64,000 nucleotides of DNA from positions 18,647-82,646 of the forward strand of contig CAOKOS010000003.1 in the NCBI GenBank assembly GCA_948470255.1, read 5' to 3'. Every line of letters begins with the position of its first letter. Within the stretch, counting starts at the first letter, position 1. This stretch comes from an uncultured Lachnotalea sp. GTDB lineage: Bacteria > Bacillota > Clostridia > Lachnospirales > Lachnospiraceae. The notes beneath the pieces are model-generated. The model was given only the letters and a program-made list of their open reading frames with translations, made no database searches and was not told where the DNA came from. This document shows positions 1 to 64,000 of this stretch, one piece after another. A program made the translations under genes and the position numbers.

Positions 1-1
1 T

Positions 2-1945
2 CCTGATGATGAGCGTTACAAAGACCTGGTGGGAAAAATGCTGATTCTGCCCATTATGGACAGGGAAATCCCCGTAATCGCCGATGCATATGTGGATAAA
101 GAGTTTGGTACGGGATGTGTAAAGATCACCCCGGCCCATGACCCCAATGACTTTGAGGTTGGAAAAAGGCATAACCTTCCGGAAATCAATATTTTGAACG
201 ACGACGCCACCATCAATGAAAATGGGGGCAAGTATCAGGGGATGGAGCGTTACGCGGCCAGGAAGGCTGTGGTGGAGGAGCTTTCCAGCCTGGGGCTTTT
301 GGTGAAAATTGTGGATCATTCCCACAATGTAGGGACCCATGACCGCTGCAAGACCACCATTGAGCCGATGGTGAAGCAGCAGTGGTTTGTGAAGATGGAT
401 GAGATGGCAAAACCGGCCATCGAAGCTTTGAAATCAGGCCGCCTTAAATTTGTGCCAGAAAGCTTTGGAAAGACGTATCTCCACTGGTTGGAGAATATCC
501 GCGACTGGTGCATTTCCAGGCAGCTTTGGTGGGGCCATCGGATTCCCGCCTATTACTGCCAGGAGTGCGGTGAGGTGGCGGTGGTAAAAGAAGCGCCCGG
601 AGTCTGCCCCAAATGTGGCTGTAGTCATATGGCGCAGGATGAGGACACGCTGGACACTTGGTTTTCTTCGGCGCTTTGGCCTTTTTCTACCCTGGGATGG
701 CCGGAAAAAACGCCGGAGATGGATTATTTCTATCCCACGGACGTGCTGGTGACGGGATATGACATTATTTTCTTCTGGGTAATCCGCATGGTGTTCTCCG
801 CCCTTGAGCAAACGGGGAAGGAGCCTTTCCACACGGTTTTGATTCACGGCCTGGTGAGGGATTCCCAGGGGCGCAAGATGAGCAAGTCCCTGGGTAACGG
901 CATTGACCCTCTGGAGGTGGTGGATAAATACGGCGCCGACGCGCTGCGTATGACGCTGATCACTGGAAATGCGCCCGGAAACGATATGCGTTTTTACTGG
1001 GAGAGAGTGGAGGCCAGCAGGAATTTTGCCAATAAAGTATGGAACGCGTCCCGCTTTATTTTGATGAATACATCCAGGGCTTCTGTCCATCAGGTGAGCC
1101 TTGACAGCCTGACGGGGGCCGATAAGTGGATTTTGTCCAAAGTCAATACGCTGACAAAGGATGTGACGGAGAATCTGGACAAATATGAACTGGGAATCGC
1201 CCTCCAGAAGGTTTATGATTTTATTTGGGAAGAATTTTGCGACTGGTATATCGAGATGGTGAAGCCGCGCCTTTATAATGATGACGACGCCACAAAGGCT
1301 GCCGCCCTCTGGACCTTAAAGACTGTGCTGATTCAGTCCCTGAAGCTGCTTCATCCGTACATGCCTTTTATTACGGAGGAAATTTTCTGCAACCTGCAGG
1401 AGAAAGAAGAGTCCATTATGATCTCTTCCTGGCCGGAATACAGGGAAGAATGGAAATTTGTGGAGGATGAGACGGCGGTGGAAACCATCAAGGAGGCCGT
1501 CCGCGCCATCCGCGGCGTCCGCACTTCCATGAATGTGCCTCCCAGCAGGAAAGCAAGTGTGATTGTGGTTTCTGCTGAAGAGGAAGTCCGCAGGATTTTT
1601 GAGAATGGACGGGTATTTTTTGCAACCCTGGCTTCTGCCGGGGAAGTGACGGTGCAGGCAGATAAAGGGGGAATCCCGGAGGATGCCGTTTCTGCAGTGA
1701 CGGCCAAGGCTGTGGTCTATATGCCTTTGGCAGAGCTTGTGGATATTGGGAAGGAAATCGAGCGGCTGAAGAAGGAGGAAGAACGGCTGAATAAGGAACT
1801 GGCCAGATCCAGGGGGATGCTGAATAATGAAAAATTTGTAAGCCGCGCGCCGGAGGCCAAGATTGAGGAAGAGAAGGCTAAGCTGGCGAAATATGAGCAG
1901 ATGATGGCCCAGGTGAAAGAGCGCCTGGCCCAGTTGGAGAAATAA
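2..1945 (+). CDS. valS: Valine--tRNA ligase, C-terminal part (5' end outside window)
   Basis: Class I aaRS with KMSKS motif (GRKMSKSLGNGIDPLEVVDKYGADALR), DWCISRQLWWGHRIPAYYC, C-terminal coiled coil (EIERLKKEEERLNKELARSRGMLNNEKFVSRAP) typical of ValRS. Confidence 0.97.
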   Translation, partial: PDDERYKDLVGKMLILPIMDREIPVIADAYVDKEFGTGCVKITPAHDPNDFEVGKRHNLPEINILNDDATINENGGKYQGMERYAARKAVVEELSSLGLLVKIVDHSHNVGTHDRCKTTIEPMVKQQWFVKMDEMAKPAIEALKSGRLKFVPESFGKTYLHWLENIRDWCISRQLWWGHRIPAYYCQECGEVAVVKEAPGVCPKCGCSHMAQDEDTLDTWFSSALWPFSTLGWPEKTPEMDYFYPTDVLVTGYDIIFFWVIRMVFSALEQTGKEPFHTVLIHGLVRDSQGRKMSKSLGNGIDPLEVVDKYGADALRMTLITGNAPGNDMRFYWERVEASRNFANKVWNASRFILMNTSRASVHQVSLDSLTGADKWILSKVNTLTKDVTENLDKYELGIALQKVYDFIWEEFCDWYIEMVKPRLYNDDDATKAAALWTLKTVLIQSLKLLHPYMPFITEEIFCNLQEKEESIMISSWPEYREEWKFVEDETAVETIKEAVRAIRGVRTSMNVPPSRKASVIVVSAEEEVRRIFENGRVFFATLASAGEVTVQADKGGIPEDAVSAVTAKAVVYMPLAELVDIGKEIERLKKEEERLNKELARSRGMLNNEKFVSRAPEAKIEEEKAKLAKYEQMMAQVKERLAQLEK

Positions 1946-1972
1946 TAAGGCATGGCCGGAATGTAGGTTTCG

Positions 1973-2866
1973 TCAGCCGGGATAAGATGGCAAAAGCGAA
2001 AGGAATTGCTTTCCGGCCAGGGAAAGAGGATGAAGGCTGTCGCTTACCACGCAGATGTGGCGGGGCGGCAGCTCTTTTTTCAGAAAAATCCGAAAGACGC
2101 TGCCGGCCTTCAGGGATTCGGCGGCAAAATTTTCCGGCACAAAACCGAGTCCTAAGTTATGGGCGGTTAAAGGCGTCACCAAATCTGTAGTGGCCGGTTC
2201 CACGTCCGGTTCCAGGGGGGCTCCTGCCGCTGAAAACTGCTGTTCCAGAAAATACCTGGTTGCAGTGCCATGACTGAGGCAGATCAGAGGGTAATGACTC
2301 ATCTCATGGAGGGACATGGCTTTGTGGCGGAGCTTTTGAAACCGGTTTCCGGCGATGACAATATCCTGGAAAGGTACCAGGGGAATCACCGAAAGGCCGT
2401 CGGTATGCTGGAGGGGGGAAATGACAATGGCGAAATCGACTTCCCCCTTTTTTAAAGCAGTCAGGGCGTCGGGGGTGGTACTGCTGAAAATTTTTAATTT
2501 TAATTCAGGGTAACGGTTTTTAAACTGCTCCAGATAAGGCAAGAGAAAATTGTGGAGGGTCATTTCGCTGGCGCCGATCCGCAGGGTCCCGGCTGTCAGG
2601 GATTTGCTGGCGGCCAGCGCTTCTTCCGCGGTCCAAAATTCTTCACAAGCTTTTCTTACATGGGAAAAAAGAAGCTTTGCTTCCGGCGTCAGAACCACTC
2701 CGCTTTTGGAACGGATGAACAGGGAAAGGCCAAGCTCTTTTTCCAGGCTGCGGATATAATGGCTGACGGTAGGCTGGGAAAGGAAAAGCGCTCTTGCGGC
2801 GGCGGTGATGTTTTCATATTTGGCGACGTAGTAAAAGATTTTGTAGTATTCAAAGCTGACGGACAT
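1973..2866 (-). CDS. LysR family transcriptional regulator
   Basis: N-terminal wHTH FYYVAKYENITAAARALFLSQPTVSHYIRSLEKELGLSLFIRSKSGVVLTPEA, LysR substrate domain. Confidence 0.95.
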   Translation of the reverse strand: MSVSFEYYKIFYYVAKYENITAAARALFLSQPTVSHYIRSLEKELGLSLFIRSKSGVVLTPEAKLLFSHVRKACEEFWTAEEALAASKSLTAGTLRIGASEMTLHNFLLPYLEQFKNRYPELKLKIFSSTTPDALTALKKGEVDFAIVISPLQHTDGLSVIPLVPFQDIVIAGNRFQKLRHKAMSLHEMSHYPLICLSHGTATRYFLEQQFSAAGAPLEPDVEPATTDLVTPLTAHNLGLGFVPENFAAESLKAGSVFRIFLKKELPPRHICVVSDSLHPLSLAGKQFLSLLPSYPG

Positions 2867-2998
2867 TATGGATACCTCATTGAAATTTTCTATGGATAAC
2901 CATTAAAAATAAAAGTTTTCAAATGGATCCAAAGATAGTATAATTCCATGGAGATGAAAATGCAAATGGAACTATTATAGTAAACGAGGGAAACAGAG

Positions 2999-4336
2999 AT
3001 GATTAAAGATTTAACGGAGGGAAAGCCATCGTCAGTGCTATGGCGGTTTTCCATTCCCATGTTTGTCAGTGTGATTTTCCAGCAGCTTTATAATATTGCG
3101 GACAGCGCCATTGCAGGGAAATTTGCAGGGGAATCCGCATTGGCGGCGGTAGGGGCTTCCTATCCCATCACCATGATCTTTATGGCCATTGCCGTGGGGA
3201 GTAACATCGGCTGTTCTGTGGTGATCTCCCAGCTTTTTGGGGCGAAGCAGTATGGGAAAATGAAAACTGCCATTTCCACCACACTTCTGTCTTCGGCTGT
3301 GCTGGCGGCGGCGCTTACGGGATTGGGGCTTTTGGGGGCTGGCGGACTGCTTAAGCTGCTCAATACGCCGGCTGATGTGTTTGCCGATGGAAAGCTGTAT
3401 CTCAGAATTTATATAGGCGGTTTTTTGTTTCTTTTCCTATATAATATATGTACGGGGGTTTTTACTTCCCTGGGGGATTCCAGGACGCCGCTGTATTTCC
3501 TGATTGGTTCTTCTTTAAGCAATATTTTTTTGGACTACTTGTTTGTGACGTCGTTCCATATGGGGGTGGCAGGTGTGGCCTGGGCCACTTTTATAGCCCA
3601 GGGGGCCGCCTGTATCCTGGCTTTTCTGACACTGTTGTACCGCCTTGGAAAAATAAAGACAGAGGAAAAACAGCCGTTTTTTTCCATCCTCATGCTAAAA
3701 CGGGTCGGCCGTATTGCAGTTCCCAGTATTTTGCAGCAGAGTTTCATTTCCATCGGAAATATTTTTATCCAGTGGAGGGTCAACAGTTTTGGCTCTTCGG
3801 TGATTGCCGGATATTCGGCTGCCATTAAATTGAATACCTTTACCATTACTTCTTTCACGACGCTGGCCAACGGCCTTTCCAGTTTTACTGCCCAGAATGT
3901 GGGCGCGGGAAAGGTGCAGCGGATCAGGGAGGGGCTGCGCGCCGGTGTTGTGCTGGCGGCCCTCATTGCAGTTCCTTTTGTCATTACATTTGCCTTTTTT
4001 GGGAGGACGATGGTTCTTTTGTTTCTTCCAGAGCAGGAGGCGGCAGCCACGGCGCTTTCCACAGGGGTTACTTTCCTGCGGATTGTATCACCGTTTTATT
4101 TTGTGATATTGGTGAAGCTGATGGCTGACGGCGTCCTGCGTGGGAGCGGCGCCATGAAGTATTTTATGGTGGCGACTTTTACGGATTTGGTCCTGCGGGT
4201 GCTCCTGGCATTCGTTTTTTCGACAGGCCTGGGCCCTGTGGGAATCTGGTTGTCCTGGCCGGTGGGCTGGACAACGGCCACGGTGGTTTCCTGTGTATTT
4301 TACGGGACGGGGAAATGGAAGCAGGGAAAAGTGTAA
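2999..4336 (+). CDS. MATE family efflux transporter
   Basis: 445 aa polytopic protein; MATE-like N-terminus and repeats (IPMFVSVIFQQLYNIADSAIAGKFAGESALAAVGASYPI). Confidence 0.93.
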   Translation: MIKDLTEGKPSSVLWRFSIPMFVSVIFQQLYNIADSAIAGKFAGESALAAVGASYPITMIFMAIAVGSNIGCSVVISQLFGAKQYGKMKTAISTTLLSSAVLAAALTGLGLLGAGGLLKLLNTPADVFADGKLYLRIYIGGFLFLFLYNICTGVFTSLGDSRTPLYFLIGSSLSNIFLDYLFVTSFHMGVAGVAWATFIAQGAACILAFLTLLYRLGKIKTEEKQPFFSILMLKRVGRIAVPSILQQSFISIGNIFIQWRVNSFGSSVIAGYSAAIKLNTFTITSFTTLANGLSSFTAQNVGAGKVQRIREGLRAGVVLAALIAVPFVITFAFFGRTMVLLFLPEQEAAATALSTGVTFLRIVSPFYFVILVKLMADGVLRGSGAMKYFMVATFTDLVLRVLLAFVFSTGLGPVGIWLSWPVGWTTATVVSCVFYGTGKWKQGKV

Positions 4337-4368
4337 AAAACAGAACAGGACGGAGGTTCCAATAGGAT

Positions 4369-5745
4369 ATGGACGGGAATATAAATACAACCATGAAACA
4401 CAGAATGAACATAGAGGAAGCGGAAGAGTATCTCAACGGGATTCCGCGGTTTTCTAAAAAAACTACCATGGAAAATGAGCGGAGGATCCTGGAGCTTCTC
4501 GGGAGTCCTGAAAAGGGGCAGCAGTTTGTCCACGTGGCGGGAACCAACGGAAAGGGTTCCGTATGTGCTTTTATGAGCCGGATTCTTCTGGAACAGGGAT
4601 ACCATGTGGGAACGTTTAGTTCTCCCCATCTCGTTGACATTACAGAGAGGTTCCTCATTGACGGGGAGCAGGTGGCGGAAGAAGAGTTCCTGGCGGCTTT
4701 CCACCGTATTTACGATTTATGCCAGGAAAGGAAAGAGGAAATCGTCCATCCTTCTTATTTTGAATTTTTGTTTTTAATCGGCATGGTGATTTTTAAAGAG
4801 CGCCGGGTGGACATTACGGTTTTGGAGGTGGGCCTTGGAGGCAGGCTGGATGCCACCAATGTGATTGAGGGGCCGGAGGTTTGCGTGATTGCTTCCATTA
4901 GCCTGGATCACACGGAAATCCTGGGGGACACCGTTTCCCAGATTGCAGGGGAGAAGGCGGGAATTATAAAAAAAGGTTGTCCAGTGGTCTATGATGACAG
5001 TGTACCGGAGGCTTCTGCAGTGATACAAAGAATCGCAAAAGAGCAGGATGCTCCGGCGTATCCGGTGAATCCGAAGGATTTTGAAATTGTGGACAGAAGC
5101 CCTTCGTCACTGGAATTTCAAATGAAACGCGGATATTTTTCCGGGGAATGTTTCCGGGTGCCTTTTGTGGCAGACTATCAGGCTATGAATGCTTCTCTGG
5201 CGGTGGCGGCGGCCTGGGCGCTGCAAAGGCGGCAGACGGAAGGGGGCTTTGCAGTACAAAATCCGTCCAAAAGGGGAAAATCCCTTTCATGGATAGGGAA
5301 GGTACGGCAGTCTCTTCTTCATACTTCCTGGCCGGGGAGGATGGAGCCGGTGCTTCCGGGTGTTTATATGGACGGCGCCCACAATGACGATGGTATCCGT
5401 GTTTTTATTGAGACAGTGAGGAAGCTTCCCTGTAGCGGAAAAAAATATCTTTTGTTTTCAGCAGTGGTGGAAAAGGATTATAGGACAATGATTGACGAAA
5501 TCTGCAGCCAGGCAGATTTTGACGGTTTTATTCTGACAGAGCTTGACAGTTACAGGGCCCTGCCCCTTGCAGACATCAGGAAAGCCTTTGAGGGGCGGAC
5601 AGACCAGCCTGTCTGGAGCTTTGACAGTATTGAGGAAGCCTTTGCTTTTGCCAGAGAAAAAAAAGAAACGGATGATTTCCTGTTTATTGCAGGCTCCCTT
5701 TATCTGGCGGGGAGCATAAAAGAGCTTCTTAGGGGAAAGCCCTGA
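4369..5745 (+). CDS. folC: Folylpolyglutamate synthase / dihydrofolate synthase
   Basis: VAGTNGKGSVCAFMSRILLEQGYHVGTFSSPHL and LEVGLGGRLDATNV motifs. Confidence 0.95.
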   Translation: MDGNINTTMKHRMNIEEAEEYLNGIPRFSKKTTMENERRILELLGSPEKGQQFVHVAGTNGKGSVCAFMSRILLEQGYHVGTFSSPHLVDITERFLIDGEQVAEEEFLAAFHRIYDLCQERKEEIVHPSYFEFLFLIGMVIFKERRVDITVLEVGLGGRLDATNVIEGPEVCVIASISLDHTEILGDTVSQIAGEKAGIIKKGCPVVYDDSVPEASAVIQRIAKEQDAPAYPVNPKDFEIVDRSPSSLEFQMKRGYFSGECFRVPFVADYQAMNASLAVAAAWALQRRQTEGGFAVQNPSKRGKSLSWIGKVRQSLLHTSWPGRMEPVLPGVYMDGAHNDDGIRVFIETVRKLPCSGKKYLLFSAVVEKDYRTMIDEICSQADFDGFILTELDSYRALPLADIRKAFEGRTDQPVWSFDSIEEAFAFAREKKETDDFLFIAGSLYLAGSIKELLRGKP

Positions 5746-5997
5746 ACATCCTTCCCGTCTATGCAAAAAGAAAAGGATGACACTTTTTGTCGTCCTGTTT
5801 TCATTGTAAAATATGGGGAATTGTAGTAGAATACCTTCAGTTGACATGTGGAACCCCTTCACTGCATATATTGAAAATTTTAAGAATTTTTGAGGGTGTG
5901 TGATCAGGGTTTTTATGATATACTTTGTTATTGTATGGAAAGCTTTAAAAAAGTCCTGGCAGATATTTGGCCGGGCTGGTGAGAGAGGAAAAACGGA

Positions 5998-6150
5998 ATG
6001 TTGAATTTTGAGGAAGAGCTGGCGAAATTTAAGCCCAGCCGTGATATTGACCAGGTGGAGGATACCATAGTAAACCGGGATATCACGGATGTGACAGATA
6101 TTATGGTGCAGTTTTTGAAGGAACAGCTTGAACAGGACAGCAGAGAGTAG
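5998..6150 (+). CDS. Small 50-aa acidic protein, unknown
   Basis: ATG at 5998 in a good context, MLNFEEELAKFKPSRDIDQVEDTIVNRDITDVTDIMVQFLKEQLEQDSRE, stop 2 nt before next CDS; not in supplied ORF list because <60 aa. Confidence 0.6.
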   Translation: MLNFEEELAKFKPSRDIDQVEDTIVNRDITDVTDIMVQFLKEQLEQDSRE

Positions 6151-6152
6151 GG

Positions 6153-7556
6153 ATGTGTATGGAGTGTTTATATTGCCATCACCCGATGGGAAACGGAAGA
6201 TACTGCCAGTTTTGCAGCCGTGATGTGACGCTGTACAGAAAAATCGTCAGGGTTTCCAACACTTATTATAATGTGGGGCTGGACAAGGCGCGTGTCCGTG
6301 ATTTGAGCGGCGCCGCGGTATATTTGAAAAAAAGTTTGGATTTATATAAAAAGAATACGGATGCGAGAAACCTGCTGGGGCTTATTTATTATGAATTGGG
6401 CGAAACAGTGGATGCCCTGACAGAATGGGTGATCAGCAAGAATCTGCAGCCAAAGGACAACCTGGCCACAGAGTATCTGAAAATCCTCCAGTCCAGGCAG
6501 TCGCGGCTTAAGCAGATGAACCAGACGCTGCGGAAGTTTAACCAGGCCCTTTACTATGCCCGCCATGACAGCCAGGATCTGGCGATTTTGCAGGCGAAAA
6601 AGGTTATCACCATGAATCCGCGGTTTGTAAAGGCGTATCAGCTTCTGGGGCTTTTGTATCTGAAAAAAGAAGAGTACGCTAAGGCGGAAAAAATGTTGAA
6701 AACGGTTTTGACTGTTGATGTCAACAATACGGCGGCTCTTTCTTATCTGGAGTATATTCAGGATATTGCAAAGGATAAAAAGGCGGCCGCGAAGGAGAGG
6801 AACAGACGTCAGGCCAGGAAGCTGCGGGAAGAGGAGATGCTTGAGAATGCGGCGAGGGATGAAGCCATTGTCCCCACATACCGGGAAGGAAATGGAAACT
6901 GGCTTACGGTTCTGCTTCTTCTTATCGGTATTATGATGGGGGCTTTGAGTTGCTATTTCCTGGTGCTTCCGGTGAGGGAAAAGGCGCTCCATTCAGATTT
7001 TAATGAGGACATCCTGTCCTATAATGAAAAAATTGCAGAGAGGGACACCAACATCTCCGGCCTGGAAGATCAGATCAACAGCCTCAAGGAAGAGATGGCA
7101 AACCTCAATAATGAGCTGGCGGCATATACAGGAGAAGGCGGCATTATCAATGAGTACAACAAGCTTCTGGATGTGCTGACTTTGAAGGCAAACGGGGATT
7201 ATATCGGGGCTATGGACGCAGTCATGGCCGTAAATGCTTCTTTGGTAACTAATGAAAAATTTCAGAGTATTTATGGAGCGCTAAACGCGGAGTTTACTGA
7301 CAGCGGCGTCCAGACTCTTTTTAACCGGGGAAAAGAGGCATATGACAACAGGGATTGGGAAACAGCCAGGGTATATTTTGCAAAATGCCTGGAGCTGCAG
7401 TCAGATTACCCGGAAGTTATTTTCTATATGGGAATTTGTTATCAAAACCAGGGAGACTGGGGTACGGCAGTCAGTTATTATAATCAGCTGATTGACAATG
7501 AGACATACAAGGATACGCAGTGGGGCGCGGCGGCAAAAACGCAGCGTGGTTACTGA
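6153..7556 (+). CDS. Zinc-ribbon / TPR repeat membrane protein
   Basis: CxxC...CxxC N-terminus (CLYCHHPMGNGRYCQFC), TPR repeats, one TM (WLTVLLLLIGIMMGALSCYFLVL), coiled coil, C-terminal TPRs. Confidence 0.85.
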   Translation: MCMECLYCHHPMGNGRYCQFCSRDVTLYRKIVRVSNTYYNVGLDKARVRDLSGAAVYLKKSLDLYKKNTDARNLLGLIYYELGETVDALTEWVISKNLQPKDNLATEYLKILQSRQSRLKQMNQTLRKFNQALYYARHDSQDLAILQAKKVITMNPRFVKAYQLLGLLYLKKEEYAKAEKMLKTVLTVDVNNTAALSYLEYIQDIAKDKKAAAKERNRRQARKLREEEMLENAARDEAIVPTYREGNGNWLTVLLLLIGIMMGALSCYFLVLPVREKALHSDFNEDILSYNEKIAERDTNISGLEDQINSLKEEMANLNNELAAYTGEGGIINEYNKLLDVLTLKANGDYIGAMDAVMAVNASLVTNEKFQSIYGALNAEFTDSGVQTLFNRGKEAYDNRDWETARVYFAKCLELQSDYPEVIFYMGICYQNQGDWGTAVSYYNQLIDNETYKDTQWGAAAKTQRGY

Positions 7557-7616
7557 GATAAAGCTGGCGGCCATGTTTCGGCAGGGATACATACAAAGGA
7601 GAAATTTGTGTGTATC

Positions 7617-7840
7617 CTTTTTTACTTTATAGGAAACTGCGTCCTATAAAGTAAATAGCCTTTCAGCCACCGCTCACGCACGGCGGTTGCGCAAAGCGCA
7701 ACCTTTTTTATCGGACAGGAAACTGCGTTCCCCCTCCGACAAAAACGCTCCGCGAGGATCGCACTGCGGCGGGGAGGGATTATATCGCTTACGCGATCCG
7801 CCGCAGGCGTAGAATCCTGCGAAGCAGGATTCTATTTTCC
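7617..7840. repeat. Compound intergenic repeat with several inverted repeats
   Basis: 14-bp perfect IR TTTACTTTATAGGA/TCCTATAAAGTAAA at 7621-7655; second GGAAACTGCGTTCC unit; 3' GGCGTAGAATCCTGCGAAGCAGGATTCTATT matches copy at 29600-29640. Confidence 0.75.
7685..7709 (+). terminator. Rho-independent terminator
   Basis: GGTTGCGC-AAA-GCGCAACC followed by T6. Confidence 0.75.
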
Positions 7841-7882
7841 TTTGAAAAATTGAAAAGAAATGAAAATAGGAGGAATCATTTG

Positions 7883-8221
7883 ATGGAAAATGGGACAAAC
7901 TATAAGGTCAGAGGTACGGTACTTTATGCTTTTATGCCAAAGGAAGTAGATCATCACAGCAGCCTGGAGATGAAAGACGGAATCACAAAAGCAAGGGTAT
8001 GCCGTCCTGTCACCAGCCTGGTGTTTGATTTTGCGAAAACGGATTTTATGGACAGCGCAGGAATCGGAATGTTGCTGGGAAGATATAAAGAGATGTCTGC
8101 CATAGGAGGGGAAGTATTTGTGAGAAATACGTCTCCCAGGGTAAAGCGGATTCTGGAAATGTCAGGTATTTACCGGATCATAAGGGATTGGGACAAAAAA
8201 GATGAAGAAGGGAGCAGGTAG
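7883..8221 (+). CDS. spoIIAA: Anti-sigma F factor antagonist SpoIIAA
   Basis: STAS domain, DFMDSAGIGMLLGRYKEM phosphorylation motif; RBS AGGAGG; followed by spoIIAB and sigF. Confidence 0.95.
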   Translation: MENGTNYKVRGTVLYAFMPKEVDHHSSLEMKDGITKARVCRPVTSLVFDFAKTDFMDSAGIGMLLGRYKEMSAIGGEVFVRNTSPRVKRILEMSGIYRIIRDWDKKDEEGSR

Positions 8222-8807
8222 CATGGAAATGGGAGAGAGGACAGAAGGGATAAAAGAAAAAACAAGGGAGGAAGAAGAGATGGGACAGGGAAGCAAAGGG
8301 TACTGGAAAGAAGAGATGGAAAAGGGAGAGGGAATGAAAGCAGAAGAAGTAAAAATGAAAGAGCCGGAAGGCGTAGAGGAAGAAAGTGTCTATGTGGAAT
8401 TTGAAAGCCGCTCACACAATGAGCAGTTTGCCAGGGTTGTGGCGGCAGTGTTTGCCGCCAGGCTGGATCCCACCGTGGAGGAGGTTGAGGATATCAAAAC
8501 TTCCGTATCGGAGGCTGTGACAAACGCCATTATCCACGGTTACGAGAAGGAAGACGGTATGGTACATATGAAGCTGACCATGAAAGGGAGGGACTTTTTT
8601 GTGGAAGTGCGGGATGAGGGTGTGGGAATGGATGATGTGAAGAAGGCCATGGAACCCCTATACACCTCAAAACCTTCCAGGGAGCGGTCTGGAATGGGAT
8701 TTTCTTTTATGGAAGCTTTTATGGATGAAGTATGGGTGGATTCGGCACCCGGCCGGGGAACGACAGTGCGGATGGTAAAAAAATTAGGAAACGGCACGAT
8801 CCGGTGA
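8202..8807 (+). CDS. spoIIAB: Anti-sigma F factor SpoIIAB (with Lys/Glu-rich N-terminal extension if first ATG used)
   Basis: FESRSHNEQFARVVAAVFAARLDPTVEEVEDIKTSVSEAVTNAIIHGYE; GHKL ATPase. Confidence 0.95.
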   Translation: MKKGAGSMEMGERTEGIKEKTREEEEMGQGSKGYWKEEMEKGEGMKAEEVKMKEPEGVEEESVYVEFESRSHNEQFARVVAAVFAARLDPTVEEVEDIKTSVSEAVTNAIIHGYEKEDGMVHMKLTMKGRDFFVEVRDEGVGMDDVKKAMEPLYTSKPSRERSGMGFSFMEAFMDEVWVDSAPGRGTTVRMVKKLGNGTIR

Positions 8808-8826
8808 ATCCAGGCAGGAGGCGTGT

Positions 8827-9540
8827 ATGGATCAGACGATGGAATTGCTCCAATCGGCACATGCAGGGGATAAAGAGGCAAGAGACAGACTGGTATCGGA
8901 AAATATGGGATTAATCTGGTGCGTGGTGCGGCGTTTTTTGGGGCGCGGCCATGAGGCTGAAGATTTATTCCAGATTGGCAGTATCGGGTTATTGAAAGCG
9001 ATAGATAAATTTGACACAAGTTATGATGTACGTTTTTCCACGTATGCGATTCCTATGATTACCGGGGAGATCAAAAGGTTTCTTCGGGATGACGGTATGA
9101 TTAAAATCAGCCGTTCTTTAAAAGAAATGGCGGCAAAGGCCGGCGCGGAAAAGGAGCGGCTCGGTGTTTCCCTGGGGAGGGAGCCGACGCTGCCGGAACT
9201 GGCGGAGGCCCTCCAGGTGGAACCGACGGAGCTGGCGGCAGCCATGGAATCTGGGGCGGAAGTGGAATCCCTTTATAAAACCATTTACCATGGGGACGGA
9301 AATGCCATCTATTTGATTGACAAATTGGAAGACATGAAAGATGAGGATGAAGGAGTTTTGAATAAAATGGTGGTGGCCAGACTTCTAAAAGAGCTGCCGG
9401 CCCAAGAGGCCCGCCTGATCGTCATGCGTTATTATATGGATAAAACCCAGACCCAGGTGGCAAAAGAACTGGGGATTTCCCAGGTACAGGTGTCCCGGCT
9501 GGAAAAGAAAATTTTGCAGACCATGAGGCGGCGGCTGTAG
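8827..9540 (+). CDS. sigF: RNA polymerase sporulation sigma factor SigF
   Basis: Sigma-70 regions 2, 3 and 4; gene order spoIIAA-spoIIAB-sigF. Confidence 0.96.
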   Translation: MDQTMELLQSAHAGDKEARDRLVSENMGLIWCVVRRFLGRGHEAEDLFQIGSIGLLKAIDKFDTSYDVRFSTYAIPMITGEIKRFLRDDGMIKISRSLKEMAAKAGAEKERLGVSLGREPTLPELAEALQVEPTELAAAMESGAEVESLYKTIYHGDGNAIYLIDKLEDMKDEDEGVLNKMVVARLLKELPAQEARLIVMRYYMDKTQTQVAKELGISQVQVSRLEKKILQTMRRRL

Positions 9541-9610
9541 GTTTCTGGGTCAGTAGAATAAAAAAAAGTACTTTTTGCCATACTATCATCAGAAGAAAGG
9601 AGCTGGTGAT

Positions 9611-9835
9611 ATGGATTATTCGAGAACGAAACGCTGGATTATAGGGCTGCTGCTGCTGGCTGCTGTTGTGGCAGTGGCGGCAGGTTATATGTTGTCAGGA
9701 AAGGCTTCGGAATCAGGGAACAAAGGAACTTTAGTCAGGATGTTCCGTGACGGGAGCCATGCCGCTGCAGAGGTTCTTAAGGATGGGGAAGAATTTCTCT
9801 GCGAAAAAATCGGAAAAGCGGCGAAGAGCTTATGA
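9611..9835 (+). CDS. Small single-pass membrane protein between sigF and spoVAA
   Basis: MDYSRTKRWIIGLLLLAAVVAVAAGYMLSGKASESG...; RBS AAGGAGCTGGTGAT; stop overlaps next ATG. Confidence 0.7.
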   Translation: MDYSRTKRWIIGLLLLAAVVAVAAGYMLSGKASESGNKGTLVRMFRDGSHAAAEVLKDGEEFLCEKIGKAAKSL

Positions 9836-10458
9836 GCGAAGTATTGTATCTTAAGCTGAACCAAAATACGGAAGTCCATGAAAAAGAAGTGTTTCTGGGA
9901 CAGCTGGGGAGTATCTGGTGTCGGGATAAAGCCATTGAAAGCAAGTGTAAAGCAATCAAGGTCATGAATATCCGGTCGGACAAGAAGGAACGATATGTGG
10001 TGTCGGTCATGGAGCTGATTACAAAAATGGAGAAGCTCTGCGAACAGGTGGAAATCAATAGCATCGGTGAAACGGATTGCATTATTGATTACCAGCCCGA
10101 TATAAAACCACGTCCTGTCTGGGACTGGGTTAAAACAGCTTTTGTCTGCGGGGTATCGTTTTTTGGTTCTGCATTTGCTATTATGACCTTTAATAACGAT
10201 GGTGATGTAAGCAATATTTTCAAAAGTATTTACACACAGGTTATGGGAACAGCCCCCAACGGGCCGACAATTCTGGAGATGACTTATTCGATCGGCCTCC
10301 CCATTGGGATTCTGGTGTTTTTTAACCATTTTTCCAAAGCGGCTCTTTCCAAAGATCCGACGCCCATTGAGGTACAGATGCGTACTTATGAAACGGATGT
10401 CAATACCACACTAATCCAAAACTCAGAAAGAGAGGAGTCCGGCATTGATGTTTCTTAA
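9832..10458 (+). CDS. spoVAA: Stage V sporulation protein AA
   Basis: Resembles SpoVAA; followed by SpoVAB-like protein; overlaps both neighbours. Confidence 0.85.
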   Translation: MSEVLYLKLNQNTEVHEKEVFLGQLGSIWCRDKAIESKCKAIKVMNIRSDKKERYVVSVMELITKMEKLCEQVEINSIGETDCIIDYQPDIKPRPVWDWVKTAFVCGVSFFGSAFAIMTFNNDGDVSNIFKSIYTQVMGTAPNGPTILEMTYSIGLPIGILVFFNHFSKAALSKDPTPIEVQMRTYETDVNTTLIQNSEREESGIDVS

Positions 10459-10864
10459 TTATTTCCTGCTGGGAATCATTGGTTTGTGTGCCGGAGGCGT
10501 CATAGCGGCGGGAGTATTTGCCTTTATTGTCACCATTGGCGTAGTGATCCGGCTCATAGGGAAAACTCATACAGCGAAACATATCCGGCTGATCGAAGAC
10601 TTTATTGTAATGGGAGGAGCTGCCGGGAATGTTGTGAATCTTTACGGGATTTCTGTGCCGGGAGGAAGGGTCTTGTTGGGGCTTTTGGGGCTGGGCGCCG
10701 GGATTTTTGTGGGCTGCCTTATTATGTCTTTGGCGGAAACATTAAACGCACTGCCTGTTTTAAGCAGAAGAATCCGACTGGCAACAGGGCTGCAGTATGT
10801 GATCTTGTCGGTGGCTGTGGGAAAAGGCGTCGGCGCCTTTTTGTTTTTTTTCCTGGGAAATTAA
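10448..10864 (+). CDS. spoVAB: Stage V sporulation protein AB
   Basis: GLCAGGVIAAGVFAFIVTIGVVIRLIGKTHTAKHIRLIEDFIVMGG; position after spoVAA. Confidence 0.88.
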   Translation: MFLNYFLLGIIGLCAGGVIAAGVFAFIVTIGVVIRLIGKTHTAKHIRLIEDFIVMGGAAGNVVNLYGISVPGGRVLLGLLGLGAGIFVGCLIMSLAETLNALPVLSRRIRLATGLQYVILSVAVGKGVGAFLFFFLGN

Positions 10865-10957
10865 TTTTGAGAAATGATTCTGGGAAATGGAGAAAACTAT
10901 CTGCAAAATGAAAGGAATTTCCTGAAAGGATAAAGAAAACGAAGAGAGGAATCTATT

Positions 10958-11458
10958 ATGGATGAAAATGAAAAAATAAAAGGAATACCACTTCCAAGTG
11001 AAAACATGCAGCCGGAGGAATATGAAAAATATGTGAAAAAGGTTACGCCTGTCCACAACATGCCTCTCAATATGTTGAAGGCATTTTTGACAGGGGGGGT
11101 CATCTGCACCATCGGCCAGTTTTTCATGAATACCTTTACGAATAACGGCCTGGAAAAGGACGCAGCCAGCGCATGGACCTTGTTGGTTTTGATTGGGAGT
11201 ACTGTCGTTTTGACAGGGCTTAATATATTCCCAAAGATTGTTACCTTTGGCGGCGCCGGCGCCCTGGTGCCCATCACCGGATTTGCCAATTCCGTGGTGG
11301 CCCCGGCCATCGAGTACAAGAAAGAGGGCCAGGTCTTTGGCATCGGCTGCAAGATCTTCACCATCGCCGGCCCGGTGATTTTGTATGGGATTTTCGCCAG
11401 CTGGATCGCAGGGGTAATTTATTATTTTCTTGATATGGCGGGGGTGTATTGGGGGTAA
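10958..11458 (+). CDS. spoVAC: Stage V sporulation protein AC
   Basis: SpoVAC/SpoVAE family: PLNMLKAFLTGGVICTIGQFF...GGAGALVPITGFANSVVAPAIEYKKEGQVFGIGCKIFTIAGPVILYG. Confidence 0.93.
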   Translation: MDENEKIKGIPLPSENMQPEEYEKYVKKVTPVHNMPLNMLKAFLTGGVICTIGQFFMNTFTNNGLEKDAASAWTLLVLIGSTVVLTGLNIFPKIVTFGGAGALVPITGFANSVVAPAIEYKKEGQVFGIGCKIFTIAGPVILYGIFASWIAGVIYYFLDMAGVYWG

Positions 11459-11513
11459 AGGACTTATGCGGAGGCGATGAGCCGGACGGAAAATATGGGT
11501 TTGGGAAGCAGGG

Positions 11514-11541
11514 CAGCGAAGATTTCGCTGTTCTGTTTTTT
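11514..11541 (+). terminator. Terminator after spoVAC
   Basis: CAGCGAA-GAT-TTCGCTG-TTCTGTTTTTT. Confidence 0.75.
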
Positions 11542-11750
11542 ATTGCCTATTCCGGGAAAATACATTATGCTTAATGTGAAGAAAGTATGATTGGTTTTGG
11601 AAAAAATAATATTTGACCATCATAGTTAATTATAGATATGGAGAGGGAAATAGAAAACGGGAATAAGGCTGAATGGAGTTAGTACGCCTTTGGGTGGGGT
11701 TTTCCTGGGAATATACAGAAAAAAAGCCCCGGAGATTTTATCGGAGATTT

Positions 11751-14555
11751 ATGCCAGGAGAAAAAATCAAGGTTTTTATCAGTTCTATATGCGGAGAGCC
11801 AAGGTATGATAAGGTACGCACAGAATTAAAAAATGCGATAGAAGGAACAAACCTGGCAGAGGTATATTTGTCTGAGGCAAATCCGGCCTTGAGCCTGCCC
11901 ATGGAAGTACATGATGCTTTTGCATTGGAAGGTAGTGACTTGTGCATTTTCTTGATTGATAATGCGGATGGTGTGGCACCCGAAGTACAGAAACAAGTAG
12001 ACTTAGCAAAAAAATATGGTATTAAAGCGGTCTATTACTTTTGCGATGGGAGGTCATTGGAACAAACAGTTCTTGAAAAGAACCTTACGGGAATTGTGGG
12101 TATAAGGAAAGAAACAGTACATAAGTTTCAAGAGGTAAGCCAAAAAGGCGCCGCCGCATTGATGAATGACATTGTATCGGTATATCGCAATTACTGCGGC
12201 GGAAATATAATCCTCAAATCAGAAAATGAAGAATTTCAGAAAATCGGCGTAGCCGGTACGGAGTCCGCTCCTGTGCCAACGCTTCCTAAAACAGTTTTGG
12301 ATAATATTGATAAATGTAAAGAATATATTTTAAAGTTTGTGATCGGACATTCTTATGTCTGGTTGGATGACGGACAAGTGCACACCAGCGACCTGGATGA
12401 ATGGGGAGTTCAGTTCCTAGCCGTATTATTTGAGGGGAAGCCGATTCAGCAGTTCAACACGGGAATGTTTCTGGATGTATTGAAAGAAATGCAGGAGGAG
12501 AAGCACTTTCAGGTGGTACGGATACGCTGGCAGGCGATTCAGGATTATTTTGCAGGAGATGTTTCAAAATGCATTGAGCGCCTGGAGAAAGCGTTGGCGC
12601 TTGCAAAAGAGACAGAGCGCCCTCTGTGGCTGATTCATGATATTTTAATTGATCTCAGGAATCAACAGTGGGTACTTTGCTGGATGAATAATCATCTTTC
12701 GGAACCGGAAGCCCAAAAAGAACTGACAAATAGCACAGAAGAGATCCATTATCCCACTTTGGATCGGATAAATAAATCATTACATGAAAAGTGGATGGAG
12801 GGCCTGTATAAGAAAAAAATAGAATCCCCATATTCAGTGACAGTGAGTAATAATATGGAATTGTATGGAAATCTGCTGGCAAGTGTTTATATTATTTCCC
12901 TTTATAATGGTTCGCTTACCCATTTGCTTTCGCTGTATGAGAAAATAAAAATGTTCTTGTTTTATCTGAGCAACAAATATGATAACTGGACTTTTCGGCG
13001 GGATATGCTGAAATTAGCCGTTTTTTCTGGAAATAAAAAGGAAATAGATGGAATTAAAAAAATTTATCCGGAAATACTAAATCATTTATCAGAATCAGAC
13101 GCCGCTGAGATTATGCGGTTTTGTGGTAATGAGTCAATAGATTATAAAAAAGTCAATAAACTTCTATTGGGTTTGGGAACGGTTGGCTATTATTTAGAGG
13201 ATAAAGAATTTGAGGCATACAGCAATTTACTTTTGTTGAGGATAAAAGGCTGGCTTAATGACGAGTATTCCGTAACAGCGATCGGTCAGAATATTTTTCC
13301 ATGTCTTTCGGGAATTTCTATTCGATTATCTCAAGATACACTTGCAGAAATCTGCTGCCTGTTTATGGACAGGGGTTATAGCCGATGGTATACGGAAATG
13401 TTCCGGTTTATGGCGGAGCATATTGATTTGCGGAAGATGAGCAAACCAGCGGTAATCAATTTGATTCATCATATTATTGCGATTTTGGAGCAGGATAAAG
13501 GGCGGGAAGAGATCAGGAGCGTTCCTCGTTTTCTCTATATGTTTAGAAAACAAGATAATAGTCTGACGGAGACTTTGGATGCGGCCGTTTTAAAATATCT
13601 GCCGGACTTTTATCAGGGTGCCTATAAACTGGAAACCGTGACAGATGGAAATCAGGATAAATCCTGGTTTATTTGTGATTATGTAGATCAAATTCGTCAC
13701 AGTAATATGGAGCAAGGAAAAAATGGAATATTTTTCAGATGGGCTTCCGAAGATATTGCTGTGATCCGAAATATTTTGAGGAAGGAGAGGAAAAAATATT
13801 CACCGGAATTAATGGCCTCCGTAATATCTGTTGCTGCGGACGCAGTTTTAAAAGCGAAAAAAGAAATCAATGAGAAAATAGACGGGGTCAGCCTGTTAAT
13901 TTGTATAGTGTTTCTGTATCCTGAGGATTATGAAAGAAATCGGAGCATTTACGAAAACTTATATGAAAAGAGAAAAGAGGTAATGATCGTCGAAGATGAA
14001 CTTATGTCTTTCAATATTGACGGAATTTCTCTTAAGATAGGCTTGCAGTTTTTATTTGCCTCCATGGGAATGGATACAAGTGCCGATATTTTGGAATTAC
14101 TGCCGTTTATTCAAAACAGTACGGCAACCACCATAGCTGTAACCAGAATGATTATAGAATATCTGGAGCTTGGAGAAAAAGCTCAATTACCGCTCAAGAC
14201 AGAATGGATTGTTTTGCAATATGCGTTACAATGGGTTCAATCGGATTATACGGATATACGATGGAATGCGGCAAGGATTCTTATGGCTCTGCTCAGAAAC
14301 CCGGAAAATGAAGAGGTGATTAATCGTAAATTGGTAACTCTTATTGATACAGACAATGCATATATGAAAAATTTGATTATGAGAAATTTATATCATACAA
14401 AAGGGATCCAGGAAACTACAAAAAAATATATTGTGTCTAAGTGTGAAAATGATTCCAATTATGTCGTAAGAATGGTCTGTAATAGGGAACGTCGAAAGCA
14501 TGAAGAGGAAAATGGATATTCAATAGATTCTGGTTTGGCGGAAGTGGAAGCTTAG
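11751..14555 (+). CDS. DUF4062/TIR-like N-terminal domain plus long helical (HEAT-like) repeat protein
   Basis: N-terminus KIKVFISSICGEPRYDKVRTELKNAIE...SDLCIFLIDNADGVAPEVQKQVDLAKKYGIKAVYYFCD; C-terminal helical repeats (YTDIRWNAARILMALLRNPENEEVINRKLVTLIDTDNAYMKNLIMRNLYH); start chosen at MPGEKIK. Confidence 0.8.
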   Translation: MPGEKIKVFISSICGEPRYDKVRTELKNAIEGTNLAEVYLSEANPALSLPMEVHDAFALEGSDLCIFLIDNADGVAPEVQKQVDLAKKYGIKAVYYFCDGRSLEQTVLEKNLTGIVGIRKETVHKFQEVSQKGAAALMNDIVSVYRNYCGGNIILKSENEEFQKIGVAGTESAPVPTLPKTVLDNIDKCKEYILKFVIGHSYVWLDDGQVHTSDLDEWGVQFLAVLFEGKPIQQFNTGMFLDVLKEMQEEKHFQVVRIRWQAIQDYFAGDVSKCIERLEKALALAKETERPLWLIHDILIDLRNQQWVLCWMNNHLSEPEAQKELTNSTEEIHYPTLDRINKSLHEKWMEGLYKKKIESPYSVTVSNNMELYGNLLASVYIISLYNGSLTHLLSLYEKIKMFLFYLSNKYDNWTFRRDMLKLAVFSGNKKEIDGIKKIYPEILNHLSESDAAEIMRFCGNESIDYKKVNKLLLGLGTVGYYLEDKEFEAYSNLLLLRIKGWLNDEYSVTAIGQNIFPCLSGISIRLSQDTLAEICCLFMDRGYSRWYTEMFRFMAEHIDLRKMSKPAVINLIHHIIAILEQDKGREEIRSVPRFLYMFRKQDNSLTETLDAAVLKYLPDFYQGAYKLETVTDGNQDKSWFICDYVDQIRHSNMEQGKNGIFFRWASEDIAVIRNILRKERKKYSPELMASVISVAADAVLKAKKEINEKIDGVSLLICIVFLYPEDYERNRSIYENLYEKRKEVMIVEDELMSFNIDGISLKIGLQFLFASMGMDTSADILELLPFIQNSTATTIAVTRMIIEYLELGEKAQLPLKTEWIVLQYALQWVQSDYTDIRWNAARILMALLRNPENEEVINRKLVTLIDTDNAYMKNLIMRNLYHTKGIQETTKKYIVSKCENDSNYVVRMVCNRERRKHEEENGYSIDSGLAEVEA

Positions 14556-14751
14556 GGTGTCCTTCATTGCTTTTCTGGTGGGAATACTGTAAAATAAGCA
14601 TACAGGCAGGAGTAGGTGATATGATGGGTGGGCACTGGTTGAAACAGAGGCAAGGATCATATGGAAATATCACACGTTAGAAGATGTGGATAAGATTGTA
14701 AAAGGGAGTCATAAGATAGCAGGATCCAATATAATATGTGGAGGTGACAGC

Positions 14752-15147
14752 ATGAGACATAAAGTAAGGTTGACAGTCATTGATAAAAAACTCTATCCGG
14801 AGCTTCAGCGGCAATACTGTGCTGATCCAAACTCTGGGGCCTGTCCATGTTATAATGTGGGTGATGTCTTTGAGTTTTATCGTGACGATGAGCGGGATGA
14901 TTTCTGGCACATGGGCCTGGACACTCTGGTACATACGGATGTTAATCCGAATACAGTTGCAGGCGGCCCGAAGATGCCGCATTGTTCTGAACTGTGGGAT
15001 GCAATCAGCCGATATGTCTATACCGGGCTTCAGGGAGGATCCATTATGAGGGGCTGGATGGGGCGGGAGAATGAGATGATCGCTTGCTGTTCAGACGGTA
15101 CCAGACCAGTCATCTTCAAGATTGAACGAATTGATTACGAGGATTGA
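14752..15147 (+). CDS. TIGR04076-like family protein
   Basis: MRHKVRLTVIDKKLYPELQRQYCADPNSGACPCYNVGDVFEFYRDD...MPHCSELWDAISRYVYTGLQGG; RBS GGAGGTG. Confidence 0.75.
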   Translation: MRHKVRLTVIDKKLYPELQRQYCADPNSGACPCYNVGDVFEFYRDDERDDFWHMGLDTLVHTDVNPNTVAGGPKMPHCSELWDAISRYVYTGLQGGSIMRGWMGRENEMIACCSDGTRPVIFKIERIDYED

Positions 15148-15208
15148 TTTAGGCGGTGAAGGTATATGGCAGAGAGCCAAAACATTTTGATGTGGAGGGC
15201 TAGAGGTT

Positions 15209-16027
15209 TTGGGTGGATGGAATGTAGTTCTTTTGCTGGCGGTGGTTATACTTTTGTATTTTCTTATGATTATGCCCCATATGTTTGAAAAGCCGGATGT
15301 TTCCCGCTTTTTGGGGGTATATTATGCCCATCGGGGACTGCACGACAACCGTTCCGGTGTACCGGAAAATTCGCTGCCTGCGTTTTTGCGGGCCGTGGAA
15401 GCCGGGTATGGGATTGAACTTGACGTGCAGCTTACAAAAGACGAACAAGTGGTGGTGTTTCATGACAATACGTTAAAGAGAGTCTGCGGTGTGGATGCCC
15501 CTGTCAATTCCATGGTCTACAGGGAGCTTAAAAGTCTTTGCCTGCTGCATACAGGGGAACGGATTCCGTTACTTTCGGAGGTATTAAAGGCAGTGGGCGG
15601 CCGCGTTCCCTTGATTGTGGAAATAAAAATGGTAAATTCTAAAACCAGGGTTTGCGTTTTGGCAGATCAGATACTTAAGGATTATCAGGGAACCTACTGC
15701 ATGGAATCGTTTCACCCTCTTGCGGTTTACTGGTATAAAAAGAACCGGCCGGAAATTGTGAGGGGACAGCTTTCTGCTGACTTTAAAAAAGAAGGGGACA
15801 GGGAAACGTTTCCCATGTGGATTGTACACCATCTTTTGACCAATTTTATCACCAGGCCCGATTTTATCGCATATTCCCACAAGGGCGCAGATGTGCCGGC
15901 CAGGCGGATTTGCCGCCGGCTTTACCGGAACCTGTCGGTGGCCTGGACCATTCGGTCGGAAGCAGACCTGGAGGCTGTGAAAAATCAGTTTGACTTATTT
16001 ATTTTTGAAGGATTCCGGCCAAAATAG
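15209..16027 (+). CDS. Glycerophosphodiester phosphodiesterase, membrane-anchored
   Basis: GDPD motifs YYAHRGLHDNRSGVPENSLPAF, GIELDVQLTKDEQVVVFHDNTLKRVCG; N-terminal TM. Confidence 0.92.
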   Translation: MGGWNVVLLLAVVILLYFLMIMPHMFEKPDVSRFLGVYYAHRGLHDNRSGVPENSLPAFLRAVEAGYGIELDVQLTKDEQVVVFHDNTLKRVCGVDAPVNSMVYRELKSLCLLHTGERIPLLSEVLKAVGGRVPLIVEIKMVNSKTRVCVLADQILKDYQGTYCMESFHPLAVYWYKKNRPEIVRGQLSADFKKEGDRETFPMWIVHHLLTNFITRPDFIAYSHKGADVPARRICRRLYRNLSVAWTIRSEADLEAVKNQFDLFIFEGFRPK

Positions 16028-16178
16028 AGCGATGCCGTCCATTGACAAGGGACGGTATAGGACGGATTGATAAAACATTGTTTCCCCCTTCTTCCGGGAA
16101 TAATGCCGGCAAAACGGTACATACTGACTGTAAAGGCTGGTGCCGGTATTGAAAGAAACGAAGAAAGAGGGAAGATCC

Positions 16179-17198
16179 ATGACAGGAAGAAAATTTCAGA
16201 GGGGAAAAGCCAGTATTGAATTTTCAGAAGGCCCTAGAATCATCGGGCGGGCCTCTGTGGCCGGGAAAAAAGAAGGAGAAGGGCCGCTTGCTGAATATTT
16301 TGATGTGATTGAGTGGGATCCCATGGTGGGGTGTGATAACTGGGAAGCAGCAGAAAGCGCACTTCAAAAGAAAGCTGCGGATTTGGCCATTGAGAAAGCT
16401 GGGCTGGTGCGAAATGAGGTTCGTTATTTATTTGCCGGGGATCTGCTGGGACAGCTGATTGCCACATCTTTTGGCACTGTAGACTTGGAAATTCCGGTTT
16501 TCGGGCTGTATGGAGCCTGCTCTACCATTGGGGAAGCCCTTTGCCTGGGCGCCATGACTGTGGAAGCAGGATATGCCGATTATGTGATGTCCATGGCTTC
16601 CAGCCATTTTGCCAGCGCGGAAAAACAGTTCCGTTTTCCGCTGGAATATGGAAACCAGAGGCCGTTATCCACCACCTGGACCATTACTGGCTGCGGCTCT
16701 TTTATTGTGGGCAAGCAGGGGGGGAACGTCAGAATATGCGGTATTACACCGGGAAAAATCGTGGATATGGGGTTGAAAGATTCCATGAATATGGGCGCAT
16801 GTATGGCGCCGGCGGCCTGCGACACCATATGCCGAAATCTGGAAGATTTTGGAAGGAAACCGGAAGATTATGACAAAATTATCACCGGGGACCTGGGAGA
16901 AGTAGGACAGAAAATCTTGTTGGATTTTATGCGGAGCCATGGCTACGAAATAGAAGACCGGCACATGGACTGCGGCATTGAAATTTTTGACAAAGAAAGC
17001 CAGGATACTCATTCCGGAGGAAGCGGATGCGGCTGTTCGGCCATTGTGCTGGCTGCTTATATCCTGCCAAAGCTGGAGTCAGGGGAATGGAACAGAGTGT
17101 TGTTTTTGCCTACCGGGGCGCTTCTTTCCAGCACCAGTTTTAACGAAGGGCAGAGTGTGCCAGGGATTGCCCATGGGGTAGTGTTGGAGCGCTGCTAA
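16179..17198 (+). CDS. spoVAD: Stage V sporulation protein AD
   Basis: Thiolase-like fold; GPRIIGRASVAGKKEGEGPLAEYFD...DTWEAAESA-like; LFGLYGACSTIGEAL; SpoVAD. Confidence 0.95.
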   Translation: MTGRKFQRGKASIEFSEGPRIIGRASVAGKKEGEGPLAEYFDVIEWDPMVGCDNWEAAESALQKKAADLAIEKAGLVRNEVRYLFAGDLLGQLIATSFGTVDLEIPVFGLYGACSTIGEALCLGAMTVEAGYADYVMSMASSHFASAEKQFRFPLEYGNQRPLSTTWTITGCGSFIVGKQGGNVRICGITPGKIVDMGLKDSMNMGACMAPAACDTICRNLEDFGRKPEDYDKIITGDLGEVGQKILLDFMRSHGYEIEDRHMDCGIEIFDKESQDTHSGGSGCGCSAIVLAAYILPKLESGEWNRVLFLPTGALLSSTSFNEGQSVPGIAHGVVLERC

Positions 17199-17264
17199 AT
17201 CATAAAAATTTTTGAGATTTTAGCTAAAATAGTTGACATTTAGAAAAAATCAAGTTAAAATAAA

Positions 17265-17296
17265 AGCATCGTCAGATCTGGCGGTGCTTCTTTTCG
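17265..17296 (+). terminator. Hairpin with T-rich tail after spoVAD / before kinase gene
   Basis: AGCATCGTCAG-AT-CTGGCGGTGCT-TCTTTT. Confidence 0.55.
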
Positions 17297-17351
17297 GGGA
17301 TTCTCCCGGTGATTCCATGAAATTAAAAAGAATAATGTCTGGGGTGAGCAT

Positions 17352-19067
17352 ATGACCTGTATGGTCGGAGATGTCCTTTATGGGACGTATCGGATTCTTG
17401 ACGTGCTGGGAAAAGGCGGAAGCGGTACGGTATATTTGGCACGCCATGAACGCGGAGGCAGGCTTTGGGCAGTCAAAGAAATGGCTGATGAGAACAACCG
17501 CCTGATTATGGAAGCAGAGCTTTTGAAAAAACTTCATCATCCGGGACTTCCGGTGGTGGGAGATGTTTTGGGGCAAAATGGAGTCCTCTATCTGGTTATG
17601 GATTATATTGAAGGGCGTTCTTTAAAAGAGATTCTTGATCTGGAAAAAACATGCAGCCAGGAGCAGGCGGTGGATTGGGGGCTTCAGCTTTGCGCGGTAC
17701 TTTCCTATCTGCATACACGGACACCTGCGGTAATCTACCGGGATATGAAACCGTCCAATGTCATGCAGAGGGAGGATGGAAGTCTTGTATTGGTGGATTT
17801 CGGAACAGCCAGGGAACAGAAGGAAGAGGCAGACGGAGACACGGTCTGGCTGGGAACCAGAGGATATGCGGCGCCGGAACAGTATGGAGGATATGGGCAG
17901 ACAGGGCCCCAGACAGATGTTTACGGGCTTGGAGCCGTCCTTTACCATTTGCTGACTGGATACAACCCGGCAGACCCGCCATACCGTTTTTTGCCTGTCA
18001 GGAGCATACGGCCGGAGCTTTCAGGAGGATTGGAAAAAATTCTCCAGTGCTGTACAAGGGAGGATCCGGCGAAACGGTACTCTTCTTGCAAAGAGCTGGC
18101 CTGGGCTTTGGAGCATTACAGAGAATTGGATGAAGAATATATCAGGCAGAGAAAAAGGAAAAAGAAGATTTTTACGATATGCGCGGCTGTTACGGCAATG
18201 TCATTCGCAGGAAGCCTGGCGATGGATTTCTTGGAGCAACGGGCGGTTGCCGATACATATCAGGCGCGGATATCGGAAGCTCAGTGGGCCATAGGGGCAG
18301 AAAACAGGATGGCTGCCTGCCGCAGGGCCATCAGCTTGGAGCCGGGGCTGTCTGCGGGGTACGAGTGCCTGTTTAAGATTTTTTTGGAGGATGGAGGATT
18401 TTCCGCTGAAGAAGAGCTGCTCTTTCGTGAAATTTTAAATGAGCGGAAGGCGGGAGGAAAAACTTTTCTGGAATATTTGGAGTCTGAAAAAGGGCAGTAT
18501 AGGAGAGCCGCTTATGGAATCGGGCAAGCATATTTTTATGATTATGAGGAAGTGGATGGAAAAAGGGCCTCACTCAGATGGCTTTTGGCGGCAGCTGAAG
18601 CGGAACCGGGAGAAGGGCTTTCTGAAAGGGAAGTTTTTCGGGCTAGGATTTTAAGCAAAATTGCGGAGTATTATGATGGGCTGGATATTCAGAGAAAAAA
18701 CGGGGATACGGAAGCTTCTTACGGAGAGTACTGGGATGATTTGAGGGCAATTTCAGATCAGGAGGTTGAAAGGCGGGACAACAGGACTACAGCTCTTTTG
18801 GCTGACCGGGAACTGACAGTTCAGCTGGCGCTTCGTGTGGAACAGTTTAAAAAGGCCGGCGTCAGCCGGGACTCTATGGAGGAGGCGCTTTCCGATGTGG
18901 AAAAACGGATGGAAAAATGGGATCAGGAGAAAGAAGGTTCGGAATATGAAGCCGGTTTAAGGCAGGAAGTAAAAGATGGGCTTTCGGCGGCGAAACGGGC
19001 ATTGGAAGCAGCTTTTTTGGCTGGTGAGGAGGAACATGGAACAGGAAACAATCAGGATATTTCATAA
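17352..19067 (+). CDS. Eukaryotic-like Ser/Thr protein kinase with TM segment
   Basis: G-loop LGKGGSGTVYLARH, AVKEM, YRDMKPSNVM catalytic loop, DFGTAR, GTRGYAAPEQYGG; TM near residue 275. Confidence 0.93.
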   Translation: MTCMVGDVLYGTYRILDVLGKGGSGTVYLARHERGGRLWAVKEMADENNRLIMEAELLKKLHHPGLPVVGDVLGQNGVLYLVMDYIEGRSLKEILDLEKTCSQEQAVDWGLQLCAVLSYLHTRTPAVIYRDMKPSNVMQREDGSLVLVDFGTAREQKEEADGDTVWLGTRGYAAPEQYGGYGQTGPQTDVYGLGAVLYHLLTGYNPADPPYRFLPVRSIRPELSGGLEKILQCCTREDPAKRYSSCKELAWALEHYRELDEEYIRQRKRKKKIFTICAAVTAMSFAGSLAMDFLEQRAVADTYQARISEAQWAIGAENRMAACRRAISLEPGLSAGYECLFKIFLEDGGFSAEEELLFREILNERKAGGKTFLEYLESEKGQYRRAAYGIGQAYFYDYEEVDGKRASLRWLLAAAEAEPGEGLSEREVFRARILSKIAEYYDGLDIQRKNGDTEASYGEYWDDLRAISDQEVERRDNRTTALLADRELTVQLALRVEQFKKAGVSRDSMEEALSDVEKRMEKWDQEKEGSEYEAGLRQEVKDGLSAAKRALEAAFLAGEEEHGTGNNQDIS

Positions 19068-22000
19068 TTGGTCAAAAATATTGGAGGCAGCCTGGATTTT
19101 TGGGTTGATAATTTTAATTATTTTATTTCGGAGATTTCAGTATGGGAAAATATGCATGAAGGCAGTCAAAGAGAGGAAGAGGAAACAGGTGGGAGAAAAA
19201 GCGGAAAAGAAAGGAAGAGGGCCGAAAAGGAAACGTTATAAAAGTATTATGGCGGTTTGCCTGGCAGTTTCCATTCCGGTGCCTGTAGTTTCTTTTGCAG
19301 GACAAGGGGCTGCCACATATTTACAGACGGAAAAAAACGGAGGGGAAACTGTGCCGACGGGGAAAGGGAGGATTGCCGTGGAGGTGGATGGAGACAGCAT
19401 CCGTCCCAATGTTTATCGGGATACGGCAGTGGCAGAGATTACATTTTTTGAAAAAAATTTTGACTGTGAAAGTATCATGATAAAAATCGGAGATGAGACA
19501 GGGAGGGAAACAAAGCTTACGTTTGAAGGCGGAGTATGGAAAGGGGAAACAGGGCTGGGGGAAGGCGTCCTGGAAGTGGTTCCTTATATACGGGAGGATG
19601 ATAACGGAGAGAGCCGGAAATATTGGATTTTGGACAGTGAAGAGGGGACACAGGAACACACAGAAAACAGGACTGTGAAAATGAGGTTCCGATTTCCGAA
19701 AGAGGGGAATTTTACAATCAGTGAAGTGACTGGAAGAGATTTGGCTGGAAACATTTCAAGCCTTTCGGAACCTGTTTTTGTGGCTGTTGACAGGTCGCCT
19801 CCTGAGTTTCAAATCACCCTTCCTGAAGAGGAACTGAGCCATGCAGGATATTATAGCCATCCGATTACAGTCTGGTTATTTTTGAAGGAACATAACTTTC
19901 ATCCTGAGGAGAAGGACAGCCTTCCAGAGGTTACATTAGAGACAGGGGACGGGAATGCGGTTCCGGTGGAGGAAACAGAAAATTTGTGGAAAATGGCCCC
20001 GGAAAAAGGAAAAGACTGGTATAAGTTCCCGCTTAATGTGGGAGAGGAGGCAAATTACCGGATTCAGGTTTCCTATGAAGATCCGGCAGGATGGCCGCTT
20101 ACAGAGAAAAGTGAAAAGGAAAAAGTGTTTACGGTGGATATGACGGAGCCGGAGTTTGGGACCGTCACGGCCATGGGAGAGAGCTGGAATATGCTGATGG
20201 AGCAGATCACTTTTGGAAAGTATTCTTCAAAGGAAGAACTGGTGGTACTGGAAGGAAGGGACAGTATCTCCCCGGTAGAACCACTACAATATTTTTGTTC
20301 GGAACGGGAAATGACGAAAGCAGAGCTGGAGGCCCTTCCGGAGAAGTCCTGGCAGACAGGAAACAGTCTGCTTCTTGTACCGGATACAAAGGCGGCCGTT
20401 TATCTGAAAGTGACGAACTATGCAGGACTCAGCAATTACTTCAGCTCATCTGGTTTCATAGTGGAAAATAAAGGGCCTGTTATTACACTGGAGCCAAAGG
20501 GGAATAGTTTTCCTGGAAGTGGGATCTACCGTAGTGATGTGGAGGTTGAGGTTTTTTTGGAGGAACCAAAAGAAACAGGAGTTGTTTCCGGTATCAAACG
20601 GGTGGAATATCTGCTGGAGGCGGAAAAAGATGGCGGAAGAGAGCTTTTGAGGCAGGAAGTACTGATGGAGTTGGCAGATTCGGAGGAAATGGATTTTGAC
20701 ATAAACGAAACGTGGAAGGACACAGTTTTTCTGGCGGCAGGAGATTATGATGGAGAGAAACTCTGGCTTACAGTGCGGGCAGAAGACAGAGCCGGAAATC
20801 AATCGGAAAAAAGTATCTTTCTTGCCATTGACGTGACGGCGCCAAAGCTGGAGGTTATCTACGGAGAAGAGAAACCTGAAAACGGGACGTATTACAATCG
20901 GGAAAGAAAAGTCCGGCTCGTTGTCCGGGAATCCAATTTTTCCGAAGATCATCTGTGGCTGTTTATCACAAATACGGAAGGGGATGCGCCGGAAATTTCG
21001 GAATGGAGCCACAATGGAACGATACATAGCTGCCAGCTTACCTTTTTTGAGGATGGCGACTATACGTTTTCTGTAAAGTGCGAAGATTTAGCAGGATATG
21101 TGTCAGAAACAAAAACAAGTTCTTTTACCATAGACCGGACGCCTCCGAAAATTTCCGTAGTGTTTTCAGAAGAAGCAAAGACTCAAAATGGACAATACTA
21201 TGCTTCTGAAAGGGAGGCGGAGATTACTATTGAAGAGCATAATTTTTGGAGAGATGGAGTACAGGATGAGCTTAAGGCCTTGCTGGACGATGGGGAATCA
21301 GGAGATTTGGATGTGGGAGACTTTGACGACCGGGGGGATATCCATACAGCCAGGGTTATGTTTCGTAAAGATGGAGATTATCATTTTCAGATTGGATGCG
21401 CAGACATGGCAGGAAACAGGGAGGAAAAGCATTTTGAAGAAAAGTTTTCTATAGATTGTAATCCGCCGGTAATACAGATTTTGGGGATAGAGAATGAATC
21501 GGCCAATAGAGGGGCAGTGGAAGCAGTGGTAGTTTGGGAAGACAAACGCCTACGGAAGGAAAGCGTAAAACTGGATGTCATGCGTTTAGATCACATGGCG
21601 GAAAATAGGGATTATCAATATCGGGAACTTGCAGGGACAACAGAAAAAACAGTAAAAGAATTGATTTCGGACAACTTTCCAAATAGGGAAGAAACGGACG
21701 GATTGTATCTTTTAAAGGCGGTTGCAGCCGACCGGGCGGGAAACAGGACAGAAGAAGAGGTGGTTTTTTCGGTTAACCGGTACGGCTCTGTTTATGAGGC
21801 AGCAGGAGAATCAAAAAAATGGCTGGGGAAAGGGGAATACCCTTATTTGCAGAAAGAACAGGATGTAATCCTGCGGGAATATAATGTGGATCCAGTAGAG
21901 AGTTATCACGTGGCAGTGAGCCGGAATGGGATGATTTCCCCATTGGCAGAGGGGAGGTCTTTCAGCCGTAAAAAAGTTTCGCCACAGGGTTTAGATTCCA

Positions 22001-22638
22001 GATGGCTGGTGTATGAATATAAAATAAACAAAGAAATTTTTGAACTGGAAGGGGACTATGAGATTCTTTTGTATTCTGAAGACAAAGCTGGAAATAAAAC
22101 CGGAAATATGTCGGTGAAAAATACGGAGCGGTCTGCCTCTTTTGCATTTTCCGTAGATAAGACAGGCCCTTCGGCGCTCCTTTTGGGGGCGGAAGACGGA
22201 GGCAGGTATAAAATGGACAAGCTCAGGCTTTTTCTGGATATCCGTGACAATATGTTCTTACAGAAGGTGGAAATACGGACACAGGGGAAAAAGTATTGTT
22301 ATGAGGGAGAAAAAATCAAAGAGAACTTTTCACAAGGGGGGATGGAGGTAGTGCTGGAAGGGGTGGATGACTGGCAGGCTTTGGAGATTTATGCGGAAGA
22401 TAAGGCTGGAAACCGTCTGGAGACAGGGAATGGACACGGAACAGGGGCAGACGGATGTTTGGAATGGAAGTTTCTTGTGACTTCAGACTGGTGGATACAA
22501 TTATACAGAGATCCCTTCAAAATCTTTTTGGCGGCAGTAGTTTCAGGAGGGATACTGACAGCGGGATTTATTTTTATTATTTACAGGAGAAAGAAAAATC
22601 AGCCATGGGGAACCATAGGCAAAAGAAGACATTTGTGA
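19036..22638 (+). CDS. Large Ig-like-repeat membrane/surface protein
   Basis: Repeated VDRSPPEF / IDVTAPKLEV / IDRTPPKISV / VDKTGP Ig-like boundaries; N-terminal hydrophobic segments and C-terminal TM (FLAAVVSGGILTAGFIFIIYRRKK); overlaps kinase stop by 32 nt. Confidence 0.85.
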   Translation: MEQETIRIFHNWSKILEAAWIFGLIILIILFRRFQYGKICMKAVKERKRKQVGEKAEKKGRGPKRKRYKSIMAVCLAVSIPVPVVSFAGQGAATYLQTEKNGGETVPTGKGRIAVEVDGDSIRPNVYRDTAVAEITFFEKNFDCESIMIKIGDETGRETKLTFEGGVWKGETGLGEGVLEVVPYIREDDNGESRKYWILDSEEGTQEHTENRTVKMRFRFPKEGNFTISEVTGRDLAGNISSLSEPVFVAVDRSPPEFQITLPEEELSHAGYYSHPITVWLFLKEHNFHPEEKDSLPEVTLETGDGNAVPVEETENLWKMAPEKGKDWYKFPLNVGEEANYRIQVSYEDPAGWPLTEKSEKEKVFTVDMTEPEFGTVTAMGESWNMLMEQITFGKYSSKEELVVLEGRDSISPVEPLQYFCSEREMTKAELEALPEKSWQTGNSLLLVPDTKAAVYLKVTNYAGLSNYFSSSGFIVENKGPVITLEPKGNSFPGSGIYRSDVEVEVFLEEPKETGVVSGIKRVEYLLEAEKDGGRELLRQEVLMELADSEEMDFDINETWKDTVFLAAGDYDGEKLWLTVRAEDRAGNQSEKSIFLAIDVTAPKLEVIYGEEKPENGTYYNRERKVRLVVRESNFSEDHLWLFITNTEGDAPEISEWSHNGTIHSCQLTFFEDGDYTFSVKCEDLAGYVSETKTSSFTIDRTPPKISVVFSEEAKTQNGQYYASEREAEITIEEHNFWRDGVQDELKALLDDGESGDLDVGDFDDRGDIHTARVMFRKDGDYHFQIGCADMAGNREEKHFEEKFSIDCNPPVIQILGIENESANRGAVEAVVVWEDKRLRKESVKLDVMRLDHMAENRDYQYRELAGTTEKTVKELISDNFPNREETDGLYLLKAVAADRAGNRTEEEVVFSVNRYGSVYEAAGESKKWLGKGEYPYLQKEQDVILREYNVDPVESYHVAVSRNGMISPLAEGRSFSRKKVSPQGLDSRWLVYEYKINKEIFELEGDYEILLYSEDKAGNKTGNMSVKNTERSASFAFSVDKTGPSALLLGAEDGGRYKMDKLRLFLDIRDNMFLQKVEIRTQGKKYCYEGEKIKENFSQGGMEVVLEGVDDWQALEIYAEDKAGNRLETGNGHGTGADGCLEWKFLVTSDWWIQLYRDPFKIFLAAVVSGGILTAGFIFIIYRRKKNQPWGTIGKRRHL

Positions 22639-22680
22639 TAAAATAACCGTAATCTATAGAATGTTTGGAGGGAATACGGA

Positions 22681-24204
22681 GTGAATTACTTAATTGGTAT
22701 TGATTTGGGAACCTCTGCCACAAAAACAGTATTGTTTGACGAAGAGGGGAATGTGATTTCATCTGCTTCAAAGGAATATCCTTTGTACCAGCCCCAGAAT
22801 GGATGGGCAGAGCAGGAACCGGAGGATTGGAAAAATGCGGCGCTGGAAACAATCGCAAAAGTGGTGAAAGAATCCGGAGTGGACAAAGACGCCATTAAAG
22901 GATTGGGGATTTCAGGGCAGATGCACGGCCTTGTTATGCTGGACGGGGAGAATCAGGTCATTCGTCCTTCCATCATCTGGTGTGACCAGCGGACGGCCAG
23001 GGAATGTGAGGAAATCACGGAGAAAGTAGGAGCAAAACGTATTATCGAAATTACGGCGAATCCCGCCCTGACTGGATTTACGGCTTCCAAGATTCTCTGG
23101 GTAAGGAATCATGAACCGGAGAATTATGCCAAATGCCGCCATATTTTGCTGCCGAAAGACTATGTCCGTTTGATTTTGACAGGAGAATATGCGACAGAAG
23201 TATCGGATGCTTCCGGTATGCAGCTTCTGGATGTCCCCAACCGTTGCTGGTCCGATGAGGTGTTGGAGAAGTTGGAAATCGACAAGGGGCTTTTGGCTAA
23301 AGTCTATGAGTCTCCTGAAATAACAGGAACAATTCTGCCGGAAATAGCAGAACTTACAGGGCTTTCTGAAAAGACTGTTGTTGTGGGAGGAGCAGGAGAT
23401 AACGCAGCGGCAGCGGTGGGGACAGGTGTTGTCAGAGACGGAAAAGCCTTTACCACCATTGGAACCAGCGGTGTTGTATTTGCCCATAGTAAAAATGTGA
23501 CCATTGACCCCAAAGGCAGGGTACATACTTTCTGCTGCGCTGTTCCTGGCTGTTGGCATGTGATGGGTGTGACCCAGGGGGCGGGGCTTTCTCTCCAGTG
23601 GTTCCGTAATAATTTCTGCCAGGATTATATGGAGCAGGCAAAGGCGGAAAATTGTGACGCTTATGATTATATTAACCGTGATGTGGAGAGTGTGCCGCTT
23701 GGGGCAAACCGCTTGATTTATCTTCCTTATCTGATGGGGGAGCGCACACCCCATTTAGACCCGGACTGCCGCGGTGTATTTTTCGGGCTCTCTGCCATCC
23801 ATACACGTAAAGATATGCTCCGCGCCGTGATGGAGGGTGTCTCCTACTCTATGAAGGACTGCAATGATATTTTGAAAGAAATGGGAGTGGAGGTTGCAGA
23901 TATGATGGCCTGCGGCGGCGGCGGAAGGAGCGCGGTGTGGCGCCAGATGCTGGCAGATATGTACGGCTGCACTGTGAAAACCGTGGCTGCCAAGGAAGGG
24001 CCTGCTTTAGGGGTGGCAATTCTGGCAGGTGTGGGGGCCGGGATTTATGAAAGTGTGGAAGCTGCCTGCGACCGGATGATTCACACGGATAAGTCCTGTG
24101 GCGCCATTGCGGAAAACACAGAAAAATATAATGAATATCATAAGATTTATAAAAACTTGTATGGCTGCTTAAAAGAACAGTACAAAGAACTGGCGAAATT
24201 GTAA
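22681..24204 (+). CDS. xylB: Xylulokinase (GTG start)
   Basis: FGGY kinase: YLIGIDLGTSATKTVLFDEEGNV, GISGQMHGLVMLD, GERTPHLDPDCRGVFFGLS. Confidence 0.95.
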   Translation: MNYLIGIDLGTSATKTVLFDEEGNVISSASKEYPLYQPQNGWAEQEPEDWKNAALETIAKVVKESGVDKDAIKGLGISGQMHGLVMLDGENQVIRPSIIWCDQRTARECEEITEKVGAKRIIEITANPALTGFTASKILWVRNHEPENYAKCRHILLPKDYVRLILTGEYATEVSDASGMQLLDVPNRCWSDEVLEKLEIDKGLLAKVYESPEITGTILPEIAELTGLSEKTVVVGGAGDNAAAAVGTGVVRDGKAFTTIGTSGVVFAHSKNVTIDPKGRVHTFCCAVPGCWHVMGVTQGAGLSLQWFRNNFCQDYMEQAKAENCDAYDYINRDVESVPLGANRLIYLPYLMGERTPHLDPDCRGVFFGLSAIHTRKDMLRAVMEGVSYSMKDCNDILKEMGVEVADMMACGGGGRSAVWRQMLADMYGCTVKTVAAKEGPALGVAILAGVGAGIYESVEAACDRMIHTDKSCGAIAENTEKYNEYHKIYKNLYGCLKEQYKELAKL

Positions 24205-24352
24205 ATGGAAACATCATAAAAGTAAGGGAACGCCCGCAGAAAAACAGGGTTTTATATGTTAAACGCCCCACCGGCTTCAGCCTGTTTTTGTCCAACAGGC
24301 TGAAACTGGCGGGGACGATCAGTGGAACAGCAAAGCTGTCCCTACCATACGG

Positions 24353-25726
24353 TTATTCTTCCAGCAGTTTTTTATATTCCAGTACTACTTTGTCCATGGC
24401 AGAAGGCCCGGGCGCCCCCAAAACAGTACGTTTCTCCACACATGTCTTCAGGCTGATGGCGTCATAAATATCTTCTTCAAAGACAGGGCTGATGGCCTTA
24501 TATTCTTCGAGACTCATATCGTCCAGGGCAATTCCCTTATCAAGACAATAAAGAACCAGACGGCCGACAATGCCGTGGGCATCACGGAAAGGAATCCCGT
24601 GGTTTACCAGATAGTCAGCGGCGTCAGTGGCATTGGTAAAACCATTTGCAGCGCTTTTTTCCATGACTTCTTTGTTGAACTTTATGGTTTCCAGCATACC
24701 GGAGAAGAGGGCGATACAGCCTTTGGTGGTATCAATGGCATCAAATACCAGTTCTTTATCCTCCTGCATATCTTTGTTGTAAGCCAGAGGGATGCCTTTC
24801 ATAGTTGTCAGGATGGAAGTGAGGGCGCCATATACCCGCCCTGTCTTTCCCCTCACCAGTTCTGCAATATCCGGATTTTTCTTCTGCGGCATAATACTGC
24901 TGCCAGTACTGTAGGCGTCATCCAGTTCCACAAATTGATACTCATTGGAATTCCAGAGGATAATTTCTTCAGAAAAACGGCTCAAATGCATCATAACAGT
25001 GGCCATGGCGCTGCAAAGCTCAATCAGATAATCACGGTCTGACACAGAATCCATACTGTTTCTGGTGGCACAGTCAAAATCCAGAAGAGAGGCGGTATAC
25101 TCCCTGTCCAGAGGATAAGTGGTTCCGGCCAGGGCTCCTGCGCCAAGAGGGCAGGTATTCATTCTTTTCCGTATATCGGAAAGGCGGCTCCTGTCACGGA
25201 GGAACATTTCAAAATATGCGCCAAAATGGTGAGAAACAGTCACAGGCTGGGCTTTTTGGAGATGGGTAAAGCCAGGCATGTAGGTTTCCAGGTTTGATTC
25301 TATGATGGTTAAAAGAACATGAAGGAACTTATTAAGAAGGGAATCAAGCTGGCTGATTTCATCCCGGATATAAAGTTTCATATCCAGGGCTACCTGGTCG
25401 TTTCGGCTCCGGCCGGTATGAAGTTTTTTGCCCACATCACCTATGCGCTGTGTGAGAACGGCTTCCACAAAGCTATGGATGTCTTCTGCGGCGGGGTCGA
25501 TTTCAAGCGTACCGTTTTCTACATCTGCCAGAATTCCCTCCAGCCCCTCAACAATTTGCTGTTTTTCGGAATCAGCCAGGATTCCCTGTTTTGCCAGCAT
25601 AGCTACATGGGCGATACTTCCGCGGATATCCTGGCGGTAAAAACGCTGGTCGAAAGAAATGGAAGCGTTGAACTGATTGACCAGAGAGTTTTCTTCTTTA
25701 ATAAAACGTCCTCCCCATAATTTCAT
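24353..25726 (-). CDS. argH: Argininosuccinate lyase
   Basis: MKLWGGRFIKEENSLVNQFNASISFDQR; GSSIMPQKKNPDIAELVRGKTGRVYG signature. Confidence 0.98.
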   Translation of the reverse strand: MKLWGGRFIKEENSLVNQFNASISFDQRFYRQDIRGSIAHVAMLAKQGILADSEKQQIVEGLEGILADVENGTLEIDPAAEDIHSFVEAVLTQRIGDVGKKLHTGRSRNDQVALDMKLYIRDEISQLDSLLNKFLHVLLTIIESNLETYMPGFTHLQKAQPVTVSHHFGAYFEMFLRDRSRLSDIRKRMNTCPLGAGALAGTTYPLDREYTASLLDFDCATRNSMDSVSDRDYLIELCSAMATVMMHLSRFSEEIILWNSNEYQFVELDDAYSTGSSIMPQKKNPDIAELVRGKTGRVYGALTSILTTMKGIPLAYNKDMQEDKELVFDAIDTTKGCIALFSGMLETIKFNKEVMEKSAANGFTNATDAADYLVNHGIPFRDAHGIVGRLVLYCLDKGIALDDMSLEEYKAISPVFEEDIYDAISLKTCVEKRTVLGAPGPSAMDKVVLEYKKLLEE

Positions 25727-25764
25727 AATATAATCCTCCCTTTTTGTATCTTTTCTGTCTTTCA

Positions 25765-28398
25765 TTAGCTATTTGTATCTGATTTTTTCTGTGCCGTTAT
25801 CTGCACATTTTTATCCGTATCACCGATGGAGGCTGGGTTTTTATTTTCCTGTTTTACAAGCTTCACATCGCTTTCTTCCTGCCCGGAGGCCAAGGCAGCT
25901 TCAGGCTCAGACTGTCTTGAAGGCTTACGGTACACCCGTCCAATCAATATGGAGAGGGCCAGAAGGAGCGCAGACACTACTGAAATCATCATTCCCAGTA
26001 AAAGGCCGTCAGGTCTGTAGGAAAGCTCTATGGAATGGGCACCTGCAGTTACAGGGATCGCGATCATGGCATCGGCAAAAACAACGGGTTCTGTTTCTGC
26101 ATTGTCTACTTTGACAGTCCAACCCTTTTCATAAGGGATAGAAGTATAAAGAAGTCCGTCATAAGGGGCGGTAATACGCCCTATTACAGAGGTATCCGTA
26201 TAGTGGTCTGTGATAAAAGGGGTTTTACCCAGTGTATCTATCAGGGCTTCAAGTTGTGCAAGGTCAAGCCGGTAAGCTTCAGCGGTGAAATTTTGCTCCT
26301 CCTGCCCTGTTGTTAAAGAGACAAAAGTCCCTGCTTCCAGTTTTCCTATATCCAGGAAAAATCCACGATTTACGTTGGAAAAATCCTTTGTGATATTTCC
26401 ACAGGAAAGGGTGACATCCTTGATGGAAGAATTTGTTACATCAATGTAATAGAAACCAGTTTCCGGTATGGTCAGGGTGTATTCCCCGATGGAAGAGGAG
26501 CTGTTCACAACAGGAACCAGAATATTGCCGCAACCGACGGCGTTTGCAAAGGAGTTCTGGCATGCGGCAGGGTTTGCCGCCTGGTAATTCCAGCTTTCTG
26601 CTATACCGGAGGGAAGCAGAAAACCAATGGGGAGACTGAAACGGTTTTCATAAAGGTTTACATTTTTGTCGGTATTTCGCAGAGTATATAATTCGCTGTC
26701 AAGGTTGTTAGTGGATAAAGTATATTTTACACCGAAGAAAGCTGAGACAAAAGGCGTTGCCCCTGTAAAACTGTAAGCATTTGTATTTCCCTCCAGTCCA
26801 AGAGCTTTGTATAAATCAGTCAGATGGGAGTTGGCAGTGGAGGAAAACAGGGATGCAGAATGATAACTGGCCAGAGCAGCATCATTTTTGGTTTTCCGTG
26901 GTTCTTTTTCCATACGGAACAGGCTTGTGTCTTCCTGCTCTATGGAACGTGCCAAAGTCCGGAAGGAATCCTGGTTTTCCAGGTAAGAGCTGCGGTTTAC
27001 AGTGGTAACGCTGGTGACAGCGGTATTCATACTGGACTCTATGGCAATGAGCGCAACGGCTAAGATAGCCAGGGCGGGTGCGTAGGCTTTGCGGTTTTTG
27101 TGGTAATAAAGCAACAATGCATAAAGTCCCACGAAAAGGAGGGTTACGTAGTAGATTTTAAAGGAAAAAGTTTCTTCCGTGATAATGACTTCGCACAAAA
27201 AGATAAAAATAACGACGCCCCAGAAAGAGCCGGAAAACTGTGCCCCGGTATTGGACTCCAGCTTTCTGTATGCTTCATAACACATGGTAAGAACCAAAAT
27301 AATATAAAGGAAAGACTGACGGGCAGGCAGGCTGTTTGGAAAATGGAATCCGTGCCATACAAAGTTAGGGAGATTCAGGGAAAATCCAATCAGCATGATA
27401 AAAAGCAGGACACCTTTGACGATTTTTTCTTTGCAGGAAATCTGTTTGTTGGCCATATAAAGAGGAATGAGCATCAATACCCCTACCCCACAGTAAATAT
27501 TGGGGTGGTGGTCAAGTCCAATTTCCACTTCCACATTGACAAAATGCCGGGCCAGCATCTCAAAACAAGAGAAGTAGGAACTCAATGTTTTAGGAATATT
27601 CACATCTCCTGAAGCGGTCAGCTGCAGAGCAAACAACACGGGAATCAGGAGACAGGCAGCCAGGCCGCCGGCCAAAAAAGAATAGATTGCAAAGTTTATA
27701 CATCGTTTAAGGAAAAGGCGTCGGTCGGATTCCATCACCAGCAGGGCGATGAAATACAGCACCATAAAAATACACATCATAATAGAAATATAATAATTGC
27801 TTAAAATTGAAAGAGCCAGAGTCAGGCAGTAAAGCAGACACTTTCCTTCTTTTACCAGCTGTTCCAAACCGAGAATCACCAAGGGGGCTAAAATCAGACA
27901 GTCCAGCCACATGATATTCCAACTGTAGGCAGCCATATAGGCAGACAATGCATAAAAAATGGCGAAAAAAGAGATTCCTAGATCTTTTGTTTTAAAATGC
28001 TTGCTTAAATACCAACAGAAAGAAAGGCCCGAAAGGCCGATTTTTAGGACGACCATATAGGTCATGAATTCAATGACCAGGCTTTGGGGAATGAGGGCAG
28101 CCAGCCAGTTTATGGGGCTGGCAAGATAATAGGCATAAAGCGCCACAAAGTTGGAACCCATACCAATGTTCCAGGAATAGCTCAGGCTGCCGCCATGCTT
28201 TAGTTTGTCCATGAATTCATTCATAAACGGGGCATACTGATGATACATGTCCGTCCGAAGGAAACTGTTATCGCCGAAAGGGAAGATTTGTCTTTGTATA
28301 AAAATACCGGTCATAATTACGATTGGGATAAAAAAGGAAAGGAGAAACGGGGCTTTCTCCAGTAAAGTTGTTTTCTGTCGGGAAATTTTCAGTGTCAT
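25765..28398 (-). CDS. YfhO family membrane protein
   Basis: Multi-TM 877 aa, SYSWNIGMGSNFVALYAYYLASPINWLAALIP; YfhO-like. Confidence 0.88.
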   Translation of the reverse strand: MTLKISRQKTTLLEKAPFLLSFFIPIVIMTGIFIQRQIFPFGDNSFLRTDMYHQYAPFMNEFMDKLKHGGSLSYSWNIGMGSNFVALYAYYLASPINWLAALIPQSLVIEFMTYMVVLKIGLSGLSFCWYLSKHFKTKDLGISFFAIFYALSAYMAAYSWNIMWLDCLILAPLVILGLEQLVKEGKCLLYCLTLALSILSNYYISIMMCIFMVLYFIALLVMESDRRLFLKRCINFAIYSFLAGGLAACLLIPVLFALQLTASGDVNIPKTLSSYFSCFEMLARHFVNVEVEIGLDHHPNIYCGVGVLMLIPLYMANKQISCKEKIVKGVLLFIMLIGFSLNLPNFVWHGFHFPNSLPARQSFLYIILVLTMCYEAYRKLESNTGAQFSGSFWGVVIFIFLCEVIITEETFSFKIYYVTLLFVGLYALLLYYHKNRKAYAPALAILAVALIAIESSMNTAVTSVTTVNRSSYLENQDSFRTLARSIEQEDTSLFRMEKEPRKTKNDAALASYHSASLFSSTANSHLTDLYKALGLEGNTNAYSFTGATPFVSAFFGVKYTLSTNNLDSELYTLRNTDKNVNLYENRFSLPIGFLLPSGIAESWNYQAANPAACQNSFANAVGCGNILVPVVNSSSSIGEYTLTIPETGFYYIDVTNSSIKDVTLSCGNITKDFSNVNRGFFLDIGKLEAGTFVSLTTGQEEQNFTAEAYRLDLAQLEALIDTLGKTPFITDHYTDTSVIGRITAPYDGLLYTSIPYEKGWTVKVDNAETEPVVFADAMIAIPVTAGAHSIELSYRPDGLLLGMMISVVSALLLALSILIGRVYRKPSRQSEPEAALASGQEESDVKLVKQENKNPASIGDTDKNVQITAQKKSDTNS

Positions 28399-28399
28399 G

Positions 28400-29401
28400 T
28401 TATAAATTGCCTTTCATAGTATCAGAGTTTTTATTGGGATGTTTCTTCCTATGGCCAGGTCCTGCCTCTTTTTCAGGCAGGTTGGTGGTCTTTAAAATAT
28501 AAATGGGCCGGTTTTTGGCTTCCATATAAATATGGGCAATATATTCTCCCAGTATGCCGATGGAGAGTTCGATGATGCCTCCAAGGAACAGGACGGCACA
28601 CAAAGTGGTCACGTAACCGGGCACGTCGATCCCGAAAACGAGAGTCTGGATAAGGGTTACAATAATGTAAAAAAACGCAACAATAGAAATTAAGAACCCG
28701 ATACCGGACACCATGCGGAGCGGGGAAATGGAAAAGGAGGTGATCCCGTCAATGGCATATTTTAAAAGCCCGCGAAAGCTCCATTTGGTAGAACCCAGGG
28801 TACGCTCTACATTTTCGTATGGATACCATTTGGTTTCATATCCGACCCAGGCGAAAATTCCTTTGGAAAACCGTTCCACTTCAGAAAGCTCCAGAATAGA
28901 ATTTACCATTTGCCTGGTCATGATACGGAAATCCACAGCAGCCGGAGGCATTTTCACGTCAGACATCCGGTTGCTTAGCCGGTAAAAAAGGTTGGAAAAA
29001 ACGCTCCGTATACGGGATTCTCCGGCACGGGTTGTCCTCCTTGCGGCGGCACAGTCAAAGCCCTCTTCAATGCCTTTCATCATATGTGGAATCATAGATG
29101 GAGGATGCTGTAAATCAGCATCCATGATAATTACAAAATCACCGGAAGAATAGGAAAGCCCGGCAAACATGGCAGCTTCTTTTCCGAAATTCCTGGAGAA
29201 AGAAAGATACCGGACATTTTCATGGGCCTGGGCCAGGCCATACAGTTTTTTCAGGGTGGAATCGCGGCTTCCGTCATCCACAAAAATATAAGTGAAATGG
29301 TATCCCGCCATGGAGGAGACGGCTTCTTCTGTAACCTGGTAGAAGGTTTCAAGAACCTCTTCTTCGTTGTAACAGGGAACAATAATATCAACAGAATTCA
29401 T
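28400..29401 (-). CDS. Family 2 glycosyltransferase (DPM1/GtrB-like) with two C-terminal TMs
   Basis: VDIIVPCYNEEEVL, FVDDGSRDST, SFSRNFGKEAAMFAGL, IMDADLQHPP. Confidence 0.95.
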   Translation of the reverse strand: MNSVDIIVPCYNEEEVLETFYQVTEEAVSSMAGYHFTYIFVDDGSRDSTLKKLYGLAQAHENVRYLSFSRNFGKEAAMFAGLSYSSGDFVIIMDADLQHPPSMIPHMMKGIEEGFDCAAARRTTRAGESRIRSVFSNLFYRLSNRMSDVKMPPAAVDFRIMTRQMVNSILELSEVERFSKGIFAWVGYETKWYPYENVERTLGSTKWSFRGLLKYAIDGITSFSISPLRMVSGIGFLISIVAFFYIIVTLIQTLVFGIDVPGYVTTLCAVLFLGGIIELSIGILGEYIAHIYMEAKNRPIYILKTTNLPEKEAGPGHRKKHPNKNSDTMKGNL

Positions 29402-29512
29402 AAAAGTTTTCCTTATTCCTAAAAATTCCTAAAGCATATCTTTTTGTAACGGCCAAATGGCCGTGTGTGCCCTATGGGTATAAGGGGGTACCCGGAGGGG
29501 ATACTATTTTAT

Positions 29513-29640
29513 CGCATAGAAACTTCGCTCCCCATACAACAAAAACTCTTCCGGGGAGCGCGCCGCGGCAGTATGGAATGATGCTGCCCAGGCAGCCTGA
29601 CGCAGGCGGAGAATCCTGCTTGCAGGATTCTTTGTTCTAT
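29513..29640. repeat. Dispersed intergenic repeat copy B
   Basis: ATAGAAACTTCGCTCCCCATACAACAAAAAC...GGCGGAGAATCCTGCTTGCAGGATTCTTTGTTCTA shared with 7800-7840 and 38251-38309. Confidence 0.75.
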
Positions 29641-29761
29641 TGTAGTATACACCTTTATAAAAGTAAATGAAGAAAAATTAAAAAAATATGTAATAAAACC
29701 GATAGAAGGCGAATACACATAGTATTAGCCTAAAAATGACGGTTGGGAAGATGAAGCATAA

Positions 29762-30406
29762 ATGAAAGGAGAAATACCAATGTCAGAGAAAATTATGGAA
29801 AACAACAAGGTAACAGTAATCGGGGAAATCATATCGGGATTTACCTTCAGCCATGAGGTGTTTGGAGAGGGGTTTTATTTAACGGAAATATCCATTAACC
29901 GCCTCAGCGAACAGACAGATATTATTCCTCTTCTTATTTCGGAAAGGCTGATTGATATCACTGGTGATTATACGGGAATGTTGGTGGAAGCTTCCGGTCA
30001 GTTCCGATCTTACAATCGCCATGAAGGAACGAAAAATCGTCTGGTATTGTCTGTATTTGTAAGAGAAATCGCTTTTTTGGAGGAGTTTGGGGATTATACG
30101 AAAACAAACCAGATTTTTCTGGATGGATACATATGTAAAACGCCTATTTACAGAAAGACTCCTTTGGGAAGGGAAATTGCAGATCTTCTGGTGGCAGTAA
30201 ACCGTCCCTATGGAAAATCTGATTATATACCCTGCATTGCCTGGGGGCGCAATGCCAGATATGCTTCCGGTTTTGAAGTGGGAAGCCGCATTTGCGTATG
30301 GGGAAGGGTACAGAGCAGGGAATACGTAAAGCGTCTCAGTGAAACAGAAAGCGAAAGGCGCGTAGCTTATGAGGTTTCCGTCAGCAAATTGGAGTGGATG
30401 GAATAA
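29762..30406 (+). CDS. SSB-like (OB-fold) protein
   Basis: NKVTVIGEIISGFTFSHEVFGEGFYLTEISINRLS...YIPCIAWGRNARYASGFEVGSRICVWGRVQSREY. Confidence 0.8.
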   Translation: MKGEIPMSEKIMENNKVTVIGEIISGFTFSHEVFGEGFYLTEISINRLSEQTDIIPLLISERLIDITGDYTGMLVEASGQFRSYNRHEGTKNRLVLSVFVREIAFLEEFGDYTKTNQIFLDGYICKTPIYRKTPLGREIADLLVAVNRPYGKSDYIPCIAWGRNARYASGFEVGSRICVWGRVQSREYVKRLSETESERRVAYEVSVSKLEWME

Positions 30407-30468
30407 AAGTTGCATTATTCAGTAAACAATGGTAGAATAGCAGAAAATACGATGGTAGAATCTGGAGG

Positions 30469-30984
30469 ATGGCCATGAAAAAAGGAATTGTTCAGGTGGT
30501 GTGCGGAGAAAGTAAAGGAAAAAGCGCCTGCGCGGTAGGTATGGCGGTAAAGGCGGCCGGACGCAGCAAGAACATTGTTATCATCCAGTTCCTGAAGGGG
30601 AAAAATGAGGAAACTGAAATCAGTAAACGGCTGGAGCCTGAGATTAAGGTGTTTTCATTTGAGAAATCGGAGAAACATTATTGTGATTTAAATGAGGAAG
30701 AGAGACAGGAAGAAGCGGCAAACATGAAAAACGGTGTAAATTTTGCCAAGAAAGTACTGTCTACCCGCGGCTGTGACATTCTGGTTCTTGATGAAATATT
30801 GGGATTGGTGGATTGCGGAATTATTGAAGCTATGGATATTGAACGGCTTTTGGAAGCCAGGGCTGAAGATGTGGATGTAATCTTGACGGGGATTGTGTTC
30901 CCGGAAGAACTGAGCTGCTGCGTGGATCGGGTTTCCCGGATTGAGTCTGTGGATATTGAGGGTATTTGCCAGAAACATAGTTGA
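30469..30984 (+). CDS. CobO/BtuR-type corrinoid adenosyltransferase family protein
   Basis: GIVQVVCGESKGKSACAVGMAVKAAGRSKNIVIIQFLKG; ILVLDEILGLVDCGII. Confidence 0.85.
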   Translation: MAMKKGIVQVVCGESKGKSACAVGMAVKAAGRSKNIVIIQFLKGKNEETEISKRLEPEIKVFSFEKSEKHYCDLNEEERQEEAANMKNGVNFAKKVLSTRGCDILVLDEILGLVDCGIIEAMDIERLLEARAEDVDVILTGIVFPEELSCCVDRVSRIESVDIEGICQKHS

Positions 30985-31003
30985 AAGTTTTTGAGATCGG
31001 CGG

Positions 31004-31032
31004 TTGACAATATGGAATAATAGTGTTATGAT
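31004..31032 (+). promoter_or_regulatory. Sigma-A type promoter upstream of lysine riboswitch
   Basis: TTGACA (31004-31009), 17-nt spacer, TATGAT (31027-31032). Confidence 0.8.
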
Positions 31033-31050
31033 GTCCAAAAGAATTGAATA

Positions 31051-31220
31051 ACTAAGGTAGAGGTTGCGTTTTTCATCAGTATTCCGGCTGATATGCACAG
31101 GCATAGAGGAGGACGGAGGAAAGGGAAAAGCGCCGAAGGGACGAATAGCCTGGATAGGAGTTCCTGGGCATATGGTGAAAAACCATATGACTGTCATCCA
31201 GCCGGATGGAGCGCTACTAA
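31051..31220 (+). ncRNA. Lysine riboswitch (L-box)
   Basis: AGGTAGAGGTTGCG...GGGAAAAGCGCCGAAGGGACG...ACTGTCATCCAGCCGGATGGAGCGCTACT; directly precedes dapA. Confidence 0.92.
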
Positions 31221-31266
31221 AAAGATTTTTCGGCATGTGTTTTTATATGGTGTCGTTATTGAATTT

Positions 31267-31297
31267 AGAGAGCTGATTTCCGGTCAGCTCTTTTTGT
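31267..31297 (+). terminator. Riboswitch expression-platform terminator
   Basis: AGAGCTGA-TTTCCGG-TCAGCTCTTTTT. Confidence 0.88.
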
Positions 31298-31345
31298 TGT
31301 ATAGGAAACTTTGCTTCCAATATGACAAAAAACCCTATGGGGATC
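31297..31345. repeat. Dispersed intergenic repeat copy D
   Basis: TGTATAGGAAACTTTGCTTCCAATATGACAAAAAACCCTATGGGGAT; resembles 54577-54640. Confidence 0.6.
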
Positions 31346-31391
31346 AAAAATTTTTTGAAAAATGTTATATAATTTAGAAGGAGGAAAACAA

Positions 31392-32282
31392 ATGGCAGTA
31401 TTTAAAGGCGCAGGTGTGGCGATTGTCACTCCGTTTTGTGAAGATGGGGCTGTAAACTATGATAAACTGACAGAGATTTTAGAGGAGCAGATCACGGGAG
31501 GCACCGACAGTATTATTATATGCGGTACAACAGGGGAGGCTTCGACTTTAAGCCATGAAGAACATTTAGATGTGATCGGGCATACGGTGAAGGTGGTAAA
31601 TGGACGGATTCCTGTGATTGCAGGAACTGGTTCCAACAGTACGGAAACAGCAGTGTACCTTTCTGTGGAGGCGGAGAAGCTGGGGGCAGATGCCCTTCTT
31701 CAGGTAACCCCTTACTATAATAAAGCGACACAGAAAGGTCTGATTGCCCATTTTAGCGCAGTGGCAAATGCAGTGAAGATTCCTGTTATTTTGTACAATG
31801 TGCCCAGCCGTACTGGCTGCAATATCCTTCCTGAGACAGCAGTTTACCTGGCAAAAAATGTTTCCAATATTGTGGGAATCAAAGAAGCCTGCGGGAATAT
31901 CTCCCAAATTGCAAAATTAGCACAGCTGGCAGACGGTTGCATTGATATTTATTCGGGGAATGACGATCAAGTGGTACCGATTCTTTCTCTGGGGGGCCTG
32001 GGTGTGATTTCCGTACTTTCCAATGTGGCTCCGAAGCAGACACACGATATGGTGATGGCTTATTTAGAAGGGAACGTGGCAGAAAGCAGAAAAATGCAGC
32101 TGGAGGCCCTTCCGCTCATTGATGCCTTGTTCTGTGAAGTAAATCCGATTCCTGTCAAGACAGCTATGAACCTTATGGGTAAAGAATGTGGGCCTTTACG
32201 GGGTCCCCTGTCACCGATGGAACCTCAGAACGTGGAACGGTTAAAGGCGGCCATGGAAGCTTACGGGCTTCAGGTGGTATAG
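31392..32282 (+). CDS. dapA: 4-hydroxy-tetrahydrodipicolinate synthase
   Basis: [39 protein letters not shown]; downstream of L-box. Confidence 0.98.
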
Positions 32283-32316
32283 ATAAAGAGGAAAAATTAC
32301 GGGAGGTTTCCAGATT

Positions 32317-33072
32317 ATGGTACGAGCAATTATGCACGGCTGCAATGGCCATATGGGGCAGGTGATTACCGGGCTGGCAGCAGAAGACAGTGAGCTTGGG
32401 ATTGTGGCAGGGATTGACCTGTCGGATCATATTAAAAATACGTATCCGGTTTTTAAGACCCTGGAAGAATGTAACGTGGAGGCAGATGTGATCATCGATT
32501 TCTGCTCTGCAAAGGCGGTGGATGCCTTGCTTGCCTACAGCGTGGCAAAGAAAATCCCGGTGGTAGTGTGTACAACCGGCCTTTCGGAAGCGCAGGTGGA
32601 AAAGGTCAGGAACGCTTCGGCTTCTGTGGCAGTCCTTAAATCAGCCAACATGTCCCTTGGGATTAATATGTTTTTGAAACTTTTGAAAGAGGCGGCGGTT
32701 ACGCTGGCCCCTGCCGGCTTTGATATGGAAATTGTAGAGCGTCACCATAACCAGAAGGTCGACGCACCCAGCGGAACAGCGCTGGCTTTAGCAGATTCCA
32801 TGAATGAAGCCCTGGATCATGGATATTCGTATAAATACGACCGTTCAAAAGAACGGGTGAAACGTTCCAAAACGGAGATTGGCATCAGCGCTGTCCGTGG
32901 CGGAAACATCGTGGGAGAACATGAGGTCATCTTTGCGGGAACGGATGAGGTGATCGAGTTTAAACATACGGCATATTCCAAGGCGGTTTTTGCAAAAGGA
33001 GCCCTTGAGGCCGCAAAATTTTTGGCGGGGAAGCCTGCAGGATTTTATGATATGAGTGATGTGATCGGCTGA
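32317..33072 (+). CDS. dapB: 4-hydroxy-tetrahydrodipicolinate reductase
   Basis: HGCNGHMGQVITGL, ERHHNQKVDAPSGTALALAD. Confidence 0.98.
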   Translation: MVRAIMHGCNGHMGQVITGLAAEDSELGIVAGIDLSDHIKNTYPVFKTLEECNVEADVIIDFCSAKAVDALLAYSVAKKIPVVVCTTGLSEAQVEKVRNASASVAVLKSANMSLGINMFLKLLKEAAVTLAPAGFDMEIVERHHNQKVDAPSGTALALADSMNEALDHGYSYKYDRSKERVKRSKTEIGISAVRGGNIVGEHEVIFAGTDEVIEFKHTAYSKAVFAKGALEAAKFLAGKPAGFYDMSDVIG

Positions 33073-33167
33073 TACCGCTGGTTTTTACATGGAAAAATTT
33101 TACAAATTAGTTTTCGCGCTTCCTGTACATATTATAAGTAGAAAATGTGTAAGAAGGAGAGAAAGCT

Positions 33168-33557
33168 ATGAAAACAAAACGTTTTTTGACTGTAGCAGCG
33201 CTTTTTCTGCTGACAGCTACTTTGCTGCTTTCCGGTTGTGGCTGGGGAAAGGGCGATGACAAAGAAACCACCAATGGCGCAGAAACCCATGAGCCTGCCA
33301 GCAGCGAAAGCGGAAGCAACGGCACTTCAGATAAAAATGAGGGCCAGAGCGGTGCAGAGACAAAGAATGACAACAGCACCAGCGCAACAAGTGGAGCTGG
33401 AACAACTGGAACAAGCGGGGCCGGAACCAACGGAACGAGTGGAGCCGGGACAAATGGAACCGACGGAGCTTTGGATGATGTGGGAGATGACGTCAGCAAG
33501 GCCATTGATGATGTGGGCAATGACTTAAGCCGCGGCCTTGAGGATGCCACAGAGTAA
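33168..33557 (+). CDS. Low-complexity lipoprotein
   Basis: Lipobox LLLSGC; Ser/Gly/Thr repeats GTSGAGTNGTSGAGTNGT. Confidence 0.75.
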   Translation: MKTKRFLTVAALFLLTATLLLSGCGWGKGDDKETTNGAETHEPASSESGSNGTSDKNEGQSGAETKNDNSTSATSGAGTTGTSGAGTNGTSGAGTNGTDGALDDVGDDVSKAIDDVGNDLSRGLEDATE

Positions 33558-33625
33558 CCATGTCAGGAAAAGGGAACCTTGCAGGAATATTTACTGCATA
33601 GGACGCAAAAACAGAATAAAAATAA

Positions 33626-33663
33626 AATTGGCTGCATCTATTGTGGGGTGCGGCCAATTTTAT
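33626..33663 (+). terminator. Rho-independent terminator
   Basis: AAAATTGGCTGCATCT...GGTGCGGCCAATTTT. Confidence 0.7.
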
Positions 33664-33740
33664 TGAATTTTGCGGTTGCGTTATCAATGGCCTTATATTA
33701 TAATTTACTCGTGTTTTAAGGAAATGACGGCTTATTATCT

Positions 33741-33837
33741 TGCCAGGGAAACAACCTGCAGACGGCTTCTGGTGTGCAGAGCCTGTTTCAGTGGCAAATA
33801 CCTCATTGGGCCTCTAACGGAGAACATCCGTGGGGGG
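33741..33837 (+). ncRNA. Structured purB leader RNA (unassigned)
   Basis: TGCCA-GG-GAAACA-AC-CTGCA...TGCAG-AGCC-TGTTTC-AG-TGGCA hairpin (33741-33796) followed by CCTCTAACGGA-GAACA-TCCGTGGGGG hairpin (33811-33836), upstream of purB. Confidence 0.45.
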
Positions 33838-33949
33838 ATACATAAAATAATTGCAAAAACATGCAAAGTATATTTAATGATACCGATTGGAGCGAGTGTG
33901 CTCTTGTCAACCGACGGTATGAATGGTGAATGTTGGAAAGGAAACCGCT

Positions 33950-35380
33950 ATGTACGACAGATATCAAAGCCCTTTATCGGAGCGTTACGCCAGTAAAGAA
34001 ATGCAGTATATTTTTTCACCGGACAAAAAATTCCGGACATGGAGGAAACTTTGGATTGCCCTTGCGGAGACAGAGCATGAGCTGGGGCTTCCTGTGACCA
34101 AGGAGCAGATTGAGGAGCTTAAAGCCCATCAGGACGATATCAATTATGAGGTGGCGAAACAGAGAGAAAAAGAAGTGCGCCATGACGTCATGTCCCATGT
34201 GTATGCATATGGAGTCCAGTGTCCCGGCGCGAAGGGGATCATCCATCTGGGCGCCACATCCTGCTATGTGGGGGACAATACAGACATCATCATCATGACA
34301 GAAGCCCTTAGGCTGGTTCGGAAAAAACTGGTCAATGTGATCCATGGGTTAGCGGCGTTTGCAGACCAGTACAAATCCCAGGCGACTTTGGCGTTTACCC
34401 ATTTTCAGCCGGCCCAGCCCACTACAGTGGGGAAGCGGGCCTCTCTGTGGCTGCAGGATTTGACCATGGATTTGGAGGATGTGGATTACGTGCTGGGAAC
34501 CATGAAGCTTTTAGGCTCCAAAGGAACCACCGGGACCCAGGCCAGCTTTCTGGAGCTTTTTGACGGCGACCACGAAAAAGTGAAGCAAGTGGATAAAAAA
34601 ATTGCTGAGAAAATGGGCTTTGACGGCTGCTACAGCGTGTCGGGCCAGACTTATTCCCGAAAAGTGGACAGCCGCGTACTGAATGTCCTGGCGGGTATTG
34701 CCCAGAGCGCCCACAAGTTTTCCAACGATATCAGGCTTCTTCAGCATTTGAAGGAAGTGGAAGAACCTTTTGAAAAAAGCCAGATCGGTTCATCGGCTAT
34801 GGCTTATAAGCGGAATCCCATGCGCAGCGAGCGGATGGCATCTCTGGCGGATTATGTGATGGCGGATGCCATGAATCCTATGCTGGTAGCTTCAACCCAG
34901 TGGTTTGAGCGGACTTTGGATGATTCTGCAAATAAACGCCTCAGTATCCCGGAAGGATTTCTGGCTGTGGACGGAATTCTGGATTTATATTTGAACGTGG
35001 TGGACGGACTGGTGGTTTATCCCAAAGTCATTGAGAAGAGACTCCAGTCGGAGCTGCCCTTTATGGCCACAGAAAACATTATGATGGATGCCGTGAAGGC
35101 CGGAGGCGACAGACAGGAGCTTCACGAAAAAATCCGTACCTTGTCCATGGAAGCAGGGCGGAATGTAAAAGTAAACGGCCAGGAGAACAATTTGTTGGAG
35201 CTGATTGCGGCTGACCCCGCTTTTAATATGAGCCTTTCGGAACTTGAAAAGACCATGGATCCTTCCCGGTACGTGGGACGCTCCGCGGAGCAGGTGGAAG
35301 AGTTCCTGTCAGAGGTGGTTGCGCCGATTCTGGAAGCCAATAAGGAAATTCTCGGCGTTAAAGCGGAAATCAATGTATAA
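33950..35380 (+). CDS. purB: Adenylosuccinate lyase
   Basis: MYDRYQSPLSERYASKEMQYIFSPDKKFRTWRKLW; GSSAMAYKRNPMRSE signature. Confidence 0.98.
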   Translation: MYDRYQSPLSERYASKEMQYIFSPDKKFRTWRKLWIALAETEHELGLPVTKEQIEELKAHQDDINYEVAKQREKEVRHDVMSHVYAYGVQCPGAKGIIHLGATSCYVGDNTDIIIMTEALRLVRKKLVNVIHGLAAFADQYKSQATLAFTHFQPAQPTTVGKRASLWLQDLTMDLEDVDYVLGTMKLLGSKGTTGTQASFLELFDGDHEKVKQVDKKIAEKMGFDGCYSVSGQTYSRKVDSRVLNVLAGIAQSAHKFSNDIRLLQHLKEVEEPFEKSQIGSSAMAYKRNPMRSERMASLADYVMADAMNPMLVASTQWFERTLDDSANKRLSIPEGFLAVDGILDLYLNVVDGLVVYPKVIEKRLQSELPFMATENIMMDAVKAGGDRQELHEKIRTLSMEAGRNVKVNGQENNLLELIAADPAFNMSLSELEKTMDPSRYVGRSAEQVEEFLSEVVAPILEANKEILGVKAEINV

Positions 35381-35407
35381 TTGCAGGAAATTGCAGGAGG
35401 AGAAAAA

Positions 35408-36697
35408 ATGGTAAGAGCGATTGTAGGGGCCAACTGGGGCGATGAGGGAAAAGGCAAGATTACGGACATGCTGGCTGAGGAATCTGATATCATAATCCGG
35501 TTCCAGGGCGGCAGCAATGCGGGCCACACCATTGTCAATGATTATGGCAAATTTGCATTGCATCTGCTTCCTTCCGGCGTTTTTTATAATCATACCACCA
35601 GCATTATCGGTAATGGCGTGGCATTAAATATTCCTTATCTGCTGAAGGAGATTAAAGCTCTGGAGGAGAAAGGTGTGCCTACCCCGAAGGTTCTTGTATC
35701 TGACAGGGCGCAGATCATGATGCCTTATCATATGCTTCTGGATGCCTGTGAGGAGGCAAGGCTGGCGGGAAAATCTTTTGGTTCCACCAAATCGGGAATA
35801 GCACCTTTTTACTCCGATAAATATGCGAAAATCGGTTTCCAGGTCAGCGAGCTGTTTGGCTGCCCGGAGACATTGAAAGACAAGGTAAAAAATGTCTGTA
35901 CTTTGAAAAATGTAATGCTTGTGAACCTGTATAACCAGCCGGCCCTGGAACCGGAAGAAGTTTTTGAAACTTTGATGGAATATAAGGAGATGATAGCGCC
36001 TTATGTGTGTGATGTTTCCGCATATCTTGATAAGGCATTAAAAGAGGGAAAGAATATTCTCTTAGAAGGGCAGTTAGGTTCCCTGAAAGATCCGGATCAT
36101 GGTATTTATCCCATGGTGACATCCTCTTCCACACTGGCTGCTTACGGCGCCATCGGGGCGGGGATTCCCCCTTATGAGATCAAAAACATTACAACAGTTG
36201 TAAAAGCTTATTCCAGCGCTGTGGGTGCTGGGGCCTTTGTCAGCGAGCTTTTTGGAGAGGAAGCGCAGGAGCTTCGCGACAGAGGCGGAGACGGCGGAGA
36301 ATATGGTGTCACCACAGGGCGTCCCAGAAGAGTGGGATGGTTTGATGCAGTGGCCAGCCGTTATGGCTGCCGGGTACAGGGAGCGACGGAAGCTGTTTTG
36401 ACGGTTCTGGACGTATTGGGGTATCTGGATGAGATCCCCATTTGTGTGGGATATGAGTTTGACGGGAAAGTCACCAGAGATTTTCCTGTTACATCCATGC
36501 TGGAATACTGTAAGCCGGTTTACAAGACCCTTCCCGGCTGGAAATGTAATATCCGCGGGATCCGCAATTATGAAGAGCTGCCGGAAAACTGCCGGAATTA
36601 TATCGAAGAGATTGAAAGGGAACTTGGAGTGCCGGTAACCATGGTGTCCAATGGTCCCGGGAGAAACGAGATCATAAAGAGGACTCCTCTCATTTGA
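35408..36697 (+). CDS. purA: Adenylosuccinate synthetase
   Basis: VGANWGDEGKGKITDMLAEESDIIIRFQGGSNAGHTIV. Confidence 0.98.
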   Translation: MVRAIVGANWGDEGKGKITDMLAEESDIIIRFQGGSNAGHTIVNDYGKFALHLLPSGVFYNHTTSIIGNGVALNIPYLLKEIKALEEKGVPTPKVLVSDRAQIMMPYHMLLDACEEARLAGKSFGSTKSGIAPFYSDKYAKIGFQVSELFGCPETLKDKVKNVCTLKNVMLVNLYNQPALEPEEVFETLMEYKEMIAPYVCDVSAYLDKALKEGKNILLEGQLGSLKDPDHGIYPMVTSSSTLAAYGAIGAGIPPYEIKNITTVVKAYSSAVGAGAFVSELFGEEAQELRDRGGDGGEYGVTTGRPRRVGWFDAVASRYGCRVQGATEAVLTVLDVLGYLDEIPICVGYEFDGKVTRDFPVTSMLEYCKPVYKTLPGWKCNIRGIRNYEELPENCRNYIEEIERELGVPVTMVSNGPGRNEIIKRTPLI

Positions 36698-36721
36698 AGG
36701 TGAGGAGTCAGCGAAACCATA

Positions 36722-36752
36722 AGCGTCGGGAAAACTTCCGGCGCTTTTTTCA
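36722..36752 (+). terminator. Rho-independent terminator after purA
   Basis: AGCGTCGG-GAAAAC-TTCCGGCGCTTTTTT. Confidence 0.7.
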
Positions 36753-36769
36753 CAGACGCAGGAGGAACT

Positions 36770-37387
36770 ATGGTACATACATTGATTTTTGATATTGGAA
36801 ATGTGTTGGCGGATTTTAACTGGAAGTCTTATCTGTATAGCTGGAAGCTTCCGGCCAGGGAACATGAGATTGTGGAACAGGCGTTATTTATGAGTCCTAT
36901 GTGGAAAGAAGTGGATCGGGGACGTCTGTCGGATGAGGAAATTTTAGCCGCCATATGCAGGGAAGCGCCGGGATATGAGAGCCTGATCCGCGAAATTTAT
37001 GCAGGAGCGGCCGTGGCGGTCAGCGAAAATGATTATGCACCGGGGCTTTTGAAACGGTTAAAAGAACTGGGATATCGGATTTATATCCTTTCTAATTATG
37101 GAAAAACTTTTTATGAACAGCGCTTATCCAGTTTTAAGTTTTTGGAATATACAGACGGACAAGTGATTTCTTATCAGGAAAAGCATATTAAGCCGGAGCC
37201 GGAGATATATAAAACGCTGCTTTCCAGATATGGAATCCTTCCGGAAGACGCGGTCTTTTTTGACGACATTCCGGTAAATCTGGAAGCAGCGAAAAAATTT
37301 GGTATTCATACGGTGCAGGTGACGGGGTATGAATCCATCATAAAAGGCTTAGGGCAGTTTGGAATCCGGTTGTCAGACCGCCTTTAA
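36770..37387 (+). CDS. HAD family hydrolase
   Basis: IFDIGNVLADFNW, YILSNYGK, FFDDIPVNLEAAKKFGIHTVQVTG. Confidence 0.9.
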   Translation: MVHTLIFDIGNVLADFNWKSYLYSWKLPAREHEIVEQALFMSPMWKEVDRGRLSDEEILAAICREAPGYESLIREIYAGAAVAVSENDYAPGLLKRLKELGYRIYILSNYGKTFYEQRLSSFKFLEYTDGQVISYQEKHIKPEPEIYKTLLSRYGILPEDAVFFDDIPVNLEAAKKFGIHTVQVTGYESIIKGLGQFGIRLSDRL

Positions 37388-38065
37388 AATCTGTAAGGCC
37401 AGCCCTTCAATGATCAGGTCAAAATGCTCCTGATAATAAGCCTCGCTGGCATAGGTGCCTTTTATACGGGCGCCAAATTCTGAGAGGGTGTTGAGAACCC
37501 TGGCAAATTCGTCTTCTTTGTAGCCCTGGCGGCTGATCACCAGAAAATATTCTTTTGTTGCCGGATTCCTGTACAGGGAATTGTGGCCATCAAAAGAAGC
37601 TTCCAGTACCTGGGCGGCCTGGGAGACGTGATCCAGGGAACGAAAATGAAAAATACGTAAATCCTCGGAAGAGGATGCCTCTTTTGGCTCATCAGAAGGA
37701 GTGGTAAGGTCTGGGGCCGGCGCGCCTTCCAGAGTAAAAGGGACGGAAGGGTCTTCACCTGCGCCATCCTCCTCAGAACCAGGAGAAAATTTGGCAAATC
37801 GGGTATCCAGCTCCTCCGGATCATCCACTTTCGTAATAATCAGCATAATGCTGTCGGTGGACAACGGGATGGCTTCTACCATCAAAGGGTTATCTTCGGC
37901 ATCAAAGCCAAAATCATTGAAGGCCTGCTGCATCATTTCCCGAAACAGGTTGCGGGCCTTTGTACTGCCGTAGGCCAGTTCCCCCAGGTTCAGCTGGCGG
38001 TCGGTCAGGTCATTGCTATTAAGAGTACAGCGTATTTGGTTTTCACTGATTTTTTCTATTTTCAA
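37373..38065 (-). CDS. mecA: Adaptor protein MecA
   Basis: MKIEKISENQIRCTLNSNDLTDRQLNLGELAYGSTKARNLFREMMQQAFNDFGFDAEDNPLMVEAIP. Confidence 0.9.
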   Translation of the reverse strand: MKIEKISENQIRCTLNSNDLTDRQLNLGELAYGSTKARNLFREMMQQAFNDFGFDAEDNPLMVEAIPLSTDSIMLIITKVDDPEELDTRFAKFSPGSEEDGAGEDPSVPFTLEGAPAPDLTTPSDEPKEASSSEDLRIFHFRSLDHVSQAAQVLEASFDGHNSLYRNPATKEYFLVISRQGYKEDEFARVLNTLSEFGARIKGTYASEAYYQEHFDLIIEGLALQILKAV

Positions 38066-38250
38066 TCGTATTCACTTCCTGTCTGAAATATATTATGGCT
38101 GGCTTTAGTATATACAATACGGCCGCAGATGTAAAGTGTGATTTTCCTGATTGGGGAAGAATGTGGAAACTTAAATGGCAGCAGAATTGACTTTCCATAA
38201 AAAATGAAATATGATATGGAAGAAGCGAAAAGAGGCTACATCTTTTTTAG

Positions 38251-38309
38251 TGTATAGAGAAACTTAATTTCCATACAATAAAAACCCGCCGCAGGATTCT
38301 TTGTTCTAA
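38251..38309. repeat. Dispersed intergenic repeat copy C (short)
   Basis: TGTATAGAGAAACTTAATTTCCATACAATAAAAACCCGCCGCAGGATTCTTTGTTCTA. Confidence 0.65.
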
Positions 38310-38347
38310 TTATAATAAAGTATAAAGTACAATACATGGAGGTATCT

Positions 38348-41300
38348 ATGAGCGTAAGACGGATCTATGTGGAAAAGAAAAAACCTTTTGCTATCCAGGC
38401 AAAGGAACTAAAGGAAGAAATCAGCAGTTATCTGGGCATTGAGACGGTGAAAGACGTGCGGGTTCTCATCCGTTATGATGTGGAAAACCTGTCTGAAGAT
38501 ACTTATGAAAAGTCAAAAGGGACGATTTTTTCCGAACCGCCGGTGGATGTCCTTTATGAAGGCGATTTTGAGAGAAAAACAGGGGATCTGGTATTTTCAG
38601 TGGAATATCTGCCGGGCCAGTTCGACCAGCGGGCAGATTCCGCCGAACAGTGTGTGAAACTTCTGAATGAAAATGAAGAGCCGGTGATCCGGAGCGCCAC
38701 CACTTATGTCCTGGAAGGGGATTTTAAAGAGGAGGAGAAAGCAGCAGTGAAAGAGCACTGCATCAATCCTGTGGACAGCCGGGAGGCGGCAGAGGAAATC
38801 CCCGATACGCTCATTACAAAATTCAGTGAACCGGCTGATGTAAAAGTTTTAGAGGGATTTTGCAGTATGGGAGAAAGGGAGTTTCAGGCTCTTTATGATT
38901 CCCTGAACTTGGCTATGACCTTCAAAGATTTCCTCCATATCCAGAATTATTTTAAAAATGAAGAACACAGAGAGCCGTCCATGACGGAAATCAGAGTACT
39001 GGATACTTACTGGTCGGATCACTGCCGCCATACTACATTCCAGACGGAGCTTAAAAATGTAACTTTTGGAAATGGGGATTACAGAAAGCCCATGGAGGCT
39101 TCCTATGAAAAATATATGGCCGACAGGGCTGAAATATTTGGAGACAGAAAAGACAAGTTTGTCTGTCTGATGGATTTAGCTCTGATGGCCATGAGAAAGC
39201 TGAAAAAAGAGGGGAAGCTTCAGGATCAGGAGGAATCGGATGAGATCAATGCCTGCAGTATCGTAGTACCGGTGGAGATTGACGGCGTCACTGAGGAATG
39301 GCTGGTGAACTTTAAAAACGAAACCCACAACCACCCGACGGAAATTGAACCTTTTGGCGGGGCCGCCACTTGCCTTGGCGGGGCTATCCGTGACCCGCTT
39401 TCGGGCCGGACTTATGTGTATCAGGCCATGCGCGTGACCGGGGCTGCCGATCCGACTGTGCCTGTATCGGAAACCATGAAAGGCAAACTCCCTCAGAAAA
39501 AACTGGTGCGGGGAGCAGCCCATGGTTATAGTTCTTATGGAAATCAGATCGGCCTGGCGACGGGGTATGTAAAGGAAATATACCATCCTGGCTATGCGGC
39601 AAAGAGAATGGAAATTGGCGCTGTCATGGGGGCGGCCCCCAGGAGGGCAGTCATCCGTGAAACCTCTGACCCGGGTGATGTCATTATCCTCCTCGGCGGG
39701 CGGACGGGCCGCGACGGCTGCGGCGGAGCCACAGGCTCTTCCAAAGTCCATACGGAGAAATCCATTGAGACTTGCGGGGCTGAAGTGCAGAAAGGGAATG
39801 CGCCCACAGAGAGAAAGCTTCAGAGGCTGTTTCGCAGGGAAGAGGTCAGCCATATCATTAAAAAATGTAATGATTTTGGTGCAGGCGGAGTGTCGGTGGC
39901 CATTGGAGAGCTGGCAGACGGCCTGATGATTGATCTGGACAAGGTTCCGAAGAAATACGCCGGGCTGGACGGCACAGAGATTGCCATTTCGGAATCCCAG
40001 GAGCGGATGGCAGTGGTCGTTGACAAAAAGGATGTGAACAGGTTCCTTGACTTTGCAAAGGAAGAAAATCTGGAAGCCATCCCTGTGGCAGAGGTGACGG
40101 AAAGCCCCCGTCTTGTCATGTCCTGGAGGGGAAAGGTTATTGTGGATTTAAGCAGGGCCTTTTTGGATACCAACGGCGCCCATCAGGAAGCGGACGTGGC
40201 TGTGAAGGTGCCTGGCCGTGAGGGAAATCCTTTTGATAAGAAAGAAGTGGCGGACACTTCGGCCAAATGGATGGAAACCATGGGAGACTTAAATGTCTGT
40301 TCCCAAAAAGGGTTGGTGGAAATGTTTGACGGCTCCATCGGCGCAGGTTCCGTCTACATGCCTTATGGCGGAAAATACCAGATGACAGAAACCCAGTCCA
40401 TGGTGGCGAAACTTCCGGTGACGGACGGAAAAACAGATACTGTGACCATGATGAGCTATGGGTTTGACCCGTATCTTTCATCCTGGAGCCCGTACCACGG
40501 GGCCATCTATGCAGTGGTTTCTTCGGTGGCGAAGATTGTGGCAGCCGGCGGAGACTACAGGAAAATCCGCTTTACGTTCCAGGAATATTTCCGCAGGATG
40601 ACGGGAGAGGCGGAGCGTTGGGGTGAACCTTTTTCCGCGCTGCTTGGGGCTTATGATGCCCAGCTGGGCTTTGGCCTCCCTTCCATTGGCGGAAAAGACA
40701 GTATGTCGGGCTCATTCAATGACTTGGATGTGCCGCCCACACTGGTGTCCTTTGCAGTGGACGTTGCCAGCGGAAAAACAGTCATTACGCCGGAGCTAAA
40801 ACATGCCGGAAACAAGCTGGCGCTTTTTACCATTGACAGGGATGAATACGATATGCCTGTTTATGGACAGGCCATGGATCAATATGGAAAATTTTTTGAC
40901 GACATCAGGGCTGGAAAAATTGTATCTGCTTACGCAGTGGAAAGAAACGGTATCGCGGAAGCTGTGACGAAGATGGCTTTCGGCAACAGGATGGGTGTAA
41001 AGATTGAACATGACGTGGCGGCAGAAGATTTATTTGCGGCAGGCTGGGGAAACCTGGTGGCTGAAGTGCCCGGAGAAAAGGTTTCGGAACTTTCGGGCCG
41101 TTACCGGGTCATCGGTGAGGTGACTGACAAGGGGGCCGTGGAATATGGCTCCATGCGTCTTGGCCTTGCAGACCTCCAGACGGTTTGGGAGACTCCCTTG
41201 GAGAAGGTATTCCCTACGGTATCCGGCACAGAACAGGCGGTTTTGAGGGATAGTGTTTCTAAGGCGGACAATGTTTACGTATGCAGGCATAAAGTGGCAA

Positions 41301-42097
41301 AACCTACGGTATTTATCCCTGTATTCCCAGGAACCAACTGTGAATATGACAGTGCGAAAGCTTTTGCTGCCGCAGGAGCCAATGTGGTGACAAAGGTTCT
41401 TAAAAATATAACGGCAGAGGACATCCGCGATTCGGTGGAGATTTTTGAAAAAGCCATTTCCCAGGCGCAGATCATCATGTTCCCCGGCGGTTTTTCCGCA
41501 GGCGATGAGCCGGAAGGTTCTGCAAAGTTTTTTGCAACCGTATTCCGCAACGGGCGGATGACAGAGGCTGTAAATAAACTTTTAAATGAGAGGGATGGAC
41601 TGATGCTTGGAATCTGCAATGGTTTCCAGGCTCTCATCAAGCTGGGCCTGGTGCCTTATGGAGAAATCCGGGAACAGACGGTGGATTCCCCTACGTTAAC
41701 GTATAATACCATCGGACGCCATATTTCCAAGATGGTATATACGAAGGTAATGTCCAATAAATCACCCTGGCTCCAGAAGGCAAAACTGGGAGGCGTTTAT
41801 TGTACGGCGGCATCCCATGGGGAGGGACGCTTTGTGGCAAGTGGGGAATGGCTCGGAAAGCTTTTTGAGAATGGACAGGTGGCGACTCAGTATGTCAATG
41901 AATTCGGCGTACCTACCATGGACGAAGCATGGAATCCCAATGGTTCCTACCAGGCCATTGAGGGCATCACAAGCCCTGACGGCCGTATTTTCGGAAAGAT
42001 GGCCCATATTGAACGAAAAGGTGAGTTTGTGGCTGTCAATATCTACGGTGAGCAGGATATGCAGGTCTTTGAGTCCGGAGTAGAATATTTCAAATAA
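38348..42097 (+). CDS. purL: Phosphoribosylformylglycinamidine synthase (single-chain)
   Basis: ~1250 aa; SDHCRHTTFQTEL, FKNETHNHPTEIEPFGGAATCLGGAIRDPLSGR; C-terminal GATase FPGTNCEYDSA, GICNGFQALIKLGL. Confidence 0.97.
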   Translation: MSVRRIYVEKKKPFAIQAKELKEEISSYLGIETVKDVRVLIRYDVENLSEDTYEKSKGTIFSEPPVDVLYEGDFERKTGDLVFSVEYLPGQFDQRADSAEQCVKLLNENEEPVIRSATTYVLEGDFKEEEKAAVKEHCINPVDSREAAEEIPDTLITKFSEPADVKVLEGFCSMGEREFQALYDSLNLAMTFKDFLHIQNYFKNEEHREPSMTEIRVLDTYWSDHCRHTTFQTELKNVTFGNGDYRKPMEASYEKYMADRAEIFGDRKDKFVCLMDLALMAMRKLKKEGKLQDQEESDEINACSIVVPVEIDGVTEEWLVNFKNETHNHPTEIEPFGGAATCLGGAIRDPLSGRTYVYQAMRVTGAADPTVPVSETMKGKLPQKKLVRGAAHGYSSYGNQIGLATGYVKEIYHPGYAAKRMEIGAVMGAAPRRAVIRETSDPGDVIILLGGRTGRDGCGGATGSSKVHTEKSIETCGAEVQKGNAPTERKLQRLFRREEVSHIIKKCNDFGAGGVSVAIGELADGLMIDLDKVPKKYAGLDGTEIAISESQERMAVVVDKKDVNRFLDFAKEENLEAIPVAEVTESPRLVMSWRGKVIVDLSRAFLDTNGAHQEADVAVKVPGREGNPFDKKEVADTSAKWMETMGDLNVCSQKGLVEMFDGSIGAGSVYMPYGGKYQMTETQSMVAKLPVTDGKTDTVTMMSYGFDPYLSSWSPYHGAIYAVVSSVAKIVAAGGDYRKIRFTFQEYFRRMTGEAERWGEPFSALLGAYDAQLGFGLPSIGGKDSMSGSFNDLDVPPTLVSFAVDVASGKTVITPELKHAGNKLALFTIDRDEYDMPVYGQAMDQYGKFFDDIRAGKIVSAYAVERNGIAEAVTKMAFGNRMGVKIEHDVAAEDLFAAGWGNLVAEVPGEKVSELSGRYRVIGEVTDKGAVEYGSMRLGLADLQTVWETPLEKVFPTVSGTEQAVLRDSVSKADNVYVCRHKVAKPTVFIPVFPGTNCEYDSAKAFAAAGANVVTKVLKNITAEDIRDSVEIFEKAISQAQIIMFPGGFSAGDEPEGSAKFFATVFRNGRMTEAVNKLLNERDGLMLGICNGFQALIKLGLVPYGEIREQTVDSPTLTYNTIGRHISKMVYTKVMSNKSPWLQKAKLGGVYCTAASHGEGRFVASGEWLGKLFENGQVATQYVNEFGVPTMDEAWNPNGSYQAIEGITSPDGRIFGKMAHIERKGEFVAVNIYGEQDMQVFESGVEYFK

Positions 42098-42149
42098 ACA
42101 CTATGAAGAAGATGGAACGCTGCAAAATATAGACAATTTAGTTTATGTC

Positions 42150-42206
42150 CGTCAGACGCCCCCGCCGTCTCTGATTTCATCCCAGAGACGGCGGGGGCGT
42201 CTGACG
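42150..42206. repeat. 24-bp perfect GC-rich inverted repeat, 9-nt loop, between convergent genes
   Basis: CGTCAGACGCCCCCGCCGTCTCTG-ATTTCATCC-CAGAGACGGCGGGGGCGTCTGACG. Confidence 0.9.
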
Positions 42207-42242
42207 TATACAAATTCAGAGATTTTACGGCCGGCCCAATCC

Positions 42243-43127
42243 TTACAAATATTCCCGGAGGGTCATTACAATCTGGCGGAGGGCAGTCCGCCCTTCAGGT
42301 ATCCGGTCAAACATCCAGTTGTGGATCATATGGGGATAAGTGTAAATATGATAAGGAGTATGAGCTTTTTGCAGAGCTTCTTTTAACAGAAGGCTATCCG
42401 CATAGAGGATATCGTTGTCCCCTGTCCATACGCTGATTTTGGGAAGTCCTTTCATGGAACCAAAAACGGGGCTGATCAAAGGATCGTTTAGATGGAGGCT
42501 TCCTGCATAGAGGAGGGCGGCTTCCCTCTGGCTGTCCGGTTCCAGTACAGGATCTCTGTGGGCCAGTACATTTTTGATGGGGTTGGCGCCTGTGAGATCC
42601 AGACAGGGAGACAAAAGGAGGAGCTGCCTGGGGGTGGGAAGCCCTTCCTGAAGGACTTGCTGAACCGTCGCCATGGCCAGGTTTGCCCCGGCGCCGTCTC
42701 CGATAACCACGATACCCTGGGGACATTTGGGAATCAGGGACAGATAGGTTTCCTCGCAGAAAGCGAGGATTTTCTTATGGGTATGCTCAGGGATAAGGGG
42801 ATAGTCAGGGATGACCACCGGGCAGCCAGTACCGAAAAGAAGTGTTTTTATGAATCGCCAGTGCTTTTTCTTAAGGCCTGTCAGAAACGTACCGCCATGA
42901 AAATACAGAATACAGGGCTTATCCTCCGTGTTTTTAAAATCCATGTAATAAACTGGTCTTCCATATAGGGAATCTGCCTGAACATGATAACGCCTTTCTA
43001 TGGACTTAGGAGGCGTCATATCTTTCAGGCTGCCGTGGGTGTGGGTGGAAAGCTGCTTTTTCAAACCTCTCCGGGTATTGGTTTGCATTTTATATTGATA
43101 AGATAGTGAACTTATGATGCTGGGCAT
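42243..43127 (-). CDS. Alpha/beta hydrolase
   Basis: YFHGGTFLTG, VIGDGAGANLAMA, C-terminal YPHMIHNWMFDRIPEG. Confidence 0.9.
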   Translation of the reverse strand: MPSIISSLSYQYKMQTNTRRGLKKQLSTHTHGSLKDMTPPKSIERRYHVQADSLYGRPVYYMDFKNTEDKPCILYFHGGTFLTGLKKKHWRFIKTLLFGTGCPVVIPDYPLIPEHTHKKILAFCEETYLSLIPKCPQGIVVIGDGAGANLAMATVQQVLQEGLPTPRQLLLLSPCLDLTGANPIKNVLAHRDPVLEPDSQREAALLYAGSLHLNDPLISPVFGSMKGLPKISVWTGDNDILYADSLLLKEALQKAHTPYHIYTYPHMIHNWMFDRIPEGRTALRQIVMTLREYL

Positions 43128-43264
43128 AAAGAAAACTCCTTTCAGTCGTATCACATTCTTTTTCGGGTATTATAACACATATTTTCCCGCATGTCCTCAT
43201 AGTTTTTACCGTACAGATAAAAAGCCCTCCGGGGGTTTGTCAGTATAAAAACGGGAGGAATAAC

Positions 43265-45874
43265 GTGGCGGAGAAAAAAGTCAAATCGGCCGGCTACAGA
43301 CGCGGCATGAATGTATTGGATGAGGAAAAGAGGGATTCTGTGATTGTTCGTTTTATAGAACAGTTAAACAGTCCCTTGATTTATATTCTGATGGTGGCGG
43401 CTGCCATTTCTGCACTGTTAAAAGAATATGGCGATATGGTGATTATTCTTGTGGTTATCAGCCTTAATTCTTTTGTGGGTGTGATTCAGGAGGGGAAGGC
43501 GGCCAGGGCCCTTGACGCATTAAAGAAAATGTCCAGTCCTAAAGCGCTTTTGAAAGAGGGGGAGCGGGTAAGTGAAGTTCCTGCTGCCAGCCTGATACCA
43601 GGGGATATTGTCTGCCTGGAAGCTGGACGCCAGGTTCCGGCAGATTTACTTTTAAAGACGGCGGTGAACCTGAAAATTGAAGAGTCGGCCCTGACGGGGG
43701 AGTCTGTTCCGGTGACAAAGGATACGGGAATCAATAACCGGGCTTATATGTCTACAAATGTTACCTATGGGCGGGGAGAGGGAATTGTAACAGCCATTGG
43801 TATGGATACGGAAATTGGAAAAATTGCCGGAATGTTACAGAATACAAAGACAGAAAAAACACCCCTTCAGAAAAGGCTGGCAGATTTAGGGAAAGTTTTA
43901 AGTATCGTTTCAGTAATTCTCTGTATACTTTTGTTTCTGGTGGCAGTGTGGCAGAAACGGGACATTCCCGAAATGCTGATTACAGCCATTTCCCTGGCAG
44001 TGGCAGCAGTGCCGGAAGGGCTGCCGGCGATTGTCACCATGGTTCTGGCCTTGAGCGTTTCACGGATGGTGAAGGTCAATACCATTGTGAAAAGACTTCC
44101 CAGCGTAGAAACACTGGGCTGTGTCAGTGTGGTCTGTTCCGATAAGACGGGGACTTTGACACAAAACAGGATGACCGTGTCGAGGTGTTATACGGGAGGA
44201 CGGATTTGTGAGCCGGAGGAATTGAGAGATGATTGGGACCGGCATTTTCTCCAGGGTTTTACGCTCTGTAATGACGCGGAAGTTTCCAGGGCAGGGGGAG
44301 TTTCCAGGAGAAGCATAAAAAGCTGCGGGAGGAAAAAAGGACAGGAAGAGGCGGACGGACGTCTGGGAGATCCCACAGAGCTGGCGCTTCTTGATATGGC
44401 GGCTGCCCATGGTCTGTATAGGCGGGAGCTGGAGCGGAGTATGCCGCGGAGAAATGAAATCCCCTTTGATTCGGACAGAAAAATGATGACGACTTATCAT
44501 GCCGACCGGGGGAGCCGGATTTCCTATACAAAAGGCTCGCCGGATGAGGTGCTGGAACGCTGCCGCTTTGTGTGGAAGGAAGGTCATCCTGTTTTGATGA
44601 GCTGGCAGGAAAGGGAAGAAATACGGCAGGTTCTCAAAAGCTTTACAGGGGCCGCCCTCCGTGTGCTGGCGGTTGCCATGTGCCGGGATGTGGAAGGACC
44701 GAGAGAGCGGGATATGATTTTTGTGGGAATGGCAGGCATGGCAGATCCCATCCGGCCTGAGGCGGCAGAGGCAGTAATACAGTTTCGCCGTGCAGGGGTA
44801 AAGACAGTCATGATAACCGGGGATCGGGCAGACACAGCTTTCGCCATAGCGAAAGAGCTTTGCATTGCTGACCGGGCGGAAGAATGTATTTCCGGTGAGG
44901 AGCTGTCTGCACTTTCCGATGAAACGCTGAAAAACCGCCTTCCCTGGCTCCGTGTGTTTGCCCATGTGGCCCCGGAACATAAAGTACGGATTGTATCGGC
45001 TTATAAGGCGGCAGGGGAGATTGTCGCCATGACCGGGGACGGCGTCAATGACGCTCCGTCTCTCAAAGCAGCTGATGTGGGGGTCGCCATGGGAATGGCT
45101 GGGACAGATGTGGCGAAAAATGCGGCTGACCTTGTACTGACGGATGACAATTTTGCTACGATCACAAAAGCGATTGCCCTGGGGCGGGGGATTTATGAGA
45201 ATATTAAAAAATCAGTGCTTTTCCTGCTGTCTTCCAATTTTGGTGAAATCATCACTATGCTGGCTGCCATCGGCCTGGGACTTCCATCGCCGTTAAAACC
45301 GAGCCATATCCTCTGGATTAACTTAATTACAGATTCCCTTCCCGCGCTTGCTTTGGGCGTGGATGTGAACGGAAACCGGAATTACATGAAACGGCCGCCG
45401 CGGCCAAAGAATGAAAGCCTTTTTACCCATGGCGGGCTGGGCTGTACCGTGCTTTACGGACTGCTCATTGCAATCATCAGCACGACGGCGTTTTTACAGA
45501 TTCCCATTGGGCAGCTGATGAGGGCGGGGCAGCCAGTCACTCTTAAGAATCTCGGTATTTTAATGACGGACGGCGCGCTTCTTGGCCGCTGCCAGACTTA
45601 TGCTTTTACTGTACTGGGTATTTCTCAGCTGTTTCACGCCATAGGTATGAGGGACGTGGAGACTTCCATATTCCGTATGAATCATTTGCGCAATAAGCTG
45701 ATGATAGTGGCTGTCGCCATAGGTATCCTTTTACAGCTTCTTGTGACAGAAGTCCCTTATTTTATCAAGGTGTTTGGAACAAGTCCCCTTAAGGTGACAG
45801 AATGGATTATGCTTCTTTTTCTGTCGGCCATGCCGCTTTTGGCTCACGAGATCATGGCATTTTTTAGCAAGTGA
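43265..45874 (+). CDS. P-type (calcium-transporting-like) ATPase
   Basis: CSDKTGTLTQNRMTV, ALTGESVPVTKD, MTGDGVNDAPSLKAADVGVAMG. Confidence 0.96.
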   Translation: MAEKKVKSAGYRRGMNVLDEEKRDSVIVRFIEQLNSPLIYILMVAAAISALLKEYGDMVIILVVISLNSFVGVIQEGKAARALDALKKMSSPKALLKEGERVSEVPAASLIPGDIVCLEAGRQVPADLLLKTAVNLKIEESALTGESVPVTKDTGINNRAYMSTNVTYGRGEGIVTAIGMDTEIGKIAGMLQNTKTEKTPLQKRLADLGKVLSIVSVILCILLFLVAVWQKRDIPEMLITAISLAVAAVPEGLPAIVTMVLALSVSRMVKVNTIVKRLPSVETLGCVSVVCSDKTGTLTQNRMTVSRCYTGGRICEPEELRDDWDRHFLQGFTLCNDAEVSRAGGVSRRSIKSCGRKKGQEEADGRLGDPTELALLDMAAAHGLYRRELERSMPRRNEIPFDSDRKMMTTYHADRGSRISYTKGSPDEVLERCRFVWKEGHPVLMSWQEREEIRQVLKSFTGAALRVLAVAMCRDVEGPRERDMIFVGMAGMADPIRPEAAEAVIQFRRAGVKTVMITGDRADTAFAIAKELCIADRAEECISGEELSALSDETLKNRLPWLRVFAHVAPEHKVRIVSAYKAAGEIVAMTGDGVNDAPSLKAADVGVAMGMAGTDVAKNAADLVLTDDNFATITKAIALGRGIYENIKKSVLFLLSSNFGEIITMLAAIGLGLPSPLKPSHILWINLITDSLPALALGVDVNGNRNYMKRPPRPKNESLFTHGGLGCTVLYGLLIAIISTTAFLQIPIGQLMRAGQPVTLKNLGILMTDGALLGRCQTYAFTVLGISQLFHAIGMRDVETSIFRMNHLRNKLMIVAVAIGILLQLLVTEVPYFIKVFGTSPLKVTEWIMLLFLSAMPLLAHEIMAFFSK

Positions 45875-45975
45875 GATTCAGGCGGCAAAAATGCGAAAGA
45901 CCGGGTCAGATACTTGAAAAGAATCCATGGAAAAGGTATGATAGAACCGTATAGGAAAAATCTGGAGGTATAAGA

Positions 45976-46923
45976 ATGGAGATAAAATATGCGGCGCTTA
46001 TTGGACTAGGAGCCATGGGTTCTTTTTTTGCACCCAGGATGGAAGCGTACCTTGGCCGGGAACATTTCCAGGTGATAGCAGCAGGAGGAAGAAAGCAACG
46101 GCTGGAACAGCAGGGAATCACTGTCAATGGTGTAAATTACAAATTTTCTGTCCGGACACCGGAGGAAGAAGGCCCCAAGGCAGACTTGGTCATCATGGCA
46201 ATGAAAGACATGGGACTGGCCCAGGCCATAGAGGATATACGGAATCTTGTGGGAGAGGATACGCAGATTCTTTGCGTCATGAATGGAATAGACAGTGAGG
46301 AAAAAGTGGCGGCGGTTTATGGATGGGAGCATGTGCTCTACTCTTTCATGCGGATGTCCATTGTGATGAAAGACGGCGTGGCAGATTTTGATCCCTATTG
46401 GGGAACAGTCCATTTTGGAGAAGCCAAAAATGAGATACTTTCTCCCAGGGTTGCGGCAATTAAAACATTTTTTGAGGCATGTGATATCCCTTATGTGATT
46501 GACGATGATATGAAACGGGGGCTTTGGTTCAAATATATGTGTAACGTGGGGGAAAACATGACATGTGCCCTTCTTGGTATTCCCTTTGGAGCTTTCCGCA
46601 CCAGTGATTCTGCCAATGAAATCCGCCGGGGGGCCATGCGGGAAGTTATGGCCATTGCCAACAGGCTGGGGGTGGATTTGAATGAGTCAGACATCGAAAT
46701 GCAGGAAGAAACTTTGAAACATGTCCCTTATAGGAACAAGCCTTCCACCCTGCAGGATTTGGAGAATGGGAAAAAGACGGAGGTAGAACTTTTTGCAGGA
46801 ACAGTACTGCGCCTGGGAAAGGAACTGGGTATTCCCACACCGGTTAGTTATATGTTTTACCATGGAATCCGTGTATGCGAGGAGAAAAATGCAGGAGAAT
46901 TCTGTGTGGAGGGGAAGCAGTAA
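45976..46923 (+). CDS. Ketopantoate reductase (ApbA/PanE) family
   Basis: ALIGLGAMGSFFAPRM; NGIDSEEKVA; LWFKYMCNVGENMTCALLG. Confidence 0.88.
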   Translation: MEIKYAALIGLGAMGSFFAPRMEAYLGREHFQVIAAGGRKQRLEQQGITVNGVNYKFSVRTPEEEGPKADLVIMAMKDMGLAQAIEDIRNLVGEDTQILCVMNGIDSEEKVAAVYGWEHVLYSFMRMSIVMKDGVADFDPYWGTVHFGEAKNEILSPRVAAIKTFFEACDIPYVIDDDMKRGLWFKYMCNVGENMTCALLGIPFGAFRTSDSANEIRRGAMREVMAIANRLGVDLNESDIEMQEETLKHVPYRNKPSTLQDLENGKKTEVELFAGTVLRLGKELGIPTPVSYMFYHGIRVCEEKNAGEFCVEGKQ

Positions 46924-46975
46924 AGAATTTTTCGGATAAAACCAGGCTTTAGCCCATAAGGAGTAAAAGAAACAA

Positions 46976-47029
46976 AAAAACCACGCATTTCCGCTGTTTT
47001 AATATCTGGCGTAAGTACGTGGTTTTTTC
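46976..47029 (-). terminator. Terminator for tRNA-Val (minus strand)
   Basis: AAAAAACCACGTA...GCGTGGTTTTTTT inverted repeat on the minus strand immediately 3' of tRNA. Confidence 0.6.
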
Positions 47030-47036
47030 TAAATCA

Positions 47037-47109
47037 TGGAGACAACAGGGCTCGAACCTGCGACCTTCTACACGTCAAGCAGACGCTCTCCCAGCTGAGC
47101 TATGTCTCC
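47037..47109 (-). tRNA. tRNA-Val (GAC anticodon)
   Basis: GGAGACATAGCTCAGCTGGGAGAGCGTCTGCTTGACGTGTAGAAGGTCGCAGGTTCGAGCCCTGTTGTCTCCA; acceptor, anticodon and T arms pair. Confidence 0.95.
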
Positions 47110-47291
47110 AATACATAAGACAGTATAACGGAAAATGGAAAAAAAAGCAAGAGGGAAAGTGTTTGAGTTTCTGCATTTTATGGTTCCTGGAAAAATTTAG
47201 TTGGATAAATATTGATTAACACTGGTTGACAGCATGGCTGGAAGTGTCTATAATAAAAACAGTATTTATTATTGTTTTTGGAGGAGATGAT

Positions 47292-47720
47292 ATGAAAACT
47301 CTGAAATACAGCCGGCAGCGTGAAAGTATCAAAGAGTTTATAGCTGGCCGCCGGGATCATCCGACGGCAGACATGGTATATACAAATATCCGCAGGTCTT
47401 ATCCCAATATCAGTTTGGGAACTGTTTACCGGAATCTTTCCCTCCTGGCCTCTTTGGGAGAGGTACAGAAAATATCCTGCGGCGACGGGGTAGAACGATT
47501 TGACCCCAATACAGAATCCCATTATCATTTTATCTGCAGGGGCTGCGGCTGCGTACAGGATATTCCCATGATGCCTTCGGGAGACTTGGAGGCCATGGCG
47601 ACAAAGGTCTTTGAAGGTTCCATTGAGAGCCATACGGCGATGTTTTATGGGCTTTGCAGAAATTGTCAGGGCAGCGGGCTGGTGGGAAATGCCGGCAGTG
47701 ATAAAAAAGCAGAAACTTAA
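47292..47720 (+). CDS. perR: Fur/PerR family regulator
   Basis: ADMVYTNIRRSYPNISLGTVYRNLSLLASLGEVQKI, HYHFICRGCGCVQDI, CRNCQ; precedes rubrerythrin. Confidence 0.9.
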   Translation: MKTLKYSRQRESIKEFIAGRRDHPTADMVYTNIRRSYPNISLGTVYRNLSLLASLGEVQKISCGDGVERFDPNTESHYHFICRGCGCVQDIPMMPSGDLEAMATKVFEGSIESHTAMFYGLCRNCQGSGLVGNAGSDKKAET

Positions 47721-47828
47721 AAAAACAACTTGACAAGCAATGCGTGATGTGATAATCTTTCAATAACAGGAATCATTACTGTTTTTGAAGACCATAAAAA
47801 TTTTATATAAGAAAAGGAGAACCCCAAA

Positions 47829-48371
47829 ATGAAAAAGTTTGTATGTGACGTATGTGGCTATGTACATGAAGGCGATGCTGCTCCTGAGAAATGTCCTCAG
47901 TGCGGCGCTCCCGCAAGCAAATTCTCCGAGCAGTCCGGTGATATGGCATGGGCGGCAGAGCATGTGGTAGGCGTAGCTCAGGGCGCCAGCCAGGATATTA
48001 TGGATGATTTGAGGGCGAACTTCAATGGCGAGTGCTCTGAAGTTGGTATGTATCTGGCTATGGCAAGAGTTGCCCACAGAGAAGGATATCCTGAAATCGG
48101 TCTGTACTGGGAGAAGGCTGCTTACGAAGAGGCAGAACATGCGGCAAAATTTGCAGAGCTTCTTGGCGAAGTAGTGACCGACAGCACCAAGAAGAACCTG
48201 GAAATGCGCGTAGCTGCTGAGAACGGCGCAACTGCCGGAAAATTTGATCTGGCCAAGAGAGCAAAAGCAGCTAACCTGGATGCAATCCATGACACCGTAC
48301 ACGAGATGGCCCGCGACGAAGCAAGACACGGAAAAGCCTTCAAAGGCCTGTTAGAGAGATACTTTGGCTAA
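47829..48371 (+). CDS. Rubrerythrin
   Basis: N-terminal rubredoxin-like [23 protein letters not shown] and ferritin-like domain with EEAEH / DEARHG. Confidence 0.95.
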
Positions 48372-48570
48372 GCTGCAAGCTATGCAAATGTAGGATTTAT
48401 AAGAGTTTTTGAGTATCAGGAGGATGGACGAAAAAGGTCTGTCCTCTTTTTACTTTGTGCTGCTGCTACGCCAAAGGTGGAATTATCTGTTTGCTCCTTC
48501 CTCCAAAAGTCAAAAGGTGGAATTTGAAAAAGTGGAATTTATGAGAAGCGGTTTTTCCGCGTTTCTCCGC

Positions 48571-48694
48571 TATTGTGGGCTGCTCTACAGTCCCAATTCT
48601 TTTACTCTGCGATAGAAGGTATTGGGCTTCAAGCCTATTTCATTCATGGCGGCGGTTGCTGTGAGTTGGGCTGAAAAATCTAAGTTATTATATC
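48571..48694 (-). pseudogene. C-terminal remnant of a serine recombinase/resolvase (HTH)
   Basis: Minus-strand reading LDFSAQLTATAAMNEIGLKPNTFYRRVKELGL*; no N-terminal catalytic domain present, stop codon upstream. Confidence 0.55.
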
Positions 48695-48739
48695 TTGATT
48701 GATATCAGATAAGGATAAATTTCAGATTGGAAAAGCATA

Positions 48740-48768
48740 TTGAAAAAAGTTTTTGCATATGCTATAAT
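48740..48768 (+). promoter_or_regulatory. Promoter of short antisense RNA
   Basis: TTGAAA (48740-48745), 17-nt spacer, TATAAT (48763-48768). Confidence 0.7.
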
Positions 48769-48774
48769 GCCAAT

Positions 48775-48868
48775 AGGCAAAAAGAAATCACAAGTCCATG
48801 CGGACAAGAAACAAATCCCCAAACCGTGTTGCAGCACAGTTTGGGGATTCTTCTTTTCTTTTATAGTG
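48775..48868 (+). ncRNA. Predicted ~95-nt RNA antisense to the 3' region of the small toxin-like mRNA (type I antitoxin candidate)
   Basis: Promoter above, ends at hairpin AATCCCCAAA...TTTTGGGGATT followed by CTTCTTTTCTTTT; convergent with 48862-48984 ORF. Confidence 0.6.
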
Positions 48869-48984
48869 GCAAAGTACCCACTAGGTTAGTTGTTGCTCTT
48901 ATCGTCACTGTCTAACCATTTGATGATGTAGTGGCAGGCTACACCAGCCAAAACAGCAACTAAAAAAGAAATCACAACTTCCAT
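48862..48984 (-). CDS. Small hydrophobic toxin-like peptide (type I TA toxin candidate, 40 aa)
   Basis: MEVVISFLVAVLAGVACHYIIKWLDSDDRATTNLVGTLPL; very strong RBS GGGAGGAGGTG; minus-strand TATAAT about 45 nt upstream of the ATG. Confidence 0.65.
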
Positions 48985-49141
48985 GCAGACACCTCCTCCC
49001 TGTTGCGGGTGTCGGTGAGCAACACATAAATTATAACATACTATTCGCTATTTTTGTACTTTTATGATAATCCATGTTATGATTTGGTGGAAAGATAATT
49101 CCAGTGAGAAATAAGGAAAGGAAACGCGCGCCGTTTTCCTT

Positions 49142-50329
49142 TTATTGGAAATGCACCTGGATTTCCACGATTTCACTGTCGGTTCCGACGCGCATATCAG
49201 GCCCCCAGATACCGACGCCGGAGGTGACGATGGAATACATGGAGCCTTTTTTATCAAGGCCGTAGGGGTTTTCCCAGAAAAACTTGATTAACAAATTCCC
49301 AGGGAACATCTGGCCGTTATGGGTATGCCCGCAAAGCTGGACGTCTGCGCCAGCTGCCGCCAGCCGGTCAAGCTGCTTGGGCTGGTGCTCCAAAACAAAG
49401 ACAGGCTTACTTAAGTCAAGATCTGCCGTCAGTTCTTCGGGGGACTTCCTCGAGTGTTCGATCTTTTTTACCCGGTCGATATCCTTTCGGCCGACCAGGT
49501 AGAAGGCGCCGTCAATACAGACCGTTTCGTCATTGAGCAGGACAATGTCTGCCTCTTCCAGAAGGCCGGCCATGCGCGAATCATCCACCAGATCTTTGTC
49601 GGAACCAAAAGTGAAGCCAGCCAGAATCTTTTCATCAATGTCGTGATTTCCCCAACATGCGTAGACGCCATAAGTGCTTTGCATACTTTTTAAGGCAGCG
49701 GTAATGGCCTCCGGGTCGTCCAGGGCGTCATAATCATTATCAAAAATATCCCCGGCAATACAGATTAAATCCGGCTCCAGGGCGTTGACTTTTTCAACCA
49801 TGTGCTCAATATAGCTGTGGTCAATACTGTACCCCATATGGAGGTCGGCAATAAGCACCACTTTCAAGTCCCCGGCGGCGCAAGGTTTGTCGATGGTGAT
49901 GTCATAGTGTTTAATTTTTAAGGTCCTGGCATGGATAATGCCGTAAGCGCTGAGGGAAAGAATCACTGTGATAACGATCCCACCGCTTATGAGAAACGTT
50001 TTTCTGGAGCGGAGCTTGACTTTATTGACCCGGTCCCAGTGGAGGAGAATGACACGGATGAGGTCACCCATAATCACAGCCAGCACAATGTATAAAAGAG
50101 TTCCCAGCCAGTAGTTGCTTAAATGCTTGAAAAACCATTTAAGAGAAGGCTCTTTTATAAAAAAGGCGATGACAAGAGAGAGGGAGACAAAGAGAAAGAA
50201 TACAGAATAAACGATACGGAACCAGGTTTTTCTGAAAAAGGCGCCGCAGGCCGAAAACCACCACAGGTTCCAGCGGAGCAGATAAAGAGTCACAAGGATA
50301 TATAAAGGAGACAGTAAAACGGCAATCAT
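49142..50329 (-). CDS. Membrane-anchored metallophosphoesterase
   Basis: VLIADLHMGYS, AGDIFDND, CWGNHDID, LCGHTHNGQMFPGN. Confidence 0.94.
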   Translation of the reverse strand: MIAVLLSPLYILVTLYLLRWNLWWFSACGAFFRKTWFRIVYSVFFLFVSLSLVIAFFIKEPSLKWFFKHLSNYWLGTLLYIVLAVIMGDLIRVILLHWDRVNKVKLRSRKTFLISGGIVITVILSLSAYGIIHARTLKIKHYDITIDKPCAAGDLKVVLIADLHMGYSIDHSYIEHMVEKVNALEPDLICIAGDIFDNDYDALDDPEAITAALKSMQSTYGVYACWGNHDIDEKILAGFTFGSDKDLVDDSRMAGLLEEADIVLLNDETVCIDGAFYLVGRKDIDRVKKIEHSRKSPEELTADLDLSKPVFVLEHQPKQLDRLAAAGADVQLCGHTHNGQMFPGNLLIKFFWENPYGLDKKGSMYSIVTSGVGIWGPDMRVGTDSEIVEIQVHFQ

Positions 50330-50483
50330 TGGTAACAGTCCTTTTCAAAATTTTATACTAATGTCTAAGTATAACACGAAGAAAAGAAATAGCGTCATTA
50401 TTTTTCTTAATTTTTATGAAAAATTCCTGCATCATTTATGGTAAAATAAACAGAAAAGATGATTGAGAAGAGAGGGCGGACAG

Positions 50484-51161
50484 ATGAAGGTTTTATTTGT
50501 AGAAGATGACCACAGCATTGCCTTGGGGCTGGAATACTCTTTGAAACAGGAGGGATATGATATCCGTACCTGCCATACGGTGGCAGAAGCAAAAAAGGCC
50601 CTGGGGGAGGAACGTTTTGATTTGTGCCTTTTAGATGTGACGCTGCCCGACGGAAACGGTTATGAAATCTGCAAAACAGCAAAGCGGAGGGATGATGTGG
50701 CGGTGATTTTCCTGACGGCCTGCGATGATGAGGGGAATGTGGTCATGGGGCTTGATATGGGGGCAGATGATTATATTACAAAACCCTTTCGGATCAGGGA
50801 ACTTTTGTCCAGGATGAAATCCGTACTGCGCCGTTATCAGAAGATGGACAGCGGGGGGCAGGTTTTCCATATCGGGGATATTACTGTTTACCCGCTGCAG
50901 GCAAAAGTGTATAAAGGGGATACGGAGCTTAGCCTGACTGCCATGGAATACCGCTTGTTTCTTACCCTGGCGCAGGCGGAAGGCAGGATACTCAGCAGGA
51001 ACCAGCTTTTGGAAAGCCTGTGGGATATTGGCGGGGATTATGTCAATGACAATACGCTGACAGTGTATATCAAACGGCTTAGGGAAAAGCTGGGCGGTGG
51101 AAACGGTGAGACAGAACTGATCAGGACGGTGCGGGGCCTGGGCTATCGGCTGGGGGAATGA
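50484..51161 (+). CDS. OmpR-family response regulator
   Basis: VLFVEDDHSIALGLEYSL, LCLLDVTLPDGNGYEIC, MGADDYITKPFRIRELL, wHTH C-terminus. Confidence 0.95.
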   Translation: MKVLFVEDDHSIALGLEYSLKQEGYDIRTCHTVAEAKKALGEERFDLCLLDVTLPDGNGYEICKTAKRRDDVAVIFLTACDDEGNVVMGLDMGADDYITKPFRIRELLSRMKSVLRRYQKMDSGGQVFHIGDITVYPLQAKVYKGDTELSLTAMEYRLFLTLAQAEGRILSRNQLLESLWDIGGDYVNDNTLTVYIKRLREKLGGGNGETELIRTVRGLGYRLGE

Positions 51162-51162
51162 T

Positions 51163-52164
51163 ATGTTTCGGAACAGAGAACTGAAATATGGATGCGGGGT
51201 TTACGTTGTGTCGGGGGTCATCTGCGGCAGTGCGGTGTTTGCGGAGTCCAGAGCGGGCTTTTGCTGGTTTCTTCTGTTTTTCGCGGCGGGGCTTTTTATT
51301 TTTCTTGCAGGCGGCGGGCTGCGTTACCGGAAGATTGCTTCTTTATCCATATATTTAAGGAGAGTATTAAACGGGGAAAAGAAACTGGATATTCCTGATA
51401 ATGTGGAAGGGGAACTGAGTATCCTTCGGAATGATATTTATAAGCTGGTGACAAAAATGGAAACCCAGGCAGAGCTTTTGCTGGATGATAAAAGATACCT
51501 GGCAGATTCCCTGTCGGATATTTCCCACCAGCTGAAAACGCCCATGACCTCCATGATGGTGATGACCGACATTCTGCGGGAGGAAAATCTTCCGGCTGAG
51601 AAGCGGGAAGTGTTTGTGCGTTCTATCCGCTCCCAGTTAAAACGGATGGAATGGCTGTTGAGTTCGCTTCTTAAAATGTCCAAACTGGATGCGGGGACCA
51701 TACAGTTTAAGCGGGAGCGGGTTTCTGTAAAAGCGCTGGTAGAAAAGGCAGTGGAACATCTTTTGATTCCCATGGAACTTAAAAACCAGACATTTGTGGT
51801 AAATATCCCCGTGGGGCAGGAACTGGTCTGTGATTTCCAGTGGACGGCGGAGGCCATCTCCAATATTGTGAAAAACTGTATGGAACATACGCCGGAAGAG
51901 GGTAGGATTATGATTTACAGTGAAAACAGGGGGATTTATACGCAGCTTGTGGTGGAGGATAACGGGGAAGGAATTGCACCGGAGGATCTTCCTCACATTT
52001 TTGAGCGGTTTTATAAAGGAAAGAACGGAGGAAAGGACAGCGTCGGCATTGGGCTGGCCATGGCCAAGCACATTATCAATATTCAAAACGGGCAGATTGA
52101 GGCGCTAAGTGAGCCGGGAAAAGGGAGCCGGTTTATCCTCCGTTTGTATCACCTGGTTTTATAA
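51163..52164 (+). CDS. Sensor histidine kinase
   Basis: SDISHQLKTPMTSMMVMTDILREE, NIVKNCMEHTPEEG, VVEDNGEGIAPEDLPHIFERFYKG. Confidence 0.95.
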   Translation: MFRNRELKYGCGVYVVSGVICGSAVFAESRAGFCWFLLFFAAGLFIFLAGGGLRYRKIASLSIYLRRVLNGEKKLDIPDNVEGELSILRNDIYKLVTKMETQAELLLDDKRYLADSLSDISHQLKTPMTSMMVMTDILREENLPAEKREVFVRSIRSQLKRMEWLLSSLLKMSKLDAGTIQFKRERVSVKALVEKAVEHLLIPMELKNQTFVVNIPVGQELVCDFQWTAEAISNIVKNCMEHTPEEGRIMIYSENRGIYTQLVVEDNGEGIAPEDLPHIFERFYKGKNGGKDSVGIGLAMAKHIINIQNGQIEALSEPGKGSRFILRLYHLVL

Positions 52165-52235
52165 TCTGGAATAATAAGGAAAAAACAGGGCAATACTATG
52201 ACAAATCCATATCATAAATAGAAAGGAAGATTTTT

Positions 52236-52847
52236 ATGAGAACACGATTTGTCGTAGGACTGGGAATGGCCCTTCTGCTGCTTGGCACGGAAACCCCTGC
52301 ACTGGCACAGGTAGGTAATCATATTGCTGGGTTTGACATCCGGTGGATTCGTGAATACGAGCCGTCAAAGGAGGATGGCGTGTCCATGGTGGGCGAGCCT
52401 GACTGGAATGCAGAGCTGGAACTGAAGCTGGCGGCGGAGTCTGCCGCAAAAGCACAAGCAGCCGCAGAATCTGAATCGGAGGCAGGGGAGGCCCTGCCGG
52501 AAGCGGCACAGGAAGAGGAAGAAGCGCTGGAGGCAGATGGAGAATGGGTAAGCTTAGGAGACGACTGGGTTATCACTTATTATTGCCCTCTTTCCTGCTG
52601 CAATGACCAGTGGGCATGGAAGACAAGTACACAGGAACCCATGCAGCTCCATCATACCATCGCAGTGGATCCGTCGGTGATTCCCTATTACACCCATGTG
52701 CGCATCGGAGGGCTGGACTATGAATACGTGGCCGAGGACTGCGGGGGCGGAATCAAGGGAAAACGGATTGACGTACTGGTGGACAACTGTTCCATAGCCA
52801 ACAAAATGGGCGTGGACAGAAATGTGGAAGTATGGGTGAAAAAGTGA
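52236..52847 (+). CDS. Secreted 3D-domain protein
   Basis: Signal peptide; ITYYCPLSCCNDQWAW..HHTIAVDPSVIPYYTHVRIGGLDYEYVAEDCGGGIKGKRIDVLVDN. Confidence 0.88.
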   Translation: MRTRFVVGLGMALLLLGTETPALAQVGNHIAGFDIRWIREYEPSKEDGVSMVGEPDWNAELELKLAAESAAKAQAAAESESEAGEALPEAAQEEEEALEADGEWVSLGDDWVITYYCPLSCCNDQWAWKTSTQEPMQLHHTIAVDPSVIPYYTHVRIGGLDYEYVAEDCGGGIKGKRIDVLVDNCSIANKMGVDRNVEVWVKK

Positions 52848-52960
52848 CCATTGACAAATACTTTGATTGTCGATACAATTAATGGAACAGTGCCGGGAGG
52901 CATCCTCCCGGTTACATAGAAAGCACAGATTTTAGGGCGCGGCAGCGCAGGGAGGATAAA

Positions 52961-53839
52961 ATGTCTGACTATGTACTTGTAACGGACGGTACGGCAGATC
53001 TGCCGGGTGAGATTTTTGCGAAGCTGGGAGTCGAGGTTGTCCCTATGGAGTTCCTGGTGAATGAAAAGCCTTACCAGCACTATGCGGATGCCAGAGAGAT
53101 GAGTTTCGACGAGTTTTACAAAAGAGTGAAGGCCGGAGATAAGGTCAGCACCAGCCAGATTAATTATTTTACTTATGAAGAAGTATTTACACCGATTCTG
53201 GAGAAAGGGCTGGATATCCTTTATGTCTGCTTTTCATCCGGTTTAAGCGGTACGTACCAGGCGTCCCTTCTGGCGGCAGATACTTTGATGGAAAAATATC
53301 CGGGGCGGAAGATTGTCAGTGTGGATTCCCTCTGTGCTTCCATAGGAGAAGGGCTTTTGGCTTACAGGGCGGCTCTTTTGAAGGAAGAAGGAATGTCCAT
53401 GGAGGAGCTGGAAAAATGGATTTATGAAAACCGCCTGAAAGTACGTCACTGGTTTGTGGTGGATGATCTGGATCATCTGAGACAGGGCGGGAGGATTTCT
53501 GCTGCTGCCGCCATTTTGGGGACAGCCCTTGGCGTAAAGCCTCTGCTCAGTGTGGATGCGGAAGGAAAACTGGTGACAGCGGCCAAGCTGCGGGGAGCGA
53601 AAAAAGTATTGGAAACCTTCTGCCAGAAAATTGAGGCGGAAGGGCATGAAAGCAGCAGCCAGACTGTTGTGATCGGCCATGCGGCCAATCTGGAACTTGC
53701 GGGAAAGCTGAAAGAGGCTCTTTTGGAGAGGGGACTTATTAAAGACGCCATCATTGCCGACATTGGCCCGGTCATCGGCGCCCATGTGGGAGCAGGTATG
53801 TGTGCCCTGGTCTATACCAGCGACAAAGATTTGCAGTGA
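52961..53839 (+). CDS. DegV family fatty-acid-binding protein
   Basis: VLVTDGTADLPGEIFAKLGVEVVPMEF; STSQIN; SSGLSGTYQASLLAADTLMEKYPGRKIVSVDSLCAS. Confidence 0.95.
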   Translation: MSDYVLVTDGTADLPGEIFAKLGVEVVPMEFLVNEKPYQHYADAREMSFDEFYKRVKAGDKVSTSQINYFTYEEVFTPILEKGLDILYVCFSSGLSGTYQASLLAADTLMEKYPGRKIVSVDSLCASIGEGLLAYRAALLKEEGMSMEELEKWIYENRLKVRHWFVVDDLDHLRQGGRISAAAAILGTALGVKPLLSVDAEGKLVTAAKLRGAKKVLETFCQKIEAEGHESSSQTVVIGHAANLELAGKLKEALLERGLIKDAIIADIGPVIGAHVGAGMCALVYTSDKDLQ

Positions 53840-53915
53840 GAAAACGGGCGGAGTTTTCCGTATCTGAGCCAATATCAATAAAAGCCCTCTGTAAAAAGGG
53901 CATGGGAGCTATAGC

Positions 53916-54143
53916 ATGAAGGAATATGAAATTGTATGGGAGATATTTAACCAGTGCGCCAACAACCAGATGCGGGATGTATTTATTGAAGAGGCGGAGG
54001 TTCCTGACCCGGAGGAATATGTGAAAAACAAATTTAAAGGAAAAGCTGTCACCTATGAGAAAGAACTTTTGGCGGACGGGACAGTGGTATTCCATATTGA
54101 TGCTTCAGGTATTAAGGAGCGGTGCACGTTTACGGAGATTTGA
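53916..54143 (+). CDS. Conserved small protein, unknown
   Basis: 75 aa ORF MKEYEIVWEIFNQCANNQMRDVFIEEAEVPDPEEYVKNKFKGK... with codon-like composition. Confidence 0.6.
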   Translation: MKEYEIVWEIFNQCANNQMRDVFIEEAEVPDPEEYVKNKFKGKAVTYEKELLADGTVVFHIDASGIKERCTFTEI

Positions 54144-54241
54144 ACCCTTTCGTTACCTGAGTTTTTGTATTTGAACATTTAAACAGGAAGAATTTTCCGT
54201 TTTTTATGTAAAAAAATGCGGAAACTCAGGTTAATCCAGGG

Positions 54242-54270
54242 TTGACAAATAGTTACGGATTCATTATAAT
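54242..54270 (+). promoter_or_regulatory. Sigma-A promoter for T-box leader
   Basis: TTGACA (54242-54247), 17-nt spacer, TATAAT (54265-54270). Confidence 0.9.
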
Positions 54271-54289
54271 ATAACAAACTAAATAGTTG

Positions 54290-54585
54290 AAACCTGTGAC
54301 GGAGAGAAGTATCCGGTATATGAACTTTCAGAGAGTCCCCGGTTGGTGTGAAGGGGACAGGGAATAGCTGGTGAATGGACTTCGGAGGGCGGACCGAAAG
54401 GCAGGAAAGCAGAGGCATACGACTATCGTCTGCGAGGGCCAAGTAGGAACCGACGGGCATCCCACCCGTTATCCACCGGGACGCGTATAGATGGTACGTG
54501 TAGCGAGAGGACGTAGAACGTCAATTTGGGTGGTATCGCAGAAGCTGGAGCTTTTGTCCCATGTGGGGACAGAGGCTTATTTTTG
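54290..54585 (+). ncRNA. T-box riboswitch, probable tRNA-Trp specifier (UGG)
   Basis: AGAGAGTCCCCGGTTGGTGTGAAGGGGAC stem I features, GTGAATGGACTTCGGAG (TGG at 54376-54378), TTGGGTGGTATCGCAGAAGC T-box, terminator AGCTTTTGTCCC...GGGGACAGAGGCTTATTTTT. Confidence 0.85.
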
Positions 54586-54640
54586 TTGTATGGGGAATGT
54601 GGTTTCCCATGGACAAAAAGCCCTTTGGGGATATGCGCAA
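54577..54640. repeat. Dispersed intergenic repeat copy E
   Basis: TTTTTGTTGTATGGGGAATGTGGTTTCCCATGGACAAAAAGCCCTTTGGGGAT. Confidence 0.5.
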
Positions 54641-54712
54641 AAATTTTCCGTTTTGGCGAGGCGGAAAGGCCATCTGCCGCCTGAAATTATATGGTATATG
54701 GAGGACATCAAA

Positions 54713-55825
54713 ATGAAAAAACACAGCATGGTAAAAAAAGTAATCGCTATGACAGCAGTAATCGCTATGAGCCTTTCTTTATTGGCCTGCGGGGGAAGCA
54801 AAGATGAGACGAAGGCGCCGGAGACAAAAAAGGAAGAATCCGGAGAGACACAGAAAGAGGGGACGGGAGAAACAAAAGAGACGACACAGGCAAAAGAGAC
54901 GTCCCAGGCAGGGGATACAGAAAAGAAAACATTGAAGGTTGCCATTGTGAAGCAGATGGATCATGCATCTTTGGATGAAATTGCAGAGTCTGTTGCAGCG
55001 GAGCTTGATGCACTGGCGGCGGCCAATGGTATTACCATTGAATATGAAATTTATTCCGGCCAGGGTGAACAAAATACCTTGAAACAGATCGGCGACCAGG
55101 CCATTGCCGATGGGGTGGATGTGATCATTCCCATTGCTACGCTGGCGGCCCAGGTTATGACTGTATGCGCGGAGGATACAAAGACACCGGTTATTTATGC
55201 AGCAATTTCCGATCCGGAAGCAGCGGAAGTGACAGGGATTGATTATGTTAAAGGGACAAGTGATGCCCTGAATACAGAATTTATTATGGATATGATGTTT
55301 ACACAGAATCCCGATATCAAAAAAGTGGGGTTGCTTTATTCTTTGTCAGAGGCCAATTCTGCGACACCCATTGCTGAGGCAAAAGCATATCTGGATGCAA
55401 AGAATATTCCTTATACGGAAGCAACAGCCAATACAAACGATGAAGTGATCGCAGCGGCCAGCGTCCTGGTATCGGAAGATGTGGATGCCATCTTTACGCC
55501 CACGGATAATGTGATCATGTCGGCGGAACTTGCCATTGCTGATACGCTGATTGAGGCAGGTATCCCCCATTACACAGGGGCAGATTCTTTTGTAAGGAAC
55601 GGGGCGTTTGTCACCTGTGGCGTCAATTATACGGATCTTGGAACGCGGACAGCAGACCTGGCTTATGAGGCCGTGACAGAAGGGATGGACGGCATGGAGG
55701 ATTACTACAAAGTGGACGGCGGCATCATCACCGTCAATACGGAAACTGCAGAAGGGCTTAAAATAGATTATTCCCTGTTTAAAGACATGGGAGAGTTGGT
55801 GGAGGTTCAGACCACCGAAGAATAA
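54713..55825 (+). CDS. ABC transporter substrate-binding lipoprotein (ABC_sub_bind/TrpX-like)
   Basis: Lipobox SLSLLACGG; KQMDHASLDEIAESVAAELDAL; start after RBS GGAGGACATCAAA, not at 54491. Confidence 0.9.
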   Translation: MKKHSMVKKVIAMTAVIAMSLSLLACGGSKDETKAPETKKEESGETQKEGTGETKETTQAKETSQAGDTEKKTLKVAIVKQMDHASLDEIAESVAAELDALAAANGITIEYEIYSGQGEQNTLKQIGDQAIADGVDVIIPIATLAAQVMTVCAEDTKTPVIYAAISDPEAAEVTGIDYVKGTSDALNTEFIMDMMFTQNPDIKKVGLLYSLSEANSATPIAEAKAYLDAKNIPYTEATANTNDEVIAAASVLVSEDVDAIFTPTDNVIMSAELAIADTLIEAGIPHYTGADSFVRNGAFVTCGVNYTDLGTRTADLAYEAVTEGMDGMEDYYKVDGGIITVNTETAEGLKIDYSLFKDMGELVEVQTTEE

Positions 55826-55899
55826 TTTGTAACGGAAAACGCCGGGAATCAGGGGGCCATTGGCCCCCTGAAGGCTATCGGCAGGAAAGGGGAATTCTC

Positions 55900-56811
55900 A
55901 TGGTTTTTGTTATTCAGACAGCCCTGGAGCTGGGCTTTATGTATGCCCTGGTGTCCATGGCGTTGTTTTTAAGCTACCGGGTGCTTGATATTGCAGACTT
56001 GACCACGGATGGGGCTTTTGTGCTGGGAATGGCGGTATCTGTTTCGCTGGCGGCAGCGGGCCATCCGTTTCTGGCGATTCCTGCGGCTATGGCGGCAGGG
56101 GCTTTGGCCGGCTTCGTCACTGCTTTTCTCCAGACAAAAATGGGTGTGCCGTCGATTCTGGCAGGTATTGTCACCAATACGGGGCTTTACACGGTCAATC
56201 TGATGGCCATGGGATGGAGTTCCAATGTGAACCTGCTGAAACAGGAAACTATTTTCAGCCTGTTTAAAAAGACAGGTATCGGCGGCGGATGGTATGAACT
56301 TGTGCTGGCGGCGGTGATTACCATAGCGGCAGGCGCGTTTCTCATCTGGTTCCTTGGAACCAGGCTGGGACTGTCCATCCGTGCCACTGGGGATAACCGG
56401 GATATGGTGCGGGCCTCTTCCATAAATCCAATCTTTACGGTGACAGTGGGGTTATGCATTGCAAACGCATTTACTGCCCTTTCCGGGGCAGTGGTGGGCC
56501 AGCTGCAGAAATCGGCGGATATCAATGGCGGTACGGGAATCGTGGTCATCGGCCTGGCTTGCCTGATCATCGGCGAGACAGTGATCGGCCGGGGGTCTGT
56601 GAGGCGGGGTGTCCTTGCCGTCCTTGCCGGAAGTGTTATTTACCGTTTCATTTATGCCGTTGTCCTGAAAACGAAGGTGGTTCCCATTGAATGTCTGAAG
56701 CTGGTGACGGCTGTTATTGTCGCCCTTGCCATCGCCATGCCCACGCTGAAGGCTTACGGCGCCCTGAGGAAACGCAGATGGGCGGCTTCCAGAAAGAAAG
56801 GGGGACAGTGA
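55900..56811 (+). CDS. ABC transporter permease (TrpY-like)
   Basis: YALVSMALFLSYRVLDIADLTTDGAFVLGMAV; polytopic, between SBP and ATPase. Confidence 0.9.
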   Translation: MVFVIQTALELGFMYALVSMALFLSYRVLDIADLTTDGAFVLGMAVSVSLAAAGHPFLAIPAAMAAGALAGFVTAFLQTKMGVPSILAGIVTNTGLYTVNLMAMGWSSNVNLLKQETIFSLFKKTGIGGGWYELVLAAVITIAAGAFLIWFLGTRLGLSIRATGDNRDMVRASSINPIFTVTVGLCIANAFTALSGAVVGQLQKSADINGGTGIVVIGLACLIIGETVIGRGSVRRGVLAVLAGSVIYRFIYAVVLKTKVVPIECLKLVTAVIVALAIAMPTLKAYGALRKRRWAASRKKGGQ

Positions 56812-56812
56812 T

Positions 56813-57631
56813 ATGCTCCTTGTTGAATCAATATCCAAGATTTTTAATGAAGGTACGGTCAATGAAAAAAAGGCGCTTTCGGGCCTGTCCCTCCATTTGG
56901 CGCCGGGAGATTTTGTCACCATTGTAGGTTCCAATGGAGCGGGCAAATCGACGCTTTTTAATGCAGTTTCAGGAAGCTTTTATGTGGACGAAGGTTCCGT
57001 TGCCCTGGATGGAAAAGATATTACATTTGTGCCGGAGCATAAACGCAGCCGCGTGATAGGGCGTCTGTTCCAGGATCCTCTGAGAGGGACGGCCCCCCAC
57101 ATGACCATTGAGGAGAACCTGGCCCTGGCTTATCTTCGCACTTCCAGAGGGAAGGCTCCCTTCAGCAGGATTTCCAAAAAAGACAAGATATTTTTTGAGG
57201 AGAAGCTTTCGCTTCTCGATATGGGGCTGGAGCAGCGGATGAGTCAGCCGGTGGGGCTTCTTTCCGGCGGGCAAAGGCAGGCGCTGACTCTTTTGATGTC
57301 AACCATTGTGCCCCCGAAGCTTTTGCTGCTGGATGAGCATACGGCGGCCCTGGATCCGGCAGCTGCCGAAAAAATACTGACGCTGACAAAGGATATCGTT
57401 GCTTCCAACGGGATCACCTGTATGATGGTAACTCACAATATGAACCAGGCTCTGAGTATGGGAAACCGCACCATAATGATGGCGGATGGGAAGATTGTAC
57501 TGGATATTTCCGGGGAGGAACGAAAGGGGATGACAGTTGACGGGCTTTTGGAGCGGTTTAAGGACAACGCAGGCCATGCTCTGGATAATGACAGGATCCT
57601 TTTATCCACCCAGACAGGAAAAGAGCATTGA
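56813..57631 (+). CDS. ABC transporter ATP-binding protein (TrpZ-like)
   Basis: Walker A GSNGAGKST, LSGGQRQAL signature, LLLLDEHTAALDP. Confidence 0.95.
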   Translation: MLLVESISKIFNEGTVNEKKALSGLSLHLAPGDFVTIVGSNGAGKSTLFNAVSGSFYVDEGSVALDGKDITFVPEHKRSRVIGRLFQDPLRGTAPHMTIEENLALAYLRTSRGKAPFSRISKKDKIFFEEKLSLLDMGLEQRMSQPVGLLSGGQRQALTLLMSTIVPPKLLLLDEHTAALDPAAAEKILTLTKDIVASNGITCMMVTHNMNQALSMGNRTIMMADGKIVLDISGEERKGMTVDGLLERFKDNAGHALDNDRILLSTQTGKEH

Positions 57632-57753
57632 AAATCTGTTTTTACTGAGTTATACTTGATAATAAGGCCGGATGGCCATAGCGGGACAGCCGAATGGCAT
57701 ATGAACCCGAAAAGATAAAACATGGCTGGCAGACAGCAGAATGGAGAATCATA

Positions 57754-58779
57754 ATGGAAAAGAAAAATATCGACTGGGGAAATCTTGGGTTTGCCTACAT
57801 GGAAACAGATAAAAGGTTTGTTTCCAATTATAAGGACGGCGCATGGGACGAGGGAGCCTTGATCTCTGATGCCAATGTAACCATGAGCGAGTGTGCCTGC
57901 GTCCTCCAGTATGCGCAGACCTGTTTTGAGGGGCTTAAGGCGTATACCACGGAAGACGGGCATATTGTAACGTTCCGTCCTGACCTCAACGCGGAGCGGA
58001 TGGAGAATTCTGCAAAGCGCCTGGAAATGCCCGTGTTCCCGAAAGACAGATTTATTGATGCGGTGGTTCAGGTGGTGGCGGCCAATGAGGCTTATGTGCC
58101 TCCTTTTGGTTCCGGTGCGACGCTGTACCTGCGTCCTTATATGTATGGAAAGAATGCGGTTATCGGTGTAAAACCTGCAGATGAGTTTGAATTCCGGGTG
58201 TTCTGTACACCGGTGGGTCCTTATTTTAAAGGCGGCGTGAAGCCTCTGACCATCTGTGTCAGCGATTTTGACCGCGCGGCGCCCTGCGGCACCGGCCATG
58301 TAAAAGGCGGCCTTAATTATGCCATGAGCCTCCATGCCATTGTATCTGCCCATGCGGCAGGGTTTGATGAAAATATGTACCTGGATCCAAAAACCAGGAC
58401 AAAGGTGGAGGAAACAGGAGGGGCCAACTTCCTGTTTGTCACCAGGGACAATAAAGTAGTGACTCCCAAGTCTGACAGTATCCTGCCTTCCATCACCCGC
58501 CGTTCCCTGGTATATGTGGCGAAGGAATACCTTGGCCTTGAGGTGGAGGAGAGGGAGATCTATCTGGAAGAAGTGAAAGACTTTGCCGAGTGCGGCCTTT
58601 GCGGTACAGCCGCAGTTATTTCCCCTGTGGGCAAGATCGTGGATCACGGAAAAGAAATCTGTCTGCCCAGCGGCATGACGGAGATGGGCCCGGTCACCAA
58701 GAAGCTTTACGATACGCTGACTGGTATTCAGATGGGACGGATCAAGGCGCCTGAAGGATGGATTAAAGTAATTAAATAA
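57754..58779 (+). CDS. ilvE: Branched-chain amino acid aminotransferase
   Basis: MEKKNIDWGNLGFAYMETDKRFVSNYKDGAWDEG; KGGLNYAMSLHA PLP lysine region; EVEEREIYLEEV; CGTAAVISPVG. Confidence 0.96.
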   Translation: MEKKNIDWGNLGFAYMETDKRFVSNYKDGAWDEGALISDANVTMSECACVLQYAQTCFEGLKAYTTEDGHIVTFRPDLNAERMENSAKRLEMPVFPKDRFIDAVVQVVAANEAYVPPFGSGATLYLRPYMYGKNAVIGVKPADEFEFRVFCTPVGPYFKGGVKPLTICVSDFDRAAPCGTGHVKGGLNYAMSLHAIVSAHAAGFDENMYLDPKTRTKVEETGGANFLFVTRDNKVVTPKSDSILPSITRRSLVYVAKEYLGLEVEEREIYLEEVKDFAECGLCGTAAVISPVGKIVDHGKEICLPSGMTEMGPVTKKLYDTLTGIQMGRIKAPEGWIKVIK

Positions 58780-58805
58780 AAAAGACCAGTGCAGACTGGC
58801 TGGCA

Positions 58806-58842
58806 TAAGAAGCCGGCGGGGTTCTCCCCGCCGGTTATCTTA
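58806..58842. terminator. Hairpin between convergent ilvE and R gene
   Basis: AAGCCGGCGGGG-TTCT-CCCCGCCGGTT. Confidence 0.7.
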
Positions 58843-60211
58843 TGCGGCAGCCTTTGATTTCGGATGCTTTTTGAGAAACAGTATCGTCGATGTACTGCTT
58901 CCAGGCAGGGGCTTCCAGAATATCTCTGCGGGATTCACACTTAACAATCAATTCTCTGAGTTTTTCAGGATTTGCCTTATTTGCCTCAAACATTGCCACA
59001 AAGTATTTCTGGAACTGTCCCAAGGTAAGCGGAACAATATCCAGCCGCTGCTTTATATCACCCTTTGCATACCAAATGCCGTGTCTGAAGGTTTCTGCTG
59101 TGTTGGTGTCGATACGGACAGCAATAAACATACCATATACAGGCTTATCATATTTCAGAACAGCATCGGAAACATGCCGTCTGACAGGCTCACCCTCCAT
59201 TGCCTCTTGACGGGAAGATGTGGACATAGTAACTTCAGTTAAAATTGTAAAGTCACGAAACTCACAATACAGATCGCCTTTTCCACCTCCCGCAGCCGAT
59301 ACGGGTAAAAAATCAGAATCCAATTTGAAACCACGGACTTCATAAGGTTTATTGACCATATGATCAATGGCCAATGCCGCACGCCACAGTGTCCACTCAA
59401 GATACGCAGGAGTCTCATCCTTGGGTACTTCAATGGCATTATCCTCGTCATAGACCAGCTTGCCGCCGCCTTTGACCAGAAGAGTCATATAATCCCGGAT
59501 TTCTTCCCAGTGGTTGTGCTGATCGTTGGCATACTGAATTTCATCCGTCTGAGCGAGGGTATTTTCGAGCCTTTGCCTTGCAATATTGATTTCCGCCGGG
59601 GTATTCAGAGGCAGATCAGAAATATCATACAGAATATGACGCTCTTTCATCTGCCTGATCAAATCATCCAATAGGGCTTTAGCGATTTTTACATTGTCGG
59701 TAGGCAGAGGCGCGCCTGTACAGAGCAGCTTATACTGCTCCATAATAGGCTCTGAACTTGCGGTGGCTTTTGCAAGCTTCTCTGCCAGAACATGCTTTGC
59801 TGGTACGATAATAAGGCCTCTGCCTTTGCGTTGAAATATACCGGAAATGCGAAGATACCGCATATTCATGTCACTGTAATCTAAAAAATTATCGGTTTTT
59901 TTATCATAGTTTTCGCCTCTTCTGGCAATCTCTTTCTTATCAAAGGGACGTTTAGCTGGGGCAATAGCTCTTCGCTGACGCAGATCAAGGATATTATCAA
60001 TCACCTCTTCCAAATTATAGCTGGGATTAGTGGGGTGTCCCCATAGAGCAAATTCAATTCTGCTCAGTTCAGAGGAGCCTGTACGTTTCTCAAGCTCCAG
60101 CATGATTGCCAGTAACCATCTCAAAGGAGAGAAATAACGCACACCATCCGACATAGGAAACTGTTCTACACTCATTGCCCGGAGGTACCGTCGCTTGACA
60201 AGAGCGCACAC
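58835..60211 (-). pseudogene. AlwI-family type IIS restriction endonuclease, C-terminal (catalytic) fragment
   Basis: RGFKLDSDFLPVSAAGGGKGDLYCEFRDFTILTEVTMSTSSRQEAMEGEPVRRHVSDA resembles the RE_AlwI catalytic region; first ~10 residues come from the inserted element. Confidence 0.8.
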
Positions 60212-60462
60212 GGTCGAAAAAGGGGGAAATTCAGCTCCTGCGGCGTTACTTTCACTCCGCGTACGTCCGGTACGCGTCGGTCAAGTGCCTTGCAGGGGCT
60301 GAATTTTATCCCTTTTCGACTTTTCAACCCTGACCACTGACATTTGCTTGATTTTTAAGGCAGACGATGGAGGTGTACTGGACGTACACCGACTAAGGAT
60401 AACGCAGAAAATCAAGCAAATATCGTGGCTCAGGGCGTGTATGTCCTTGTCAAGCGACGGTA
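60186..60462. mobile_element. ~276-bp MITE-like / structured insertion element in the endonuclease gene
   Basis: Perfect 17-bp TIRs TACCGTCGCTTGACAAG (60186-60202) / CTTGTCAAGCGACGGTA (60446-60462); two nested hairpin arms (60213-60320 and 60328-60435). Confidence 0.8.
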
Positions 60463-60823
60463 ATTCCTGTATTGCCGGGTATGTATCCGCTTTTAGAAAC
60501 GATCTGCCAAAAGGCGTAATGTTGTCCAATGTGCCGAGATCTTCCTGCCGTCCGTCCTTTTTCTGAATCTGCGGATAAATCAAGCCGTTTTTAGCAAACA
60601 TCAGCCGCCATTTACGGGCATGGCTTCCAGAACTGTCCTTGCCCTTTTCATTCTGAATTATGCCTTTTTCATCAAGCAAATTCATAAATCCAAGTTCATT
60701 TTCACGACCATGGAGATGTCCGACAAACGCAGAGTTAGCAAAGACAGAGAAGCCTTCTTGAATCCGATTGGGATTGCGCAGGCCAGTGTTGCCTACCAGC
60801 CATATTTTAATCTGTTCGTTCAT
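60463..60823 (-). pseudogene. AlwI-family type IIS restriction endonuclease, N-terminal fragment (frame runs into element to 60281)
   Basis: IKIWLVGNTGLRNPNRIQEGFSVFANSAFVGHLHGRENELGFMNLLDEKGI; RBS GGAGATGACAGT; directly after MTase. Confidence 0.75.
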
Positions 60824-60837
60824 ACTGTCATCTCCAA

Positions 60838-62733
60838 TCAATACCCAACAAAAAGGTATTCCTGTACGGAATTTCTATGTGTCTTTGCGTCGCTCTGATT
60901 TCCAAATGAATACTTGTAATCAACAGGGATGACTTCTACATGTTGCTTGTATTTTGCCATAATTGCCACCATTTCATCCTGGGTAGGCAGGCTGTTTGAG
61001 GAATAGGAAACAATTAGAATTTTATCCGCAAATTTCCTAAACAGACGATCAAACGCATCTGCTGCGCCTTTGCGAGTGGCAAATGGCGTAGGATACGATT
61101 TAAACTTTTTTGTTTGAGTGTGCTGCTGAATTTCAACGCCTTTCCAGTCACGGGCAAGGCCTTCCACAAAATGGTATCTACGGACATATTCATTGTCAGA
61201 TAGGGGGGAGTAGTACGGTGGGTCAATGTAAACCAAATCCGCTTGCTCCACTCTTAAATCCATAGCATCTCCCAGCCTGGAACGATTGATCTGTCCATTA
61301 TCAAATACAGCCTTATCGACCGCCTCAACGGCCTCCAGAAACTGCTGGACAAGAGTCTTTTGTAAATCTTTGCGACCATCATTGTACCGTTGCCCTGTGT
61401 AGGTAAATATACCACGGGGGCGTTTCTTTATACATGCACGGATCAACGCTGTCATTGCAATAGCGTGTTTGTATTGATCTTTGATTGCGGCAATATTGGT
61501 ACGTAGTGTATCAATCAAATCATTTTCTTCGTCAGTGTAGTAAAGGCCCTTGAAAGTTGATGCTACAAAATGATCTGACTCTTTATGTGTAACCAGCAGT
61601 TCTTCCGCTTCCCCTAACGGCAGGGTAACGGAATTGTTCTCCACCATTGCCTTAGCAAATGTGGCAGACATCGCCATATAATCGTTACTGACTACAGCTT
61701 TGCCGTGTGCTTTGAACATATAGCCGACGATACCGGAACCAGAGAAAAGATCAACAACAGTATTCACCTTAAACTGCGAGGCAACCGACCATATTTCGGA
61801 CAATAGCTTGCTCTTTGAACCCATAAAACGAGTGGGCGGATAGGCTGACACCTGTTCTGGCAGAGGCTGATGGAGCAGCTTAATTAAAGTGCGCTGCTTC
61901 GGAGGAATGGTGACGATGACATCCTCACCTTTGCGAGTACTGCCATTACAAGAAATATGCCGCTTTGTTTGGAGGACGTCAATATTGAATGGAGCGTATA
62001 ACTCATGCACCAGCGGATGATTGGAATTTGTTAAAATGACATGACATCCCCGTTCATGCAAAGCCATAATCATCTTCGCAAGCTCAACATGATCCTCTTC
62101 GTAAAACTGTTCTTTGGTATATCGCTTAAAATCAGCATATTCAGAGACAGGCAAATAGGGGGGATCAAGGAAAACAAAGTCTCCCGGCTGAGCGTGATGC
62201 TCCAAAACCAGCAGATAGTCACCGCATAGTATATCTGCTTTTTTTAATACTTCGGATGCTGCTTTCAGTCCAGCCTCATCGCAAATCTTGGGGTTTTTGT
62301 ATTTCCCATAGGGGACATTAAATTGCCCCTGTTTGTTGACACGATATAATCCATTAAAGCAAGTTTTGTTCAGAAATATCGTTCTTGCAGCAGCTTCCGC
62401 CTTGGGGAGTGCCGTCCATTCCTGACTACGGACAGCATAAAACATCCCGGAAGTATTTTCGTACTGTTTAAGGAATCGAATTACATTCTCCACATGACCG
62501 GCAACTTCCCGATACATATTAATCAGTTCAGGATTGCTGTCTGCAATAATTGCGCTTTCCGGCTGTAAAGCAAAGAACATTGCGCCGCCGCCAAAGAATG
62601 GCTCAATATATCGGCCATAGGAGCTGGGTACTTTAGACATGAGATCGCCTAACATCTGTGTTTTGCCGCCGGCCCATTTTAAAATAGGCTTGGCTTGAAT
62701 AGGCTCTGCTTTTCTAACTGCTTGATCGGCCAC
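60838..62733 (-). CDS. Fused two-domain D12-class (Dam-like) adenine-specific DNA methyltransferase
   Basis: Domain 1: ILKWAGGKTQML, FFGGGAMFFAL, DPPY; domain 2: RFMGSKSKLLSEIW, VDLFSGSGIVGYMF, YIDPPYYSPLSDNEY; M.FokI-like architecture. Confidence 0.93.
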   Translation of the reverse strand: MADQAVRKAEPIQAKPILKWAGGKTQMLGDLMSKVPSSYGRYIEPFFGGGAMFFALQPESAIIADSNPELINMYREVAGHVENVIRFLKQYENTSGMFYAVRSQEWTALPKAEAAARTIFLNKTCFNGLYRVNKQGQFNVPYGKYKNPKICDEAGLKAASEVLKKADILCGDYLLVLEHHAQPGDFVFLDPPYLPVSEYADFKRYTKEQFYEEDHVELAKMIMALHERGCHVILTNSNHPLVHELYAPFNIDVLQTKRHISCNGSTRKGEDVIVTIPPKQRTLIKLLHQPLPEQVSAYPPTRFMGSKSKLLSEIWSVASQFKVNTVVDLFSGSGIVGYMFKAHGKAVVSNDYMAMSATFAKAMVENNSVTLPLGEAEELLVTHKESDHFVASTFKGLYYTDEENDLIDTLRTNIAAIKDQYKHAIAMTALIRACIKKRPRGIFTYTGQRYNDGRKDLQKTLVQQFLEAVEAVDKAVFDNGQINRSRLGDAMDLRVEQADLVYIDPPYYSPLSDNEYVRRYHFVEGLARDWKGVEIQQHTQTKKFKSYPTPFATRKGAADAFDRLFRKFADKILIVSYSSNSLPTQDEMVAIMAKYKQHVEVIPVDYKYSFGNQSDAKTHRNSVQEYLFVGY

Positions 62734-62763
62734 TGTACTCCCCTCCCTTTAATTAATGGCGTC

Positions 62764-62905
62764 TCAGGTCAACGCCATGATATCGCCAATGTCACACTGT
62801 AAAGCTGTGCAGATTTTAACCGGCACATCCATTTTATCGTGGTCTCTTTATGTTTTCAAGATATATGGCGTAATTTTGCTAAAAAGCCACCTGCTAATTA
62901 AATTT
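62764..62905 (-). pseudogene. Degenerate XRE-family regulator remnant
   Basis: Minus-strand C-terminus MDVPVKICTALQCDIGDIMALT*, upstream AGGFLAKLRHIS then stop/frameshift. Confidence 0.6.
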
Positions 62906-63157
62906 CGGAAGCCTGGTCTTTTTTGGACAGAGGAGTGGCCGGTGCACTGCACCGGCCGAGTATGAAAAAGACAATCTATATAAATGGTAATTGTTGTTTG
63001 GCGAAGCTGACAACGGTTGCGCGCTGTATTTGTCATCAACTTCATTTGATGATCTCAGTATACAGGGTAATTGTGACAAGAGTTTGTATGATTTCTAAAA
63101 AAAACGTGAAGATTATTAGGGATTTCTTGTGATGCCTTTTTTGTAGAGGGGACGGAT

Positions 63158-63343
63158 CTAATTTCCTTTGGAGCTTAAAGGATTGTGCCCGTTTTCCCAG
63201 AAAGGGTTGTTGTCGGGGACAGGGCGGTCTGTGTCAGTATAATCGGAAAACTGGCGGATGGCCCAGTCCGGCTCTTCAAAATGGTCTCCCGGAATATTAT
63301 TTTTGGGTTTCCCGGTGAGGGAATCACTTTTTACTTTGTCCAT
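63158..63343 (-). CDS. Small hydrophilic protein, unknown
   Basis: 61 aa MDKVKSDSLTGKPKNNIPGDHFEEPDWAIRQFSDYTDTDRPVPDNNPFWENGHNPLSSKGN. Confidence 0.5.
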   Translation of the reverse strand: MDKVKSDSLTGKPKNNIPGDHFEEPDWAIRQFSDYTDTDRPVPDNNPFWENGHNPLSSKGN

Positions 63344-63615
63344 AAGTCAGTACCTCGCTTTTTGAGAGGAAGAGAGGGCCGGAGATGAAGACAACGACGT
63401 GAAAAGGCCCGTTCTTTCTGTTTTATAGGTTTCCGGGATTTAGTATGTGGAAAAAAATCAGGGATTATGCACACCGCGAATAAAAGGTATAACTAATAGA
63501 TATGGAAATAGAGGGGGAATATAACAAAAAAAGGGGAACAGCGATTGAAATTCCGAAAATGGTGTGATATTATGGGGATAATCCGTTGGAAAACGGAAGT
63601 GGAAGGAGGACACTT

Positions 63616-64000
63616 ATGAAAGGAGCAGTATTCTCACTTTTAGTGGAAAATACACCTGGCACCTTAAGCAGAATTTCAGGGCTTTTCAGCCGCAGGGGCT
63701 ATAATATCGACAGCCTTACCGTGGGGGAAACGGAGAATCCCGCATATTCCAGAATGACGGTGGTTGCCAGAGGGGACAACGAAATTTTGGAGCAGATCCG
63801 CAGGCAGTTGGACAAGCTGGTGGATGTCATTGAGATTAAAGAACTGAAATCTCATACCACGTCCGTATGCAGGGAATTGGTGCTTCTTAAAGTGGAAACA
63901 GCGCCGGAAGAAAGGGATCAGCTTCTTTCCATTGTAAATATTTTTCGGGCGAAGGTCATTGATGTGGCGGAGGATTCCCTGATCATTGAGCTGACTGGAA
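63616..64000 (+). CDS. ilvN: Acetolactate synthase small subunit (3' end outside window)
   Basis: MKGAVFSLLVENTPGTLSRISGLFSRRGYNIDSLTVGETENPAYSRMTVV; ACT domain; RBS AAGGAGGACACTT. Confidence 0.95.
   Translation, partial: MKGAVFSLLVENTPGTLSRISGLFSRRGYNIDSLTVGETENPAYSRMTVVARGDNEILEQIRRQLDKLVDVIEIKELKSHTTSVCRELVLLKVETAPEERDQLLSIVNIFRAKVIDVAEDSLIIELTG

Follow-up and report, generated by a model that had tools for sequence, protein, structure and literature searches.

MITEs are usually regarded as passive leftovers defined by their ends, and each of the families RUP, NEMIS/Correia, bcr1 and EFAR is described as confined to a genus and as having sequences of its own; bcr1 is reported to be specific to the B. 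cereus group. All four are listed among the bacterial MITEs in PMC3733652. The bacterial MITEs (PMC3733652) resemble an element in the 64-kb stretch of DNA analysed here (the window), in that they are short and ORF-less, with 15–30-bp terminal inverted repeats (TIRs), many intergenic copies and RNA or DNA hairpins; their TA or short target duplication would have its counterpart in the terminal TA of the element, a probable duplication. Unlike in those MITEs, however, a covarying core of ~50 nt is common here to elements with different TIRs from several genera and classes and from two phyla.

Other described systems share part of this plan. The GTAG- or CGTC-tagged REP and REPIN sequences (PMC3733652) are likewise repeated extragenic palindromes with imperfect hairpins, but REPs measure 20–40 bp and have no TIR or target duplication, whereas the full elements studied here span ~160–280 bp with TIRs; the window element, at 277 bp with TIRs, lies outside the REP/REPIN definition of a tagged 20–40-bp palindrome lacking TIRs. 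Integron attC sites similarly conserve structure above sequence and are recognised as a folded single strand, whereas the elements here are dispersed singly and have TIRs, and no inverse core site was noticed in them by eye. In Streptomyces, the insertion sequence IS1648 and its IS5-family relatives have the terminal sequence GGGCCTGTCCGGCGGATCATG and the CTAG flanks of the one-arm elements described below, but these IS1648-type elements encode a transposase and lack any trace of the structured core, and the Lachnospiraceae ends are unrelated to theirs in sequence. Rfam 15 holds no family matching the element, the sole match on it being a chance-level one to mir-190 (27 bits, compared with the 48 required). 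The open-licence literature searched yielded nothing relevant to the core sequence; one Pseudomonas paper gave a 17-mer match. The core could nevertheless have been described in ISfinder or in a subscription journal.

Architecture of the element and the interrupted AlwI-type gene

The window element is short, multi-copy and transposase-less, with no coding ORF except read-through, and is bounded by perfect 17-bp TIRs (Table 1). These ends, the lack of coding capacity and two arms with apical hairpins had been described in an earlier sequence-only reading of the locus, and all were recovered: the covariance model returned the arms with exactly the boundaries proposed there (E ~1e-23 per arm, with no further match in the 64-kb window), the apical hairpins have the sequences given there, and the gap-free alignment of arm 1 with the reverse complement of arm 2 was reproduced. 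The folding energy of the element strand is −147.5 kcal/mol, compared with −81.3 ± 4.8 kcal/mol for 200 dinucleotide shuffles (z = −13.9).

Table 1 Features of the element and of the gene that it interrupts (window coordinates)
Feature	Coordinates	Strand	Remarks
Whole element	60186..60462	.	277 bp including the terminal TA at both ends; copies in congeners 274–279 bp, with base-aligned ends
Left TIR, TACCGTCGCTTGACAAG	60186..60202	+	First TA is the probable target duplication
Right TIR, CTTGTCAAGCGACGGTA	60446..60462	-	Exact reverse complement of the left TIR
Basal stem, inner left part	60203..60212	+	Pairs with 60436–60445
Basal stem, inner right part	60436..60445	-	Pairs with 60203–60212
Arm 1	60213..60320	+	Pyrimidine-type core on the plus strand; covariance model 99.7 bits
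Arm 1 conserved core, GCGTTA...GCCTTG	60243..60292	+	Apical hairpin CGCGTAC-GTCCG-GTACGCG at 60258–60276
Linker between the arms, TTTTCAA	60321..60327	+	7 nt; family form TCNNNGA
Arm 2, inverted relative to arm 1	60328..60435	-	Covariance model 97.8 bits
Arm 2 conserved core, AAGGC...TAACGC	60357..60405	-	Apical hairpin GGTGTAC-TGGAC-GTACACC at 60372–60390
AlwI-type restriction endonuclease gene, 5′ part	60463..60841	-	Residues as far as ...AIQE, by tblastn of intact homologues
AlwI-type endonuclease gene, 3′ part (PF09491)	58835..60185	-	Homologue comparison

The order of the parts is nearly invariant among two-arm elements: 20 of 21 consist of a plus-strand arm, 7 nt and a minus-strand arm, the remaining one having a 9-nt linker. 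Most have a TCNNNGA linker (TTTTCAA in the window, TCCGAAGGA in L073), so that the linker ends are able to pair. Both ends of the element present the same arm, oriented alike. Elsewhere in the window, the TIR hairpin recurs twice as a mini copy without arms, at 33881–33919 (TACCGATTGG...CCGACGGTA) and 16033–16057 (TGCCGTCCATTGACAAGGGACGGTA).

On the minus strand, the frames to either side of the element together make up one AlwI-type restriction endonuclease (PF09491, E = 2e-91), half of it in each. Intact homologues are uninterrupted at the site (...PA[VI]QE-C[YF]-LRAMSVEQF...), where the window element parts AIQE from YLRAMSV. The absence of the insert from these orthologues rules out that it is ordinary coding sequence, a possibility that the sequence-only reading had raised against itself. 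In the closest homologue (L159, 89% protein identity), GGAATGCTACC stands in place of the window's GGAAT[TACCG...CGGTA]CC, and this comparison places the element at a TA, with GC additionally missing from the expected target; a clean TA duplication is thus not seen there. A search for empty sites among the congener loci covered here returned AlwI homologues only. Split by the element, the AlwI-type gene is probably inactive. The split endonuclease adjoins a fused D12-class adenine methyltransferase (window 58835–62733), and an orphan methylase is the likely outcome of the split.

Distribution of two-arm and one-arm elements

The TIR pattern (≤2 mismatches) matches the source genome 34 times, compared with 4 times for a reversed control pattern, and the copies there include mini forms of 40–55 bp without arms, one-core forms of ~120 bp and a single full copy. 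Congener G006 has at least 12 copies with 94–98% identity, and congeners G005 and G007 have full copies of 268–278 bp with ~70% identity. In G013, which belongs to a different genus, four copies at 77% have different ends (TAGCGTCAGTGTACAGGGG, the ends of the window's own TIR family being labelled TACCGTCG...), and their arms still align. Full-length relatives of equal size occur in three other congeneric species and one further genus, and a TA is present at the start and end of all but one of the 21 full copies, at unrelated sites. An arm model (R1) found the family in 55 of 397 Lachnospiraceae genomes (53 genera), and a pattern scan gave as hosts Blautia, Mediterraneibacter, Merdimonas, Ruminococcus turbiniformis and uncultured Lachnospiraceae. 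The sequence-only reading had made its case depend on further copies, of which there are many in the same and other genomes, and the full-length ones in congeners uphold its account of inverted, duplicated arms in an insertion element. The 34 TIR matches, compared with 4 in the control, and the copies at 94–98% identity in one congener put the window element, which is real and probably a non-autonomous MITE, far beyond chance.

Elsewhere, one-arm elements predominate. G295 has 27 model matches, and the one-arm elements read there are CTAG-flanked, one copy (L153) having CTAT on both sides. A second model (R2) matched 27 of 399 sampled Bacillota genomes from many families. In the model searches generally, E-values from the short calibration are rough, and some of the weak matches (below about 40 bits) may be generic hairpins. 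The core consensus also matched Streptomyces plasmids, with 80% identity over 95% of the query and again within long palindromes. The arm core is common to one-arm elements across Bacillota and Streptomyces, a breadth that the sequence-only reading had underestimated.

Phage and E. coli collections gave no core match at the same sensitivity as the Streptomyces search, and a phage or E. coli origin was rejected on this ground. Two IMG/VR pattern matches seem to be due to chance in coding-like sequence, one being weak by the model and the other unmatched. Among 44 other loci (151 kb) there was a single match, which is a real element. In a further Bacillota lineage, a two-arm element (L185:1415–1893) lies inside a match to the T-box leader (RF00230), as if inserted there; that match is below the gathering score and spans 479 nt, compared with 219 positions in the model. 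In L192 (G755) and L193 (G608), the core helix is lengthened between its conserved halves by a hairpin or by ~12 extra pairs.

Covariation and conserved mismatches in the arms

Structure rather than sequence had been proposed to be conserved in the arms, and the alignments bear this out. In the set of 21 full copies, 79–81 of the 82 consensus pairs are retained by every representative of the four lineages compared; in 68 distinct arms aligned with the R1 model, 91% of cells pair, and compensatory double changes occur in 31 of 33 pairs. Cells with a double change number 674, compared with 214 in shuffles and at most 121 with the partner strand slid, and these shuffle statistics leave relatedness in and do not separate covariation from kinship. 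Stem sequences and terminal repeats vary between lineages, while the pairing is retained.

As the 68-arm alignment had been fitted to the R1 model, core pairs absent from that model were also examined, in 102 arms. Column pair 40–92 is standard in 98% (73% when shuffled), pair 43–89 in 93% (40%) and pair 47–84 in 52% (20%). Between these pairs, steps 41–42/90–91 are TC/TC (with T variants) in 62 arms, two standard pairs in 32 and mixed in 8, and TC/TC is found at steps 44–45/86–88 in about 95% and at steps 48–49/81–83 in about 85% of the sequences. On the complementary strand, TC/TC reads 5′-GA-3′/5′-GA-3′ (tandem G-A), an arrangement that stacks in both RNA and DNA; the purine strand would be the one whose fold is selected. 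The interior of the MITE is probably a widespread selected fold, and its core, which recurs with compensating changes from gut Lachnospiraceae to Streptomyces, may be a structured signal, in DNA or RNA, that has not been described.

Putative transposase partner and possible roles of the folded interior

The core-bearing Streptomyces elements end in CTAGGGCCTGTCCGGCGGATCATG, which is identical at 24 of 24 nt to one end of a CTAG-bordered insertion sequence of the IS5 family; the ends of IS1648 on SCP2, also CTAG-flanked, are closely similar. IS427-group (IS5 family) target duplications are 2 bp and sometimes 4 bp long (PMC3281130), lengths with which the TA and CTAG flanks fit; the target-site evidence consists of the TA ends of the full copies, the GC-less window site and the CTAG/CTAT pairs of the one-arm G295 family. 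Mobilisation in trans, as put forward in the sequence-only reading, is inferred: a partner transposase with matching ends was found for the Streptomyces relatives only, and none in the Bacillota tested, where the family searched was PF01609. No IS5-family end matching the window's own TIR was found: G000, G006 and G007 gave no PF01609 match, MAGs often losing insertion sequence copies; matching ends were absent from the PF01609 transposase loci of the other Bacillota genomes searched, assemblies that may lack such copies; and none of 20 transposase loci scanned contained a YTAR-bordered TIR pair 700–2200 bp apart. Candidates for an autonomous element were rejected in G007 and G295, where there was no convincing TIR pair at insertion sequence distance, and at L123, where the ORFs between arms 1.4 kb apart are not transposase-like by eye. 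On a plasmid of Streptomyces sp. NBC_00984 (L201), ~55 bp separate a structured element from the end of a DDE transposase gene (PF13751); the two are probably chance neighbours.

The dispersal of the element, its ends, the gene interruption, the covarying fold, the common core and the identity of the Streptomyces ends with those of IS5-family elements there are established. Taken as a whole, they are probably best explained by a MITE that is moved via its TIRs by a DDE transposase and whose interior is a selected folded module, although the pairing of long palindromes can also persist through template-switch correction without selection. In Lachnospiraceae, the element would be mobilised in trans by a DDE transposase partner encoded elsewhere, which would cut and paste it through its TIRs; this enzyme would most likely belong to the IS5 family (IS427/IS1648-like) and generate a 2-bp TA or 4-bp CTAG target duplication. 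Each arm would consist of a ~30-bp stem of free sequence holding the ~50-nt core at a fixed distance, and the core would form a helix with conserved TC/TC steps (tandem G-A on the complementary strand) and a GC-rich hairpin cap. Together with the 7-nt linker and the basal stem, the two inverted arms would make a fixed junction, so that the same arm would appear in the same orientation at each end. The core may be bound by a protein. Our preferred view, to which we give about an even chance, is that the fold is recognised as DNA that is extruded or becomes single-stranded during replication; action in read-through RNA has a lesser but appreciable chance.

Among the alternatives, an RNA-level module is possible but doubtful: the fold would act in read-through transcripts (through antitermination, RNase III processing, protein binding or self-cleavage), softening or controlling the effect of insertion, with the TIRs alone serving movement. 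Covariation combined with conserved unpaired positions is typical of structured RNA, the tandem G-A of the purine strand is a motif common in RNA, and two inverted arms would supply one correctly oriented copy whichever the direction of transcription; arms oriented alike at the two DNA ends are, however, equally natural for a DNA signal, and the module matches no Rfam family. Element orientation relative to neighbouring genes gives no clear bias: one-arm copies in tandem gene contexts lean one way, but not significantly (22 versus 10, p = 0.05), and a further count gave 37 versus 27 (p = 0.26).

It is unlikely that the element is an ordinary MITE in which only the TIRs matter, the arms being palindromic by template-switch correction and the core being kept by common descent. 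Hairpin-templated correction is a known process, TIR symmetry is kept within each lineage, and derivatives that have lost one or both arms by internal deletion are frequent. The TC/TC mismatches nevertheless stay nearly invariant from Lachnospiraceae to Streptomyces while the flanking stems are saturated, which argues against such simple palindrome upkeep because correction would erase mismatches; moreover, the ends vary between lineages and the core is constant.

We consider improbable a folded single-strand transposition substrate, recognised as ssDNA hairpins in the manner of REP/REPIN (Y1 transposase) or integron attC. The conserved imperfect hairpins, GTAC/GTAG apex and fold retained without sequence would suit such a substrate, but the TIRs with TA or CTAG flanks, the Streptomyces ends identical to those of an IS5-family DDE element and the lack of an attC-type inverse core recognisable by eye do not. 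Chance or an assembly artefact can be dismissed, since independent copies exist in numerous assemblies, some of them isolate genomes or finished Streptomyces plasmids, even though the source assembly is fragmented and incomplete (87 contigs).

For the MITE with a selected interior, we propose tentatively, with slightly less than even confidence, that the ~50-nt core is an undescribed functional motif (a protein-binding or catalytic RNA, or an ssDNA hairpin signal) built on tandem G-A pairs, occurring in MITEs with different ends in two phyla and needed for spread or host tolerance. In these elements, the ends are the variable part and the folded interior is conserved across phyla. The conserved interior suggests that the fold is read by some factor, either of the host or associated with the transposase, and that the motif is one missing from Rfam 15.
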